Positions 1 through 64,000 of a DNA stretch of 64,000 bases are shown here, piece by piece. How positions within the stretch are numbered: position 1 is the stretch's first letter; every line of letters starts with the position of its first letter. Location of the stretch: contig LQXN01000064.1 of assembly GCA_001648575.1 (NCBI GenBank), positions 186,001 to 250,000 on the forward strand, in the 5' to 3' direction. The DNA comes from Sutcliffiella horikoshii DSM 8719 (GTDB lineage Bacteria; Bacillota; Bacilli; Bacillales; Bacillaceae_I). Position numbers and translations under genes: made by a program. The notes under the pieces were generated by a model, which was not told the DNA's origin, made no database searches, and saw only the letters and a list, made by a program, of their open reading frames with translations.

Positions 1-264
1 CCTTGGGGCATCACCACCATAATTAATCTCTATCTCACCCTCACCCATTTCCTCCATGGCAAAAGAAATGACATCTGTCGGGCGGTCCTTATCTCGGTAT
101 TCACGGTTGATTTCCTGTATTTTTTCATTTTCTACAAAGGTAACTGAGAGTTCTGCCCCGACCTGAATGCCTTCTTTGCCTGCAGTGAAAATCAACAAAT
201 CTTTGATTTCTTCCCATTGTTCATCAGTCAATCTTGAAGTTTCGTCTATCATATCAATTTCCAT
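1..264 (-). CDS. ybeY: Endoribonuclease YbeY, N-terminal part (cut by window edge)
   Basis: YbeY is a zinc-dependent endoribonuclease acting in 16S rRNA 3' maturation and ribosome quality control. The 88 visible codons contain the family signature YRDKDRPTDVISFAMEE. The zinc-binding HxxxxxH lies beyond the window edge. I chose the ATG at 264 because a GAGG sits 9 bases upstream; an in-frame ATG at 273 would add three residues but has almost no spacing. The start lies immediately after the pgpH stop, so the two are translationally linked within the phoH-pgpH-ybeY operon. Identification rests on the signature and on synteny. Confidence 0.92.
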   Translation of the reverse strand, partial: MEIDMIDETSRLTDEQWEEIKDLLIFTAGKEGIQVGAELSVTFVENEKIQEINREYRDKDRPTDVISFAMEEMGEGEIEINYGGDAPR

Positions 265-265
265 C

Positions 266-2473
266 TTACTCATCCTCTCCTTTCGGATACTCGATCCTAG
301 AGTGAAAAATACCTTGTAACGTTTCACAGAAGGAGCGACCGATTTCCTCGAGTTCTTTGAATGTCAGGGAACAGTCACTATACTGCCCATCCTGAAGTCG
401 GTCTTTAATAATAGCTTTTACAATACTCTCAATTTTATCGGGAGTCGGATTGTTCAATGATCTTACCGCCGCTTCAATGCTATCGGCAGTCCCGACTATT
501 GCCGCTTCCTTGGAGGAGGCTTTCGGTCCAGGATAACGGTATTCCTCTTCTGGAGTCGCTTCATTCTTTTCTTTCGCTTTAAAATAAAAGAACTTTAACA
601 AAGTTGTTCCATGATGCTGAGCTGCTATATCCACAATTTCTTTCGGCATATTGTGTTCACGGAGGATCTGTGCCCCATCTGTTGCATGTGCAACAATGAT
701 ATTCCTGCTCGTTTGTGGAGGAAGCTTATCATGTGGGTTGGACCTTCCCATCTGGTTTTCGATAAAGTAGTGCGGCCTTTTTGTTTTCCCGATGTCATGG
801 TAATAGGAAGCTACCCTTGCTAGCAATCCGTTCGCCCCTACAGCTTCACATGCTGATTCAGACAGGTTTGCAACCATGACACTATGATGGTACGTACCAG
901 GTGTTTCCATCAGGATCTTTCTGAGTAAAGGATGATTCGGGTTGGAAAGCTCCAATAATTTCATGGTGGAAAGCATTCCGAAGCCCACCTCGAAGAATGG
1001 TAAAATCCCAATGGTCAGAACTGCGGAAACCACCCCAGAACCGATGGCCATTGTCCCATTGATGCCAAGCTCCAATAGCTCAGTCATTCCAGACAGATCA
1101 CGATTTGTGAGCAATACCATCGCAATAACCGTTATCACATTAATGAACGATACAAAAAGACCTGTCTGCAGGATGGTGAGACGCCTGTTATGCTGATTCA
1201 AAAACAGTACAGAGGCTACAGCAGAGATGATTAAGTAAGAACCAACCGTATAGTTCATCGCGCCTGGAACCATATTAAAAATAAAGCTGCCGCATATACC
1301 GAAAATGATACTGGAAAGAATGGCAATACGGTCATTTATCAACATTTTTATCAGCATTGCCCCCATTGCCACCGGGGCGATATAGCCAATTTCCGTTGTA
1401 TTCAATGTTTGAAAGAAACTGAATATCTTCAACAATATCAACGTGATGGAAAAAATCAGAAGGTACATCGTCAAATACGTATTTTTACTATGAATGGTTG
1501 TGTCTATGTTTTTAAACAGATAAATCAATGCAAATATCATCAACCCTATAATAATCAGCAAGCCCACAAATGGGGCTATGCTATTCGATTGATCGACAAA
1601 TCCCGCAACAGAAAGAAGTCTGTAGATATCGCGATCAATGAATTGCCCCGCTTTTACTAACGTATCCCCTTGTGATATCCTCACCGGCTCAACAGAATCT
1701 ATTGCTTGCTGCCTCTTCTCTTGTGTTTGGGCAGAATCATAGATGACATTGGGAACGACAGAAAGACTGGAAAGATTGATAATCACACTCGGGACATTCC
1801 CCGTTAGTGATAGTTCCGTCCTGAGGCCGTTTCTCGCTTCGGTCAGGTTTTCAGGTGTATGGATATCCCTTGACATGGCATTATTGATAGCAGTAACGGA
1901 GGCATTTTTATATCTGATAAGATCTGTTTCTTTTGAAGAGAGTAAGAACAAAAGGTCTTCCTCGTCTAGTTCATCATTCCATTGCTCAGGAACCTGACCA
2001 TTTAGGGTCTCCTCCAAAAGCTTCAATTTCTCCGTATCTGTCAGTTGAATGGGGTCTGCTGCTTCTTCAGGTTCAGCTTCATCTTGTTCATCAGATGATG
2101 GAGTGGTTGATTCGGGAGGTTTCTCAAGTTCGATTATCTGTTTTTTTGTATCTATCAACACATCAAAAAAGTTTTCTACCCGGGCAACCTGCTGATAAGC
2201 ACGATCCTTGTCCCGATTATATTGATCGGGAACCTTATCTTCTGCTTCTTTTCTAAGGTTTTCTGTCGCTTCCCTGTCCTCAAAGCTATGCGGTGCCACT
2301 ATCGTCTTCTCGGCATTTGTAAAAAGCTGCACATTAACTTTCTCCGGTTTCACATTACTGAACATGATACCGAACATGATGAGCCCCAATAAGATGTAGA
2401 TGATGACATGATAAAACTTAAAGGTCTTCAAGTGTTGAAAAGAAATTCTCTGTTGTTTCAATTTCTTTTTCAC
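266..2473 (-). CDS. pgpH: Cyclic-di-AMP phosphodiesterase PgpH (7TM-HD family, YqfF)
   Basis: This 735-residue membrane protein has the family layout: one N-terminal membrane segment (about 20-42), a large extracellular region, about seven membrane helices (roughly 300-500) and a cytosolic HD domain. The HD residues are visible as YYHDIGKTKRPHYF near 560, with HHS just before and AQHHGT after. The family hydrolyses c-di-AMP to pApA and thereby affects osmotic and cell-wall homeostasis. An acidic low-complexity stretch (about 120-140) lies in the extracellular part. It sits between phoH and ybeY as in B. subtilis. Confidence 0.95.
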   Translation of the reverse strand: MKKKLKQQRISFQHLKTFKFYHVIIYILLGLIMFGIMFSNVKPEKVNVQLFTNAEKTIVAPHSFEDREATENLRKEAEDKVPDQYNRDKDRAYQQVARVENFFDVLIDTKKQIIELEKPPESTTPSSDEQDEAEPEEAADPIQLTDTEKLKLLEETLNGQVPEQWNDELDEEDLLFLLSSKETDLIRYKNASVTAINNAMSRDIHTPENLTEARNGLRTELSLTGNVPSVIINLSSLSVVPNVIYDSAQTQEKRQQAIDSVEPVRISQGDTLVKAGQFIDRDIYRLLSVAGFVDQSNSIAPFVGLLIIIGLMIFALIYLFKNIDTTIHSKNTYLTMYLLIFSITLILLKIFSFFQTLNTTEIGYIAPVAMGAMLIKMLINDRIAILSSIIFGICGSFIFNMVPGAMNYTVGSYLIISAVASVLFLNQHNRRLTILQTGLFVSFINVITVIAMVLLTNRDLSGMTELLELGINGTMAIGSGVVSAVLTIGILPFFEVGFGMLSTMKLLELSNPNHPLLRKILMETPGTYHHSVMVANLSESACEAVGANGLLARVASYYHDIGKTKRPHYFIENQMGRSNPHDKLPPQTSRNIIVAHATDGAQILREHNMPKEIVDIAAQHHGTTLLKFFYFKAKEKNEATPEEEYRYPGPKASSKEAAIVGTADSIEAAVRSLNNPTPDKIESIVKAIIKDRLQDGQYSDCSLTFKELEEIGRSFCETLQGIFHSRIEYPKGEDE

Positions 2474-2527
2474 TTTGTTTATCCCCTTCCATAAACGACG
2501 TGCATAAAATTCCGGTACAAGTGAAAG

Positions 2528-2545
2528 AGCCCCAGTTAAGGGGCT
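2528..2545 (-). terminator. Hairpin between phoH and pgpH
   Basis: A short inverted repeat (AGCCCC / GGGGCT, 6 bp stem) lies directly after the phoH stop. On the minus strand it is followed by only a weak T run, so it may cause partial termination or stabilise mRNA within the operon rather than end it. Confidence 0.45.
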
Positions 2546-2547
2546 TA

Positions 2548-3510
2548 TTATGATTCCAATTTATCGTACGCTTGAATGATTCGAGCTACCAACGGGTGTC
2601 GGACGACATCGGATTGTTCCAATTCTATGAACTGAATGCCGGATGTGTTTTTTAATATGTCCCGTACAACAGCCAGTCCTGACTTCATACCCTTTGGAAG
2701 GTCCACTTGGGTTATATCTCCTGTGATAACCATTTTGGATCCGAAACCAAGCCTCGTTAAAAACATTTTCATCTGAGCCGCTGTGGTATTTTGTGCTTCG
2801 TCCAATATTACAAAGGCATCATCCAATGTCCGCCCTCTCATATAGGCCAATGGAGCAATCTCAATCGTTCCTCTTTCAATCAATCTTTGGGTATGCTCTG
2901 AACCAAATACATCGTGTAACGCATCATATAGTGGTCGTAGATAAGGATCCACTTTCTCCTTCAGATCTCCAGGAAGGAAGCCTAGACTTTCACCTGCTTC
3001 CACCGCAGGGCGAGTCAGGATGATACGCTTCACATGGCCATTTTTCAAAGCAGTTACCGCCATTACAACTGCAAGATAGGTTTTCCCTGTTCCTGCTGGC
3101 CCGATACCGAATACGAGATCTTTTTTGCGTATGGCCGCTACATATTGCCTTTGACCTAATGTTTTGACACGAATGGATTTACCCTTCACATTTTTGGTCA
3201 ACTCTTCATCATAAAGCTCCAAGAAGGAATCCATCTTGTCCTCTTTTGCAAGTTGAACCGCGTATATGACATCCCTTTCACTAATGGATACACCCTTGCG
3301 GATGACTTCTAGCAGATTCTGAATGACAATATCTACTATCTCCACCTGTTTGGCATCACCGGAAACATTCACCTTTTCGCCGCGTGTCACAATGGAAACA
3401 CCCAATTCCTCTTCCAGCCTTTTAAGGTGTATATCTTGGTTCCCAAAGAGTGCAATTGCTTCGTTTGGATTATTTAGTTGTTGATTCATCATCACTAGTT
3501 CTTCTGACAT
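2548..3510 (-). CDS. phoH: PhoH family ATPase
   Basis: This 320-residue cytoplasmic P-loop protein (B. subtilis PhoH is about the same size) has Walker A GPAGTGKTYLA near 141-151 and Walker B FVILDEAQN near 234-242. The N-terminal third resembles a KH-like nucleic-acid-binding segment. PhoH-type ATPases are linked to RNA metabolism; the exact role in Bacillus is unsettled. Genomic linkage to ybeY is widely conserved. It starts 3 bases after the yqfD stop, indicating co-transcription from yqfD. Confidence 0.94.
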   Translation of the reverse strand: MSEELVMMNQQLNNPNEAIALFGNQDIHLKRLEEELGVSIVTRGEKVNVSGDAKQVEIVDIVIQNLLEVIRKGVSISERDVIYAVQLAKEDKMDSFLELYDEELTKNVKGKSIRVKTLGQRQYVAAIRKKDLVFGIGPAGTGKTYLAVVMAVTALKNGHVKRIILTRPAVEAGESLGFLPGDLKEKVDPYLRPLYDALHDVFGSEHTQRLIERGTIEIAPLAYMRGRTLDDAFVILDEAQNTTAAQMKMFLTRLGFGSKMVITGDITQVDLPKGMKSGLAVVRDILKNTSGIQFIELEQSDVVRHPLVARIIQAYDKLES

Positions 3511-3513
3511 TCA

Positions 3514-4701
3514 TTAGTCTCCTTGAATAATTGGTTCGATTTTTACAATATTTTCAATGACTTGGTAATGTATATCTACCCTTACTTTACCATTCTCCTT
3601 CTGAGTGCGCAAAACTTTTTCACCTTTTATCTGCGCATCTCTGTCTAAATTGGAAAGAACCTGATCCCTTCCCATTTCAATCGCCTGTTCTATCGCTTCA
3701 TCATCATCATATATTCTCTCAACTATTTCTTGTTCATGGAGGGTTTTTCCTACATAAGAGAATGGCAACTTCCATTTCCAGAAATAAAATGGCCTTTCCG
3801 CTGTATACTCTTCCTGCCGGTCAAATTCTGGAGGGAAGAATCCCCATACCGGGATATTCAGACTTCCCACTTTCAAATAATGTCTGTTATAAGCTTCTCC
3901 CGTTAAAACCGGAATGGTGGATTTAATAGGGATATCCACTTGTGTTAAATACCATGTTTCCCCGTATACTTCCCCAACTGCGGCAATCGATTTCTTATTA
4001 TTTTCCTTTCCAATAAAACCTGAAACAAGGACTTGACCTTTATCCACATAATCATTCACCTGAACAAGTGGTTGTCCTTTTTCTACGTAAATTTTAGCAA
4101 TCATGGCTTTTTTCTTAGCTACAAGGCTTCTCGGTGATAAGGTTTCAATCTTTTTGGGTTCATTCTTTTCCACCACTTCAAAATGATAGGATGTCCCATT
4201 CAAAACTACACCTATCCAGGTAATTTCACTTATTGTGTCCGTTAAATAGCGTTGAATACTCTCTACATCATGAAGAAAAAATTGAAATTTCCCCTTCTTA
4301 ACCCCAAGCTTGTCCAGCTCCTGCATGATTTTATGTTCTGTTGCTGGTTCAGCCCCCTTGATTTCGATGCTCCACACCATATTTGATAATAAAAAAACAG
4401 TAAGGAAGCAAACGATCACACCGATGATCAACCCGCTATTTTTAAGGGAATATTGCGTCAAGAATGGCAGTCCTTTTCTTGTTAAAAACCTGAATGTGCA
4501 ATCCTGTCTCTTTATGAGCGTTCTTAACTTCTTTACATCCCTTAAATTGACATGGCAGGTATACGCCTCCTGCCCCAGTTTTTTCACATTCCATATCTGA
4601 ATCCCATTCCGTAAACAATCATTAAAAAATCTTTCTATACCTTTGCCATGAAGTATGATTTTAACGCTACCTGTAAAAAAGTTCATCCATTGATTTTTCA
4701 T
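3514..4701 (-). CDS. yqfD: Sporulation protein YqfD
   Basis: This 395-residue protein has a soluble N-terminal part, one strong membrane segment (about 92-110) and a large extracytoplasmic C-terminal part, the usual YqfD layout. YqfD is a forespore-side or sigma-E-type sporulation factor of unknown biochemical activity; its loss reduces sporulation in Bacillus. It lies between yqfC and phoH as in B. subtilis, with short gaps on each side, so it is part of a yqfC-yqfD-phoH-pgpH-ybeY transcript. Confidence 0.9.
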   Translation of the reverse strand: MKNQWMNFFTGSVKIILHGKGIERFFNDCLRNGIQIWNVKKLGQEAYTCHVNLRDVKKLRTLIKRQDCTFRFLTRKGLPFLTQYSLKNSGLIIGVIVCFLTVFLLSNMVWSIEIKGAEPATEHKIMQELDKLGVKKGKFQFFLHDVESIQRYLTDTISEITWIGVVLNGTSYHFEVVEKNEPKKIETLSPRSLVAKKKAMIAKIYVEKGQPLVQVNDYVDKGQVLVSGFIGKENNKKSIAAVGEVYGETWYLTQVDIPIKSTIPVLTGEAYNRHYLKVGSLNIPVWGFFPPEFDRQEEYTAERPFYFWKWKLPFSYVGKTLHEQEIVERIYDDDEAIEQAIEMGRDQVLSNLDRDAQIKGEKVLRTQKENGKVRVDIHYQVIENIVKIEPIIQGD

Positions 4702-4716
4702 GTGAATCCCCCTATT

Positions 4717-5001
4717 TCATTCTTCCAGATACATTACTTGACTGATTTTACCTTCAAGTAGGATCTCTTCAGGCAAAATGGTTCTGATCACAAATGAATC
4801 CCCTTTTACGAGAAGCTGTCCCTGTTTCAGCAGCAAGCGAATTTCCGTATCGCTAAACGTAACCAACCCACGATGATTTTCAATATATATATGTATTTGT
4901 CCTATCATAGTTATGCGCGGCAGATCCATCATGACATCTGCGGGTAATTCCATATTGTTTGTAATCCAATTGTTCATACGGGAACGTAACTTTTTCAGCA
5001 T
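4717..5001 (-). CDS. yqfC: Sporulation protein YqfC
   Basis: This 94-residue protein matches YqfC in size, in motif (MMDLPRITMIGQIHIYIENHR region) and in position upstream of yqfD. It is a small soluble protein of the YabP/YqfC family, whose members are made in the mother cell during sporulation. Biochemical function is not known. A good GGGGG-type ribosome binding site precedes the ATG. It is probably the first gene of the transcript, because the region upstream holds a repeat and the terminator of the next operon. Confidence 0.9.
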   Translation of the reverse strand: MLKKLRSRMNNWITNNMELPADVMMDLPRITMIGQIHIYIENHRGLVTFSDTEIRLLLKQGQLLVKGDSFVIRTILPEEILLEGKISQVMYLEE

Positions 5002-5087
5002 GGAAAAACCCCCTTTCCTTTCATATGTATGAATGGAGAAGAGGGTTTAACACAGAATTTTTATGTCTGTCATAGTGTGAGTGACTC

Positions 5088-5243
5088 TATTTTGTCTCCC
5101 TTCCAGGCGCTTTGCTTTCCTGCGGCTGATCGGGGGCCATCCTCATTTTGGTGAGGGCCACTGAATAATATTAGGTTGTATCTCCTGAATGGGCAATAGG
5201 CGAAGACTCCGCTTGAGTCTACATTCCTTCCACTATGATCAAT
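5088..5243. repeat. Degenerate copy A of the dispersed intergenic repeat
   Basis: The segment shares with the other copies a GGCGCTTTGCTTTCCTGCGG start, a central CCTC block and an end reading CCTTCCACTATGATCAAT. The middle differs: at 5151-5169 it contains GAGGGCCACTGAATAAT, which resembles the terminal inverted repeat of the MITE-like element at 59850-60059. It looks like a decayed or composite copy with no coding capacity. Confidence 0.55.
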
Positions 5244-5251
5244 ACAAAAAA

Positions 5252-5284
5252 AACCCTGTAGAAGTTTGATTATCTACAAGGGTT
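5252..5284 (-). terminator. Intrinsic terminator of the nfeD-floA operon
   Basis: The stem AACCCTTGTAG / CTACAGGGTT, with a short loop, is followed on the minus strand by a run of eight T. It lies directly after the stop of the Gln-rich membrane protein gene. Confidence 0.85.
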
Positions 5285-5289
5285 CATGT

Positions 5290-5907
5290 TTATTTTTTTC
5301 TTTTTGAAAAGTGTTCAGCATAAACAGGACGATGAGGGTTCCTCGAACGAGGCTGGCCTAGAATTTCAGACCACATCACACCTTCGACCACACGGTTTGG
5401 TTTAATACGATGGCGGGAATTCACGACTTTCCCTTCTGAAAGCTTCAGTTCATCCCTTAGGATAGGACTGTCTTTAGAGATTTCCTGCCCTTTTATGGAC
5501 AGTTCCTTCACGTCTTGAGACACCTTATCCCTTATAGGGGAGATCTGTTCTTTTTTCTTTTCCACCTTTTCAAGGTAAGGGTTCACTCTTTCTCGAACTT
5601 TTTGTTCCAGTTCTTCCAGTTTACCTTCCCCGAAAACATCCTTATCCCAATCAAAACGCGGCTTTTCTTCCCTGTGAGGGGTAGAGGCACTTTCACGTCT
5701 GTAATCCTCATAGTCATCCTGCCTTTTTGAGGCAGCCTGAGAAGCGGCTTGCTGGCGTTGTTGACGCTGTTGTTGCTGTCTCTTCTGTTGTTGTTGCTGT
5801 TGTTCTTCTTGCTTTTTTCCCCTGAATAGGCTCGAAAGAATACCCAGCAGTACAATTATAAGCCAGGGAGCCTGTGTAAATATATCCATTATGGTTTCCA
5901 ATTGCAC
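5290..5907 (-). CDS. Gln-rich single-pass membrane protein at the yqfB position
   Basis: This 205-residue protein has one N-terminal membrane segment (about 10-27, APWLIIVLLGILSSLF). A glutamine/arginine-rich low-complexity stretch (about 30-65) follows, then a charged, probably disordered or coiled tail ending in KRKK. It sits directly downstream of floA, the slot occupied by yqfB in B. subtilis, but is much longer than I would expect for YqfB. Co-transcription with nfeD and floA suggests a role at flotillin membrane domains; that is inference. No enzymatic motif is seen. Confidence 0.75.
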   Translation of the reverse strand: MQLETIMDIFTQAPWLIIVLLGILSSLFRGKKQEEQQQQQQKRQQQQRQQRQQAASQAASKRQDDYEDYRRESASTPHREEKPRFDWDKDVFGEGKLEELEQKVRERVNPYLEKVEKKKEQISPIRDKVSQDVKELSIKGQEISKDSPILRDELKLSEGKVVNSRHRIKPNRVVEGVMWSEILGQPRSRNPHRPVYAEHFSKRKK

Positions 5908-5975
5908 ATCATCCTCCCTTCCTTAAAGGAGTTGCAGGAAAAGACTCCATTCTCTCCCTGCTTAATCTTTCAAAC

Positions 5976-6965
5976 TTACTTTTCTCCGTCTTCAGGTTGA
6001 TCTGTCAACTTGCCGATGGAGTCTCTCATATCCGTATCAGCTGTAATGTTTTGAATGTTCATATAGTCCATTACACCAATATTCCCAGTACGCAATGCTT
6101 CTGCCATCGCAAGAGGTACCTCTGCTTCTGCTTCCACAACCTTCGCACGCATTTCTTCTACGCGGGCGCGCATTTCTTGCTCTTGGGCAACGGCCATTGC
6201 ACGACGTTCTTCCGCTTTCGCTTGTGCAATTTTCTTATCTGCTTCTGCTTGGTCAGTTTGTAATTCCGCACCGATGTTTTTCCCGATATCAATGTCCGCG
6301 ATATCGATGGATAGGATTTCAAAAGCTGTACCTGCATCCAAACCTTTAGCAAGAACTGTTTGAGAAATCATATCTGGATTCTCTAGAACTTTTTTATGGT
6401 TATCTGCAGAACCAATTGTACTTACAATCCCCTCACCTACACGGGCGATTACGGTTTCTTCACCAGCACCACCGACAAGGCGTTCTATATTAGCACGCAC
6501 TGTAATGCGGGCTTTCGCTTTCACTTCAATCCCGTCCATCGCTACACCGGCGATGAATGGAGTTTCAATTACTTTCGGGTTAACGGACATCTGAACCGCT
6601 TCTAATACGTCACGACCTGCAAGGTCAATTGCAGCAGCTCTTTCAAATGAAAGTTCAATATTCGCACGTTGCGCAGCGATAAGAGCATTAACTACACGGT
6701 CTACATTACCACCAGCTAAGTAGTGACTCTCCAGTTGGTTCGTAGTAACCGCTAAACCAGCTTTATGCGCTTTAATCAAAGGATTGATTACACGGCTTGG
6801 GATTACACGTCTCAATCTCATCCCTACAAGTGTGAATATGCTGACTCTTACACCAGCTGCCAATGCGGAAATCCACAGCATTACCGGTACAAATGTCAGT
6901 AAAACGGATAGAAAGATAATTCCCAGTACGACTGCTAAAAGTATTACTAAAGTAGTTGGATCCAT
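5976..6965 (-). CDS. floA: Flotillin-like protein FloA
   Basis: This 329-residue protein has one N-terminal hairpin-like membrane segment (about 6-28), an SPFH/band-7-type domain and an Ala/Glu-rich coiled coil (about 235-290, many AEA and AKA steps). It is nearly identical in layout to B. subtilis FloA (YqfA, 331 residues). FloA organises ordered membrane microdomains and affects membrane fluidity, signalling and secretion. It is preceded by nfeD with a 20-base gap, the conserved NfeD-flotillin pairing. Confidence 0.96.
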
Positions 6966-6985
6966 ATTCTAATTCCTCCTAAATA

Positions 6986-8323
6986 TTATTCAACAGAATG
7001 GATTTCCCGAACAACGATACGGGATCCTTCCGCTTTTACAATTCTCACTTTTTTGTTTGAACCGATAAAATTACCTTCTGTCACAACGTCAATTCTCTCT
7101 TCGTTGATAACAGCGGTCCCTGCAGGCCTTAGAGGTGTCATGGTGACCCCTTCTTGACCTACCAATTCAATTCTGGATACGTTTGATACATAGCCCTGCT
7201 CAGTATTTGTTGAATCACGGAGTATGATCCGGTCAAACAGACGGATCTTCTTACCGAATACCGTAAACAGCAGCACCATCGCAATAATAGTTACCAACAT
7301 AGCAATCAATAAGGATAACCCCATTCCTGCAATATCATCTGTTGCCAAAAAGAAGCTTGTAATGACTGCGCCCAGTCCGATGACACCAAGTATCCCACCA
7401 GGCACAAAGAGCTCCAGGACGATCAGCACCACCCCTACGACAAACAGGATTACCGTTTCCATTCCTGCTAATCCAGCCACAAGATGGCCGTAAAAGAATA
7501 ATAACAATGCGCTGATTCCCATAGCACCCGGAATACCGAAACCAGGGGAATACAATTCAAGTACCAGTCCAAGGGAACCGATGGATAATAGAATCGGGAC
7601 CACAATGGGATCAGTCAAAAATCGTGCAATCTTCTCGGCAAAAGTCACTTCAGAAGTAACAAGCTGCGCATCTTCATAACCTAAGTTATTTAGAAGTTCA
7701 TCCAGTGTAGAAACAGTACCTTCTGAATACCCTACTTCTAAAGCATTCTTAGGTCCCAAAGTAAGCAAAGAACCTTTTGCCGCGCCGACTTCGGGCAGGT
7801 CGATCTCTTTATCCGCCATTGCCATCGCGTATTCAGGATCACGCCCATGAGACTCCGCAGCGTTTTTCATTTCATTAAGCCAATATGATTGTGCCTTATC
7901 TTCGGCAGCATTGCCATCACCAGTAATAACGGCAGCCGCCCCCATACTAGCATTGGGCGTCATATAGATTTCATCCGCATAAAGTGCTAAATAAGCACCT
8001 GCAGATAAAGCCCGGTTGTTGACAAAGGCAACTGTTTGAATAGAAGTGCCTTGGAAGCTATTTGCAATTTCACTAGCAGCGTCCACAGCACCACCAGGTG
8101 TATTAATATCAAATACTATAAGGTCGGCCCCAGATTCCTCCGCGGTTTCAATGGACCTATTGATAAATGCAAGAAGCCCCTTTTCCACGGTACCATGCAC
8201 CGGAATGACATGCACCAACTTCTCGGCACTGCTAGTATGAGATGGAAAAAGCGGTAACGCCGATAAAATAAGCGCAAGCACAAAAGCGCTAACATAACTA
8301 ATACGAAGAACTTTTTTCATCAT
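6986..8323 (-). CDS. NfeD-family membrane serine protease (YqeZ)
   Basis: This is a long-form NfeD (445 residues). A signal or anchor segment (about 8-25) is followed by a ClpP/crotonase-like protease domain with the Ser in NRALSAGAYLA (about 103-113) and a conserved Lys further on. Then come four to five membrane helices (about 238-365) and a C-terminal OB-fold NfeD domain (about 380-440). Long NfeD proteins partner with flotillins and band-7 proteins. A near-consensus sigma-W promoter lies upstream, matching the known sigma-W control of yqeZ-yqfA in B. subtilis. Confidence 0.93.
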   Translation of the reverse strand: MMKKVLRISYVSAFVLALILSALPLFPSHTSSAEKLVHVIPVHGTVEKGLLAFINRSIETAEESGADLIVFDINTPGGAVDAASEIANSFQGTSIQTVAFVNNRALSAGAYLALYADEIYMTPNASMGAAAVITGDGNAAEDKAQSYWLNEMKNAAESHGRDPEYAMAMADKEIDLPEVGAAKGSLLTLGPKNALEVGYSEGTVSTLDELLNNLGYEDAQLVTSEVTFAEKIARFLTDPIVVPILLSIGSLGLVLELYSPGFGIPGAMGISALLLFFYGHLVAGLAGMETVILFVVGVVLIVLELFVPGGILGVIGLGAVITSFFLATDDIAGMGLSLLIAMLVTIIAMVLLFTVFGKKIRLFDRIILRDSTNTEQGYVSNVSRIELVGQEGVTMTPLRPAGTAVINEERIDVVTEGNFIGSNKKVRIVKAEGSRIVVREIHSVE

Positions 8324-8376
8324 GTCCTCCTCCCCAAATACCTTTTCATTTTATTTTCACCGTAACCATTATGTAA

Positions 8377-8402
8377 TACGCATGGAAAAACACAAAGTTT
8401 CA
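8377..8402 (-). promoter_or_regulatory. Sigma-W-type promoter of nfeD-floA
   Basis: On the minus strand TGAAAC is followed after exactly 16 bases by CGTA, the sigma-W consensus for -35 and -10. The -10 element is about 55 bases upstream of the nfeD start. Sigma-W responds to cell-envelope stress and is known to drive the orthologous operon in B. subtilis. Confidence 0.8.
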
Positions 8403-8540
8403 TCCTCGCAGATTTTTTATGAACTATATGCTAAAATGTGGCGGTTATGTGAACAACCATAATAGAAAGGGAGTTTAGTTCAGGAGATTGAATACCCAGC
8501 ATCCTTGAATCCATGTACTTGTCTGTCACAGCTTAAAAAA

Positions 8541-8566
8541 TAGCACCTTACAATGGTAAGGTGCTA
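8541..8566 (-). terminator. Intrinsic terminator of rpsU-yqeY
   Basis: A perfect 11-bp stem TAGCACCTTAC / GTAAGGTGCTA with a 4-base loop is followed by six T on the minus strand. It lies directly after the yqeY stop. Confidence 0.9.
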
Positions 8567-8576
8567 TTTTGGGTTT

Positions 8577-9020
8577 TTATGAAAGATGTTGTTGTACAAG
8601 TTTGTTAACAAGGCTACCGTCCGCTTTGCCTTTAACTTTAGGCATCAGTGCTCCCATTACTTTACCCATTTCAGCTTTCGAAGTAGCATTCACATCCGCG
8701 ATTGTCTGTTGGACAATTGCAGACAGTTCTTCTTCTGATAACTGCTCAGGCATATAATGTTCAACTATTGCAATTTCACCCTGTAATTTATGAACCAAGT
8801 CTTCACGACCGGCTTTATCAAATTCTTGGAGGGAGTCTTTACGTTGCTTTAATTCACGAGACAATACGGTAAGTTCTTCCTCTTCGGATAAGTCTCTGCC
8901 GTGCTTGATCGATTCGTTTTGAATCGAAGACTTAACCATTCGGAGTACGGAAAGCTTCTCTTTGTCCTTATCCTTCATAGCTTGCTTAATATCGGTATTT
9001 AAACGCTCGAGAAGACTCAT
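8577..9020 (-). CDS. yqeY: GatB/YqeY domain protein
   Basis: This 147-residue helical protein corresponds to the stand-alone YqeY family, which resembles the C-terminal tRNA-binding tail domain of the amidotransferase subunit GatB. It starts [20 protein letters not shown] and has the family-typical [10 protein letters not shown] and [17 protein letters not shown] motifs. Function is unproven; tRNA binding is inferred from the domain. It is co-transcribed with rpsU (15-base gap), a conserved pairing in Firmicutes. Confidence 0.93.
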
Positions 9021-9035
9021 TCTTACACCCTCTTG

Positions 9036-9209
9036 TTAAAATTTACGCTTTCTAGCAGCCTCAGACTTTTTCTTTCGTTTTACGCTTGGCTTATCATAGA
9101 ATTCACGCTTTCTTGCTTCTTGCAACGTCCCAGTTTTTGAAACTGTACGTTTGAAACGGCGAAGAGCATCTTCAAGCGATTCGTTTTTACGAACAACTGT
9201 TTTTGACAT
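9036..9209 (-). CDS. rpsU: 30S ribosomal protein S21
   Basis: This 57-residue basic protein of the small ribosomal subunit starts [19 protein letters not shown] and ends in a Lys/Arg-rich tail. I set the start at 9209 because GGAGGGAGGG lies at the right distance and family members begin MSKT. A longer in-frame upstream extension has no support. S21 helps translation initiation on the 30S subunit. It is first in the rpsU-yqeY unit. Confidence 0.97.
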
Positions 9210-9365
9210 TCTAATTCCCTCCCTCCAGAACAACCACTAACATTTTCAGAAAATACATGATCTCATAAATGCAAAAAAGCATGTATAGAACATGTACTTA
9301 CCAATTATAATATATTCACTATTTCTGGTCAACAATTATAAGGAAATGCTTTAAAACAATCTGGA

Positions 9366-9929
9366 CTAACTATTATTTTGATATAGATTTAACACCTTGG
9401 AATCCTTATTTGCCAGCATATATTGGGACCTGCCTAGGTATAGGGGGATAGAAAGTTTATCCCAATTCGGCAGTCCATTTTCGGCAAATAGGGTTTGGTC
9501 TTTGTAAAACCCGATCATCTCCCCTACAAACCAATCATGGTCACCATAAGTCCGCTGGTCCATTAATTTGCATTCATATGCGATGTAAGCCTCTTTTAGA
9601 ATTGGAGCGGAAATAGTTTTCCCTTGTTCATATTCTATATTTATTTTTTCTAATTTATTCTGCTCTTTCCCTGTGAGCATTCCAGATGCTTGTATGTAAT
9701 GAGCGAATTTCTCCGGAACGAAGTTTATCGCAAACTCCTTGGAGTTCTCTATTAAATGATGCGTATATCTTTCCTTCGCTATTGCAACCCCATAAATCGG
9801 AGGGTCATATGAAATATAGCTGTGCCACCCTGCTGCCATGATATTCTGTTTCCCGTCCCACTTGGCTGTTACTAAAGCCACCATGCCCGGATAACTATGC
9901 ATAACGGTATTCGTTGTCCACTCCCGCAT
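9366..9929 (-). CDS. Flavin reductase-like (FMN-binding split barrel) protein
   Basis: This 187-residue protein has the split-barrel flavin reductase pattern: MVALVTAKWDGKQNIMAAGWHSYISYDPPIYGVAI near the N terminus, ENSKEFAINFVPEKF in the middle and DHDWFVGEMIGFY later. Family members bind FMN and reduce it or use it to act on small substrates; the specific reaction here cannot be told. It is a single-gene unit, divergent from the Na/Pi cotransporter-like gene, with its own GAGAGG ribosome binding site. Confidence 0.82.
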   Translation of the reverse strand: MREWTTNTVMHSYPGMVALVTAKWDGKQNIMAAGWHSYISYDPPIYGVAIAKERYTHHLIENSKEFAINFVPEKFAHYIQASGMLTGKEQNKLEKINIEYEQGKTISAPILKEAYIAYECKLMDQRTYGDHDWFVGEMIGFYKDQTLFAENGLPNWDKLSIPLYLGRSQYMLANKDSKVLNLYQNNS

Positions 9930-9996
9930 GTCCTCTCTCCCCTTTTCTTGTCATTCTTGTCCATCATCCACCATATATTAGAGGGAGGTGATGGGC

Positions 9997-10917
9997 TTGT
10001 TTTCTATTATAACGTTATTATCTGTTTATTTAGCTATATTTTTGATCGGCATGACCGTCATGAGGTCGGGATTGCTGCAGCTGTCCGAAGAAAGGACAAA
10101 AGGGTATCTTACCAAATTTACCGATATGCCTTGGAAAGGACTATTGATCGGCATATTGATTACCGGTCTATTGCAGAGCAGTTCGGCAGTCATGGTCATC
10201 ACCGTCGGATTGGTTGCGGCAGGATATCTGACTTTTTACCAATCAATCGGCATCATGCTAGGCAGTAATATCGGTTCTACTTTTATAACCGAGCTTATCA
10301 CCATAGATATTTCCCAATTGATTTTCCCTATGCTTATCATTGGATTCTTATTTTTATTTTCCAAAAAGAAATTACCCTTCAGTTTCGGTTCGACCATGTT
10401 CGGTCTGGGGTGTTTATTTGTCGCAATGAACGGATTTGAATCATTGGCTGTTCCTTTATCAGGGTTTCCGAAGGTTCAGGATATGCTTGCAATGACTAAT
10501 GACCACCACCTATATGGTGTAGGGATCGGTACATTACTAACAGCCGTCATACAGTCGAGCTCAGCAACTACGGGTATCAGCATGAGCTTTTTGAATAATG
10601 ATCTGTTATCTCTTCCAGCGGGGATTGCGATTATGCTTGGGGCTAATATCGGGACATGCGTTACAGCTTATTTGGCAAGCCTCGGCTCCATCAGGGAGGC
10701 CAAATTAACTGCTTATGCACATATTTGGTTGAATGTCATTGGTGTGGCATTGTTTTTCCCGTTAATCCCTTGGTTGGGTGGATTTGTGCAGTTGCTTGCT
10801 TCTAGTGCCGATGTACAGCTTGCTCATTCGAGTGTGCTTTTCAATGTGATTAGTTCTGCGGTTGCTTTGCCGTTCGTGAGGCCTTTTGCACGGTTTGTGG
10901 AGAGGTTGCATGGTTGA
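9997..10917 (+). CDS. yqeW: Na/Pi cotransporter family membrane protein (YqeW)
   Basis: A polytopic membrane protein of 306 residues, it carries the two inverted PNaS-family repeats marked by GLLQSSSAVMVITVG (about 50-64) and AVIQSSSATTGISMS (about 180-195). The QSSSA motifs form the substrate and sodium site in this family. It lacks the C-terminal PhoU domain of longer relatives. I set the start at TTG 9997 because a GGAGGTGAT lies 8 bases upstream; GTG 9988 and ATG 9991 overlap or abut that site. Substrate is presumed phosphate. Confidence 0.88.
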   Translation: MFSIITLLSVYLAIFLIGMTVMRSGLLQLSEERTKGYLTKFTDMPWKGLLIGILITGLLQSSSAVMVITVGLVAAGYLTFYQSIGIMLGSNIGSTFITELITIDISQLIFPMLIIGFLFLFSKKKLPFSFGSTMFGLGCLFVAMNGFESLAVPLSGFPKVQDMLAMTNDHHLYGVGIGTLLTAVIQSSSATTGISMSFLNNDLLSLPAGIAIMLGANIGTCVTAYLASLGSIREAKLTAYAHIWLNVIGVALFFPLIPWLGGFVQLLASSADVQLAHSSVLFNVISSAVALPFVRPFARFVERLHG

Positions 10918-10993
10918 GGGAGGTATGGAACTCTAGCCAGGAGGAGTTAATTCAGTTAAATAGGGTTTTCATGAAGTTATTCTGAATTTTATT

Positions 10994-11098
10994 ATTATGA
11001 GTTTCGCCACTGCTATTGTGAGTTTTTCATTGGTTATTGTGAGTTTCTCATTGGTTATTGTGAGTTTTGCCACTGCTATTGTGAGTCTTTCATCCATT
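10994..11098. repeat. 21-bp imperfect tandem array, five units
   Basis: Units begin at 10994, 11015, 11036, 11057 and 11078. Each starts ATT(G/A)TGAGT. Units 1 and 4 carry GCCACTGCT in the second half, units 2 and 3 carry TCATTGGTT, and unit 5 diverges, giving an A-B-B-A-C order. Because 21 is divisible by three, all frames stay open and the minus strand would read heptads such as KLTIAVA and KLTITNE. No convincing ribosome binding site was seen. Confidence 0.85.
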
Positions 11099-11140
11099 AT
11101 TATGACAACAGTACAATTTGACCAATCGATTATCCAAAAA

Positions 11141-11182
11141 AAAGCACTCACTCAAGCAATTCAATGCTCAAGTGAGTGCTTT
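11141..11182 (-). terminator. Intrinsic terminator of deoC
   Basis: A long stem AAAGCACTCACT / AGTGAGTGCTTT with further pairing inside is followed on the minus strand by eight T. It may also stop transcripts coming from the Na/Pi cotransporter-like gene on the other strand. Confidence 0.9.
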
Positions 11183-11190
11183 ATTCATTC

Positions 11191-11862
11191 TTAGTAATCC
11201 GTATCAGCTGTTAACCCTTTAACAATTGCGATTCCAGCACTTGCGCCAATACGTGTAGCTCCAGCTGCGATCATTTCTTCTGCACCTTTTGCATCACGTA
11301 CACCACCGGAAGCTTTCACTCCGATTTCAGGTCCTACTGTTTGTCTCATAAGTGCGATATCGGCAACAGTTGCACCGCCTGTAGAGAAACCAGTGGAAGT
11401 CTTCACATAATCAGTTCCGGCTTTAACAGCCAACTGGCATGCTCTTACTTTTTCTTCATTTGTAAGCAAGGAAGTTTCGATGATGACTTTTGTCAACGCA
11501 CGACCTTTTGCAGCATCTACAACAGCTCGGATGTCTCTTTCCACCAATTCATCGTCGCCATCTTTAAGTGCACCAATGTTGATAACCATGTCCACTTCAG
11601 TGGCACCGTTTTCAATTGCATTGGTCGTTTCGAATGCTTTCACTTCCGGAGTTGTTGCCCCTAGAGGGAATCCAATTACTGTACATACTTTCACGTTGCT
11701 TCCTTCTAAAAGCTCTGCAGATGTTTTTACCCAAGTAGGGTTAACACAAACTGATGCAAAGTTATATTCTCTAGCTTCTTGGCAAAGTACTTCTACCTGT
11801 TCTTTTTTTGTATCGGCTTTCAATAATGTATGATCAATCATTTTTCCAATGTTAGTATGCAT
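11191..11862 (-). CDS. deoC: Deoxyribose-phosphate aldolase
   Basis: DeoC splits 2-deoxyribose-5-phosphate into glyceraldehyde-3-phosphate and acetaldehyde in deoxynucleoside catabolism. The 223-residue protein has the TIM-barrel signatures [24 protein letters not shown] and the Schiff-base region [15 protein letters not shown] with its catalytic Lys. I chose the ATG at 11862 because AAAGGAG is 7 bases upstream; an ATG two codons earlier abuts it. In B. subtilis deoC is normally with dra-nupC-pdp; here it stands alone in the yqe region. Confidence 0.96.
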
Positions 11863-11974
11863 GTTCATACTCCTTTCAAGTTAAGAGGTCTGACCTCTAA
11901 CATCATAACATGGTTCCATTAATTTGGCGAGTACTATGTTAGTATTACCTTCAATTTTTTCTTCACGACAAAAA

Positions 11975-12000
11975 AGTGACTCCATAATAATGGAATCACC
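11975..12000 (-). terminator. Intrinsic terminator of the hrcA-dnaK operon end (after mtaB)
   Basis: The stem GTGATTCCAT / ATGGAGTCAC (one wobble) is followed by six T on the minus strand, directly after the mtaB stop. Confidence 0.85.
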
Positions 12001-12012
12001 CGCTATATTTTT

Positions 12013-13377
12013 TTATGAACTTAACCGAACACTCTCATCTTTCAAGCGTGGCGCATCCTCAAGCACGCGAACGAAATGGCCTTGGTTGTATGGGTAACCC
12101 GCTTTGGCAATTTTTACTTTTACAAGCTTGCCGACCATATCTTCCGTTGCAGGGAATACGACTTTCAAGTAGTTGTCTGTGTAACCAACATATAAACCTT
12201 GGTCTGGAGCATCTTTATAGATTTCTTCAGGAATGACTTCCAATACTTCATCTTCAAATAGGGAAGCATATTCTTTTGCAAGTTGATCAGAAAGTGCAAT
12301 CAGGCGATGAACTCGCTCATTTTTCACTTCTTCGTCTACTTGGTCCGTCATTCTGGCTGCTGGTGTACCTGTACGTTTGGAGTAAGGGAATACATGCAAC
12401 TCAGAGAATTTATGTTCTTTGATGAAATTGTACGTTTCCATGAACTCGTCTTCTGTTTCACCAGGAAATCCAACGATTACATCGGAAGTAATCGCAAGCC
12501 CAGGTAAAGCTTCTTTCAATCGATCTAGACGTTCTGCAAAAAATTCCATCGTGTATTTACGACGCATTCTCTTCAGAACGGTATTGGATGCTGATTGAAT
12601 TGGGATATGAAGATGGCGGACAATTTTATCGGAATTGTTCAGCACTTCAATTACTTCGTCTGTGATTTGGCTCGCCTCAATGGATGAGATGCGGATACGC
12701 TTTAAGCCTGCCACTTTTTCATCCAATTCACGAAGAAGCATTGCAAAGTTGTAATCCTTCATGTCTTCTCCATAACCGCCTGTGTGGATACCGGTCAAGA
12801 CGATTTCCTTGTATCCTGCATCTACAAGTTGTTGTGCTTGTGTGACAACCTCTTGCGGGTCTCGGGAACGCATAAGTCCGCGAGCCCAAGGGATGATACA
12901 GAAGGTACAGAAGTTATTGCAACCCTCTTGGATCTTCAGGGAAGCACGTGTACGATCTGTGAATGCCGGTACATCCAACTCTTCATAGACACGAGCCTTC
13001 ATGATGTTTCCGACACCGTTAATCGGTTGACGCTCTTGTTTAAACTGTTCGATGTAATCAAGCATTTTCACACGATCCTGCGTTCCTACTACTACATCCA
13101 CTCCAGGGATAGCCATGATTTCTGCAGGGGACGTTTGCGCGTAGCATCCTGTGACACAGATGACGGCATCCGGGTTCTTACGGATGGCACGGCGGATGAC
13201 TTGACGGCTCTTTTTATCTCCGGTATTTGTAACGGTACAGGTATTGATGACATACACATCTGAAGTACCTTCAAATTCTGTACGTTCATAATCATTTGCT
13301 TTGAAAAGCTGCCAGATAGCTTCTGTTTCATAATGGTTCACTTTACACCCTAGTGTGTGAAAGGCAACAGTTGGCAT
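12013..13377 (-). CDS. mtaB: tRNA t6A37 methylthiotransferase MtaB (YqeV)
   Basis: MtaB is a radical SAM enzyme that converts t6A37 to ms2t6A37 in ANN-decoding tRNAs. The 454-residue protein shows the UPF0004 domain with Cys in HTLGCKVNHYE and INTCTVTN, the radical SAM cluster motif GCNNFCTFCIIPWARG (about 150), and a C-terminal TRAM domain. I set the start at ATG 13377 (MPTVAFHTLGC), 8 bases after a TGAGG; the upstream GTG lies inside that ribosome binding site. It is the last gene of the heat-shock operon. Confidence 0.95.
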   Translation of the reverse strand: MPTVAFHTLGCKVNHYETEAIWQLFKANDYERTEFEGTSDVYVINTCTVTNTGDKKSRQVIRRAIRKNPDAVICVTGCYAQTSPAEIMAIPGVDVVVGTQDRVKMLDYIEQFKQERQPINGVGNIMKARVYEELDVPAFTDRTRASLKIQEGCNNFCTFCIIPWARGLMRSRDPQEVVTQAQQLVDAGYKEIVLTGIHTGGYGEDMKDYNFAMLLRELDEKVAGLKRIRISSIEASQITDEVIEVLNNSDKIVRHLHIPIQSASNTVLKRMRRKYTMEFFAERLDRLKEALPGLAITSDVIVGFPGETEDEFMETYNFIKEHKFSELHVFPYSKRTGTPAARMTDQVDEEVKNERVHRLIALSDQLAKEYASLFEDEVLEVIPEEIYKDAPDQGLYVGYTDNYLKVVFPATEDMVGKLVKVKIAKAGYPYNQGHFVRVLEDAPRLKDESVRLSS

Positions 13378-13387
13378 GTTTTCCACC

Positions 13388-14140
13388 TCACATTAATTCA
13401 AAATGATACGAAATCGCGGCAAGCGCATATAGCGGTGCCGTTTCCGTTCTTAAAATTCTTGGCCCAAGAGCGCAAGGAACAAATCCATTCTCCAAAAGTC
13501 GATCGATTTCTTTTTCTGTCAGGCCGCCTTCAGGGCCGAATACACATAAAATCGATTCTCCATGTTTCATCTTTTTGAGGATGGAGGCAAAAGCAGCACG
13601 CTCCCCTCCTTTTGCACTCTCTTCATAGGCAACGATCTTATAAGTATAGTTTTTACTTTTTTCTAAAAGTTGGGTTAATGAAGCTGGCTCCTCTACTACA
13701 GGTACCATTGAACGATGCGACTGCTCGGCTGCTTCTTTAGAAATTTTATTCCAGCGTTCTACTTTCTTCTTGCCCTTCTTTTCGTCCCACTTCACAATCG
13801 AACGAGCAGCATTAAAAGGGATAAACGACTCTGCCCCGAGCTCTGTTCCCTTTTGTATCACTAACTCTAATTTATCCCCTTTAGGCAACCCGTTCGCAAT
13901 CGTAACACGAACTGGGATTTCGGTTTCAGTCTTTATCCATTCTACAATATCAGTTACTACCATATCATTGGTAATTTCAGCAATTTTGCAAAGGGCCGTC
14001 TGCCTGGTTTCCGAACAGCTGCAAAGAAGTTGATCGTCCACGCTCATCCTCATAACCCGAACTATATGATGAACATCTTCTCCGGTAATAGTCATGGAGG
14101 AATCATCTATTTGATTGGAGTCAATAAAATAACGTTGCAC
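13388..14140 (-). CDS. rsmE: 16S rRNA m3U1498 methyltransferase RsmE (YqeU)
   Basis: RsmE methylates U1498 of 16S rRNA using SAM and belongs to the SPOUT fold. The 250-residue protein begins MQRYFI from GTG 14140, as in Bacillus orthologues, 9 bases after GAGG; a GTG three codons earlier is less well placed. The trefoil-knot motifs FGPEGGLTEKEID and LGPRILRTETAPLYAL are near the C terminus. It lies between prmA and mtaB. Confidence 0.95.
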   Translation of the reverse strand: MQRYFIDSNQIDDSSMTITGEDVHHIVRVMRMSVDDQLLCSCSETRQTALCKIAEITNDMVVTDIVEWIKTETEIPVRVTIANGLPKGDKLELVIQKGTELGAESFIPFNAARSIVKWDEKKGKKKVERWNKISKEAAEQSHRSMVPVVEEPASLTQLLEKSKNYTYKIVAYEESAKGGERAAFASILKKMKHGESILCVFGPEGGLTEKEIDRLLENGFVPCALGPRILRTETAPLYALAAISYHFELM

Positions 14141-14155
14141 GACCTTCACCCTCGC

Positions 14156-15097
14156 TTATTCTTCTTTTTTGGCGATAAATGCCACCCAGTCTTCCATCAT
14201 CATCGTTTCTTCAATTTTGAAGCCTGATTTGATGAGGGCGTCTTTCACTTCTTGCTTTTTCATGCTGATGATCCCGGAAGAAATGAATGTTCCGCCGTTT
14301 TCCAACACACGATAAACATCATCTGTAAACCTGACGATAACTTCTGCCAATATATTAGCAACAACCACGTCGACAGGACCTTCTACATTTCCAAGCAAAT
14401 TGTTTTGCTTCACCGTTACTGTTGGGTGTACTTTGTTCAGCTTGATATTCAATTTTGCAGATTCAACTGCCACATCATCCAGATCAAGTGCCAGTACTTC
14501 CTTTGCATCAAGCATGGCTGCTGCGATACTTAAGACCCCAGAACCTGTCCCTACATCAATTACTTTATCCTGCGGTTTGACGGTTCTTTCTATCGCTTGT
14601 ATACAAAGTACCGTTGTCGGGTGGGTACCAGTTCCAAACGCCATTCCCGGATCAAGTTCGATGATTTTCTCGTCGGAGCTTACTGGTTCATATGTCTCCC
14701 ATGTAGGTACGATAGTAAACTTTTCAGAAATTTTCACAGGGTTGTAGTACTTTTTCCATGCCGTCGCCCACTCTTCTTCGTTTACTTCACTGATCGAGAT
14801 ATTGTTTAAACCCAAATCGATGTCATAGACAAGTAAGTTGTTGATTGCGTCTTTGATCCCTTCCACTGTTTCGCCTAAAAAGCTATTGACGGGAAGGTAC
14901 GCCTTCATTACAACCCCTTCTTCCGGGTAGTCATCTGGATTGAGTTGGTATATCTCACCGAACTGATCTTCTCTTACTTTTGTTAGCTCAAAAGGATCCT
15001 CTATCACCACTCCGCTCGCACCTGCTTCGTGAAGAATATGAGAGATCGGTTCCACCGCCTCATTTGTAGTATGGATACTAATTTCTGACCATTTCAT
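14156..15097 (-). CDS. prmA: Ribosomal protein L11 methyltransferase
   Basis: PrmA trimethylates ribosomal protein L11. The 313-residue protein has an N-terminal L11-recognition domain and a C-terminal Rossmann SAM domain with [15 protein letters not shown] (about 178-192) and the NPPY-like VVANILAEV. The start [17 protein letters not shown] at 15097 matches the family and follows GGAG by 9 bases. The conserved order is dnaJ-prmA-rsmE. Confidence 0.96.
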
Positions 15098-15139
15098 ACA
15101 TACCAACTCCAATCCTTACTTAATGATAACTTTGACTTT

Positions 15140-16267
15140 TTATTCACCTTTAAGGACACGTTTTACTTTAGCGAAGAAGCCATCTTCCTGCTCATCCGGT
15201 GCCTGACCGCTTGTTTCCGCAAATTCGCGGATCAATTGTTTTTGTTTTTCGGTAAGCTTAGTTGGGGTTACCACGCGTATCTTAATATGTTGATCCCCTT
15301 GACCGTATCCACGGACGTTTGCAATCCCTTTTCCTTTTAGTCGGAAATTGGTGCCAGTTTGCGTTCCTGCAGGGACTTTCAGTTTAACTTTTCCGTGTAA
15401 TGTAGGAACTTCGACTTCATCACCCAATGCAGCCTGGGCAAAAGTTATCGGCATTTCGCAATACACATCGTCCCCGTCACGTTCAAAGAATTCGTGTCTG
15501 CGTACATGGAAGACCACATATAGATCGCCAGCAGGTCCGCCGTTCACTCCAGCTTCGCCTTTTCCAGCTACGCGCAATTGTTGTCCTTCATCGACACCTG
15601 CCGGAATATTGACTTTGATTTTATTGCGTTTTTTCACACGTCCAGCACCATGACATGTTGTACATTTGTTAGGGATTGATTTTCCAGAGCCGTTACACTT
15701 AGAACATGTTCTTCTATTAACAATTCGACCGAATGGTGTGTTTTGTTCCACACTCTCCTGACCGCTACCACGACATTGAGAACATGTTTCCACTTTCGTC
15801 CCGGGCTTTGCACCTGTACCTGAACATGTATCACATGTTTCTTCCACAGGAATCTCAATGGTTGTTTCTTTTCCAAAGGCTGCTTCTTCAAAAGAAAGAG
15901 TCATTGTATATTGAAGATCTGCGCCTTGTCTTGGAGCATTCGGGTCACGACGCCTTCTTCCGCCGCCTTGACCACCAAAGAATGTTTCGAAAATATCTTC
16001 GAAGCCGAAGCCGCCGTCAAATCCACCGCCACCGCCAAATCCTTGGTTGGGATCGGTATGGCCAAATTGGTCATAGTGCGCTTTCTTTTGGTCGTCACTC
16101 AGTACTTCGTAAGCTTCTTTGATTTCTTTGAATTTGTCCGCTGCATCATCTGCTTTATTGATGTCCGGATGGTATTGTTTGGATAGCTTTCTATAAGCTT
16201 TCTTTATTTCATCTTTCGACGCGCTTTTACTGACGCCAAGCACTTCATAGTAATCGCGTTTACTCAT
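15140..16267 (-). CDS. dnaJ: Chaperone DnaJ
   Basis: The 375-residue type I Hsp40 co-chaperone has a J domain with the essential HPD (KQYHPDINK, about 32-34), a Gly/Phe-rich linker ([16 protein letters not shown]) and a zinc region with four CxxCxGxG repeats (about 147-210). The C-terminal substrate-binding domains follow. It delivers clients to DnaK and stimulates its ATPase. It lies downstream of dnaK across a 317-base gap that contains a repeat and a terminator, so part of dnaJ expression may depend on readthrough or a separate promoter. Confidence 0.98.
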
Positions 16268-16367
16268 TAAATACCCACTCCCGTTTCATTCACATAAAGG
16301 TTATTGTATCACCTGAAAGAGGGAAAAAGCAATAAAAGTTATGTGCTTTAACCCTATTCTGGTTAAC

Positions 16368-16500
16368 TCCTTGGTACCTTCCGTTTCAGGTGGTCGCTTT
16401 CCGCGGGGCGGTGCTTGAGCCTCCTCACTTCGTTGCGGGGTCTCAAGCTACCGCTACCTCCCGCAGGAGTCGACCACCTTACACTTCAGGCACCAAGGGA
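16368..16500. repeat. Dispersed intergenic repeat, copy B
   Basis: The roughly 130-bp element between dnaK and dnaJ has the family core CGCTTTCCGCGGGGCGG, GAGCCTCCTC, GCGGGGTCTCAAG and TCCCGCAGGAGTC. Its ends form an inverted repeat, CCTTGGTACC at the left and GGCACCAAGG at the right. There is no coding potential. It occupies most of the 317-base dnaK-dnaJ gap. Confidence 0.75.
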
Positions 16501-16520
16501 AATTCTTATTTACATAAAAA

Positions 16521-16548
16521 GAAAGCCAAAGCCATGGCTTCGACTTTC
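16521..16548 (-). terminator. Intrinsic terminator after dnaK
   Basis: The stem GAAAGTCGAAGCC / GGCTTTGGCTTTC (with G-U pairs) is followed by T-rich sequence on the minus strand, 37 bases after the dnaK stop. It would separate hrcA-grpE-dnaK from dnaJ, at least partly. Confidence 0.75.
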
Positions 16549-16584
16549 TTTTTATCTTTATCAGAAAAGCCCTAGGACTTTATC

Positions 16585-18480
<1,896 letters not shown>

Positions 18481-18485
18481 TTACA

Positions 18486-18610
18486 GTTGATTTCCGTTGC
18501 AGGCACTCGCTTTCTGCGGACGGTTCCCACGAGATTCTTCGACATATACGTCTAGGGTCTCATTTCACACGTTTCTCCCGCAGGAGTTCGTTCCTTTCAC
18601 TACAATCAAC
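18486..18610. repeat. Dispersed intergenic repeat, copy C
   Basis: This 125-bp element has clean ends, GTTGATTTCCG at the left and ACTACAATCAAC at the right, forming a short terminal inverted repeat. It fits between the grpE stop and dnaK, with its right end touching the grpE stop codon. The core (CGCTTTCTGCGG, GGGTCTC, CTCCCGCAGGAG) matches the other copies. Confidence 0.75.
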
Positions 18611-19164
18611 TATTGTTTCACTTTTACCATGGACGGTCGGATGACACGGTCCTTGAGCTTATACCCTTTTTGGAACTCTTCCAAAACAGTGTTGGATTCT
18701 CCTTCTCCTTCCTCCACCTGCATCACTGCCTGGTGTAGGTGTGGATCAAAAGACTGTCCAACTGCTTCGATAGCTTCGAGTCCTTCTGATTTTAGTGCGT
18801 CCACTAACTGACGGTGCACCATTTCCATGCCTTGTAAAAATGTTTTGATCTTCTCATCCTCTGAATCTACTTTAAGCGCACGCTCAAAGTTATCAAGGGC
18901 AGGAAGAATATCTGTAACAAGATTCTGTGCACGGTATTTCTGTGCAGCTTCTTGGTCAAGTCTCACACGACGACGGTAGTTGTCAAAATCGGCTTGCAGA
19001 CGAAGAATGCGATTCTCCGATTCCTCAAGCTTAGTTTCCAATTCGGAAATCTTTTGCTGCTCTGCAGATACTTCAACTTCTTCTGCTTTTTCCGTCGTTT
19101 CTTCTGTTTCTTCAGTAGTCAATTCTTCATTTTCAACTGTTGCTTGTTCGTTCTCGTTTACCAA
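18610..19164 (-). CDS. grpE: Nucleotide exchange factor GrpE
   Basis: GrpE releases ADP from DnaK and acts as a thermosensor. The acidic N-terminal region (poly-E/T, about 5-45) is followed by a long coiled coil and the beta domain with the signature [28 protein letters not shown]. The best start is TTG 19164 (MVNENEQ), 8 bases after GGGAGG, giving 184 residues, close to the 187 of B. subtilis. Upstream in-frame ATGs would add 15-24 residues but lack a ribosome binding site. Confidence 0.96.
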
Positions 19165-19257
19165 TGGTTTCACCTCCCTCAAAGTGTAAAAATCATGTTG
19201 TTTTTCCATGATGATAGGACGGAGCAGTAACTCCATCCTCTAACAATATTTCCATGC

Positions 19258-20289
19258 TCAGTCCTTTTGATACAGTTTATTGACCGCCTGTGAAAGGTCG
19301 GAACTGACAAGTTGCAAGAGACTGACAACACGGGAGTATTCCATTCTGGTTGGACCGAGCAAAGCGATGGTGCCAAGCTGCTCTGGTCCGATGGAATAGC
19401 TAGCAGAAATAATGCTGCACCCCTCCATACCAGGAATATTATTTTCACTGCCAATCTTGATATGGATACCAGCTTCTTTAGCACGAATATGCTGAGACAG
19501 GTCTTTCCCTTGATCGATAAGCAGCATCAGTGAACGTATCTTGTTGATATCATTGAATTCGGGCTGGGCAAGCATGTTCGTTTTCCCACCAAAAAACACC
19601 TTATCCTTTTCTTCCATATATAGCGTAGAGCTCAAGGACTGCAGAATGTTTTCATAGTTCCCGATATGAGATCTCAATAGGGTTGCCACTTCTTTATATA
19701 GCTTGTTGATAAGCTCAGATAGCGGCACTCCCACTAACCGTTCATTTAAAATATTGACCATCTTCTGGATATCTGATGAATCCATATTGGCCGGAAATGA
19801 AAACATGCGGTTTTCTACATGCCCCGTATCCGTCACAATGATCGCAACCGCCTGTTCCGAGTTAATGGGAATGATCTGCAGATTTTTAAGCCTGTGATCC
19901 CTAAAGCCTGGTCCAAGCACAATGGATGTGTACTTGGTCAAATCAGATAAGATCTGTGCAGATTTTTGTACGGTTTTCTCTAATTCATATATTTGCTCGC
20001 GAAAAATGGATTTAATTTCAAACACATCTTGGTTCGTCAGCCTTTCCGGAGAAAGCAAGTGATCTACATAATAGCGGTACCCCTTTTCTGACGGAACTCT
20101 TCCTGATGAAGTATGTGTCTTTTCAATGAAACCCAAATCCTCCAAATCTGCCATTTCATTTCTGATGGTGGCAGAGCTGAACGATATTTCATCTTTTTTG
20201 GAGAGCGTCCTGGAGCCAACAGGTTGTGCAGATCGGATAAAGTCGTCGATTATGACTTGCAATACTAACAACTGTCGTTCTGTAAGCAC
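19258..20289 (-). CDS. hrcA: Heat-inducible transcription repressor HrcA
   Basis: The 343-residue repressor binds CIRCE operators and controls the class I heat-shock genes; its activity is maintained by GroEL. An N-terminal winged helix ([38 protein letters not shown]) is followed by a GAF-like domain. It starts at GTG 20289, 9 bases after GAGG. The CIRCE element and a sigma-A-like promoter are directly upstream, so the gene is autoregulated. Confidence 0.97.
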
Positions 20290-20304
20290 TCAGCATCACC
20301 TCTG

Positions 20305-20331
20305 TTAGCACTCCTGTTCTTCGAGTGCTAA
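20305..20331 (-). promoter_or_regulatory. CIRCE operator
   Basis: A perfect TTAGCACTC, a 9-base spacer and GAGTGCTAA match the CIRCE consensus exactly. It lies between the promoter and the hrcA start and is the HrcA binding site for the hrcA-grpE-dnaK-dnaJ operon. Confidence 0.98.
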
Positions 20332-20341
20332 TTCTATAAAT

Positions 20342-20370
20342 AAATTACCAAATACCCATTCACATGTCAA
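20342..20370 (-). promoter_or_regulatory. Sigma-A-like promoter of the hrcA operon
   Basis: On the minus strand a perfect TTGACA (20370-20365) is followed after 17 bases by TAATTT, just upstream of CIRCE. The -35 box abuts the hemW stop codon. The -10 is a weak match. Confidence 0.6.
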
Positions 20371-21510
20371 TCAGATCGCACCAATAAAAGCTTGAAAAAC
20401 TTCATTTCCTAGAAATTTACCTTTTTTTGTTAAACGGATAAAGTCTCCTTGCTGTTCCAACAGCCCTTTTTGAATGTTTTCTTCAATTGGCCCTTTAAGA
20501 ATATTTAGCATCTCTGCGTCGAATTTTCGTTCAAATCTAGAAATAGAAACTCCTTGTGACTTGCGCAAGCCTAAGAACATCTCTTCTTCGATTCTTTCTT
20601 CTCTTGTCACCACATGTTCCTCTTTATAAGGAAATCCAGTCTTACTGATGGAATCCATATATTTCTTCAGTGGTCCATGGTTTGCTCGGCGAACACCTTC
20701 TGTATAACCGTGAGCACCCGCTCCGATTCCGTAATAGGACTCATTATCCCAATATGTGAGATTGTGCTTGCTCTCATAACCTTCCTTGGCAAAATTTGAT
20801 ATTTCATACTGGTGGTACCCATGCTTTTCCATTTCATTCAAAAGAACATCATACATGCTGGTTTCTTCCTCTTGAGTCGGAAGCGGGAGTTTCCCCTTAC
20901 TCATCAGATTATAGAACACCGTTTTCGGTTCAATAATCAATGAGTAAGCAGAGTAGTGTTCCATTCCAAGGGAAAATGCCGTATGAAGGGTATCCTGAAA
21001 ATCCTCCACCGTTTGATCGGGAAGGCTGTATATGAGATCCACACTAATATTATCAAATCCAGCCTCTCTGGCATGCTCGATCGATTTAAAAACATCCGTT
21101 TTACGATGAGATCTTCCTATTCTTTTCAAGAGGTCATCATTAAAGCTTTGAACACCAAAACTTAGGCGATTTACCCCGCCCTCTTTTAATAACCGCAGCT
21201 TCTCAAGAGATAAATCTCCAGGATTTGCTTCAAAGGTATATTCTATATCAGGCACCACATCAAAGTTTCGTTGAATGGATTCCAATAGGTAGGATAACTG
21301 TTTTTGGTTTAAAGCCGTCGGAGTTCCACCTCCAACAAAGATGGTTTCCAAATGTTGAGTCGGAAAACGATCCATTGTATTTTTCATTTCCACATTCATG
21401 AACTCCAAATAGGCATCCACTGGCTGATTTTTTAGAAAAACTTTATTAAAATCGCAATAATGACAAATATGCTCACAAAATGGGATATGGATATAGGCTG
21501 ATTTAATCAC
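20371..21510 (-). CDS. hemW: Radical SAM heme chaperone HemW
   Basis: The 379-residue protein is related to oxygen-independent coproporphyrinogen oxidase but belongs to the HemW branch, which binds and delivers heme. The radical SAM motif is CEHICHYCDF (CxxxCxxC, about 9-15), followed by IFVGGGTPTAL and LSFGVQSFND. HemN's N-terminal extension with an extra Cys is absent. I chose GTG 21510 (MIKSAYIHIPFC), giving B. subtilis-like length; a GTG three codons upstream has no ribosome binding site. It lies upstream of hrcA as in B. subtilis. Confidence 0.92.
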   Translation of the reverse strand: MIKSAYIHIPFCEHICHYCDFNKVFLKNQPVDAYLEFMNVEMKNTMDRFPTQHLETIFVGGGTPTALNQKQLSYLLESIQRNFDVVPDIEYTFEANPGDLSLEKLRLLKEGGVNRLSFGVQSFNDDLLKRIGRSHRKTDVFKSIEHAREAGFDNISVDLIYSLPDQTVEDFQDTLHTAFSLGMEHYSAYSLIIEPKTVFYNLMSKGKLPLPTQEEETSMYDVLLNEMEKHGYHQYEISNFAKEGYESKHNLTYWDNESYYGIGAGAHGYTEGVRRANHGPLKKYMDSISKTGFPYKEEHVVTREERIEEEMFLGLRKSQGVSISRFERKFDAEMLNILKGPIEENIQKGLLEQQGDFIRLTKKGKFLGNEVFQAFIGAI

Positions 21511-21570
21511 AACAATCACACTTTCATTAAATAGTATCTAAACTATAGCACAGGCATTTCCATTATGAAA

Positions 21571-21595
21571 AAATACCGCATCTCTGCGGTATTTC
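21571..21595 (-). terminator. Terminator hairpin, copy 1 (hemW-lepA gap)
   Basis: The stem AAATACCGCA / TGCGGTATTT is followed on the minus strand by six T. Its 24-base core is repeated exactly at 21812-21837, on the far side of repeat copy D. Confidence 0.8.
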
Positions 21596-21640
21596 AGACT
21601 GTTGACAAAGCCCTAGATATTTTTAAATTTGCATCCTGCT

Positions 21641-21767
21641 GTTGATCTTCGTTCCAGGCGCTTCGCTTTTCGCGGGCGGTCCGGAAGCCTCCTCGGGCTT
21701 ACGCCCTGCGGGGTCTTCCATGTCCCTTCCTCCCGCAGAAGTCTGCGCGCCTTCCACTACGATCAAC
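21641..21767. repeat. Dispersed intergenic repeat, copy D
   Basis: This 127-bp element has the ends GTTGATCTTCG and ACTACGATCAAC and a GC-rich core, CGCGGGCGGTCC, AGCCTCCTCGGGC, GCGGGGTCTTCC and CTCCCGCAGAAG. It occupies the centre of the 345-base hemW-lepA gap and is flanked by two copies of the same terminator hairpin. Confidence 0.8.
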
Positions 21768-21811
21768 TTAGTTATTACATATCTCAAATAAAATAACTTT
21801 GTCTAAACACT

Positions 21812-21837
21812 GAAATACCGCATCTCTGCGGTATTTC
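21812..21837 (-). terminator. Terminator hairpin, copy 2 (after lepA)
   Basis: The same palindrome as 21571-21595 lies 18 bases after the lepA stop. Here it lacks the T run on the minus strand, so copy 1 is likely to be the effective terminator. Confidence 0.6.
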
Positions 21838-21855
21838 TCGAGCTTAATTAATCTA

Positions 21856-23691
21856 TCACTTTTTCTTCGCTGCATCGTCCATTTTCAGGACCGCCATGAA
21901 CGCTTCTTGTGGCACTTCAACAGAACCAACCTGCTTCATACGTTTTTTACCTTCTTTTTGCTTATCTAAAAGTTTACGTTTACGTGAAATATCTCCACCG
22001 TAACATTTGGCAAGAACGTTCTTCCCCATCGATTTAATCGTTGACCTAGCGATAATCTTTTGACCTACTGCAGCTTGGATTGGAACCTCAAACTGTTGTC
22101 TTGGAATAAGTTCCTTCAATTTCTCAACGATTATTTTTCCGCGGTCGTAGGCAGAATCGTTATGAACAATAAAGGATAGTGCATCCACTTTTTCAGCATT
22201 TAGAAGAATATCCATCTTCACAAGTTTGGAAGGCTTGTACCCAATCAACTCATAATCAAAGGAGGCATACCCTTTTGTATTCGATTTTAATTGGTCAAAA
22301 AAGTCATATACGATTTCAGCTAATGGAATTTCATAAATGATACTCACTCGAATATCATCGAGATATTGCATATCAATAAAGTTTCCACGCTTATCCTGGC
22401 AAAGCTCCATAACTGCTCCAACATATTCGTTTGGAACCATCACTGTTGCTTTCACATAAGGCTCTTCCACACGATCAATCGTTTGTGGATCAGGCATATT
22501 TGATGGATTATCTACACTCAGCTCTGTTCCATCCGTTAAATGCACCTGGTAAATAACAGACGGGGCTGTCGTAATTAAATCAATATTAAATTCTCGCTCG
22601 ATACGTTCCTGAATGATTTCCATATGAAGCAATCCCAAGAAGCCACAACGGAAACCAAAGCCTAACGCTTGTGATGTTTCAGGTTCGTATTGTAGTGCAG
22701 AATCATTAAGTTCCAGTTTTTCCAATGCATCACGAAGATCATTGAATTTAGCTGAATCAATTGGGTAAAGTCCGCAGTATACCATTGGATTTAATTTTCG
22801 GTAACCAGGAAGCGGTGTAACAGCACCATTCTTCGCACTCGTGATTGTATCACCAACACGAGTATCGCCAACGTTTTTGATAGCAGCAGTTAAGAAGCCT
22901 ACATCACCAACTGTCAGTTCATCAAGCATCACTGCTTTCGGTGTGAATACACCTACTTCGTTAACCTCGAACTCTTTTCCCGTTGCCATCATTTTGATTT
23001 TATCGCCAACCTTAACTGTACCATGCACTACCCTGATGTAAGCGACAACTCCACGGTATGGGTCAAATAAGCTATCAAAAATAAGTGCTTGCAAAGGTGC
23101 CTCAGGATCACCTTGTGGCGCAGGAATCCTCTCGACAGCCTGCTCTAAAATATCTTCAATACCAATGCCCGCCTTCGCACTAGCTAAAACTGCATCAGAT
23201 GCATCCAAGCCAATAACATCCTCTATTTCTTGGCGAACACGCTCTGGCTCTGCACTTGGCAAGTCTATCTTATTAATAACTGGCATAATTTCCAGATTGT
23301 TGTCTAATGCCAAATAAACGTTTGCAAGCGTTTGGGCTTCAATACCTTGCGCTGCATCTACCACAAGAATGGCACCTTCACATGCGGCTAAACTACGGGA
23401 AACCTCATATGTAAAATCGACATGTCCCGGTGTATCAATAAGATGGAAAATGTATTCTTCCCCATCGTTTGCTTTATATCGTAATTGAACCGCATTTAAT
23501 TTAATTGTAATTCCACGCTCACGTTCGAGATCCATGGAATCGAGCAACTGATTCTTCATTTCCCTTTGTGTCAATGCAGATGTTTTTTCTAAAATACGGT
23601 CTGCAAGCGTTGATTTCCCATGATCAATATGGGCAATAATTGAAAAGTTTCTTATCTTTGATTGTCTTTTTAACCGTTCTTCTCTGTTCAT
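21856..23691 (-). CDS. lepA: Elongation factor 4 (LepA)
   Basis: The 611-residue translational GTPase has G1 [11 protein letters not shown]2 RGITI, G3 DTPGHVDF and G4 [10 protein letters not shown], with the LepA-specific C-terminal domain ([14 protein letters not shown]). LepA back-translocates or remodels stalled ribosomes and helps 30S biogenesis. I set the start at ATG 23691 ([16 protein letters not shown]), 11 bases after GGAG, which fits family length (612 in B. subtilis). The order spoIIP-yqxA-lepA is conserved. Confidence 0.97.
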
Positions 23692-23800
23692 TATCTGTTT
23701 CACTCCTACACTTTCGGCAACGTACACTATTTCTGATTATATCAATACATAGAGTAAGATTCAATGATATTTACGGTCACCGACTTTAACAGCAAAAAAA

Positions 23801-23853
23801 GAAAGCATATGCCAAGGATGGTTCAATCCAATCCAATGTGGACTACGCTCTCT
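23801..23853 (-). terminator. Putative terminator of gpr-spoIIP-yqxA
   Basis: Outer arms GAGAGCGTA / TATGCTTTC (one G-U) with a large internal loop are followed by seven T on the minus strand. It lies after the yqxA stop. Confidence 0.6.
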
Positions 23854-23886
23854 TTTTATCATGCTGTTTTCGTAAAAATAATATAT

Positions 23887-24237
23887 TCATTCCTCATCTT
23901 CTTCAATTTTATCCTGCACCTTGTTAAAGATCCCGCTCATCATGCCTGACATCCCGTCTGCCAGTTTTTTACCTGCAGATGAAAATACATTATATGCTTT
24001 GATCCCCTCTAGCTTTTCCTGCTTTTCTTTCATATCCTGGGAGTTCACTTGGTGTCCAAGGATTGTTCCGTTAATACCCTCAGTCGTCTCCGCTACATGG
24101 AAAGCCTGCCCACTGAATGCCGGATCATCGTAGCCTTTCATTTTCCTCATACCTTCATTTGCCTGCTGCATCCCTAAAAGCACTCCAAGAAACAGTACTA
24201 GGGAAATGAATAAACATTTTACCATAAATCTTTTCAT
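23887..24237 (-). CDS. yqxA: YqxA family protein (DUF3679)
   Basis: The 116-residue protein has an N-terminal membrane anchor or signal segment (about 5-22, VKCLFISLVLFLGVLLGM) and a soluble tail ending in an acidic stretch. Its place between spoIIP and lepA and its size match B. subtilis YqxA. Function is unknown; co-transcription with spoIIP suggests expression during sporulation. Confidence 0.82.
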   Translation of the reverse strand: MKRFMVKCLFISLVLFLGVLLGMQQANEGMRKMKGYDDPAFSGQAFHVAETTEGINGTILGHQVNSQDMKEKQEKLEGIKAYNVFSSAGKKLADGMSGMMSGIFNKVQDKIEEDEE

Positions 24238-24261
24238 CGCACTTTCAGCTCCTTCACCTTG

Positions 24262-25458
24262 TTATTGAGCTTCACCATCTGGCGTCCCGTCCACTTTTTC
24301 CGCCTGCCAGTAAATTTCACTGAACACATCAGCAAATATTTCCAATGTGCGGTTCATCTCTTCAAATGTATTGTCGACTCCCCCCACTTCAATAAGCATT
24401 GAATTTGGAGAAAGGTCTTGATTATAGATCCCATTACGAGTCTCGACAGCAGGTGGGACAAATATACCTTTACTTAATCCAGGATATTTTTCCTCTAATT
24501 GTTTATGGATTTGCTCTGCAAGGTATTGGTTTTTTTCATAGTGTTGATTTTTCTTTCCTATCACAAAATAAAGCCTTGCATGCGGAACACCATTTATATC
24601 CATCGTCGTACTTTTTCTTCTTCCTGAGTCCCGGTGAACATCAATCAGATAATTCAGATGCTCATTTCCCGCCATCGCTTCTTCCACGATCGGCCTTGTC
24701 ACATCATAGGACTGTCCATACACCCAGCCCCTGTTTTTCAGGGCCATTGCAGTATCGGTTGTATCGACATCAGTTCCGATGCCGCGTTGTACCAGCTCTT
24801 CTTGAAGCTTTTTGCCAAGTCGAGTTACATTCACTTCCGGGTGACTTGCAGCATTCGGGCTTGTTACCCCTTCAAGGTAAGGTAGGAACGATTCCCGAGA
24901 ATGAGAGTGATAAATAAAAACGGTGCGCTTATCTCCAGTGGTCTGTTCAGGAGGCGGTGTACTTTCATCATTCTCATCTTCCTCTTCATCCAAATCAACA
25001 ATGGATGCCTGTCTTTCCTCCAAAAGCACTTCCATTGGCGGGGAGGACTCAACCGGCATGTCCGTATAATTAACACCAGATCCAGCTACAAGTATTTCAC
25101 CATCATAATAAGCAAAGCCCGGGATCTCATTGCGGATAAGACTGCGCGGGTCATCCAAATTGATACTTGTCGTCAATTCAAATAAAGCGGAAGCATAATT
25201 AGGTGCTTTCGCTTCACTTGACAACCCCTGCGTAAAATAAGCATTGGTATAACCGAAAATATATAACAGAGACTCCCCCGAAAACCTTTTGGAAAACTCA
25301 TTGATGGAACTCGAGGTGACTCGGTATTCTGGCTTGAGAGATGTCATAACACCGGATACCGCAAATACGAGAATGAATCCTAAGATCACTGCTACGATTG
25401 ATTTCTTAATGCTTGTCCCATTTAATACGACGACGTGTGAGGAGCGGTAGCCCTTCAT
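24262..25458 (-). CDS. spoIIP: Stage II sporulation protein P (SpoIIP)
   Basis: SpoIIP is the amidase/endopeptidase of the SpoIIDMP complex that degrades septal peptidoglycan during engulfment. The 398-residue protein has one N-terminal membrane segment (about 17-37), a linker with an acidic patch (about 152-166) and the catalytic domain. Zinc-ligand motifs include FIYHSHSRESFLPYL (about 179) and LIDVHRDSGRRKST (about 270). It follows gpr by 78 bases, as in B. subtilis. Confidence 0.96.
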   Translation of the reverse strand: MKGYRSSHVVVLNGTSIKKSIVAVILGFILVFAVSGVMTSLKPEYRVTSSSINEFSKRFSGESLLYIFGYTNAYFTQGLSSEAKAPNYASALFELTTSINLDDPRSLIRNEIPGFAYYDGEILVAGSGVNYTDMPVESSPPMEVLLEERQASIVDLDEEEDENDESTPPPEQTTGDKRTVFIYHSHSRESFLPYLEGVTSPNAASHPEVNVTRLGKKLQEELVQRGIGTDVDTTDTAMALKNRGWVYGQSYDVTRPIVEEAMAGNEHLNYLIDVHRDSGRRKSTTMDINGVPHARLYFVIGKKNQHYEKNQYLAEQIHKQLEEKYPGLSKGIFVPPAVETRNGIYNQDLSPNSMLIEVGGVDNTFEEMNRTLEIFADVFSEIYWQAEKVDGTPDGEAQ

Positions 25459-25536
25459 TTTCTCACCCTTTCACATACTAGTTGTTACTATGTGTATGTA
25501 AAAAGGCACAAATTAGAACTTCAGGAAGGTCGGGCA

Positions 25537-26679
25537 TTAATGAGTATAGGCGTCTACATTATCCTGATTCACATGAAAATGGAGTGCGGAGTTCAACCCT
25601 TCCGCCACAACATTTGCCATGTCTTCAATAAAATCATCCACTTCTTTCGGCGTTACCATAAGGTTATGGCCTAGAGGAGAAAGGACTTCGTGAATGAGCT
25701 TTCGTTTTTCCTCCTCTTCAAGCGTCCCGACTATTCCCATGAAATTCTTGCGATGCTCTTCACCAGGAAGGTCCTCATCCGTCAATTTTCTTTTTTCACC
25801 GAATGTCATCCCGGCAGGTGCGAGCGACCTGGAAGGACTATCCCCTTCCCTCATCTCTTTTCCAAAATGCTTCAAGATGAAGTCGATGGTGTCACTTGCC
25901 ATGGAAACGGCATCCACCACCGTCGGAATGCCAATGGCAATGACCGGGATCCCAAGCGTTTCAAGGCTTATCTCTTTACGTTTATTTCCTACACCAGAAC
26001 CTGGGTGAATCCCTGTATCCGATATCTGGATGGTCGCATTCACCCGCTCGATTGACCGTGCCGCAAGAGCATCAACTGCAATGACAAAATCAGGCTTGGT
26101 TTTCTCCACCACCCCAAAGATGATGTCACTCGTCTCAATACCAGTGATCCCCATCACCCCGGGAATGATGGCACTGACAGGTCTGAACCCATCCTGTACA
26201 GACTCTGGCTGCAAATTGAAAAGATGTCTAGTTATCAACAGGTTTTCACACACTAAAGGACCAAGAGCGTCCGGCGTGACATTTGTATTACCAAGTCCGA
26301 CAATAAGACAGCTTGCATCCTTGGAGATATTCAGCGATGTTAAAAATGCACTGAACTCCTTTGCAAAAACAACCTCCACTTTCTTTTGCAGATCGGTATC
26401 TTTTTGCCGAATCCCAACCGCTTCAAGCGTCAAATAGTTACCGGGCTTTTTTCCCGTCATTTCCGCACCCTTATCAGAGATAGTCACCGTGGTCACATTG
26501 ATGCCATCCGTTTCCCTTTCTTTGACTACGACGCCTTCTATGGATGAAACAGGTTCGGCAGTCGGGCTCGGGGCTTTCTCCTTATTCTTTTTCTCCACTG
26601 CCAATTCATGGGCTTCAACGGCCAGGTCGGTCCTTACTTCATATTTACTTAAATCTAATGGTTGTTGTGGTTGATTCAT
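25537..26679 (-). CDS. gpr: Spore germination protease GPR
   Basis: GPR degrades small acid-soluble spore proteins during germination and is made as a self-processing zymogen in the forespore. The 380-residue protein begins [23 protein letters not shown]; the RTDLAVE block is the usual region next to the propeptide cleavage site. Other family motifs are [15 protein letters not shown] and [11 protein letters not shown] set the start at ATG 26679 after GGAGG; the upstream 21 codons have no family similarity. A sigma-G-like promoter is seen upstream. Confidence 0.96.
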
Positions 26680-26715
26680 TCTACTTCCGCCTCCAGCACT
26701 TCCAAATTTTAGTTT

Positions 26716-26745
26716 TATTTTGACCCCACAACTATTTTTCATGCA
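26716..26745 (-). promoter_or_regulatory. Putative sigma-G-type promoter of gpr
   Basis: On the minus strand TGCATG is followed after 17 bases by CAAAATA, close to the sigma-F/sigma-G consensus (TGMATA, CATAMTA). It lies 37 bases upstream of the gpr start. Forespore expression is established for gpr in B. subtilis; the motif match here is moderate. Confidence 0.4.
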
Positions 26746-26898
26746 TGAGAAAACAGGTGTTTTGCACTTTCAAGAAAATTCCCTTGACTCCCTATTGCAT
26801 AATCATTATGGATTTGATAAAATATCACTTGTTCTCATAAGTAAAGAAATGTCGAGTTTATATAATCTCGATCGTCGAATTGTATGGAGGTGAAAGAT

Positions 26899-27165
26899 AT
26901 GCCAAACATTAAATCTGCTATCAAACGTGTGAAAACTAACGATGCACGTCGTGCTCATAACGCTACTATGAAATCTTCTATGCGTACCGCTGTGAAGAAA
27001 GTAGAAGCTTTTGTTGCTAACAACGATGTTGAAGGTGCAAAAACTGCTTACCTTGATGCTGCAAAACGTTTAGACAAAGCTGCGCAAAACGGTATCATCC
27101 ACAAAAATGCAGCAAACCGTCAAAAATCTCGCCTAGCGAAAAAAGTAAACGGAGCTACTGCATAA
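26899..27165 (+). CDS. rpsT: 30S ribosomal protein S20
   Basis: This 88-residue basic helical protein of the small subunit begins [16 protein letters not shown] set the start at ATG 26899, 7 bases after TGGAGG; an in-frame ATG five codons upstream overlaps that ribosome binding site. It is a monocistronic gene divergent from gpr and convergent with holA, as in B. subtilis. Confidence 0.98.
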
Positions 27166-27171
27166 TAAAAG

Positions 27172-27197
27172 GGCGATCCGGACGGGTCGTTTTTTTA
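27172..27197 (+). terminator. Intrinsic terminator of rpsT
   Basis: The stem CGATCC / GGGTCG with a 4-base loop is followed by seven T, just after the rpsT stop. Confidence 0.8.
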
Positions 27198-27205
27198 TTT
27201 TTTGT

Positions 27206-27230
27206 CCTTTGGGGGTCAGACCCCCAAAGG
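27206..27230 (+). terminator. Second, perfectly palindromic hairpin after rpsT
   Basis: A 12-bp perfect stem centred on GGGGTCAGACCCC with a single-base centre is followed by seven T on the plus strand. It would act as a back-up terminator. The same core recurs at 42605-42620. Confidence 0.75.
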
Positions 27231-27327
27231 ATTTTTTTGATTTACGGCGAATATATACTAATACTGCGCTTTTAACCCCAATGACTTAGACCATAAAGGT
27301 GTTGTCTCTTGCCGAAATATAATAAAA

Positions 27328-27351
27328 CCACCGAAACTGGTTGTTCGGTGG
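27328..27351 (-). terminator. Intrinsic terminator of holA
   Basis: The stem CCACCGAA / TTCGGTGG is followed by TTTTATTATATT on the minus strand, downstream of the holA stop. Confidence 0.75.
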
Positions 27352-27382
27352 TGGGACGGTTTTTTATTGGTTTTTGGTTTGT

Positions 27383-28408
27383 TCATTTGACAGGTGCGAG
27401 CTTGATCAACAGCATCTCCATCGCAAGTTGTTTGTCAATCTTCCCGCTCTTCATCAAATAATCCGCTTCGGCAAGTTCATTCACCATCTGCATCAATTCT
27501 GCTCGCTGGAAATACCGCCCTTGTTGGGCAGCCAATTTCACTCGGTATGGATGGACTTTTAATATACCCGCCATCTTTTGTTGGCTGTACCCCTGTTCGC
27601 CCAAGTCCTTAACCTGATACAACAAGCGAAATTGGTTGGCGATCAATGCATGAAGCTTTATCGGCTCCTCATTGTTACGGACCAAATCATAAAATAATTC
27701 AAGTGCTTCATCTATCCGCCTATGGACCATTTTTTCAATCAGCTCAAACACGGAATGTTCGATGGATTTGGCAGCCAACAACTTTACTGTCTCAACTGAG
27801 ATTTCCTGATCGGACACACCAATGAACATTGCCATTTTATTAATTTCCTGTGAGAGGACAGAAAGATTCACCCCCGCAATCTTTAGAAGTTCCTCCGAAG
27901 CCGCATCCCCTAATACCGCTCCATTTTGCATCGCCTTATCTTTCATCCACTGTTTCAGTTCACGTTCCCCAAGCGGCTGCGCTTCGATGACCTCCGCTTG
28001 TTTTTTCAGTTCCTTGACAATCTTTTTTCGTTCATCCAATTTTTCGTACGAAGCTTGTATCACCAAAATAGTATACGGCGCTGCTTCTTGTATGTAAGAG
28101 AGAAATCTGTCGGTATTATGTTCAATCTTGCTTTTGTTTTTTTCTGCTGTTAAGAAGAATGGGTTGGACATTACCACCACTCTCCGTTCTCCCATGAACG
28201 GCAGGGTTTCAGCGTCCTCTATTGCAACATCTATCGGTTGTTCTTCCATATCATAATAGGAAAGGTTGAAATCATGCTCTTCTTCATCCAATGCATGATC
28301 GATGATGCTGTTCCTTATTTCTTTCATCAAAAAACCTTCCGTGCCTAATAATAAGTAAATCGACGCGAAATGTTTAGCTTTTATTTTTTTCAAGGCTTCA
28401 AATCCCAT
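27383..28408 (-). CDS. holA: DNA polymerase III delta subunit (YqeN)
   Basis: The delta subunit opens the beta clamp in the clamp loader. The 341-residue protein shows the delta pattern: LLLGTEGFLMKEIR near the N terminus, LPFMGERRVVVM (about 66) and the C-terminal helical collar region. I set the start at ATG 28408 (MGFEALKKIK), 7 bases after GGGAG; upstream in-frame sequence is not conserved. It lies between rpsT and the comE locus as in B. subtilis. Confidence 0.93.
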   Translation of the reverse strand: MGFEALKKIKAKHFASIYLLLGTEGFLMKEIRNSIIDHALDEEEHDFNLSYYDMEEQPIDVAIEDAETLPFMGERRVVVMSNPFFLTAEKNKSKIEHNTDRFLSYIQEAAPYTILVIQASYEKLDERKKIVKELKKQAEVIEAQPLGERELKQWMKDKAMQNGAVLGDAASEELLKIAGVNLSVLSQEINKMAMFIGVSDQEISVETVKLLAAKSIEHSVFELIEKMVHRRIDEALELFYDLVRNNEEPIKLHALIANQFRLLYQVKDLGEQGYSQQKMAGILKVHPYRVKLAAQQGRYFQRAELMQMVNELAEADYLMKSGKIDKQLAMEMLLIKLAPVK

Positions 28409-28498
28409 TGTTTTGCTCCCGTCATCTGTTTCTATCCTTCTTATCGTACATGAGAAGGAAGGTGATTGACAAGAAGTTAAAGCCATTAATTTAAAGTC

Positions 28499-28537
28499 AA
28501 AGGAGATTAGTTCTCACCTACAAAGAACTAATCTCCA
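28499..28537 (-). terminator. Strong hairpin in the holA-yqzM gap
   Basis: A 13-bp perfect stem, GGAGATTAGTTCT / AGAACTAATCTCC, is followed on the minus strand by TTTGACTTTA and on the plus strand by ATTTTAT. No established gene needs it. It sits just after a possible 31-codon minus-strand frame (28551-28646), so it may end an unannotated short transcript. The rest of this 325-base gap holds only the yqzM promoter region. Confidence 0.55.
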
Positions 28538-28679
28538 TTTTATATAAACGTTAACGATGCAAGCCCCAGGTAACTTGCCCGATAACGATTGCCCCGGTTG
28601 GGTGTAATACTATGTTCTCCTTGAATTTCCGAACTATTTGTGACAACTCTTGTCAAAGGTGGAAAAGCAAAATTGACAG

Positions 28680-28715
28680 GTGGATTTTTTTTGCCGTATA
28701 GCTTATACTATTGAT
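28680..28715 (+). promoter_or_regulatory. Putative promoter of yqzM
   Basis: TTGACA is followed after about 18 bases by TATAGC, with a further TATACT a few bases on. It lies upstream of the GGAGGG ribosome binding site of yqzM. Sigma factor not determined. Confidence 0.35.
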
Positions 28716-28733
28716 GTGATAGGAGGGATACTT

Positions 28734-28868
28734 ATGAACGAATTTGAGAAAAGCGTCCAAAGTAAACGTAACGATGCAGTAGATTCTGGTGTCGGTTTTG
28801 TCGTATCCTTCGGTTTTTTCGCAACAATCTTTGTGATGGCAACGTTGATTCATTACCTAGGATCTTAA
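28734..28868 (+). CDS. yqzM: YqzM family small membrane protein
   Basis: The 44-residue protein starts MNEFEKSVQSKRNDAVDSG and has one hydrophobic segment (about 21-40). It closely matches B. subtilis YqzM in length, sequence pattern and place between holA and comEC. Function is unknown. A TAGGAGGG ribosome binding site lies 6-8 bases upstream. It is divergent from holA and convergent with comEC, sharing a bidirectional terminator with the latter. Confidence 0.93.
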   Translation: MNEFEKSVQSKRNDAVDSGVGFVVSFGFFATIFVMATLIHYLGS

Positions 28869-28953
28869 TGGCGGGTTATTGATACATACCGTCGTGATTC
28901 TTTTCCAAAGCAGTTGTGAAAAGAATGAGGATATCTCTAAAAGCTTCGCTATA

Positions 28954-28986
28954 AAAGAGACTGCGTCTACAAGGTGCAGTCTCTTT
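28954..28986. terminator. Bidirectional terminator between yqzM and comEC
   Basis: The 11-bp stem AAAGAGACTGC / GCAGTCTCTTT has a T-rich tract on the plus side and also lies just after the comEC stop on the minus strand. Confidence 0.85.
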
Positions 28987-29006
28987 TTCTTTTTTGATAC
29001 TGTATC

Positions 29007-31319
29007 CTATGGTAGTACCGTGGAAAATGTTCCTCCCTTATGTGTAAATTCAAAGATAATTGCTCCCTGTACATCTGTGCGGTATACTGTCACTCCTAAC
29101 GATTCCAGCCTATCAAGCACTTCAGGGTGCGGATGCCCAAAGCGATTGTTCCTGCCGGCGGAGATGATGGCGATCTCTGGTTCCAACTTATCAATAAACT
29201 CTTGGCCCGTTGAAGTCCTGCTACCATGATGACCAGCTTTTAATACATCCACAGAGATATTCGGGTAACGAAGCAGTACCTCTTTCTCCCCTTGCGCTTC
29301 CATGTCTCCTGTAAACAGCCAGCTCCTTCCCCCAATTATTGCAAATAGGGCAATAGATCCTTCGTTTTTGTTTTCATATGGTTTAGCAGGATGTAAATAA
29401 TAAAAACTGGCCCCAGCCACTTTCCAGCCTGTTTTTGGAATGGCAGAATGGACGCTTGCCCCTCTGTTAGCAGCTTCCCGCAAAATATTTTCTTCCAGTT
29501 CGCTTCCCCCAAAACCAGCCGGAATCACCAATTCATCTATTTTTATTTGCCCCCAAAGACTTCCCACATTTCCGATATGATCATAATCCCCATGTGATAA
29601 TAGTAATTTGTCCAGTTTCCGTACCCCCTCTGCCTTCAAAAAAGGGACCAATACATCTGTACCGCTATCAAATTCCTTTTTCCTGTTTTTCCATTCCTCT
29701 TTAGGAAAAGGGAATGTCCCGCCTGTATCAATTAAATAGGTACCTTTGCGAAATGGCAGGGATATGAAAATGGCATCCCCTTGACCGATATCCACGACCA
29801 CCACTTTCCCGCTCGGATTAAAACTATGCACATTCCATTGCAAACACAAACAACCGCCAAGTATTAACATTGCCGTTCGCTTTTTCTCTTTTTCCCAGAA
29901 ATAAAAAAACAGGACGGTACATGCCACCATCATCCCCATACCCCAAACGAAAGGCTTTCCAAATACCAAGGTACCAAGTGGAAGTCCCGCCACCCAAACA
30001 GCAAAAGAATTCATAAATGCAAGTGGATATGATAATAATGGAACAATTATACTTAGCATTTCGGGGTAGAGTAGCATGACAAAAAAGAGAAAGAATGCAC
30101 CAGGGAGGACAAATAAAGAGAAAAAAGGGACAAAAACTAGATTTAAAAATGGGCTCCATATGGAAAATTGATAAAAGTGGAACAAGAGAAATGGCAAGGA
30201 TGCCACCTGGGCAATAAAAGAGACATAGAAAATTTGAAGGATTTTATTTTCCACAGAGTTGATTTTCTTAGAAGACAACAAAAGAGAAAGGCTTACCGAG
30301 AAGGAAAGTTGAAAACCGATATGATACATGTAATAAGGATTAAGCAGCAGGACAAAAATGCATGCCAACCCAATTGTATCAATGGAGAGAATTCTTTTTT
30401 TCATCAATAACAGGAAAAGCGCTACTGTTGTCATAGCTGCAGCCCTCATTACTGATGGAGCACCACCTGCTAGTATTACATACATAGGTAAAAGAGCTAT
30501 CAGGATCGTGATTACTGTTTGCCTGGTCAATCCTAGACGAATACCCAGGTAGTATGCCGCTGTGGTAATGATTCCTACATGTAAACCCGAGATCGCCAGG
30601 AGATGGATGAGACCTAACTGCTGATAGGAATCTAATAGTGCATTATTTAAATAACTTCTGTCCCCGAAGATCAAGGAAATCATTATACTTGCAACTTCAG
30701 GATCAACATGTTGGAGAATGGTTTTTATCCCCTTGTCGCGGTATTTTTGAAGACTATTTAATATGGAGGAATCCTTGGCGGAAGAACATACTGCAGGTAT
30801 ATCATTTAGCGTCAGGATCCAGTGCTTATTCTGTTCATAGAGGTACTTCTGGTAGTTGAATGCATGGGGGTTTGTTGGCGGTTGTGGTTTTTTCAAGGTG
30901 CCTTCCCATTCACAAAGCCCTCCGACTTCCAGAGCTTTTAAAAGCGGGATTTCCCTTTCTTCTTGAAGGTAATATTCCACCACGATCTTTTCTTTTCGTT
31001 CACTCTTTATTTCGAACCCTGCTTTGTTTCCGTCGATTGGGATAGGTGTGATGAGTGTGCCGATGATGTTTGTTTCGTTTTCTGTGTGAAGAGAAAAGTT
31101 TTGAGATTCCATAAATACCATGTAACTGAAGAATCCCGAACAGAAGAGGAGACATAGAATGAATAATCTGCGAGGTGGTTTATCTTTAAAATAGAGCCAT
31201 AGGAAAAAAGCAATCAGGAGGGAAAGCAGACCCAAGTGAAACCCGGACCTTGCGACCGCTATTCCCAAACAGCTTGCTATCGCCAAATAGGCGAATGAAC
31301 CTGTACTGAATTTCAACAA
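29007..31319 (-). CDS. comEC: DNA internalization channel ComEC
   Basis: ComEC carries transforming single-stranded DNA across the membrane. The roughly 770-residue protein has N-terminal membrane helices, an OB-like loop, the Competence domain of several helices (about 210-480) and a C-terminal metallo-beta-lactamase-like domain with LLSHGDYDHIGN and AGHHGS. The best start is TTG 31319: GAGGG at the end of comEB lies 8 bases upstream and the TTG is 4 bases after the comEB stop, giving a length like B. subtilis (776). An ATG at 31361 or further upstream would add 14-24 residues inside comEB without a ribosome binding site. Confidence 0.95.
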   Translation of the reverse strand: MLKFSTGSFAYLAIASCLGIAVARSGFHLGLLSLLIAFFLWLYFKDKPPRRLFILCLLFCSGFFSYMVFMESQNFSLHTENETNIIGTLITPIPIDGNKAGFEIKSERKEKIVVEYYLQEEREIPLLKALEVGGLCEWEGTLKKPQPPTNPHAFNYQKYLYEQNKHWILTLNDIPAVCSSAKDSSILNSLQKYRDKGIKTILQHVDPEVASIMISLIFGDRSYLNNALLDSYQQLGLIHLLAISGLHVGIITTAAYYLGIRLGLTRQTVITILIALLPMYVILAGGAPSVMRAAAMTTVALFLLLMKKRILSIDTIGLACIFVLLLNPYYMYHIGFQLSFSVSLSLLLSSKKINSVENKILQIFYVSFIAQVASLPFLLFHFYQFSIWSPFLNLVFVPFFSLFVLPGAFFLFFVMLLYPEMLSIIVPLLSYPLAFMNSFAVWVAGLPLGTLVFGKPFVWGMGMMVACTVLFFYFWEKEKKRTAMLILGGCLCLQWNVHSFNPSGKVVVVDIGQGDAIFISLPFRKGTYLIDTGGTFPFPKEEWKNRKKEFDSGTDVLVPFLKAEGVRKLDKLLLSHGDYDHIGNVGSLWGQIKIDELVIPAGFGGSELEENILREAANRGASVHSAIPKTGWKVAGASFYYLHPAKPYENKNEGSIALFAIIGGRSWLFTGDMEAQGEKEVLLRYPNISVDVLKAGHHGSRTSTGQEFIDKLEPEIAIISAGRNNRFGHPHPEVLDRLESLGVTVYRTDVQGAIIFEFTHKGGTFSTVLP

Positions 31320-31323
31320 ATTT

Positions 31324-31893
31324 CTACCCTCGCTTGCTGAACAATTCGGTGGATTGTTCATACCAGCGTTTAATTTCTTCATCATTTGCACCAGATTGCT
31401 CTAATCTTTCAATAAGGCTGCTAATGAATCCAATCTTCTCAGGATCATTTAAACTCACTGCCATTTCGACAAGCTCAACATGTTCTACACGGACATCGGC
31501 CTGTTCAAACATTTCCATTGCATATGGATGGTTCTTATATTCCATTGCGTAGTACACTGTTTTGATTCCTGCTTGAATAATGGCTTTACAGCAATGCAGA
31601 CATGGAAAATGTGTGACATATATTTCTGCACCTGTTGTTGGTACTCCGAACTTGGAGCATTGGAGCAGGGCATTCATTTCGGCATGAATGGTGCGCACAC
31701 AATGATTATCAATTACGTAACAACCCTCATCTATACAATGTACCCCACCGGCAATGGAGCCGTTATATCCTCCCGCAATGATACGTTTATCGCGTACAAT
31801 GGTGGCACCGACTGCAAGTCTTGTGCAGGTACTCCTCAGTGCTAATAAATGGCTCTGCGCCATAAAATATTGGTTCCAAGATATCCTTGTCAT
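31324..31893 (-). CDS. comEB: ComE operon protein 2 (dCMP deaminase-like)
   Basis: The 189-residue zinc deaminase-family protein has HAEMNALLQC (zinc His and catalytic Glu) and FPCLHCCKAII (zinc Cys pair). It closely follows B. subtilis ComEB (MTRISWNQYFMAQSHLLALRS). The family converts dCMP to dUMP. In B. subtilis it is not required for transformation itself. It lies between comEA and comEC in the late competence operon; the start has only a G-rich, imperfect ribosome binding site. Confidence 0.95.
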   Translation of the reverse strand: MTRISWNQYFMAQSHLLALRSTCTRLAVGATIVRDKRIIAGGYNGSIAGGVHCIDEGCYVIDNHCVRTIHAEMNALLQCSKFGVPTTGAEIYVTHFPCLHCCKAIIQAGIKTVYYAMEYKNHPYAMEMFEQADVRVEHVELVEMAVSLNDPEKIGFISSLIERLEQSGANDEEIKRWYEQSTELFSKRG

Positions 31894-31974
31894 CTTTTTT
31901 CATGACCCCCAGTTTCTTTACAATATGCTTTTGCAATACCTCTAGTGTATCGGCTACACTTGTCATTCGTCAAT

Positions 31975-32640
31975 TCAATCGGCGACAGTAATTTCATCCT
32001 TTAACTTTTCAAAAGATTTCTCTCCGATCCCAGTCACATTCATAATTTCTTCAATGTTCTTGAACATTCCGTTCTCTGTTCTATAGGCAATGATTCCCTC
32101 CGCTTTTGCAGGTCCTATTCCTGTTAGGGCTGTTAATTCTACTGCGGAAGCTGAATTTATATTTATTTTTCCATCAGAAGGATCAGAGGTTTCACTGATA
32201 TCAGTCGTGATAAGGACTTCTCCTTCATCTTCCTCTCCTTCTTGGGGGACAATGATAACCATTTCATCTGAAAGTAACGATGCCAAATTTACTTTTCTGG
32301 TATCTGCATCATTCAGGAACCCTCCAGCTGTCTCCACCGCATCGATTACTCTGTCGCCAGGCTTCATTTTATAAACACCAGGCTTGAATACTGCACCCTT
32401 TACATCAACCAACAGCTCTGTGCTGGCCATCTCTATGACTTCCGGTTCACCCTTTGTATCAACAGGGGCACTTATCTCTTCAACCTCGTCCGCATCTAAC
32501 AGAAAACTCACTTGCTGTTCAGTATGCGCTTGGTCAGGTATTGGAAACCTGGACCAGATAATGACACAAAGCAGCACAAAAACACCTGCTCCTATCAACA
32601 ATTTTGTTTTATGAACATACCACAACTCTTTCAAACACAT
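31975..32640 (-). CDS. comEA: DNA-binding competence protein ComEA
   Basis: ComEA is the membrane-anchored receptor that binds incoming double-stranded DNA. The 221-residue protein has an N-terminal membrane segment (about 13-28), a linker, an SLBB-like domain (about 70-130: VKGAVFKPGVYKMKPGDRVIDAVE) and two C-terminal helix-hairpin-helix motifs (ELTALTGIGPAKAEGIIAYR; IMNVTGIGEKSFEKLKDEI). It is the first gene of the comE operon. Confidence 0.95.
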   Translation of the reverse strand: MCLKELWYVHKTKLLIGAGVFVLLCVIIWSRFPIPDQAHTEQQVSFLLDADEVEEISAPVDTKGEPEVIEMASTELLVDVKGAVFKPGVYKMKPGDRVIDAVETAGGFLNDADTRKVNLASLLSDEMVIIVPQEGEEDEGEVLITTDISETSDPSDGKININSASAVELTALTGIGPAKAEGIIAYRTENGMFKNIEEIMNVTGIGEKSFEKLKDEITVAD

Positions 32641-32718
32641 TCACCTTCTATTCATAATAATTAGCATAAAAACATATAGTGTATGAGAAACTTTTTTGGA
32701 TGGAGGAGGGAAAGAAAC

Positions 32719-33537
32719 ATGAAGATTGGGATGATTGGCACAGGCAACATGGGGAGAATCTTGGTTGAATCATTTGTCGACTCGATGGCAGTACCTCCTG
32801 AAAATATTACGATAACTAATCGTACAATAGAGAAAGCATTCCATTTACAAAGTAAATATCCTGAACTATCTGTGGCAGAAACGGCAGAAGAAGTGGTAAA
32901 TGCTGCTGATATCATCTTTTTGTGCGTGAAACCATTGGATATTCACCCCCTTTTATCAAAAATTAATAATAAGTTGACGGCGGATAAATGTGTGATTTCC
33001 ATAACAAGTCCCGTATCGGTCAGTCAACTTCAGACAATCATCAATTGCCAGGTTGCACGTATTATTCCTAGTATCACAAACCGTGCTCTGGCTGGTGTCA
33101 CCTTGGTGACCTTTGGTGCAAATGTCCGGCAAGAATACAGGGATTTCTTGCTGACTATTTGTTCGAAGATTTCAACACCCATACCAATCAAGGAAAATGT
33201 CACAAGGGTGGCGTCTGACATTGTAAGTTGCGGACCCGCATTTTTCAGTTATATTTTACAAAGATTTATTGATGGCGCTGTAAGTGAAACGGCAATCTCT
33301 AAAGAACAAGCGACTGATTTGGCAAGTCAGATGATAATCGGGATGGGGAAATTGATTGAAAAAGACATATACACACTTCAAACATTGCAAGAAAAGGTTT
33401 GTGTAAAGGGCGGAGTTACCGGAGAAGGCATTAAGGTGCTGGAAAATGAACTTGGTGATGTGTTCCATCATGTGATTCAAAAGACGCATGAGAAGTTTGA
33501 TGAGGATCTTATGGAGGTCAAAAAGCAGTTTCATTGA
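32719..33537 (+). CDS. comER: ComE operon protein 4, P5C reductase-like (ComER)
   Basis: The 272-residue protein resembles pyrroline-5-carboxylate reductase, with an N-terminal Rossmann motif MKIGMIGTGNMGRIL and the C-terminal helical P5CR domain (GVTGEGIKVLE). It is divergent from comEA, as in B. subtilis, where ComER is dispensable for competence and has been linked to sporulation and biofilm in other Bacillus. I set the start at ATG 32719, 8 bases after GGAGGAGGG; the longer upstream frame is not conserved. Confidence 0.93.
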   Translation: MKIGMIGTGNMGRILVESFVDSMAVPPENITITNRTIEKAFHLQSKYPELSVAETAEEVVNAADIIFLCVKPLDIHPLLSKINNKLTADKCVISITSPVSVSQLQTIINCQVARIIPSITNRALAGVTLVTFGANVRQEYRDFLLTICSKISTPIPIKENVTRVASDIVSCGPAFFSYILQRFIDGAVSETAISKEQATDLASQMIIGMGKLIEKDIYTLQTLQEKVCVKGGVTGEGIKVLENELGDVFHHVIQKTHEKFDEDLMEVKKQFH

Positions 33538-33606
33538 GATTTTCTATTTAGGGTATTCGCCAACAACCGACAAATCCCTTTAAAATTCACAAAAAAAGTT
33601 AAAAAA

Positions 33607-33632
33607 ATAAGCTTCCTTTTGGGAAGCCTATT
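33607..33632. terminator. Bidirectional terminator between comER and yqeM
   Basis: The stem GCTTCC / GGGAAGC extended by A/T pairs has a 4-base loop, seven T on the plus side and seven T on the minus side. It overlaps the yqeM stop codon. Confidence 0.85.
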
Positions 33633-34380
33633 TTTTTGCAATGAAAAATATTCTTTCGGCATTTTCTGCTAAAAGTTCTGTGGAATAGTCGCCTGTTACA
33701 GATACTATTGTGAACCCTGCTTCCTCCAGCCATTTTTTGTACGTTTCCACCGGGAACGTACGTTGAAAGTGAAGTTCATCAAACCGAAGATATCGGTTTG
33801 TTTCCTCTTCCTGAACAAAGAAAGAAAGCTCATGCTCTACACTATTTGGATGCTCTCCGGGGAAGCTGTTCCATATGTAAGAAACATCCTCTTCTGCACT
33901 TGTGAAAGTATTGTTCATGAAGACTTGGGTCATTTTGAATAGCGAGTGGACATCAAACAAAAGGAGTCCCCCTTCTTTTAACTGCCCATAGGCAGATGAG
34001 AAGGTATCCTTAACCTGTTCTTCTGACTCTAAATAATTTAAGGAATCACAGAAAATGGTGATGCAGTCTACATGGTGGAATCCTTCTAGCTCCGACATAT
34101 CCTGCTCAAAAAATGGGATGGAGACCCCGGCTTTCACAGCCTTTTCATGAGCAATGGCCAGCATGCTCCCGGAAAGGTCGACTCCTGCGACTTCCCACCC
34201 CTCTTTTGCAAAACGGATGGCAAGTTCGCCAGTGCCGCAGCCAACATCCACTATTGAAAATTTTTTAGTATCACTCTCAAAATGCCGCTCTTTGGCAGAC
34301 TGGACAAAGGATACCCACTCCTGATATGGGACGTCCTCCATTAGTTGGTCGTAAATGTACGCAAATTGTCCGTATGCCAT
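33628..34380 (-). CDS. yqeM: Class I SAM-dependent methyltransferase YqeM
   Basis: The 250-residue soluble protein has the Rossmann SAM motif FSIVDVGCGTGELAIRFA (about 41-58) and post-motifs VAGVDLSGSMLAIA and GGLLLFDVHS. It lies immediately after rsfS (start 1 base from the rsfS stop) in the yqe operon. The substrate is not known. Confidence 0.9.
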   Translation of the reverse strand: MAYGQFAYIYDQLMEDVPYQEWVSFVQSAKERHFESDTKKFSIVDVGCGTGELAIRFAKEGWEVAGVDLSGSMLAIAHEKAVKAGVSIPFFEQDMSELEGFHHVDCITIFCDSLNYLESEEQVKDTFSSAYGQLKEGGLLLFDVHSLFKMTQVFMNNTFTSAEEDVSYIWNSFPGEHPNSVEHELSFFVQEEETNRYLRFDELHFQRTFPVETYKKWLEEAGFTIVSVTGDYSTELLAENAERIFFIAKK

Positions 34381-34731
34381 TTACGTTAACTCAATTTGTA
34401 TATTTTCACGGGGAGCGTCTCCCCAAAGACGTTCTAGGTTATAATAACCGCGCTCATCTTTATGGAATACATGAGCTACCACATCCCCAAGGTCCACAAG
34501 AATCCATCGGGCTTCATCAAAACCTTCCATTCTACGGACAGTCTGGCCATTTTCTTCGGCGGATTCCTTAATTGCGCGGGCGATGGCCTGCACTTGCTTA
34601 TCTGAGTTACCGTGACAGATCAGGAAATAATCTGACACAAGGGAGATTCCCTGCATATTCAATGCAACAATTTCCTCTGCACGTTTATCATCAGCAGCCT
34701 TTGCTGCAGCTTGTAATAGTTCGTTTGACAT
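34381..34731 (-). CDS. rsfS: Ribosomal silencing factor RsfS (YqeL)
   Basis: The 116-residue RsfS/Iojap protein binds L14 on the 50S subunit and blocks subunit joining under starvation. The family pattern VSDYFLICHGNSDKQVQAIA and RWILVDLGDVVAHVFHKDERGYYNLERLWGD is intact. It is immediately flanked by yqeK and yqeM. Confidence 0.95.
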   Translation of the reverse strand: MSNELLQAAAKAADDKRAEEIVALNMQGISLVSDYFLICHGNSDKQVQAIARAIKESAEENGQTVRRMEGFDEARWILVDLGDVVAHVFHKDERGYYNLERLWGDAPRENIQIELT

Positions 34732-35310
34732 TTATGTCAACTTCCTTTCTTTGACCTTCATGGTCATATCATTATATGCATGAAATGTATCTGGATAGAT
34801 CGGTTGATTACGCTTTAATAAAAATGAGATGGTATTCTTCATTGCCTGTATGACAGCTATATCCAGTGATGTTTCAGCGGAATCCCTAACCTGCTGCACA
34901 CCTGGGAAATCGCGGCCAGGCTCGATATAGTCGGCTAGATAAAGAACCTTATCCAAAGAGCTCATATTTATTTTCCCCGAAGTGTGGCATCTTATTGCTT
35001 CAAGCACTTCAGGGTCGGATACACCGGCCTCTTTTTCTACTAAGTATGCCCCCACAGGAGCATGCCATAGTTCATCATGGTGCTGCAAAAGATCTTGAGG
35101 CATTTTCTGATCGATGATGATCTGGCGCATTTCTTCTTTGTCCCGAAACTTCGCATAGTCATGGAAAATGGCGGCAAGCTCAGCTTTTTGAACATCAACT
35201 TTATAGACTTCGGCTAATCTGATTGCCGTTTCCACCACACCGAGAGTATGCACATACCTACGCTCCGTCAGCTGATCCTTCACCAATCTCAATGCTTTTT
35301 CTCTATTCAT
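34732..35310 (-). CDS. yqeK: HD-domain hydrolase YqeK (symmetrical Ap4A hydrolase family)
   Basis: The 192-residue HD-superfamily protein has the metal residues visible as [27 protein letters not shown] (HD) and [13 protein letters not shown]. YqeK enzymes have been shown to split Ap4A into two ADP. It overlaps the end of nadD by 8 bases, indicating translational coupling. Confidence 0.93.
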
Positions 35311-35869
35311 ATAGGTGTTTCTCCTCTATAATTTCCTTTACCCTTTCAGGTACAAGATATTGAGAAGTCCATCCTTCTCGAACACGCTTCCTTATCATGG
35401 TGGAGCTTATGGATAATTGAGGGGTTTCCACTTCAAGTACGTGATACACCGAAGCAAAAGAGTACCCTGGCCTTTTCACGCCGACAAAGGTCACGATTTC
35501 CAGGAGTTTCTCTATGTTATACCATTTGGGCAAATACTCGACCATATCCGCTCCGATAATGAAATAAAAGCTTGTATTCGGATTTCTTTCCCTTAATAAT
35601 ACCATTGTATCATATGTATAAGAGGGACCCTCCCGATCAAGCTCAATGGTTTCCACCCGGAAACTTGCATTGGATTCAACGGCTGCTTTGAGCATCTCAA
35701 CCCTGATTTCCGTAGGTGTAATATCAGCACCTTGCTTATGGGGGGGGATATGATTAGGCATAAACCAGATTTCATCGAGGGCCAATTTCTGTCTCACATC
35801 ATTGGCTATCAGCAGATGACCAAGATGAGGTGGATCAAATGTACCTCCTATTATGCCTACTTTGTTCAT
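35303..35869 (-). CDS. nadD: Nicotinate-nucleotide adenylyltransferase
   Basis: NadD makes nicotinic acid adenine dinucleotide from NaMN and ATP in NAD synthesis. The 188-residue protein shows the nucleotidyltransferase motif [18 protein letters not shown] and the C-terminal [10 protein letters not shown] motif. I chose the third of three tandem ATGs (35869) because GGAGG is 7 bases upstream. Confidence 0.96.
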
Positions 35870-35890
35870 CATCATCCCTCCATCCTCCGA

Positions 35891-36184
35891 TTATCTTGGC
35901 AGTACGATTTGCTTGTTTTCTTTTGATTCTTTATACAAAATTATGGTGCTGCCGATCACTTGCACTAGTTCTGCTTTGGTTCCTGCAACAAGCTCCTCTG
36001 CTACAACTTTACGATCCTCATCACAGTTTTGAAGCACACTGACCTTCAATAGCTCTCTCACTTCCAAAGCCTCTGAGATCTGCTTGGTCATATTCTCATT
36101 CACTCCGCCTTTTCCCACTTGGAAAATTGGATCTAAATGATGTGCCTCTGCTCGTAAAAACCTTTTTTGTTTACCTGTTAACAT
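35891..36184 (-). CDS. yhbY: CRM-domain RNA-binding protein YhbY (YqeI)
   Basis: The 97-residue single CRM-domain protein begins MLTGKQKRFLRAEAHHL and carries the GKGG loop (QVGKGGVNENM). The family associates with pre-50S ribosomal particles and binds RNA. It overlaps the aroE end by 7 bases and lies in the conserved order aroE-yhbY-nadD. Confidence 0.95.
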   Translation of the reverse strand: MLTGKQKRFLRAEAHHLDPIFQVGKGGVNENMTKQISEALEVRELLKVSVLQNCDEDRKVVAEELVAGTKAELVQVIGSTIILYKESKENKQIVLPR

Positions 36185-37017
36185 GATATTCCTCCTAGTT
36201 GTACTTTCACTATATTTTTCATTCTATCTGTATCGGGAAGTTGGCCTGTCCAGTGTTCGAAAGCAAATGCAGCTTGATAGGCAAACATGGAGACGCCATT
36301 TTGTGTTACCGCGCCTAATGCTTTTGCATCCCTTAATAATCTTGTTTCGATTGGATTATAAATAATATCACTGAAGACCGCACCTTCCTTGATATTAATT
36401 AATGGAAACGGGGACTCTTCTGTATATGGGAACATCCCGACAGAGGTAGTCTGAACAACCACGTCATAATCTTTCATCCTATTGACGGCCTCTTTAGATG
36501 ATATGCCTTTTGCAAGATGATTCAAGGAAAATTCCTGTATTAATTCGACTGCCTTACAAGCAGTACGGTTATACAAATCAATTTGGATGTTCCCCTCTTT
36601 GGCCAAGGTATAGAAAATCGCTCTAGCCGCACCACCCGCTCCGATAATGAGCACTCGTTTATTTTTCAGCATTGTAACCTCTTTCAATGCTTCCACATAC
36701 CCTTTTCCGTCCGTATTATAACCGATGAGAACCCCGTCCCTGTTCACTACCGTATTGACCGCACCGATTCTCCTGGCTGCTTCATCGACCTCATCAAGCA
36801 GGGGAATGATTGCCTCTTTATGAGGAATCGTGACATTAAAACCGCTAACTCCAAGTGCCTTCATCCCTTTAACAGCGTCTTCTAACTCATCCGGCTCTAT
36901 ATGGAACGCATGGTAATGGGCATTGTAGTCCATTTGCTTGAAGGCATCGTTATGAATGTGCGGAGACATGGAGTGGGTAATGGGAGATCCTATTACTCCG
37001 TATAGTTTTTTCAACAT
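36178..37017 (-). CDS. aroE: Shikimate dehydrogenase (NADP+)
   Basis: AroE reduces 3-dehydroshikimate to shikimate in the aromatic pathway. The 279-residue protein has GVIGSPITHSMSPHIHND, NVTIPHKEAII (catalytic Lys), NTDGKGYVEAL (Asp) and the NADP site IIGAGGAARAI. It follows yqeH closely in the same operon. Confidence 0.96.
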   Translation of the reverse strand: MLKKLYGVIGSPITHSMSPHIHNDAFKQMDYNAHYHAFHIEPDELEDAVKGMKALGVSGFNVTIPHKEAIIPLLDEVDEAARRIGAVNTVVNRDGVLIGYNTDGKGYVEALKEVTMLKNKRVLIIGAGGAARAIFYTLAKEGNIQIDLYNRTACKAVELIQEFSLNHLAKGISSKEAVNRMKDYDVVVQTTSVGMFPYTEESPFPLINIKEGAVFSDIIYNPIETRLLRDAKALGAVTQNGVSMFAYQAAFAFEHWTGQLPDTDRMKNIVKVQLGGISC

Positions 37018-37049
37018 TGTCCCCTCCTCCCAAGAATTAAGGCTTTTGC

Positions 37050-38153
37050 TTAGATTAAAGATTTACGAACCATTACACCCACACCTTTTGGTACGTGTGC
37101 GACGACTTTTATTCCCGGTTCATTTATTGTCACCCAGCCAAGGCCTGAAAAGACAATGTCTGTTTTGTCATCTTTGATTGTAAATTCGTGTGCTATCAGC
37201 TCAGGAAAGCTTTCTGCAAATTCCTGACCTGGTGGTTGCAACAAATCTCCAAGATGCTCCTTATACACATGCTCTGCATTTTCAAGCTTTGTACGGTGGA
37301 TGTAAAGATCATTTGAAACATAACACGTAAAGGAGTTACGACCGCCTTTTACATAATCAAATCGTGCCAATCCACCAAAGAATAAGGTTTGTCCCTCATT
37401 TAACTGAAAGATTTTCGGCTTTATTTCCTTTTTAGGAGAAATGACTTTTAATTCTTTTTTATCTACAAAATGTGCCATCTGGTGACGGTTGATGATCCCT
37501 GGTGTATCGTAAAGGGAACTCCCGTTATCTAATGGAATATCGATAAGGTCAAGGGTTGTACCTGGAAACTGGGAAGTAGTGATTACATCCTTTTCTCCTG
37601 AGAATTCACGTATTATCCTATTGATGAAGGTCGATTTACCCACATTCGTACAACCAACCACATACACATCCTCACCTGCGCGGTACTCTTCTATGGCCTG
37701 AGCCAGTTCTTTCACACCTGTTCCTTTATCAGCACTGATAAGAAAAACATCTTCCGGTTTAAGTCCCAGTTCTTTGGCTGCCTGCTTCATCCAGTTGATT
37801 ACTTTATTGGGCTTGACTGATTTAGGCAAAAGGTCCACTTTATTGCCTACAAGCAACACCTTATTATTTCCTACAAAGCGATGCAGTCCAGGTAACCAAC
37901 TTCCATCAAAATCAAAGATATCGACAATCTTAACAACCAGACCCTTAGTCTGTCCGATTGAATTTAATATCCTGATAAAGTCATCATCTGTCAGGGATAC
38001 ATCCTGTATTTCGTTATAATGCTTCAGGCGGAAGCATCTCTTACAGATGACTGCTTCTTTATCCAAAGAAGATGGCGGTGCATAACCCAACTCTTTCGGG
38101 TCTTCTGTCTGAATGGCAACGCCACACCCGATACAAACTATTTGTTCTTCCAT
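37050..38153 (-). CDS. yqeH: Ribosome biogenesis GTPase YqeH
   Basis: The 367-residue circularly permuted GTPase is needed for 30S assembly. An N-terminal zinc finger (CIGCGV and CKRCFRL, about 6-45) is followed by permuted G motifs: G4 NKVDLLPKS, G5 SADKGTG, G1 GCTNVGKSTFIN, then G3 DTPG. I set the start at ATG 38153, 10 bases after GGGAGG. It starts 5 bases from the yqeG stop. Confidence 0.95.
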   Translation of the reverse strand: MEEQIVCIGCGVAIQTEDPKELGYAPPSSLDKEAVICKRCFRLKHYNEIQDVSLTDDDFIRILNSIGQTKGLVVKIVDIFDFDGSWLPGLHRFVGNNKVLLVGNKVDLLPKSVKPNKVINWMKQAAKELGLKPEDVFLISADKGTGVKELAQAIEEYRAGEDVYVVGCTNVGKSTFINRIIREFSGEKDVITTSQFPGTTLDLIDIPLDNGSSLYDTPGIINRHQMAHFVDKKELKVISPKKEIKPKIFQLNEGQTLFFGGLARFDYVKGGRNSFTCYVSNDLYIHRTKLENAEHVYKEHLGDLLQPPGQEFAESFPELIAHEFTIKDDKTDIVFSGLGWVTINEPGIKVVAHVPKGVGVMVRKSLI

Positions 38154-38158
38154 ATCTT

Positions 38159-38674
38159 TTAGTCCTCCCAATTAATCATACCTTTTCGTTTCATCCAGGA
38201 AAGGATACGCCTTTCAACTCTGCGGTTGAACTTTGTCACAAACCCGTCTGTCTGCGCAACGGGCACCACTAAGATGGTATGCAAACCAAGACGGTTCCCC
38301 CCTAAAACGTCTGTCAGAAGCTGGTCACCGATTACCACCACTTCTTCTTTTTTAAGCTTCATATCCTTAAGTGCTCTTCTGAATGCCCTTCTCATCGGCT
38401 TTCTAGCACCATAGATATAATTGATTCCCAGAGGATCTGAAAACAGCTTTACTCTTTTCAGCTTATTGTTGGAAACAACCGTTACGATGATGCCAGCATC
38501 CTGCATCTCCTTAAACCATGCAATTAACGCTGGAGTAGCTTCCGGTCGGTCCCATTCAACTAGCGTATTGTCCAGATCAGTAATAATCCCTTTAATTCCT
38601 TTTTCCTTTAACTCATTCGGATTTATCTCAAACACACTTTTTACGTGTTGTGCAGGCAGAAAATATTTAATCAT
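38159..38674 (-). CDS. yqeG: YqeG family HAD IIIA-type phosphatase
   Basis: The 171-residue HAD-superfamily protein has motif I IITDLDNTLVEWD (about 30-42), motif II VVSNNK and motif IV VVIGDQLLTDVLGG. Substrate unknown. It is first in the yqeG-yqeH-aroE-yhbY-nadD-yqeK-rsfS-yqeM operon. Confidence 0.93.
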   Translation of the reverse strand: MIKYFLPAQHVKSVFEINPNELKEKGIKGIITDLDNTLVEWDRPEATPALIAWFKEMQDAGIIVTVVSNNKLKRVKLFSDPLGINYIYGARKPMRRAFRRALKDMKLKKEEVVVIGDQLLTDVLGGNRLGLHTILVVPVAQTDGFVTKFNRRVERRILSWMKRKGMINWED

Positions 38675-38897
38675 CCTATCACCCTCTATTGTCTCTTTTA
38701 TTTAGTTCAATCTTTCACTTGCACTTACATATTAAATGGACATATTCTTATGCATCTAAACACTTTACCATCTTACCTAACTTCTGTGCTTGTGTTAAGC
38801 AAATTATTGATATTTCTAGTGTTATCCTGCATCAAGGTTCTTATAAAATCGTTCATAATAAAAAATATTTCGACAAATTCTCATCACTTTCAACACC

Positions 38898-38996
38898 TGT
38901 GGATAAACTTATCTACATTATACAGTGTGCCCCATCTCATTTACTGGTAATTATAAACATATTACCCACATGTTATCCACTGTTGGCTGTGGATAA
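38898..38996 (+). promoter_or_regulatory. DnaA-box cluster upstream of sda
   Basis: Five 9-mers match or nearly match TTATCCACA within 99 bases: perfect on the minus strand at 38898-38906 and 38988-38996, and single mismatches on the plus strand at 38909-38917, 38962-38970 and 38973-38981. DnaA is known to activate sda in B. subtilis. The rest of the 488-base yqeG-sda gap (38675-38897) shows nothing recognisable. Confidence 0.8.
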
Positions 38997-39162
38997 CAGA
39001 ACGGTTGTTCTACGAAAAAATACATGATAGAGTTAGGTTACTAACAAGAGAAACTACCATTATACGAGACTTTTTACAGATATAGAACTGACAATCGCAC
39101 ATAATACATTCGACAATACATAGTGACGAAACACTAGGAGGTGTAGGGCAGAGGCCTATCTG

Positions 39163-39303
39163 ATGAGAAAACTCTCTGATGAACTTTTACTGGAATCCTA
39201 TCACAAAGCGACAGAATTGAAATTGAGCAATGATTTTATTCTATTGATCGAATTAGAGATAAAACGCCGTTCCCTCAGCTATAAGATTAAAGCAACTTCC
39301 TAA
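39163..39303 (+). CDS. sda: Sporulation checkpoint inhibitor Sda
   Basis: The 46-residue two-helix protein begins [20 protein letters not shown] and ends in an [10 protein letters not shown] helix, closely matching B. subtilis Sda (46 residues). Sda inhibits the sporulation histidine kinases KinA and KinB when replication initiation or DNA integrity is disturbed. A GAGG lies 8 bases upstream of the ATG. The DnaA boxes upstream fit known DnaA-dependent control. Confidence 0.96.
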
Positions 39304-39330
39304 AAAGATCCGGTTCCCCGGGTCTTTTTA
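39302..39330 (+). terminator. Intrinsic terminator of sda
   Basis: The stem AAAAGATCCGG / CCGGGTCTTTT (one wobble) with a 4-base loop ends in a T run, overlapping the sda stop. Confidence 0.85.
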
Positions 39331-39407
39331 TTTTGCTTTACACTTCCAGGGTCTACATAGCGACTTCTAAACATATGCTGTTACACATTATTTACAAAAA
39401 ATAAGAA

Positions 39408-39429
39408 AAGCTAGTGCCTCCACTAGCTT
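39408..39429 (-). terminator. Intrinsic terminator of psd
   Basis: The perfect 9-bp stem AAGCTAGTG / CACTAGCTT overlaps the psd stop codon and is followed by TTCTTATTTTTT on the minus strand. Confidence 0.85.
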
Positions 39430-40205
39430 AGCCACGTTCCAATCTTTTGACCTACCTTGACCTCTTCTTTTTCCTTAATCGTTTCATCCATCACAAATCC
39501 GTATTTTTCAAACAGCAATATGACAGTGGAACCAAAAGAAAAGTAAGCCATTTCCTCACCTTTTACAAGCTGTTCGCTTTCGTGCGTCAATTCGATACTG
39601 TTGACGAACATTGCTCCAACCTTCACGACCACAACATGTTTACCGCCATTTTCAATTTCAGTTAATCTGCGATAATTTTTTGCAAGTGGTTCCTTTCCAT
39701 ATTTCAATCCAAGCTGATTGACCGGATAGGATTTCCCTCCAAGTGTCCATTGTTTTTGCACAGTACCTGAAATTGGCGTGTGGATTTTATGATAATGGCT
39801 TGGGCTCAAGTAAAGCACCATGTAAGAACCACCCATGTACTTTTGGGCAAGCGAAGGGTCCGATAGCATTTCCCCTACAGAATAATCGATCCCTTTTGCT
39901 GTGAGCAAAAGATCATCCGTAATTGCGCCCGTCTTTTCTACCACTGCATCCACCGGACTTACTACAGAAGTCTTCCCGGAATCAATGGGTCTGGCATTCG
40001 GCTTCAGGCTTCGTATGAAAAACTGCTGCAAGGTTGGAAAAGAATCCATTTTGTCCTGCATTTCATCTATATTAATATTATAGACCTTCGCAAAAGATGG
40101 AATAACCCGCTTGCTCAGCTTTGAACTGGCAAAGCGTTTTACTGCCATAGAAGACAGTTTATGATTCGTCAGTTCAATGGATAATCTATATACACTTCTC
40201 AACAA
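39423..40205 (-). CDS. psd: Phosphatidylserine decarboxylase proenzyme
   Basis: Psd makes phosphatidylethanolamine from phosphatidylserine at the membrane and is pyruvoyl-dependent. The self-cleavage motif is seen as FSFGSTVILLFE near the C terminus (GST, Ser becomes pyruvoyl), with VSPVDAVVE and LYLSPSHYHKIHTPI earlier. I set the start at TTG 40205, 8 bases after GGAGG, giving 260 residues (B. subtilis 263). No pssA neighbour is present, unlike the pssA-ybfM-psd cluster of B. subtilis. Confidence 0.92.
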   Translation of the reverse strand: MLRSVYRLSIELTNHKLSSMAVKRFASSKLSKRVIPSFAKVYNINIDEMQDKMDSFPTLQQFFIRSLKPNARPIDSGKTSVVSPVDAVVEKTGAITDDLLLTAKGIDYSVGEMLSDPSLAQKYMGGSYMVLYLSPSHYHKIHTPISGTVQKQWTLGGKSYPVNQLGLKYGKEPLAKNYRRLTEIENGGKHVVVVKVGAMFVNSIELTHESEQLVKGEEMAYFSFGSTVILLFEKYGFVMDETIKEKEEVKVGQKIGTWLS

Positions 40206-40353
40206 TTCACATTCCTCCAAGTATAAATCTGTCTATATAAAAGGTTGAACCCCTACAGATATTTCACGGTCATCTTGATTCCATGAGAAATATTATAACA
40301 TTTTGCCAGCAACTTCACTAATATTTTTAGTAGAAGCATAATTCAAAAAAATA

Positions 40354-40384
40354 AGAGGAATCTCCATTATTCGGAGAATCCTCT
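40354..40384 (-). terminator. Intrinsic terminator of the M3 peptidase gene
   Basis: The stem GAGGATTCTCC / GGAGATTCCTC (one mismatch) is followed by TTATTTTTTT on the minus strand. Confidence 0.8.
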
Positions 40385-40393
40385 CTTCTTCAA

Positions 40394-42169
40394 TTATTTA
40401 TCGGTCAGTTGCAGAAATTCTTCCACGTCTTCAAGCGACTTCTTTACTGCTTTTTCCCAGAAATCGCGTTGAGTGAGATCGACACCAAGGTGCTTCATTG
40501 CAAGCTCCTCCACTGTCATGGATGCGGTATCTTTCAACAGTGCCATATATTTTTCTTCGTAGTTTGTCCCTTGCTCCAACGCTTGTGTGTAAATACCTAA
40601 TGAGAAAAGGTAACCAAATGTATAAGGGAAGTTGTAGAAAGGAACCTGTGTGATAAAGAAGTGCATCTTAGAAGCCCAGAATGTTGGATCATATTCTCCT
40701 AATGCATCGCAATAAGCCTCTTTTTGCGCCTCTACCATCAGCTCGTTCAATCTTTCCACACTTACAAGCCCCTTTTTACGCTCATCATAAAATCTTGTTT
40801 CAAACAAGAAGCGTGCATGGATATTCATATAGAACGCGACGCTGCGCTGAATCTTATCTTCAAGAAGGGAGATTTTCTCCTGCTCGTCTTTTGCGTACTT
40901 CACAGCTGCATCCGCAACGATCATCTCCGCGAATGTTGACGCCGTTTCCGCTACATTGCTTGCATAGAAGCGGTTCAATGTCGGTACCCCATGCATGGCA
41001 TGCTGATGGAATGCATGTCCAAGTTCATGTGCCAATGTAGAAACATTAGACAGCGTACCGGAATAAGTCATGAAGATTCTGGACTGGCCGGATTCAGGGA
41101 AGCTTGTACAAAAACCACCAGGGCGTTTTCCATCTCTGTCTTCTGCCTCAATCCAACGGTCCTCAAAGGATTTTTTTGTGAACTCTGTAAGTTCAGGTCC
41201 GAATTTAGAGAATTGTTCAATGATGAAATCGGCGCCTTCCTGATAGGAAAGGATGGTTTCCTCTGCAGAAAGAGGTGCAGAAACATCATACATATTTAAT
41301 TTTTCCAGACCCAGCAGTTGTGCCTTGCGCTCAAGATATTTCTTCAATGTGCCTTTGTGGTCGGTGATCACTTGCCACATCATATCCAATGTCTCTTGCT
41401 TCATGCGATTATTTTCCAGGGGCTCTTTCAACACAGAGTCCCATCCGCGTTGCTCGTATACTTGCAAACGGAAACCTCCAAGGTGATTCAATGCCGCCCC
41501 GATGGTTTCCGCTTGACCTTCCCACGCCTTTTTCCATGCATCTGAAACTTTTTTACGGACTTCCCTGTCTCCATTGGAGAAACGGTTATGCGCTTGTCCA
41601 ACAGAAAGCTCTTTTACCTCTCCGTTTTCTTCAACCGGAACTTTAATAGTGCCGACGATAGAATTGTATAATTTACCCCAAGCATGGTAACCGTCCACTG
41701 CAAGGGATGTAACAAGTTTTTCCTGAGTAGCAGGCAGTTTATCCCCCGCTCTTCGTCTTCTTTCATTTAATACATATTCTAAAGGCTGGAAAGCTTCCTT
41801 TTGGATAAGGTTTGCCCATGCTGCTTCATCAATCTCCACCAGCTTCTCATCCAGAGCACCCAATTGCACTTGCAGTTTCGCATGTAATTGCGCCACTTTC
41901 CCTTGAAGTTGGGAAGCTCCCTTGTCCTTTACATCCTGTGCAAGCAGGCAGCTGATAAAAGCGGAAGCTTGGACCACTTTCTTGACGACACTTTCATAAG
42001 AAGTAAGAACATCCTCAAGAGTATCTGGAGAGAACGCTTGAATCTCCTGCTCAAATTGTTCTAATTCTTTCTGAATCTCTGATAAATATGTATGGAATTC
42101 TTTTGAGTTACTTCCACCTTGGAAAAATACTTCTAAATCCCAAGTCTCACTGTATGTTTTTGTTGTCAC
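40394..42169 (-). CDS. M3 family oligoendopeptidase (PepF-type)
   Basis: The roughly 591-residue cytoplasmic zinc metallopeptidase has the active-site motif LAHELGHAFHQHAM (HExxH, about 375) and the M3B helical fold. Such enzymes cleave 7-17 residue peptides; B. subtilis has two paralogues (YjbG, YusX) and I cannot tell which is the closer orthologue. I set the start at GTG 42169 (MTTKTYSETWDL), 10 bases after GGGGG; the ATG eight codons upstream overlaps that site. It is a single-gene unit. Confidence 0.9.
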   Translation of the reverse strand: MTTKTYSETWDLEVFFQGGSNSKEFHTYLSEIQKELEQFEQEIQAFSPDTLEDVLTSYESVVKKVVQASAFISCLLAQDVKDKGASQLQGKVAQLHAKLQVQLGALDEKLVEIDEAAWANLIQKEAFQPLEYVLNERRRRAGDKLPATQEKLVTSLAVDGYHAWGKLYNSIVGTIKVPVEENGEVKELSVGQAHNRFSNGDREVRKKVSDAWKKAWEGQAETIGAALNHLGGFRLQVYEQRGWDSVLKEPLENNRMKQETLDMMWQVITDHKGTLKKYLERKAQLLGLEKLNMYDVSAPLSAEETILSYQEGADFIIEQFSKFGPELTEFTKKSFEDRWIEAEDRDGKRPGGFCTSFPESGQSRIFMTYSGTLSNVSTLAHELGHAFHQHAMHGVPTLNRFYASNVAETASTFAEMIVADAAVKYAKDEQEKISLLEDKIQRSVAFYMNIHARFLFETRFYDERKKGLVSVERLNELMVEAQKEAYCDALGEYDPTFWASKMHFFITQVPFYNFPYTFGYLFSLGIYTQALEQGTNYEEKYMALLKDTASMTVEELAMKHLGVDLTQRDFWEKAVKKSLEDVEEFLQLTDK

Positions 42170-42312
42170 GATGTAATGTCCCCCTTTTGGCATTATAGAT
42201 TTATTATATACGAAGTGTGTAAATATTTCTACAATTCTAAACTATTTGATACACTTAAATTTCGTCTTTCGAAATTATTTCTGGCCATACTTATTATTTT
42301 CAGGCAAAAAAA

Positions 42313-42332
42313 CTTATGCCCGAGAGCATAAG
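42313..42332 (-). terminator. Terminator of the 52-residue membrane protein gene
   Basis: The perfect 7-bp stem CTTATGC / GCATAAG is followed by seven T on the minus strand, next to the stop codon at 42334. Confidence 0.8.
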
Positions 42333-42333
42333 C

Positions 42334-42492
42334 TTATCTGTAAAGGTGATTTTTACAATAATATGCGCCGCCAATTAACAACAAGATAAACAAGATCACT
42401 AAAAGACCATACAACCATCCACCAAAAAATCCAGGCCCATATGGTCCAGGATATGGCGGGGGACAACAACCGTACCCAGGGTACCCGTACAT
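42334..42492 (-). CDS. Small Gly/Pro/Tyr-rich membrane protein, 52 residues
   Basis: The N-terminal half is rich in Gly, Pro and Tyr (MYGYPGYGCCPPPYPGPYGP). The second half is one membrane helix (about 26-42, WLYGLLVILFILLLIGG) followed by AYYCKNHLYR. It has GGGG 8 bases upstream of the ATG and its own terminator, so I believe it is expressed. The layout recalls the small YjcZ-type sporulation and spore-coat membrane peptides of Bacillus, but I cannot confirm the family. It lies just upstream of the M3 peptidase. Confidence 0.7.
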   Translation of the reverse strand: MYGYPGYGCCPPPYPGPYGPGFFGGWLYGLLVILFILLLIGGAYYCKNHLYR

Positions 42493-42604
42493 ACCATCAA
42501 CCCCTTTCTCCATCTAGGTATCTACACTACTACCATATGCAAATCCCACAAAAGAGACAGGGCAAACGCGGAGAAAACGGGAATTTTTTTGGGTTTTTTG
42601 CTTT

Positions 42605-42620
42605 AAGGGGTCAGACCCCT
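42605..42620. repeat. GGGGTCAGACCCC palindrome, second copy
   Basis: The core is the same as in the long palindrome after rpsT (27206-27230), here with a shorter stem (AGGGGTC / GACCCCT) and no T run. It lies in the gap between sigK and the 52-residue gene. Confidence 0.55.
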
Positions 42621-42645
42621 GCAGGAATTTCCCTTTACATGTAGA

Positions 42646-42678
42646 AACCCCTTGGGAGAGGACTATCACCAAGGGGTT
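42646..42678 (-). terminator. Putative terminator of sigK
   Basis: The 10-bp perfect stem AACCCCTTGG / CCAAGGGGTT with a 13-base loop lies 75 bases downstream of the sigK stop, followed by TTCT on the minus strand. Confidence 0.65.
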
Positions 42679-42752
42679 GTCATTATTAAACCTATTTAGC
42701 CTATATAACCTTTAAAACTGAAAACCGTATATAGCCCAAATATAGCTTTTGA

Positions 42753-43466
42753 CTATTGTTTTTTCTTTTCTTTTTCGGCTCGGTAGAATTCGTGGAACAT
42801 TTTCATGAGTGCCCGTTTTTCGATCCTGGAGACATAGCTTCTAGAGATGCCAAGTTCTTTGGCAATCTCGCGCTGCGTCTTCTCATCCTTCAGATCAAGG
42901 CCAAAACGGCCCACGATCACTTCCCGCTCCCTTTCATCGAGTACATCGATATACACTTTGATCTTTTCAAGCTCCATATTCAGCTGAATGGTATCAATTA
43001 CATCCTCTGATTCCGATTTCAGGACGTCAATCAGGCTAATTTCATTGCCTTCTTTATCCTGGCCGATGGGATCATGGAGGGATACATCTTTCTTTGTCTT
43101 TTTCAAAGCCCTTAAATGCATCAATATTTCGTTTTCAATACAGCGAGCTGCATAGGTCGCAAGCTTTGTCCCCTTTCCTGAGTGGAAACTTTCAATCGCT
43201 TTGATCAACCCGATTGTCCCGATGGAAATCAAATCTTCCGAATCTTCCCCGGTATTTTCAAACTTTTTTACAATATGTGCCACCAGCCGCAAGTTATGTT
43301 CAATTAGTAGATTCCTTGCCTCTTCATTCCCCTCTGCCATCAATTTCAAGTATTTCGCTTCATCCCCAGATGACAATGGTTGTGGAAATGCATTGTTTTT
43401 AACATAAGAAACTAGAAAAACAAGTTCTTTGATTAAGTATCCTACCGATGCTAGTATGCTTGACAC
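42753..43466 (-). CDS. sigK: RNA polymerase sporulation sigma factor SigK (uninterrupted)
   Basis: The late mother-cell sigma factor, 237 residues as the pro-form. The N-terminal pro-sequence (about 1-20, [19 protein letters not shown]) is removed by the SpoIVFB protease in known systems. Region 2 is [20 protein letters not shown] to [16 protein letters not shown] and region 4 has [13 protein letters not shown] and a helix-turn-helix ([20 protein letters not shown]). It starts at GTG 43466, 7 bases after GGAGG. The frame is continuous through CIENEILM, the point where B. subtilis sigK is split by the skin element. Confidence 0.97.
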
Positions 43467-43676
43467 ACTTTCACCTCCAAAGAAATGCTTAGGCAAGAGC
43501 CCAGTAATAATTCTTATGTAGGAAAAGGCTTACGTGTGCAAGTACACTTCAAAATAAATCCAAAATTAACTGTCATATTAACTATTCCTATAAAACATTA
43601 ATTTATGTGTCAATTCTGACGATTAATGGTACAATTTCAATAAGAAGAACAAATGTTCATCCCAAAGAACAAAAAA

Positions 43677-43700
43677 ATCTTCCTATCGAAATAGGAAGAT
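43677..43700 (-). terminator. Terminator of the pro-peptide / 78-residue gene unit
   Basis: The perfect 10-bp stem ATCTTCCTAT / ATAGGAAGAT with a 4-base loop is followed by seven T on the minus strand, next to the stop at 43702. There is no terminator between the 40- and 78-residue genes, so both can share a transcript. Confidence 0.9.
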
Positions 43701-43701
43701 C

Positions 43702-43938
43702 TTAATATTGAATATACGGGTATTTTTTCAATTTGGAAGGAATGGTACCTTTGCCTACTTTGACTACACTGTACTCTTGAAACAAAGTTTCAAACCACTT
43801 AGAGACTTCTGCATATGTTTTATTTTTGTAATCCACAAGCTGGGCAACCCGGTAACGCCTACGCGCCTTTTGCTCACGATCTACTACGATAAACCAAAAG
43901 CATGTAAGCTCAAAAGTGTTCGTACTGGTCATTGACAT
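43702..43938 (-). CDS. Unknown 78-residue protein downstream of the pro-peptide gene
   Basis: I do not recognise this family. It is a basic, soluble protein with no signal peptide or membrane segment; visible blocks are FWFIVVDREQKARRRYRVAQ and KTYAEVSKWFETLFQ. An AGGAAGG lies 8 bases upstream of the ATG, supporting real translation. It follows the PapR-like pro-peptide gene by 30 bases on the same strand and precedes a strong terminator. It may be a target or accessory of the PlcR-like regulator; that is inference from position. Confidence 0.7.
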   Translation of the reverse strand: MSMTSTNTFELTCFWFIVVDREQKARRRYRVAQLVDYKNKTYAEVSKWFETLFQEYSVVKVGKGTIPSKLKKYPYIQY

Positions 43939-43968
43939 GATATCAGCCTTCCTTTTTAGAATTATTTA

Positions 43969-44091
43969 TTAATGTAAAGGCGGTAACTCATTTGTTTTAA
44001 AATCATCAGATGGACCCGCATGAGAAGTAACTGCACTTGCGCCAAACAACGTTAAAGAAACTACTAGAAATGTTAAGATGAACTTCTTCAT
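43969..44091 (-). CDS. Secreted 40-residue pro-peptide, PapR-like signal precursor
   Basis: The precursor has a positively charged start (MKK), a hydrophobic core (about 4-20, ILTFLVVSLTLFGASA) and a short polar tail, GPSDDFKTNELPPLH. Signal peptidase could cut after ASA or SHA. The size, signal peptide and C terminus with a Leu-Pro step match the pattern of PapR from the Bacillus cereus group, whose active peptide ends in an LPFE-type sequence. GAGG lies 9 bases upstream. It is divergent from a PlcR-like regulator gene. Receptor binding is inferred, not shown. Confidence 0.78.
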   Translation of the reverse strand: MKKFILTFLVVSLTLFGASAVTSHAGPSDDFKTNELPPLH

Positions 44092-44175
44092 TTTTCATTA
44101 CCTCTTTCTATTATTTTATTTGAATTACTGTATAGCTATCTTTAATAAGTATTTTACACTATATCAAAAAAACGC

Positions 44176-44199
44176 AAATCACTCGATATCGGGTGATTT
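44176..44199. promoter_or_regulatory. 24-bp palindrome between pro-peptide and PlcR-like genes
   Basis: The half-sites AAATCAC and GTGATTT surround a centre CGATATCG, with only one mismatched pair in 12. It lies 84 bases from the pro-peptide start and 93 bases from the regulator start, in an otherwise AT-rich divergent promoter region. There is no T run, so it is not a terminator. The likely role is operator for the PlcR-like regulator; it does not match the B. cereus PlcR box (TATGNA-N4-TNCATA). Confidence 0.6.
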
Positions 44200-44292
44200 A
44201 TCAAATAAATCTATGTTTTCCTCATGTTTCCTATGATTTTCGTTTTCAATTATAACTCTAGGAATATTTTATTAGTTAGGATGTGATATATT

Positions 44293-45180
44293 GTGGATTT
44301 TTCGTTAATTGGGAAAGAGATAAAAATCCTGCGATCTGCACTAAACTTATCACAAGCTGAGTTGAGTGAAGGGATCTGTACACAGTCACAGATCAGTAAG
44401 ATTGAGAAGGGGGAAGTGTATCCTCTTGCTAATACTTTATATTATATAGCAGAAAGACTTGGAGTGGATATAAATTATTTTTACGATCTAGCCACAAATC
44501 CACAATTATCCTATGTAAAGGAAGTTTTTACACAAGCTCGAGAACTATTAAACCGAAGTGAAATTGAAGAAATTTCTGTAATTGTTGAAACTGAGAGAAA
44601 TAACCCTCTTTTCATTAATAACAGGAATAATAAGCAATTCCTCCTATGGATGGAAGGAATATGTGTTTACCATTTAAAAAAGAATAAAAGAGAGGCTTTA
44701 AGACTATTACAAAGTGCTTTGGATTTGACCAAAATGACTTCGAAATTGTTAGGAGAAAGAGAAATAGAAATTCTCAATAGTATGGGTATAGTTCACTTTG
44801 AGACTAAAAATTGTGAGGAAGCCTTAAAAATCTTTAACCTTGCAATTGAAAGTTATATGAAAATTCCATATCACCATGATCCTACAATTAAAACGAGAAT
44901 ATTATATAATAAGGGGAAAACTTTAACTAGGTTACATAAACTTGAAGAATCTAATGTAACATGCAAGCAAGCGGTAAAATGGTGCGTGAAACAAAATAGC
45001 TTGTACGCTCTAGCCAACCTCTACTACCACATCGGCTACAACTATAGCCTTTTACTTAATAACGATATTGCAATAGAGTATTATAACAAATCCATTCAAA
45101 TTTTTATGATTCAGGAGAATAAGGTGTTTGTTAAACATATTAAAGAAAAAATCGACGAACTGTCCATTCTTATTGAGTAA
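44293..45180 (+). CDS. PlcR-like transcriptional regulator (HTH plus TPR, RRNPP family)
   Basis: The 295-residue protein has an N-terminal XRE helix-turn-helix (about 5-60: IGKEIKILRSALNLSQAELSE, CTQSQISKIEKGEVYP) and a C-terminal helical repeat region of about five TPRs (about 70-290). Length and the N-terminal pattern resemble PlcR of the B. cereus group, a receptor for the imported PapR peptide. It starts with GTG; AGGA lies 11 bases upstream (weak). Codon use is AT-rich compared with neighbours, suggesting acquisition. Divergent from a PapR-like pro-peptide gene and ended by a bidirectional terminator. Confidence 0.85.
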   Translation: MDFSLIGKEIKILRSALNLSQAELSEGICTQSQISKIEKGEVYPLANTLYYIAERLGVDINYFYDLATNPQLSYVKEVFTQARELLNRSEIEEISVIVETERNNPLFINNRNNKQFLLWMEGICVYHLKKNKREALRLLQSALDLTKMTSKLLGEREIEILNSMGIVHFETKNCEEALKIFNLAIESYMKIPYHHDPTIKTRILYNKGKTLTRLHKLEESNVTCKQAVKWCVKQNSLYALANLYYHIGYNYSLLLNNDIAIEYYNKSIQIFMIQENKVFVKHIKEKIDELSILIE

Positions 45181-45183
45181 ATA

Positions 45184-45214
45184 AAAAAACTAGGCATCTC
45201 AGCCTAGTTTTTTT
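45184..45214. terminator. Bidirectional terminator between PlcR-like gene and ABC transporter
   Basis: The stem AAACTAGGC / GCCTAGTTT has T runs on both sides. It serves the regulator on the plus strand and the permease/binding-protein gene on the minus strand. Confidence 0.9.
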
Positions 45215-45223
45215 ATTTACTTC

Positions 45224-46747
45224 TTATTCCCCTAAAAGCCCTTTACTTTCCAGGAATTCCTTTGCCACTTCATAAGTTGTCTTGCCTTCGACTGCTACCT
45301 GATAATTCATTTCGCGCATTTCGTCGTCATTGATTTGGTTTTCTAGTTTGTTTAAAATGGCTTCGAGTTCAGGGTGCTCATCTAAGGTTTCTTTTCTTAG
45401 AAGTGCAGCTCCTTGGTATGGCGGGAAGAGATTTTTATCATCTTCCAGGACTCGGAGGTCAAATTGCTTAATTTCTGCATCTGTGGAGTATGCATCCACA
45501 AGGTTGACATCTCCAGTTTCAACTGCTTGGTATCTTAGCTTGGCCTGCATGGTTGTGAGGTTAGGGAAGGTGATGCCATACACTTCCTGGATTCCAAGGT
45601 AACCATCTTGACGGTCAGAGAATTCCAGGGTGAATCCTGCTTTCATCTCATTTTTTGCACCATCGAGGTCCGTAATCGTATTTATATCATTCTCTTCCGC
45701 AAAATCTTCCGGTATAGCTAAAGCATAGGTGTTATTAAAGCCCATTGGTTGCAAGAAAACCAGGTCATCCTGCTCTAACAGACCTGTTTTTGCTTGTTCA
45801 AAAACTTCCTCTTCATCAATGCTTACCGGCTCTTCTTCCATCAGAGTGACTATGGCGGTTCCGGAATATTCCGGGTAGATATCGATATCTTTGTTTATCA
45901 ATGCTCTATACACAAAGCTTGTATTACCTAATGAGGGACGCAGCTCCACACTTAAATCTGTTTCTTCTTCAATTAATAGTTTATACATATTGATGATGAT
46001 ATCGGGTTCCGCTCCGATTTTGCCACTAATGACAAGGTCAGCTTCGGTTGCTTTCATGATAGCAAATGGTGATAGGAAAAGAAGTACCACCACAATTCCT
46101 ATGATCATGGCTTTTTTTCCGGCGCCCTGTTTCGCTGCTTTTTCAATCAACCTTAGAACGATATCAAATAATATGGCAAGCAAGGCAGCTGGAATTGCTC
46201 CTAGGAGTATTAGTGCATTGTCATTTCTATCTATTCCTAATAGAATCAGACTTCCCAATCCTCCAGCTCCAATCAAGGCTACAATTGTTGCCGTACCGAT
46301 GATCAATACCATTGCGGTCCTAATTCCTGCCATGATCACCGGCAACGCTAACGGCAGCTCCACCCGGAACAGCCTTTTCATGGATGTCATCCCCATCGCT
46401 TTAGCAGCTTCTCGTAATGACGGGTCCACTTCCTTTATTCCGGTGTAAGTGTTCCTTAAAATCGGAAGCAACGCATATAGGAATAAAGCGATGACCGCCG
46501 GTAAAAATCCGATCCCGACAAGCGGGATGAGGAGTCCCAATAAAGCAAGCGATGGAATGGTCTGGAGAACGGCTGCCACTCCTATAATCGGTTCTGCAAT
46601 ACGTTCCTTTCTGGTTAAAAATACCCCAAGCGGTACAGAAATCAATACTGCAATCGCTAAGGCAATGACGGATATTTGTATATGTTCCAATAAGGCGGTC
46701 CATAACTGGTCACCGCGGGCTGCATATAGATCCTTTAGGAAGTTCAT
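45224..46747 (-). CDS. ABC transporter permease fused to substrate-binding protein (OpuC/EgtU type)
   Basis: In this 507-residue fusion the N-terminal half (about 1-210) is a permease with six membrane helices and the EAA-like motif (LREAAKAMGMTSMKRLFRVELP). After a further helix (about 213-230) the C-terminal half (about 235-505) is an OpuAC-type binding domain (IYPEYSGTAIVTLME, VDAYSTDAEI, LFPPYQGAALL). Permease-binding fusions of this kind import betaine, carnitine or choline, or ergothioneine (EgtU of streptococci); which substrate applies cannot be told. Its start adjoins the stop of the ATPase gene. Confidence 0.88.
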   Translation of the reverse strand: MNFLKDLYAARGDQLWTALLEHIQISVIALAIAVLISVPLGVFLTRKERIAEPIIGVAAVLQTIPSLALLGLLIPLVGIGFLPAVIALFLYALLPILRNTYTGIKEVDPSLREAAKAMGMTSMKRLFRVELPLALPVIMAGIRTAMVLIIGTATIVALIGAGGLGSLILLGIDRNDNALILLGAIPAALLAILFDIVLRLIEKAAKQGAGKKAMIIGIVVVLLFLSPFAIMKATEADLVISGKIGAEPDIIINMYKLLIEEETDLSVELRPSLGNTSFVYRALINKDIDIYPEYSGTAIVTLMEEEPVSIDEEEVFEQAKTGLLEQDDLVFLQPMGFNNTYALAIPEDFAEENDINTITDLDGAKNEMKAGFTLEFSDRQDGYLGIQEVYGITFPNLTTMQAKLRYQAVETGDVNLVDAYSTDAEIKQFDLRVLEDDKNLFPPYQGAALLRKETLDEHPELEAILNKLENQINDDEMREMNYQVAVEGKTTYEVAKEFLESKGLLGE

Positions 46748-47721
46748 TATACGAGCCCTCCTTCCCTGCTATGTGCATGGAGGAATTGAAGCGCCTTTTC
46801 ACTTGTCAAAATTCCCACCGGTTCATTTTCATGCATGACGGTGAGGATCTTTTCTTCACTCAAAGACGCCAATGCATCACCAAGGGTAACATTGCTGTTT
46901 ACCTCCCTTGCAGGAGTAGCAGATGGTTCCAACTCCAATTCTTCCAACAATTCTTTCAATGGCAGTTGGAGAACACTTCTTCTGTTGCCGATGAAGGATT
47001 TTACAAATTCATTTTTCGGTTGGTTAATGAACTCTTCCGGGGTACCCACTTGAACGGTTTCTCCGTCTTTCATTAGGCAGATACGGTCACCAAGTGTTAA
47101 TGCTTCGTTCATGTCATGTGTGACAAAGACGATAGTTTTCTGGATTTTCTCTTTAAGTTTCAGGAAATCTTGTTGCAGCTGTTCCCGGCTCAGAGGGTCA
47201 AGTGCACTGAACGGCTCGTCCATCAAAATAATGGGAGGATTTGCCGCCAAGGCTCTTGCAACACCAACACGTTGTTGTTGTCCTCCAGACAATTCAGACG
47301 GCTTCCGCTTTTTATAGGTGGAAGGATCTAGGCCCACAAGGCCGAGCAGTTCGTCAACCCGCTCTTTGATATCCCCTTTTTTCCAAGACTTTAATTCTGG
47401 TACGATAGAGATGTTTTCTTCTATTGTCATGTGCGGAAACAGTGCAATCTGTTGCAGCACATATCCGATATTCCAGCGTAGTTCATGAATATTATGTTCG
47501 GCGATACTTTTCCCATCAATAAGTATGTCTCCGTGTGTCATATTATGTAATCGATTGATCATTTTCAGTGTGGTGGTTTTCCCACAACCACTCGGGCCAA
47601 TTAATACAAAAAACTCCCCTTCTTTTATTTCTAGATTAAAGGATTGGACTGCTGTCGTCCCATCCTCATATGTTTTTGTCACATCACGAAAGGTTATCAA
47701 AACCTGCTCACTCCCAGCCAT
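46747..47721 (-). CDS. ABC transporter ATP-binding protein (OpuCA/EgtUA type)
   Basis: The roughly 324-residue ATPase partners the downstream fusion permease. It has Walker A LIGPSGCGKTTTLK (about 41), signature LSGGQQQRVGVARAL, Walker B IILMDEPFSALDP and H-loop FVTHDMNEA, then a C-terminal region with a partial CBS-type domain (about 255-320) that in OpuA senses ionic strength. I chose ATG 47721; TTG 47700 (MITFRDVTKTY) after GGGAG is a plausible alternative. It overlaps the next gene by one base. Confidence 0.9.
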   Translation of the reverse strand: MAGSEQVLITFRDVTKTYEDGTTAVQSFNLEIKEGEFFVLIGPSGCGKTTTLKMINRLHNMTHGDILIDGKSIAEHNIHELRWNIGYVLQQIALFPHMTIEENISIVPELKSWKKGDIKERVDELLGLVGLDPSTYKKRKPSELSGGQQQRVGVARALAANPPIILMDEPFSALDPLSREQLQQDFLKLKEKIQKTIVFVTHDMNEALTLGDRICLMKDGETVQVGTPEEFINQPKNEFVKSFIGNRRSVLQLPLKELLEELELEPSATPAREVNSNVTLGDALASLSEEKILTVMHENEPVGILTSEKALQFLHAHSREGGLV

Positions 47722-47864
47722 AAATTTCTCTTTAGCATTTCCTAAAAGCACAACTATAAATACCCAACTTCACAACCTGATAAACTTTGTTCATATTTCA
47801 CTCAGGATTATTTACTTTCACGTGGTATAATTGGGATGATTTTTTGGACAGAAAGGTGACCATT

Positions 47865-48692
47865 ATGAAAAGAATTTTATATGTTTGGTGTCTGATCATT
47901 GTTCTTGTCGTGACAGGATGTGGAATCGAAGGTGGCTCCTCCACGTTGGTGGAGAGTGGCTCTGGCAACCATGAGCAGGAAAAAAAACATACACCAAGTG
48001 ATACCTCCATAGACGAAACGGAAATCACGACAGAAGGGGAATATGAATTTCCACGATCTGAGGTCCCCCTTGTAAAAGTCATTGATGGGGACACCATTAA
48101 GGTGATGGTTAATGGAAAGGAAGAAAATATTCGTTTTCTGCTTGTCGATACTCCTGAAACCAACCATCCCAGGATGAATGGTCCACAACCCTTTGGACAT
48201 GAAGCAAAAGAGTTTCTGGAAGAGTTCACCGAAGGGAAAAAAATTGAATTGGAATTGGATGTAAGCGAACGGGACAAATATAGCCGGATCTTGGCTTATG
48301 TCTACGTGGATGGAGTGTCTGCCCAGGAGGAACTTTTGAGAAGGGGATTGGCGCGTGTCGCATATATTTATCCACCAAACACACGTTATGTCGATCAATT
48401 CCAAGCCATTCAAGAAACGGCTCAAATAGCTGGTGTAGGTATCTGGAGTGTGGAGAACTATGCACAGGAGGACGGTTTTTACCCTGAATATGTGGAAGAT
48501 CCTGAAATAAGTAAGGCAAAGGAAAACAATCCTGATACAGAAAACTGTATCGTCAAAGGTAATATAAGCTCAAGCGGGGAAAAAATTTATCATGTGAAAA
48601 CTGGTGCATATTATGATAGGACGATCCCAGAGGAGTGCTTTTCCACAGAAGAAGCTGCAAAAGCTGCGGGATATAGAAAGTCAAAACGCTAA
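47865..48692 (+). CDS. Thermonuclease-family lipoprotein (YncB/YokF-like)
   Basis: The 275-residue predicted lipoprotein has signal segment and lipobox LVVTGC (Cys about 20), an acidic linker and a staphylococcal nuclease domain (about 65-205). The catalytic pattern is VIDGDTIKV (Asp), IRFLLVDTPET (Arg, Glu) and KYSRILAYVYV (Arg). Beyond the nuclease a C-terminal extension with two Cys (ENCIVKG and EECFSTEEAAKAAGY) resembles the small domain found at the end of other secreted nucleases. It probably degrades DNA or RNA outside the cell. ATG 47865 follows AAAGGTG. Confidence 0.88.
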   Translation: MKRILYVWCLIIVLVVTGCGIEGGSSTLVESGSGNHEQEKKHTPSDTSIDETEITTEGEYEFPRSEVPLVKVIDGDTIKVMVNGKEENIRFLLVDTPETNHPRMNGPQPFGHEAKEFLEEFTEGKKIELELDVSERDKYSRILAYVYVDGVSAQEELLRRGLARVAYIYPPNTRYVDQFQAIQETAQIAGVGIWSVENYAQEDGFYPEYVEDPEISKAKENNPDTENCIVKGNISSSGEKIYHVKTGAYYDRTIPEECFSTEEAAKAAGYRKSKR

Positions 48693-48693
48693 A

Positions 48694-48725
48694 TGAAAAG
48701 GAGCCCTTCGCGAGGCTCCTTTTTC
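48694..48725. terminator. Bidirectional terminator between nuclease gene and yrhC
   Basis: The stem AAAAGGAGCC / GGCTCCTTTT with an 8-base loop has T-rich flanks and lies between convergent genes. Confidence 0.85.
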
Positions 48726-48727
48726 AT

Positions 48728-48961
48728 TCATTGGTCATCCTGTTCTTGCAATAGCTTCTTCATTTTTCTTGCTTTCAAAATATAAAAAGCTGCCCCACCT
48801 AGTAGAATGACAGTAGCCCCCATCATCGTAAAGATCTGGATTGCTTCTTTTCCTGCATGTTGGAAGGCAACACCTATATATAAAAAAACGCTGACAGTCG
48901 TTAATATCATGGCATATCTAGTATAATCCTGAATCTTGGCTTGTAACTCCTTAGCATTCAT
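48728..48961 (-). CDS. yrhC: YrhC family small membrane protein
   Basis: The 77-residue protein has two membrane helices (about 16-34 and 43-62) and a basic C-terminal tail (KARKMKKLLQ). It resembles YrhC, which in B. subtilis ends the yrrT-mtnN-mccA-mccB operon. Here it is about 2.2 kb downstream of mccB, separated by a terminator, a carboxypeptidase gene and a small lipoprotein gene. Function unknown. Confidence 0.75.
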   Translation of the reverse strand: MNAKELQAKIQDYTRYAMILTTVSVFLYIGVAFQHAGKEAIQIFTMMGATVILLGGAAFYILKARKMKKLLQEQDDQ

Positions 48962-49209
48962 CTAGAATCCCCCCATTTACCATCCACTTTATCATAGATT
49001 ACTAATTTACCTAGCTTGTAATTTTTCCCTTAGAGTGAAGATAGTCTTTGTTTTTTTCCGTTTTATTCCTGCAACCGAAACCTTTCTCCCCCTTCAAATC
49101 CGCTTCATTATGGGGATTTTCTATCATTCTGGAATTTTTGTGGAACCGAACTTTTTTCAATTGGTAAATATCGTTATAATGGAACAATATATCGGGAGGA
49201 GGAACGATA

Positions 49210-49392
49210 ATGAAAAAACTACTCGTTGCTTTTTGCTTCTTATCCCTGCTGACAGCCTGTTCTTCTTCAAGTGATACTACGGAGGAAATCATTATTGTAG
49301 ATACCCCGGACACTAAGGAACATAGCTCGGAAAATCCTGACAATGCCAAAGATGGGACTCTTTATATGAAAGAGAAAAATGAAGATGAGTAA
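49210..49392 (+). CDS. Small lipoprotein, 60 residues
   Basis: A signal peptide with lipobox LLTAC (Cys 17) is followed by a short acidic, Ser/Thr-rich tail (about 43 residues) without a recognisable domain. GGGAGGAGG lies 7 bases upstream of the ATG, so translation is likely strong. It is convergent with the M32 peptidase gene and shares its terminator. Function unknown. Confidence 0.75.
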   Translation: MKKLLVAFCFLSLLTACSSSSDTTEEIIIVDTPDTKEHSSENPDNAKDGTLYMKEKNEDE

Positions 49393-49400
49393 ATACAAAA

Positions 49401-49428
49401 GCCTTCTGCTACAATAACCGCAGAAGGC
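49401..49428. terminator. Bidirectional terminator between lipoprotein and M32 peptidase genes
   Basis: The perfect 9-bp stem GCCTTCTGC / GCAGAAGGC is followed by T runs on both sides. Confidence 0.9.
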
Positions 49429-49450
49429 CTTTTTTACTTTTCATTAAGGT

Positions 49451-50986
49451 TTAAAATTGATAAATCGCAGAGTATTTTTCTTCAAGATATCGGACAAGGT
49501 ATTTGGCATCCAACTCTTCACCTGTAACCTTTACAATTAACTCATTGGGGGAATAAAGCTTTCCATATTGATGAATATTCTCTCTTAACCACTCACGGAT
49601 TGCTTGGAAATCCCCTTGCTCGATTTTATCATAGAAATCAGGCATTTTCTTAAGGAATGTATAAAGAATCTGCGCCGCATACAGGTTCCCAAGTGAATAG
49701 GAAGGGAAATAACCGAACCCTCCAAAGGACCAGTGCACATCCTGAAGGACGCCCAACGTATCTGTCGGCGGGGTAATACCTAAGTACTCCTGCATCTTTT
49801 CATTCCAGACCTTCGGCAAGTCCCTCACTTCATATTCCCCTGCAAACAGCCCTTTTTCAATTTCATAACGAATCATGATGTGAAGATTATAGGTCAGTTC
49901 ATCTGCTTCCACACGGATAAAAGAAGGATCCACCCGATTTGTCGCTGCATAGAAATCTTCCAAGGAAACATCATTTAATTGCGCAGGGAAATGTTCTTGT
50001 AAGTCTTTATAAAAATAGCTCCAGAATTCCTTACTGCGGCCTACCATATTTTCTAGAAAACGAGATTGGGATTCGTGGATTCCAAAAGACGTTCCCCTTC
50101 TGATGACTCTTCCTTCGAACTCAGGGTTCACACCTTGTTCATACATGCCATGACCCGCCTCGTGTATGGTACCAAAAATGGCAGAGCGGACATTATCCTT
50201 TAAATATCTGGTAGTGATTCGCACATCACCCGTGTTTACGGAAGAAGCAAACGGATGGACCGTTTCATCCAAGCGGCCACCATCCATATCAAAGCCAATT
50301 AGAGGCAGCAGGTATTGGTTGAATTTCTTTTGTCCGTCAATATCGTAATCCTGGGCAAAGATATCTTCCCGTGGCTGATTTTTAGCAGCCTTGATTTTAT
50401 TAAGGATTTCCACACTTTTTTCACGAAGATCTTTGAACAGTACATCCAATTTTTCTACAGTAAGACCTGGTTCAAACTCATTTAGCATGGCGTTGTACGG
50501 ATGCCCCTCATAGCCATGATATTCTCCGAATTTCTTTTTGAATGCCAATACTTTTTCCAAGACAGGTGCATAAGAAGCAAAATCATTCTTCTCGCGCGCA
50601 TCCTCCCAAGCCTCATTTGCATCATTGATCAAAATGACATATTCCTGATATTCTTCGGCCGGTATTTTACTGGACTTGTCAAAATTCTTTTTGCGTTCTG
50701 CAACACATGCTTTTGTGACTTCATCCAATTGCGTCCAAATTTTTTCCTCTGTTAAGTAAGTAAGCAACTCACCCATTTCACTTGAAATGGATAACTTAAA
50801 TGCTTCGGTCGATAAAGTTCCCCGAGCCTTCCCAAACAGGGATCTCCCCTTTTTAGGAGCTTTTGTTTTAGAGTCCCAGCTAAGGAGCCCCAAAACATCA
50901 CTATAGTGGCAAAGCTTCTCATCAAGCTTATTGAAGGCTTCCACTTTTTCTTGTATGTTTTTTTCCAATACAGGTACTGTTGACAT
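49451..50986 (-). CDS. M32 family carboxypeptidase (YpwA-like)
   Basis: The 511-residue cytoplasmic zinc carboxypeptidase of the Taq/YpwA group has the motif GTIHEAGHGMYEQG (HExxH, about 264), with ESQSRFLENM and HIMIRYEIEKGLFAGEY downstream, typical of M32. It removes C-terminal residues from peptides with broad preference. The start ATG follows GGGGG by 7 bases. It lies downstream of the mcc operon, behind a terminator. Confidence 0.92.
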   Translation of the reverse strand: MSTVPVLEKNIQEKVEAFNKLDEKLCHYSDVLGLLSWDSKTKAPKKGRSLFGKARGTLSTEAFKLSISSEMGELLTYLTEEKIWTQLDEVTKACVAERKKNFDKSSKIPAEEYQEYVILINDANEAWEDAREKNDFASYAPVLEKVLAFKKKFGEYHGYEGHPYNAMLNEFEPGLTVEKLDVLFKDLREKSVEILNKIKAAKNQPREDIFAQDYDIDGQKKFNQYLLPLIGFDMDGGRLDETVHPFASSVNTGDVRITTRYLKDNVRSAIFGTIHEAGHGMYEQGVNPEFEGRVIRRGTSFGIHESQSRFLENMVGRSKEFWSYFYKDLQEHFPAQLNDVSLEDFYAATNRVDPSFIRVEADELTYNLHIMIRYEIEKGLFAGEYEVRDLPKVWNEKMQEYLGITPPTDTLGVLQDVHWSFGGFGYFPSYSLGNLYAAQILYTFLKKMPDFYDKIEQGDFQAIREWLRENIHQYGKLYSPNELIVKVTGEELDAKYLVRYLEEKYSAIYQF

Positions 50987-51084
50987 GAATTATCCCCCTA
51001 GTAAAAATAGTATGAAAATTATGTATTCTAATCTATTATAACAGAATGTTGTGTGGGGAATAAAATAAATTAATTCATAAAAAA

Positions 51085-51113
51085 GCCCTATAAGAGACAT
51101 GCTCCCACAGGGC
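51085..51113 (-). terminator. Terminator after mccB
   Basis: The stem GCCCTGT / ATAGGGC (one wobble) with a large loop is followed by six T on the minus strand, just after the mccB stop. Confidence 0.7.
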
Positions 51114-51126
51114 CTAATTTTACTTA

Positions 51127-53188
<2,062 letters not shown>

Positions 53189-53221
53189 CTAGTATCCCCC
53201 CGCACACATTCCATCAGTGTG

Positions 53222-53923
53222 TTAAGCGTTTTTCAGCTCGCTTAGCATATTTTCAATCAACATGGAAGAATGCAATGCCGCCTTGCTTAAGAACTGATCA
53301 AAGCTGATATTGGATTCTTTTCCAGCAATATCCGATAACGCACGAATGACTACAAACGGTACTTTAAAAGCATGACAGACTTGAGCGATTGCCGCTGCTT
53401 CCATCTCCGCCGCCTGCAGTTCAGGCATCTTTTCACGAACCGCTTCCACTCGTACCGGGTCGTTCATAAAGGAATCACCAGTCGCGATCAACCCTTCCAC
53501 AACCTGCATGCCGCTTACATTTTCAGCAGCTTTTTTAGCTACTGCCATAAGCTTCGCATCCGCTTCAAAAGCTGCCGGTAAACCAGGGACTTGTCCGTAC
53601 TCATATCCAAAAGCTGTCACATCCACATCATGATGGCGGACCTCCGTTGAGATTACAACATCTCCAACGTTCAAGGATGGAGAGAACCCACCAGCAGAAC
53701 CAGTATTGATGACAACTTCCGGTTTAAAACGCTCCAACAGCAAGGAAGTGCTGAGTGCCGCATTCACTTTCCCGATACCTGATTTAGAAAGGATGACATC
53801 AACGCCATTCAATGTTCCTGTATAATATTCACAACCTGCTACAGTTGTCGTTTCCATGCCCTCAATCTTTTCACGCATGATGGTTACTTCTTCTTCCATT
53901 GCTCCGATGATTGCTACTTTCAT
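53222..53923 (-). CDS. mtnN: 5'-methylthioadenosine/S-adenosylhomocysteine nucleosidase
   Basis: MtnN cleaves adenine from MTA and SAH, feeding SAM recycling. The 233-residue protein starts [20 protein letters not shown] and has [22 protein letters not shown] and [13 protein letters not shown] with the catalytic Asp in [11 protein letters not shown] set the start at ATG 53923, 9 bases after GAGGG. It lies between yrrT and mccA as in B. subtilis. Confidence 0.96.
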
Positions 53924-54004
53924 TCCTAGAATCCCTCTTTTCATAGAATTAGCGGACGGAACGACTCACTTTCATTGAAAAGAGAGAGTGTGATTGCCCG
54001 CCTG

Positions 54005-54646
54005 CTACTGTTTTGTCGCTTCCATTACCCAGACAAAATGATTAAAACGCTGAAACTCCACTTTGAATCCATGTTGCTCAAAGATTCCGGTGAGGACATC
54101 CATCGTTGTATAATATTCCGTTTTCAAATCGTTAGCCAAATTGAGAAACGTATGCTTTTCTGCCTGTTCGATTGTCGCTCTGTACGCCTCTTTATTTTCA
54201 AAGACGGTATCAGCAAATACTATTTTACCACCTTTACCAAGTAACTTTCCATAGTGCGACACCGCTTCTTCCTTTTCTGCATCTGTCAGATGATGAAACG
54301 CATACGTACTGACGATCGATTGAATCGGTTCAGATGGCACCGGAAAACTCAAAAAATCCCCGTCTTCAATACTGACAGTCTGAGGTAGCTTTTCCGCAGC
54401 CTTCTCCCTCATCGTCTTAGAAGGCTCGATGGCATACACTTTATGATCGTTTTTCAACAGCTCTGCCGTAAGATTCCCGGTTCCAACACCAAATTCAACC
54501 ACAGGAGTTAAAGCCTTAGAGGCAACATCCTTCAAAATGTCATTATAGCCTCGGAATACCTCCGCATATTCCTGGTCTTTCCCGCTTACCGTCGCATCAT
54601 AATAGTTTGCCCAATCATTAAACAGTTCGACGAATTCACGCCCCAT
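54005..54646 (-). CDS. yrrT: SAM-dependent methyltransferase YrrT
   Basis: The 213-residue methyltransferase has VVEFGVGTGNLTAELL (about 46-61). Same size as B. subtilis YrrT, and first gene of the yrrT-mtnN-mccA-mccB operon. The substrate is not known; a role in SAM recycling is inferred. GGAG lies 9 bases upstream of the ATG. A TATACT box and a GGAATTAT-containing AT-rich stretch lie just upstream; the latter recalls CymR-type sites, though I cannot confirm it. Confidence 0.93.
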   Translation of the reverse strand: MGREFVELFNDWANYYDATVSGKDQEYAEVFRGYNDILKDVASKALTPVVEFGVGTGNLTAELLKNDHKVYAIEPSKTMREKAAEKLPQTVSIEDGDFLSFPVPSEPIQSIVSTYAFHHLTDAEKEEAVSHYGKLLGKGGKIVFADTVFENKEAYRATIEQAEKHTFLNLANDLKTEYYTTMDVLTGIFEQHGFKVEFQRFNHFVWVMEATKQ

Positions 54647-54856
54647 TGATGATCACTCCATCTATAATTTATATAATTCCTATGAGTATAGTATGTTTTA
54701 AAAAAATTACTGTTCTCAATCTATCACATCTTTCTATTTTCTTCAACGAAAATGTTTGGTACGATGTACATGGATAGTTGGTAGAAGAAGGGTTAGAACA
54801 GTTTCATAGGTTCTAACAAACTCAGCGGATTAAACCCGACGAAAGGACTAGGGATT

Positions 54857-55066
54857 ATGAATTTTGAATTTAGTTTACTAGAAGATAAAGTGGAATTTTT
54901 TGAAGCACCAGATCTAAAATCGTTGGAAAAGAAAATAAACGAACAAATCGACCATAACCGGGCCATCATGCTTGGAGTACATTCAGTATCCCACCAGATG
55001 CATGTGGATGAGGAAGGCAGACGTTTCTACAGTGCAGCCGTGCACTTTAAACTACGTGCTAAATAG
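54857..55066 (+). CDS. YrzA family protein (DUF2536)
   Basis: The 69-residue cytoplasmic protein starts MNFEFSLLEDKVEFFEAPDL and includes MLGVHSVSHQMHVDEEGRRF. Size and place next to yrrT fit the YrzA family of B. subtilis. Function unknown. A GAAAGGAC ribosome binding site precedes the ATG. It is divergent from yrrT. Confidence 0.75.
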   Translation: MNFEFSLLEDKVEFFEAPDLKSLEKKINEQIDHNRAIMLGVHSVSHQMHVDEEGRRFYSAAVHFKLRAK

Positions 55067-55129
55067 CATCGGCTTTGTAACCTTTTGGAAGATCAGTCCG
55101 TCTAGTAAGTTGAGAAAGGGGCGGACTGC

Positions 55130-55606
55130 ATGCGATATTTATATTTTTGGATGGGCATTGCGATACTTTTCATATTGACAGGATGCAATGCAGTTACAGG
55201 GACAGTCGATCCGGAGCAGATGACCCCACCAGATGTTGTTGTGAAAATAAATGGGGATACATATGAAACGGTACGGGGAAGCTTCTGCTGGAGCAATAAC
55301 CGCCAAGGAGTCTGCGAGGAATACGCAGGTTCTGTGGAACTATTGGCAGATAAAGAACCAATAGTGGCAGCTCCAGGCGAAGAAGTAACGATCGACATAC
55401 CAAATGGACTTGTACCGGATGAGTATTCTGTGGATTTTTCGTTGACAAACCAATACGAAAACCACGTCATCCTTGCCGTTGACCACAAATTTACTGCACC
55501 AAAAGAAGAAGGACTGTATTACTTTTCTTATTTTGCCAGATGGAAAAATAAAGGTAATGCCTTTTATGCATTTTTGATTGAGGTGGATGAAAGCGCTCGG
55601 GAGTGA
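55130..55606 (+). CDS. Predicted lipoprotein, 158 residues
   Basis: A signal peptide with lipobox FILTGC (Cys about 19) is followed by an all-beta-looking extracellular domain containing two Cys (SFCWSNNRQGVCEEY), which may form a disulphide. I do not recognise the family. AAAGGGG lies 9 bases upstream. It is ended by a hairpin overlapping the stop codon. Confidence 0.8.
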   Translation: MRYLYFWMGIAILFILTGCNAVTGTVDPEQMTPPDVVVKINGDTYETVRGSFCWSNNRQGVCEEYAGSVELLADKEPIVAAPGEEVTIDIPNGLVPDEYSVDFSLTNQYENHVILAVDHKFTAPKEEGLYYFSYFARWKNKGNAFYAFLIEVDESARE

Positions 55607-55616
55607 GCGTTTTTTA
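55592..55616 (+). terminator. Terminator of the 158-residue lipoprotein gene
   Basis: A short stem CGCTC / GAGCG is followed by six T. Confidence 0.7.
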
Positions 55617-55627
55617 TCGTCTAACAA

Positions 55628-56587
55628 CTAAAGGAAGTATTTACGATTTTTATAGTTTCCTTCAAATTTAAGGTTTAAGGAGGATAAATATTTAGAGGTA
55701 ATTGATGAGGACCCTAAATGAAGAAACCACCTTATGTCTTTGTTAGTGATGGTGTCCCCAAGCAAGAGTTTATAATCCGATACCGCCTCAAAGTGTGCGG
55801 TAATAGAATATGAGCCACATTTTTGACAACCCCATGTTAACCTCCTTTTTTTCATTGGAGTATTTGTACAAGAAGGACAGATTACTCCAGTAATTAATTC
55901 TTGCGCTTCAATTTTGTAAAAGTCAAGAAGGTTAAACTCATCCCGAGTATGTTTTTTTATCATTAGTCTGGAGAGCTTATGAAGTTCTTTCATACTTATT
56001 TGTTCGGCATTGTGTAAACCATTAATCTCTTTAATTCTGTTCGGAAGGTTTGTATGGAAAGTGACTTTCTTTCTAATGGAGGGGGTTGTTTTGATGAGAG
56101 TGGCACTTGTATGGGTCAATGCGATTAGACTTGCGATTGGAATCGGAGGGAAATTATATTTTTCTAACCAAAGTGCAAGCTGATATCTTTGACGTGCCAT
56201 TTGCGAAAGAGGATCTCCTAGCTTTTCAACCCCGCCATTATTAGGTAAATGTCTCAAAAGTTGATTTGCAGGTTCATCAAACTCTAATGTTCCTTGAATA
56301 TACTTTGAATCGACTATAATACAATGTGTTGGCGAGAGAAGTAATGTATCCATTTGAAAGTATCTGCCTTTCGGATCTTCTAGCCTGAGACTATTAAGGA
56401 TTAAGTAATTATTTTCCGGAAGAAAGCTCAAAAAGTAATCCATTGCCTCTTCTCCTTTATGACCATAATGCAGCCTCCCATATTCATTTTCCAATAATGG
56501 ATTTTTTGGATGGGTTTTAGGTACCCTCCGCATGGCAGCTTCATGAGTCAGCAACCTATGTGACTTTTCTCTTTGTTTTTTTATCAT
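55628..56587 (-). CDS. NERD domain protein with C-terminal zinc ribbon
   Basis: The 319-residue protein has an N-terminal region leading to a NERD (nuclease-related) domain (about 42-150): KGEEAMDYFLSFLP, RYFQMDTLLLSPTHCIIVDSK with D...D-x-K restriction-endonuclease-like residues. Near the C terminus CPSC and CQKC (about 237-258) form a zinc ribbon. NERD proteins are thought to act on DNA; activity here is unproven. Single gene in an otherwise non-conserved spot between yrzA-like and yrrS genes. Confidence 0.82.
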   Translation of the reverse strand: MIKKQREKSHRLLTHEAAMRRVPKTHPKNPLLENEYGRLHYGHKGEEAMDYFLSFLPENNYLILNSLRLEDPKGRYFQMDTLLLSPTHCIIVDSKYIQGTLEFDEPANQLLRHLPNNGGVEKLGDPLSQMARQRYQLALWLEKYNFPPIPIASLIALTHTSATLIKTTPSIRKKVTFHTNLPNRIKEINGLHNAEQISMKELHKLSRLMIKKHTRDEFNLLDFYKIEAQELITGVICPSCTNTPMKKRRLTWGCQKCGSYSITAHFEAVSDYKLLLGDTITNKDIRWFLHLGSSSITSKYLSSLNLKFEGNYKNRKYFL

Positions 56588-56732
56588 TTTAGACCTCCCT
56601 TGTCATGATCCTTACTATATTCTCGTCTTCTCCCTCAATATCCTGCATTAGGAACCGCTTTCTTAGAGCATTTTGTTGTGGCGGACTATTATTGAATCCC
56701 CTTTTGAAATGTTTATTTTCCAAACTCCCTGT

Positions 56733-56855
56733 TTTATTTTCCATTCAGCAAAAATACATGCCGTATCTCCCAATTTATTTTCCATTCAACAAAAATACAT
56801 GCCAAAACTCCACTTTTACTTTCCGTTCGACAAACCACCCTACCAATCGACACAC
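56733..56855. repeat. 41-bp tandem repeat, three units
   Basis: Units begin with TTTATTTTCC (or TTTACTTTCC) at 56733, 56774 and 56815. The first two are close copies (ATTCARCAAAAATACATGCC) and the third is divergent. A fourth partial TTTATTTTCC lies at 56712. No coding signal. Confidence 0.7.
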
Positions 56856-56939
56856 CCCTTCCCACCCATGAAGACCCAATTACCTATTTCTAACAACCCC
56901 ATTTCCCCCTGCACCTTCCTACCCCCCATTCAAAAGCCC

Positions 56940-57062
56940 CTCAACACTTCAATCCCTTGACCTTCCCCAAGTCTCCAAGTCTCCACTCCCTAGCTTCCCG
57001 AGTCCTCCAAGTCCCCAGCTCCCCCACTTCCCCGAGTCCTCCGAGTCTCCACTCCCCCCATC
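56940..57062. repeat. Pyrimidine-rich low-complexity tract
   Basis: About 120 bases of C/T-rich sequence on the plus strand built from variants of AAGTCTCC, GAGTCCTCC and AAGTCCCC. Together with the 41-bp repeats it fills the 544-base gap between the NERD gene and yrrS. No start codon with a ribosome binding site was seen. Confidence 0.75.
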
Positions 57063-57091
57063 ACACCGCAACCCCAATCCCACAAAAAAAA

Positions 57092-57114
57092 GACCCACCC
57101 CAAAGGGATGGACC
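57092..57114 (-). terminator. Terminator of yrrS
   Basis: The 10-bp stem GGTCCATCCC / GGGGTGGGTC (G-U pairs included) with a 3-base loop is followed by eight T on the minus strand. Confidence 0.85.
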
Positions 57115-57131
57115 CACCAACATACAAACTA

Positions 57132-57818
57132 TTATAAGGACTTAACCTGTTCCACCTTGGTTGGCTTCCAACCTTTGTTGGTCACCCACTCCAAGTAAAT
57201 TTTGAAGTTCTCACCGGTGGATTTATCCTTTATGGATGCCACAGCCAAATGCTCGCTGCCGCCATTACCTAAGAAGTACAAGGTGTAGTCCCCACTGTTC
57301 AGGCCTGTTGCTGCGTGAACGGCATCCAACTTTTCTTTCCAGTCGACATGGCCCTCGTCATATACAGAAGTATGTGGTTCGGACTGCGTAGTGCCGACAG
57401 AACCCCACCCTGGATTTGACATCGTTTTGATGACGTTAGGGTCATCGGAGTTTTCGGAAACCTCCGTTTCAGAATCCTCTGCTTCATTGGGGTCTTCTTC
57501 TTTTTCCTCTTCGTCAGCTTCCTCGGTCTCAGGCTTTTCCTCGGTCTCAGGCTTTTCCTCTTCTTCAGGCGGAGCCGTTTCTTCTTCGGCTTCCTGCTCT
57601 GCATCGTTCTCTTGTGTTTCGCTTAATTCTTGTTCTTCTGTTGCCAGCTGGTTTTCGCTGTCTCTTTCTGGATCATTTTTCCCGAAGAACAAGGAAGAAG
57701 CAAGAACGACGATAAATATGAATACAACACCAATCAAGATATTCAAGATCATGTTTGTTTTTTTGCGTTTGGTTGTTCGGCCGTAACGTGAGCCACCTTT
57801 GTTAAAGTTTAAAGACAT
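57132..57818 (-). CDS. yrrS: YrrS family protein (DUF1510)
   Basis: The 228-residue bitopic membrane protein has a basic N terminus (GRTTKRKKTN), one membrane helix (about 23-42), a long acidic Glu/Pro/Thr repeat region (about 55-120, with KPETEE repeats) and a conserved C-terminal extracellular domain (NPGWGSVGTTQSEPHTS onwards). It lies downstream of pbpI as in B. subtilis, where both are sporulation-linked. The acidic linker probably spans the wall. Function unknown. Confidence 0.92.
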   Translation of the reverse strand: MSLNFNKGGSRYGRTTKRKKTNMILNILIGVVFIFIVVLASSLFFGKNDPERDSENQLATEEQELSETQENDAEQEAEEETAPPEEEEKPETEEKPETEEADEEEKEEDPNEAEDSETEVSENSDDPNVIKTMSNPGWGSVGTTQSEPHTSVYDEGHVDWKEKLDAVHAATGLNSGDYTLYFLGNGGSEHLAVASIKDKSTGENFKIYLEWVTNKGWKPTKVEQVKSL

Positions 57819-57911
57819 GACAGTCCCTCCTAGTCAGAGCCAAAAATAGTATTATTACAATAGTTTATTGTACCATCAATACTATAGAAAGCACAGTGAA
57901 AAGGATTGGCA

Positions 57912-59687
57912 TCAACGTTCGGGGTTTTCCAATTTGTACAACTGCTGGACCATTTCCACATAGACTGATGAAACATTGTTCTCATCTAAGACATCCAATT
58001 CCACCATGACCATGGCGTATTTAGGGCTTTGGATAGGAAAGTAGCCTGCAAACCACCTATTAAGCAACTCCCTGTCACCTTCCACAAGTTTCCCTGTCTG
58101 GGCGGTACCGCTTTTACCCGCTACCTCATAGGGCAGATCGCGCATCCTCCAGCCTGTGCCAGTATCTGCCGCCACCACTTCCCTTAGAAGATGTTGGAGC
58201 TGCATGACTGTATATGGAGACAGCTTGTCGACCTCTCTGTCATGTTCCGGGAACGAATAGAGAGACGTGCCATTTTTATAAAGGATATCACTGACAAGCT
58301 TGACTTCCTTTGATTTTCCTCCTCGGGCAATGGTTGCCATCATATTTGCCATGGCAAGCGGCGTTACTTTTACATCCTTTTGACCGATGGAGGTTTGCGC
58401 AATTGCGAGCGGTACGCCTTTTTCATTGGCATCTGTCCATATTACGTTTTCTTTTTCAGCGGGGATTTGAATAAAATCTTCAAAGCCAAACATATTTCCC
58501 CGCCAGCCTACTGTACCTGTAAGCCCCAGAATGTCAGCGTACTTGTCCAATACTTCCTTGTCCTTTGCCACCAGCTGCTTGCCGATTTCTCCAAAAGTAT
58601 AATTGCAGCTCTGGGCAAAGCTTTTTTCAAGGTTAAGGGTGCCCATACGTTTTTCTTCGTCTTTCAAAAGATCACCGCGGATGTCCAAATCGCAATTATA
58701 TGTCATGTCTTTATCCACGATATTTTCTTCGATCGCAGCCGCTGTTACAACCGTTTTAAATACTGAGCCAGGGAAATGTGGTTCTAGCATCAGGTTATGT
58801 GCACCAGGCCCTTTTAATGGACTTTGCGAATCAAGGGAAGGCTTTGACACCATTGCTACGACTTCATTCGTTGCGATATCCAAAATAACGAGCCCGCCCT
58901 TTTTCACTTTATAGTCATCCAACACTTTTTCCGCCATCTGCTGGATATCCTTATCAAGGGTGGTCTTGACTGATAGTGGGTAGTAGGGATTGGAAGGGGA
59001 CATATACCGAACATCAATACCGAACAGCGGGCCTCCAAATCGGTCTACATGATAAAGGAGTTTAGTAGCCCCCTCCGGCAGGATGATTTCGTCGAATGCC
59101 TGTTCAAGCCCGGAAACCCCAATTGGAGTATGCGGGGAATAGTTTTCCTTTTCCACCTTATCGGGATATCGTTCCAAAAACGTTTCAACGTCCTCCCCTG
59201 TCATCCCGATCACATGTTCAGCAATGTTGTCCTTTAACTTGAACTGGCGATATAACGCGACAACCCCAGGGTAATCAAGTTCATTGACCTTCTCCAATTT
59301 CTCTTCTGTCAGACTTTCTGAAAGGACCACAGGCTTTTTGGCATCTGCAAGCAAGCGGTCGATTTCATTGGTGGTCATTCCTACTATGCCTGCTAGCTCA
59401 TCCTTTGGCCAATCAAGGCCGTTAAGAAATGGAAACAAGATGACACTTGGAAAATAATCGTGAGTCAGCGGAAGACCATTGCGGTCGATGAACCGTCCGC
59501 GCCCTTCATCAATGATCAATGATTGTGTTCTCTGTTTAACACTCGCTTCGATTAGATTTATATGATCTTTTGTAAAGGACTCTGTACTGATCAGCTGCAC
59601 TTGAACAAGCCTGCCGATCAGCAAGCTTAATAGCAATATCACACAGATTCCAAGTTTATTGATTCTCCCTCTGATTAACCGTTGCAT
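57912..59687 (-). CDS. pbpI: Class B penicillin-binding protein PbpI (YrrR)
   Basis: The 591-residue transpeptidase has an N-terminal membrane anchor (about 12-32), a dimerisation domain and a transpeptidase domain. The motifs are PGSVFKTVV (SxxK), SCN in FAQSCNYTFGEIG and KSGTAQTG. It cross-links septal or spore peptidoglycan. I set the start at ATG 59687. Its ribosome binding site GAGG sits in the 3' arm of a perfect-looking terminator hairpin (59694-59720), suggesting that its translation or transcription is gated. Confidence 0.93.
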   Translation of the reverse strand: MQRLIRGRINKLGICVILLLSLLIGRLVQVQLISTESFTKDHINLIEASVKQRTQSLIIDEGRGRFIDRNGLPLTHDYFPSVILFPFLNGLDWPKDELAGIVGMTTNEIDRLLADAKKPVVLSESLTEEKLEKVNELDYPGVVALYRQFKLKDNIAEHVIGMTGEDVETFLERYPDKVEKENYSPHTPIGVSGLEQAFDEIILPEGATKLLYHVDRFGGPLFGIDVRYMSPSNPYYPLSVKTTLDKDIQQMAEKVLDDYKVKKGGLVILDIATNEVVAMVSKPSLDSQSPLKGPGAHNLMLEPHFPGSVFKTVVTAAAIEENIVDKDMTYNCDLDIRGDLLKDEEKRMGTLNLEKSFAQSCNYTFGEIGKQLVAKDKEVLDKYADILGLTGTVGWRGNMFGFEDFIQIPAEKENVIWTDANEKGVPLAIAQTSIGQKDVKVTPLAMANMMATIARGGKSKEVKLVSDILYKNGTSLYSFPEHDREVDKLSPYTVMQLQHLLREVVAADTGTGWRMRDLPYEVAGKSGTAQTGKLVEGDRELLNRWFAGYFPIQSPKYAMVMVELDVLDENNVSSVYVEMVQQLYKLENPER

Positions 59688-59693
59688 AAAAAA

Positions 59694-59720
59694 CACCTCA
59701 TCAACATTGTTGACGAGGTG
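59694..59720 (-). terminator. Terminator hairpin that contains the pbpI ribosome binding site
   Basis: On the minus strand the arms CACCTCGTCAACA and TTGATGAGGTG pair, with ATG in the loop region, followed by TTTTTT and then the pbpI ATG. The GAGG of the 3' arm is the only ribosome binding site for pbpI and the T run is its spacer. It may end readthrough from greA, gate pbpI, or both. Confidence 0.75.
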
Positions 59721-59849
59721 TGATTTTTTTAATCAATTCGGCTGTTTTCAATAGAAATCGATGTTAGCGGCTTGTAAGGTTGACCGTTTCTTTTTCACTT
59801 CAGTCACTCGCTTTCCGCGGGGCGGCGCTTGAGCCTCCTCACAACGCTT

Positions 59850-60059
59850 GAGGCCACTGAAAAAGTACAATATTTTAGTTATCTGTTTCATACCGCTGTT
59901 GATTTCCGCAAACGGCTGCGCTTATCCAGAGGGCGACCTTGAGCCTCCTCGGGCTGCGCCATGCGGGGTCTCAAGATTGTCGCTATCCCCCCGCCTTTTG
60001 CTCCAATCAATAGCTAGAAGTTCAAAATAAGATTAGTTTTATGGTTATTCAGTGGCCTC
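59850..60059. mobile_element. MITE-like element with 15-bp terminal inverted repeats
   Basis: The left end GAGGCCACTGAAAAA (59850-59864) and right end, read inward, GAGGCCACTGAATAA (60059-60045) differ at one position. The roughly 210-bp interior has no gene but carries a copy of the dispersed repeat. The flanks CAACGCTT and CAATGCTC could be an imperfect 8-bp target duplication. It sits inside another repeat copy, whose halves lie at 59806-59849 and 60060-60124. Confidence 0.55.
59898..60011. repeat. Dispersed intergenic repeat, copy F
   Basis: It starts GTTGATTTCCG and ends CTCCAATCAAT, with the core GAGCCTCCTCGGGC and GCGGGGTCTCAAG. It lies within the MITE-like element. Confidence 0.65.
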
Positions 60060-60175
60060 CAATGCTCGGGGGTCTCAAGTCTACCGCTACCTCCCGCCGG
60101 AGTCGAGTGCCTTTCGCTACAATCCATTCTTCCATCTAAATTTTGGATTGCAAGTAGCTTTTATAACAGCCTTGC

Positions 60176-60649
60176 TTAATTTACCGAAACAATTTTCACG
60201 TTCATTTCTCCGCCTGGAGTCTGGATCGTTACTTCATCGTTTACACGTTTGCCCATAAGGGAGCTGCCCATTGGTGATTCGTTTGAGATGTTGCCTTCGA
60301 ACGGATCCGCTTCGGCACTACCTACGATGGTGTAAGTTTCTTCTTCTCCATCCGGAAGTTCCATGAATGTTACAGTCTTTCCAAGACCGACAGCATCTGT
60401 TTCCTTATCTTCCTGGATGATTTTTGCGTTACGGACCATTTGCTCAAGAAGCGTTATGCGGCCTTCCACGAATGCCTGCTCTTCTTTTGCGGAATCGTAC
60501 TCGGAGTTCTCAGAAAGGTCTCCGAAGCTTCTTGCTATCTTAATGCGTTCTACCACTTCTTTACGTCGTACGGATTTCAGGTTCTCTAATTCTTGTACAA
60601 GCTTGTCTTTCCCTGCTTGTGTCATTGGATATACTTTCTCTTGTGCCAT
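60176..60649 (-). CDS. greA: Transcription elongation factor GreA
   Basis: GreA stimulates RNA polymerase to cleave backtracked RNA. The 157-residue protein (same as B. subtilis) has an N-terminal coiled coil with the acidic tip residues [15 protein letters not shown] (about 41-55) and a C-terminal FKBP-like domain ([19 protein letters not shown]). It lies between udk and pbpI as in B. subtilis. Confidence 0.97.
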
Positions 60650-60810
60650 GACTTTTCACTCCTTCTGTAATTGCATTCCCCAATTTACGTTGTATCTTTA
60701 TGGCAATAAAGTTCAAAGCCTATGTAAATGCGGAAAAAGATGTACCCACTAAATGGAATACATCGTCGCTCCTTCCACAATTGGAAAATTCTCTAGCTTC
60801 TCATATGTTA

Positions 60811-61446
60811 TTACAAAATCTCTTTTTGTTCAAGAATTGTTTGAATTTTTGTTACCATCAAGTCGATTGCTACATGGTTTTGTCCGCCTTCTGGGATGAT
60901 GATGTCTGCATATCTCTTGGTTGGTTCGATAAATTGATTATGCATCGGTCGAACTACTGTCACATATTGTTCAATGACCGAATCGATGGTACGTCCGCGG
61001 TCCTTGATGTCACGAAGCATGCGGCGGATGATGCGGATATCGGCATCTGTGTCCACAAAAAGCTTTATATCCATTAAGTTACGCAAACGTTCGTCTTCTA
61101 ATACCAAAATTCCTTCTACAATGATAACATCTTTCGGTTCTACTTCAATCACCTGGGAGGATCTTGTGTGAAGGGTGTAGTCGTACACCGGTTTTTTCAC
61201 TGTATCATATTGTAGTAAGTTCCCAATATGATGGATAAGAAGATCGTTGTCGAATGCCAATGGATGATCATAGTTGGTTTTCAATCTCTCTTCCATCGGT
61301 ACATCCGCTTGATCCTTATAATAGTAGTCCTGTTCAAGCATCAGGATGGACTTCTCTGTAAAATGATCAAAGATTGCTTTTGTTACACTTGTTTTTCCTG
61401 AGCCAGAACCTCCGGCTACCCCGATTACGATCGGTTTCTTCCCCAT
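60811..61446 (-). CDS. udk: Uridine kinase
   Basis: Udk phosphorylates uridine and cytidine to UMP and CMP in pyrimidine salvage. The 211-residue P-loop kinase has [19 protein letters not shown] (about 6-24), [13 protein letters not shown] and [15 protein letters not shown]. It follows yrrO with a 4-base gap, consistent with one transcript trmR-yrrN-yrrO-udk-greA. Confidence 0.97.
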
Positions 61447-61450
61447 TTCC

Positions 61451-62722
61451 TTACTGCCCCTTTCGCATCATGTTATTTGGATAGACCGGTTTTTCCACTA
61501 TGAATTTGATGATTTGCAGCGGATGACGGGCTACATCTAGTTCTCTACCCTTTTCATCCCAAATCTTATCTATTTTCTGTGTGAAATTATCCATTCCCGG
61601 ACCGAAAAATTCCACTTCTTCTCCAGGCTTGAAAAAATTGCGCTGTTGCAGCGTAACCATCTGTGTTGCCGCATCATAATCAAGCACTTGTCCTACAAAG
61701 TCAAAGGCAGTCTTCTTGCTATGGTTGCCAAACATCTGCTCTTTATACCCGGGGACCCCCTCAAAGAAGGCGGGAGCTGTTTCACGGTTTGCACATTTAT
61801 CAAGCTCTTCCAGCCATTCCTGCTGGATGACAAAGTTCTCTGGATCTGCACAATAAGCATCGATCACTTTACGGTACACACTGACAACTGTTGCCACATA
61901 GTGAATGGATTTCATGCGTCCTTCTATTTTCAAGCTGTCTATACCAAGTTCTATCATTCTCGGAATGGATTCAATCAGCTTTAAGTCTTTAGGGCTCATT
62001 GCGAATGGCGCATCGTCTTGTGCAAACAACGCTTTCTCTTCTCCGTCTTTCATTTCATAGAGGTCGTAATCCCAGCGGCAAGATTGGCAGCAGCCCCCAC
62101 GGTTGGAGTCACGTGCTGTCATATGGTTACTTAACGTACAACGGCCGGAATAGGCGATACACATTGCGCCGTGGATGAATGTCTCAATTTCAATATCCAC
62201 TTTTTCTTTCATTTCACGGATCTCTTCTGCACTTGTTTCACGCGCAAGCACGACACGCTCCAATCCTTCCTCTTTCCAGAATTGAACTGCTTTCCAGTTA
62301 GACAAGGACTGTTGTGTGCTGAGGTGTACTTCAAGTCTTGGTGCCACTCTGCGGCAAGTTTCAATGATGAGTGGATCTGCAACGATAATACCATGGACCC
62401 CAGCTTCTTCAATGCCGCGTAGATAGTCATCAAGGCCATCCATATTTTCGTTATGTGCAAATATATTTGTAGTTACATAAATTCTCGCACCAAATTTCTC
62501 CGCAAACTGGACCCCTTCTGCCATTTCTTCAAAAGTGAAGTTGCCGGCGTTCGAGCGCAGGCCATATTCCTGTCCGCCGATGAATACGGCATCCGCCCCA
62601 TACTGCACGGCAATTTTCAATTTTTCGATATTCCCTGCAGGGGCAAGCAATTCGGGCTTTTTCACAATAACACGTTTGCCATCCACTATTTTTGAGATTT
62701 TATCATTTATATAGGTTGTCAT
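61451..62722 (-). CDS. trhP2: U32 family tRNA 5-hydroxyuridine synthesis protein TrhP2 (YrrO)
   Basis: The 423-residue U32 'peptidase' family protein acts, by known B. subtilis work, in prephenate-dependent hydroxylation of U34 in tRNA rather than as a protease. The family core [28 protein letters not shown] is near the N terminus. A Cys cluster ([29 protein letters not shown]; about 188-212) probably binds an iron-sulphur cluster. It forms a pair with yrrN upstream. Confidence 0.92.
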
Positions 62723-62744
62723 AAAAGGCTACCTCCTTTTCAAC

Positions 62745-64000
<1,256 letters not shown>

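What the first reader, a model, noticed from the sequence alone, without database searches (positions are those of the whole stretch)
43702..45180. Divergent PlcR/PapR-like quorum-sensing cassette with its own small gene
Seen: a 295-residue XRE-HTH plus TPR regulator lies divergent from a 40-codon gene for a secreted precursor ending GPSDDFKTNELPPLH, with a palindrome between them and a terminator at each end. Known: in the B. cereus group PlcR (HTH plus TPR) binds a C-terminal fragment of secreted PapR whose core is LPFE-type. Inferred: NELPPLH or a shorter LPPLH form is the re-imported signal. The divergent order differs from the co-directional plcR-papR of B. cereus, and the host appears to lie outside that group. 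The cassette is AT-rich and inserted between conserved sigK and an ABC transporter.
Basis: partly seen in the sequence, partly recalled or inferred. Interest (0 to 1): 0.85.

Follow-up and report, generated by a model that had tools for sequence, protein, structure and literature searches.

The report
Divergent peptide-signalling gene cassette in Sutcliffiella
This stretch of DNA carries what looks like a bacterial cell-to-cell signalling unit: a small secreted peptide gene, the receptor-regulator it most likely talks to, and a third small conserved gene; relatives carry many-copy versions of the peptide and, in one genome, appear to have swapped peptide and receptor together as a pair.

Summary
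In detail: a 295-aa HTH-TPR regulator (44293-45180 +) lies divergent from a 40-codon secreted-type precursor ending NELPPLH (43969-44091 -). All 17 family genomes with the regulator keep the divergent precursor. In its wider clade, 38 of 43 motif-blind divergent secreted-like ORFs carry [DE]LP, one or two residues, then H/Y/F/L/M (shuffles: mean 0.9, maximum 6). Relatives encode up to nine tandem copies of the hexapeptide, so the likely mature unit is ELPPLH. One genome (G013) has receptor plus precursor replaced as a block (61% identity inside, 93% outside). The closest solved fold is PlcR-PapR7-DNA, but in the tree PlcR groups with other paralogs: a sister clade that works like PlcR, not PlcR itself. 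Export, peptide binding and regulation are inferred. Verdict: new variant of a known kind (five-TPR RRNPP).

The parts
44293..45180 (+). Receptor-regulator, 295 aa: N-terminal HTH (about residues 7-66), then TPR/RNPP_C domain
   Evidence: AlphaFold2 pLDDT 90.7; PlcR best in PDB by sequence and by fold
43969..44091 (-). Secreted-type signal precursor, 40 aa, signal-peptide-like N terminus, C terminus NELPPLH
   Evidence: conserved divergent partner in 17 of 17 family loci; pN/pS 0.34 over 15 genus sequences
43972..43989 (-). Codons of the proposed mature signal ELPPLH
   Evidence: tandem units ELPPIH, ELPPQH, ELPPIY, ELPPVH and others in relatives
43702..43938 (-). Third gene, 78 aa, function unknown, probably co-transcribed with the precursor (30-bp gap, shared terminator)
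   Evidence: pN/pS 0.098
44251..44266 (+). Conserved 16-bp box TATAACTCTAGGAATA; its left half resembles a -10 of the regulator's own promoter
44145..44162 (.). Conserved element in the precursor promoter (ATAAGTATTTTACACTAT on +; ATAGGAATAATACACTAT in more distant relatives, which shares TAGGAATA with the box)
44176..44199 (.).
43674..43703 (-). Terminator-like hairpin after the third gene (precursor operon)
45176..45221 (+). Terminator-like hairpin after the regulator

Best explanation
It is a self-contained peptide quorum-sensing cassette of the five-TPR RRNPP kind, in a clade sister to PlcR. The 40-aa precursor is exported by Sec and trimmed to a C-terminal peptide, most likely the hexamer ELPPLH. 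That peptide is re-imported by an oligopeptide permease and binds the TPR groove of the divergent regulator, which changes how the regulator binds the box at its own promoter and the related element at the precursor promoter. I infer that the loaded regulator activates the precursor plus 78-aa operon (positive feedback) and holds down its own promoter, since the box overlaps a -10-like sequence there. The 78-aa protein would then be a main output. Shown by computation: receptor family and fold, conserved divergent precursor, conserved hexapeptide core with tandem copies, conserved box, conserved third gene, one apparent block exchange of receptor plus precursor. Inferred: export, processing, import, binding, sign of regulation, and the output role.
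For: RNPP_C E 2.2e-13. PlcR is the only full-length PDB sequence hit (1e-16; the two others are ComR fragments) and first of 198 by profile (1.2e-40). Foldseek top hit PlcR-PapR7-DNA 3u3w, E 4.8e-12, TM 0.72/0.75. Divergent precursor in 17 of 17 family loci. In the wider clade 43 of 72 rows (17 of them this family) have a motif-blind divergent secreted-like ORF at 140-230 bp; 38 of 43 match [DE]LP..?[HYFLM], shuffles mean 0.9, max 6 of 43 in 2000 trials. Multi-copy precursors with 2-9 units. In G016 the first copy ELPPQH follows ANAVSA directly, which fits release of its N terminus by signal peptidase. Box score at least 13 of 15 in 49 of 91 rows, 32 of them outside the family that gave the consensus, against 0 of 91 shuffled. 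Exact pattern once per genome in 15 of 16, reversed control 0. Block exchange in G013 covering receptor plus precursor: core 61%, flanks 93% against L010. Third gene beside the receptor in 17 family genomes and, as remote homologues, in G044 and G086. Eight SBP_bac_5 matches in the own genome, all above the Pfam cut-off, so peptide import is plausible.
Against: No expression, binding or peptide data. For 16 of the 72 clade rows I accepted no precursor (a few secreted-like ORFs without the motif were seen there in other orientations), so not every receptor has an adjacent one that I could recognise. The last seven precursor codons are not more conserved than the signal part (pN 0.198 against 0.159). 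The box overlaps a -10-like sequence and part of its conservation may be promoter conservation; it is only 10 of 16 self-complementary. The automated promoter scan found no excess (10 against 8.2). Signal-peptide calls rest on a hydropathy, lysine/arginine and ribosome-site filter, not SignalP. The receptor-signal residue correlation is weak once all columns are ranked (position 89 is 41st of 292).
Confidence: 0.85

Rival explanations
1. The regulator is a peptide receptor of this type, but the system is a master regulator of a scattered regulon (as PlcR is), and the 78-aa gene is a bystander of the sigK region.
For: PlcR controls 45 genes through 28 boxes (PMC2464732, passages seen). One near-match to the box (1 mismatch) lies 75 bp upstream of a lipoprotein-like gene. 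In G013 the third gene stayed with its surroundings when receptor and precursor were exchanged. Other clades have a different third gene or none that I saw.
Against: The exact box pattern occurs only once in each of 15 of 16 genus genomes, at the regulator. With up to 3 mismatches the reversed control pattern has more hits in the own genome (92) than the box (60). The 78-aa gene also sits behind the precursor of more distant receptors (36% identity) in another GTDB family.
Confidence: 0.3
2. The small ORF is a signal for another receptor (for example a Rap), or a Phr-like peptide; the neighbouring regulator does not bind it.
For: The NCBIfam PhrK family matches weakly (E 4.5e-4, 20.4 bits, cut-off 35, residues 1-37 of 40).
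Against: ORF and regulator stay paired across genera, and were exchanged together in G013. The C-terminal motif follows the regulator clade.
Confidence: 0.05
3. Low identity in the G013 core reflects fast in-place divergence under diversifying selection, not exchange of a block.
For: Quorum-sensing loci can diverge fast (recalled); the nearest relative of the G013 core in hand, L014, is only 75% identical to it.
Against: In 40-bp windows identity to L010 falls from 98% (-360) to 65% (-320) and 48-60% in the next windows, between the third gene and the precursor, and returns from 65% (+920) to 95% (+960) just after the regulator. The G013 core is nearer L014 (75%) than L010 (61%), while its flanks are nearer L010 (93%) than L014 (76%).
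Confidence: 0.1
4. The regulator is an ordinary non-peptide XRE regulator and the small ORF is an unrelated secreted peptide or a bacteriocin-like product.
For: Divergent small ORFs next to XRE regulators are common in general (recalled).
Against: TPR/RNPP_C domain, PlcR as closest fold, hexapeptide core and tandem repeats.
Confidence: 0.03

Closest known systems
PlcR-PapR of the Bacillus cereus group (PDB 2QFC, 3U3W)
   Same: HTH plus five-TPR regulator of similar length (293 residues in 2QFC); short secreted precursor (PapR 45 aa as given in PMC3519770); peptide core [DE]LPxx(aromatic or His); 16-bp box with TAT...ATA ends
   Different: 25% identity in the fold alignment; PlcR sits with other paralogs in the tree; K89/Q237/Y275 replaced by S89/N242/F279; box TATAACTNTAGG[AC]ATA, not TATGnAnnnnTnCATA; precursor divergent, while papR lies downstream (recalled for papR; PMC9765709 says so for Bacillales systems); third gene present; no sign of a scattered regulon
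PlcRa-PapRa of B. cereus (PMC3519770)
   Same: PlcR paralog with the precursor gene upstream of the regulator; peptide CSIPYEY lies inside a longer precursor; peptide-dependent DNA binding shown there by gel shift
   Different: Peptide core IPYEY; its authors found no palindromic box and no autoregulation (passages). Its sequence was not in hand, so its place in the tree is untested
NprR-NprX, Rap-Phr and AimR-AimP families with repeated propeptides (PMC9765709, PMC11343458)
   Same: Secreted precursors with several copies of the mature peptide
   Different: Other receptor subfamilies; [quoted passage not shown]
RRNPP_Detector candidate clusters (PMC10075063)
   Same: A survey of receptor-propeptide pairs; its clusters may already contain some of these loci
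   Different: Section 7 and passages read; figures are not held and supplements could not be opened. The parts seen do not mention this peptide code, box or third gene

Membership tests
RRNPP (RRNPPA) peptide receptors | HTH plus TPR/RNPP_C architecture; validated receptors 285-473 aa | tested here: met
   length range from a passage of PMC10075063
RRNPP (RRNPPA) peptide receptors | Adjacent small secreted propeptide | tested here: met
   (hydropathy filter, not SignalP)
RRNPP (RRNPPA) peptide receptors | Direct binding of the re-imported peptide | not testable with these tools
   needs a bench assay; Opp-type binding proteins exist in the genome
PlcR subfamily | Groups with PlcR in a tree | tested here: not met
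   PlcR_2qfc falls with 9 other rows, split from this clade by a branch with 100/100 support; one PlcR fragment only, long branch, midpoint root
PlcR subfamily | Residues contacting PapR Glu6 (Lys89, Gln237, Tyr275; PMC6568020 passage) | tested here: not met
   S89, N242, F279 in the window protein
PlcR subfamily | PlcR box TATGnAnnnnTnCATA | tested here: not met
   conserved box is TATAACTNTAGG[AC]ATA; same length and ends only. The genome was not searched with the PlcR box itself
PlcR subfamily | papR downstream, same direction | tested here: not met
   divergent in 17 of 17 family loci; among fetched loci downstream only in the f44 sub-clade
NprR / Rap / AimR | Nine-TPR fold, or three-helix bundle N terminus | tested here: not met
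   295 aa; top folds are PlcR, then ComR, with other TPR proteins and Rgg/PrgX further down; no NprR, Rap or AimR among the 50 listed
PhrK pheromone family (NF038040) | Score above the curated cut-off (35 bits) | tested here: not met
   20.4 bits
PlcRa-PapRa | Clusters with PlcRa; CSIPYEY-type peptide | not tested
   PlcRa sequence was not in hand; peptide core differs

The most novel reading that the evidence does not exclude
A dedicated, local quorum-sensing circuit in which the receptor and its hexapeptide precursor form an exchangeable specificity module (pherotype), while a fixed third gene for a small protein of unknown fold is the sole or main output. Different clades would plug different third genes behind the same kind of module, and amplify the signal by expanding the number of hexapeptide copies per precursor.
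Probability: 0.4. Interest if true: 0.75.

Novelty: new variant of a known kind. Interest (0 to 1): 0.62.

Why it matters
It extends PlcR-like signalling well beyond the B. cereus group: 181 of 397 order genomes hold a relative of the regulator at E 1e-20 or better. The hexapeptide code can be read from tandem precursors, so signal, receptor and candidate operator can each be predicted in these hosts. The G013 exchange and the changing signal residues give a natural series for testing how peptide-receptor specificity evolves, and the third genes are a short, testable list of unknown outputs.

Tried and rejected
A scattered regulon: the box with up to 3 mismatches gave 60 hits in the own genome, fewer than the 92 of the reversed control, and the exact pattern gave one hit per genome; contexts of 6 near-matches were read and one lipoprotein-like gene remains a weak candidate. 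Receptor-signal co-variation: among 35 representatives, an acidic penultimate signal residue goes with K/H at position 89 in 5 of 5 against 1 of 30, and a basic one with D242 in 3 of 3 against 2 of 32; the classes were chosen after seeing the table, the rows are related, and position 89 ranks only 41st and 242 139th of 292 columns, so it is kept as a hint. Function of the 78-aa protein: no Pfam or NCBIfam hit, AlphaFold2 pLDDT 76.6, best Foldseek match E 0.45. Phage and plasmid searches gave only relatives under 60% identity: 2 phage records at 23%, 38 plasmid records, best 39% on a Sutcliffiella plasmid. G001, the one family genome without the cassette, is 80% complete and its best sigK match is 48%, so its absence is uninformative. 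A second stretch chosen to place G013 was repetitive and gave nothing usable.

Papers: PMC9765709, PMC10075063 and PMC12700828 (section 7 and passages), PMC3519770 (section 5 and passages), PMC11343458, PMC6568020 and PMC2464732 (passages); others only as search listings. Searches for print. Nothing in the listings and passages seen names this peptide code, box or third gene, but the library lacks most subscription papers and supplements could not be opened.

Full report
What is there. The regulator ORF runs from GTG 44293 to the stop at 45180 (295 aa). Divergent from it, 201 bp away, is a 40-codon ORF (43969-44091 minus) with lysines at the start, a hydrophobic stretch and the C terminus NELPPLH. 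Thirty bases after its stop, on the same strand, comes a 78-codon ORF (43702-43938) with its own ribosome-binding-like sequence (AAGGAAGG), followed by a terminator-like hairpin at 43674-43703; the regulator ends in another at 45176-45221. No terminator-like hairpin was reported between precursor and 78-aa gene, so the two probably form one operon (inference). The region has 31-34% GC against mostly 40-48% around it.

The regulator is an RRNPP receptor by sequence and fold. Pfam finds HTH_19, HTH_3, TPR models and RNPP_C above cut-off. The only full-length PDB sequence hit is PlcR (1e-16); with the 19-row profile PlcR is first of 198 (1.2e-40). AlphaFold2 gives pLDDT 90.7 and pTM 0.73. Foldseek puts PlcR with PapR7 and DNA first (3u3w, E 4.8e-12, TM 0.72/0.75), the four other listed PlcR chains next, then ComR; further down come other TPR proteins, Rgg and PrgX.

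Host and conservation. Named relatives put the host in Sutcliffiella (91% to a S. horikoshii record; inference). In the genus 15 of 16 genomes, the own one included, carry the regulator at 60% identity or more; the sixteenth (G001) is 80% complete and its best sigK match is only 48%. Two further family genomes carry it. These 17 loci all have the divergent precursor (15, 2), the 78-aa gene (17 of 18 genomes) and sigK beside it; the ABC permease on the other side was found in 15 of 17. So the cassette is an old resident of this family, not a recent insert. Pooled pN/pS over the 15 genus sequences is 0.34 for the precursor, 0.098 for the 78-aa gene and 0.19 for the regulator (uncorrected Nei-Gojobori counts).

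The signal. In the genus the C termini are NELPPLH (3), NELPPLY (5), NELPSIH (3), TELPTRH (2) and QELPYQH (2), following the receptor's clades. Three genomes (G005, G007, G014) hold a second precursor between the first and the 78-aa gene with 7, 7 and 9 units of ELPPIH/ELPSIH. In G016 the precursor is MKKLILTTLIVTFALLGANAVSAELPPQHSIAKELPPQH: two copies, the first directly after a signal-peptidase-like site. Beyond the family, precursors carry 9, 8 and 6 copies of ELPPIY, 5 of ELPPVH, 4 of ELPPVY, and two copies in several others. The repeating unit defines a hexapeptide. Lined up with PapR7 (ADLPFEF; PMC6568020, start of abstract and passages) it reads x-[DE]-L-P-x-x-[H or aromatic].

Is that more than chance? 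A motif-blind scan (start codon, ribosome-site, early lysine or arginine, hydrophobic stretch) over the 72 rows of this regulator's clade found a divergent ORF 140-230 bp away in 43 rows. Of these 43, 38 match [DE]LP..?[HYFLM]; shuffling the part after residue 22 gives a mean of 0.9 and a maximum of 6 in 2000 trials. The other 5 are visible variants (ELPDNPY twice, TDLPGWAY, tandem AIPFPPRML, tandem DLPFPPWVF). Of the remaining 29 rows, 5 have a divergent precursor that the scan placed farther away or dropped (L016, L105, L109, L152, L154; L105 and L154 were found with the motif itself), 5 have it downstream (f44), 3 convergent (DLPYCH, DLPWCH, DIPFHH; these too first seen with a motif search), and for 16 I accepted none, although a few secreted-like ORFs without the motif were seen in other orientations. 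Five near-identical rows and 19 rows outside the clade were left out before the count. The rows are related (17 are of one family), so the figures are not independent.

Not PlcR itself. In a 92-row maximum-likelihood tree, PlcR (one 283-residue fragment) groups with nine other rows, among them a second receptor of the window's own genome (L002, 28.8% identity, its own divergent precursor ending NDPTLPSED), and a branch with 100/100 support separates them from the clade of the window's regulator. The PlcR branch is long and the root is a midpoint, so the exact order is unsure. PlcR residues that contact PapR Glu6 are S89, N242 and F279 here.

The box. The 15 genus loci and both other family genera have TATAA[CT]T[ACGT]TAGGAATA 18-26 bp before the regulator start. 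Scored on 15 fixed positions, 49 of 91 rows reach 13 or more against 0 of 91 shuffled (maximum 12); 32 of these 49 lie outside the family from which the consensus was made, 30 of the 32 at 14-30 bp from the start. The exact pattern TATAAYTNTAGGMATA occurs exactly once in each of 15 of 16 genus genomes, each time 18-26 bp before the regulator, and its reversed control never. In Brevibacillus migulae (L016), where the precursor lies far from the regulator, a near copy, AATAACTATAGGAATA, lies 132 bp upstream of the precursor start instead; in the window the box is 159 bp from the precursor start. The left half looks like a -10 (TATAAT in several rows), so some of the conservation may be promoter conservation. 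Length and TAT...ATA ends recall the PlcR box TATGnAnnnnTnCATA (PMC2464732 passages). The precursor promoter has its own conserved element, which in several relatives shares TAGGAATA or TATAACTATAG with the box. That the regulator binds these sites is inferred.

The third gene. The 78-aa protein matches no Pfam or NCBIfam family and its model (pLDDT 76.6) matches nothing convincing in the PDB (best E 0.45). In the order search 115 of 397 genomes had a match at E 1 or better, but only the 17 of this family are strong; the next two, G086 (0.0028) and G044 (0.010), would not stand on score alone, since others follow at 0.012. They stand by position: each lies behind a divergent precursor (ending MGFGYIHG and TGFGHYHG) of a receptor 36% identical to the window's. 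The G044 sequence was itself in the profile used, so its profile score is not independent; G086 was not in it and scored 4.1e-13. In G086 an ORF with a DDE transposase domain lies between precursor and regulator. Other clades have a different small gene behind the precursor: about 105 aa with NMKVQPSFFDEECAIVFSFYF in f29 and similar ones in f27, f38 and f47, and 66-69 aa in f19 (compared by eye). Whether these are outputs is inferred from position.

Exchange of receptor plus precursor. G013 (L039) is 91-98% identical to L010 in 200-bp windows on both sides of the cassette, but 61% on average between the precursor's 3' end and a point just after the regulator; against L014 it is 75% inside and 76% outside. 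The breakpoints fall near the precursor stop, before the 78-aa gene (about -320), and just after the regulator (about +950). A 1.4-kb downstream flank of L010 finds G013 at 92% and G009 (the genome of L014) at 75%. The simplest reading is that receptor and precursor were replaced together by a module of another lineage, leaving the third gene in place. One case only; whole-genome relatedness was not measured.

How it most likely works. Export, trimming to ELPPLH, uptake by an oligopeptide permease (eight SBP_bac_5 matches, two of them with equal scores and perhaps duplicate copies), binding in the TPR groove, altered binding at the two promoters. I expect activation of the precursor operon and restraint of the regulator's own promoter. 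The sign of both effects is a guess from PlcR and from the box position.

Compared with print. PMC9765709 states that Bacillales systems encode the pheromone immediately downstream of the receptor gene and reports up to six copies per propeptide, with repeats in 3 of 15 atypically large PlcR propeptides (section 7 and passages). Here the divergent order is the commonest (48 of 72 rows) and copy numbers reach nine. PMC3519770 already describes a PlcR paralog with an upstream precursor and an internal peptide. PMC10075063 and PMC12700828 record orientation of candidate pairs in figures I could not see, so some of these loci may be listed there. Hence: new variant of a known kind.

Noticed in passing
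L002 (G000:C12:12923-13735) and L003 (G000:C34:9696-10508): A second RNPP-type receptor of the same genome, in two copies on two contigs with equal scores, with a divergent secreted-like precursor ending NDPTLPSED; it groups on the PlcR side of the tree (L002 in the tree).
   Followed up: partly
L043, L044, L045 upstream of the regulator: Other Sutcliffiella receptors with divergent precursors ending DDPGIGWRY; behind one (L043) a short ORF with EANAIVFSF recalls, by eye, the 105-aa third gene of other clades.
   Followed up: no
L105 (G165), L106 (G214), L107 (G189): Precursors with 9, 6 and 8 tandem copies of AELPPIY, most separated by KPSSLGLV-type spacers.
   Followed up: partly
L134 (G039) and L153 (G082): Tandem precursors with a different core (AIPFPPRML five times; DLPFPPWVF twice) beside receptors of the same clade.
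   Followed up: no
L110-L112, L117-L123, L129-L131, downstream of the precursor: A recurring protein of about 105 aa (NMKVQPSFFDEECAIVFSFYF...FLNVIGIKKC in f29); the representatives tested had no match above cut-off (three in Pfam, two in NCBIfam).
   Followed up: partly
L182 1994-3469 (G086:C1:2143500-2147500): An ORF with a DDE transposase domain (Pfam DDE_Tnp_IS240) lies between the precursor plus third gene and the regulator of a related cassette.
   Followed up: partly
L017, L020, L023 (Peribacillus): Receptors of the same clade with a box-like element (TATAATTATATGAATA) but no precursor recognised; the same two downstream ORFs (about 220 and 410-416 aa) follow in all three.
   Followed up: no
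L032, L034, L035: The second, multi-copy precursor encodes mainly ELPPIH plus one ELPSIH, while the first precursor of the same genomes encodes ELPSIH.
   Followed up: partly
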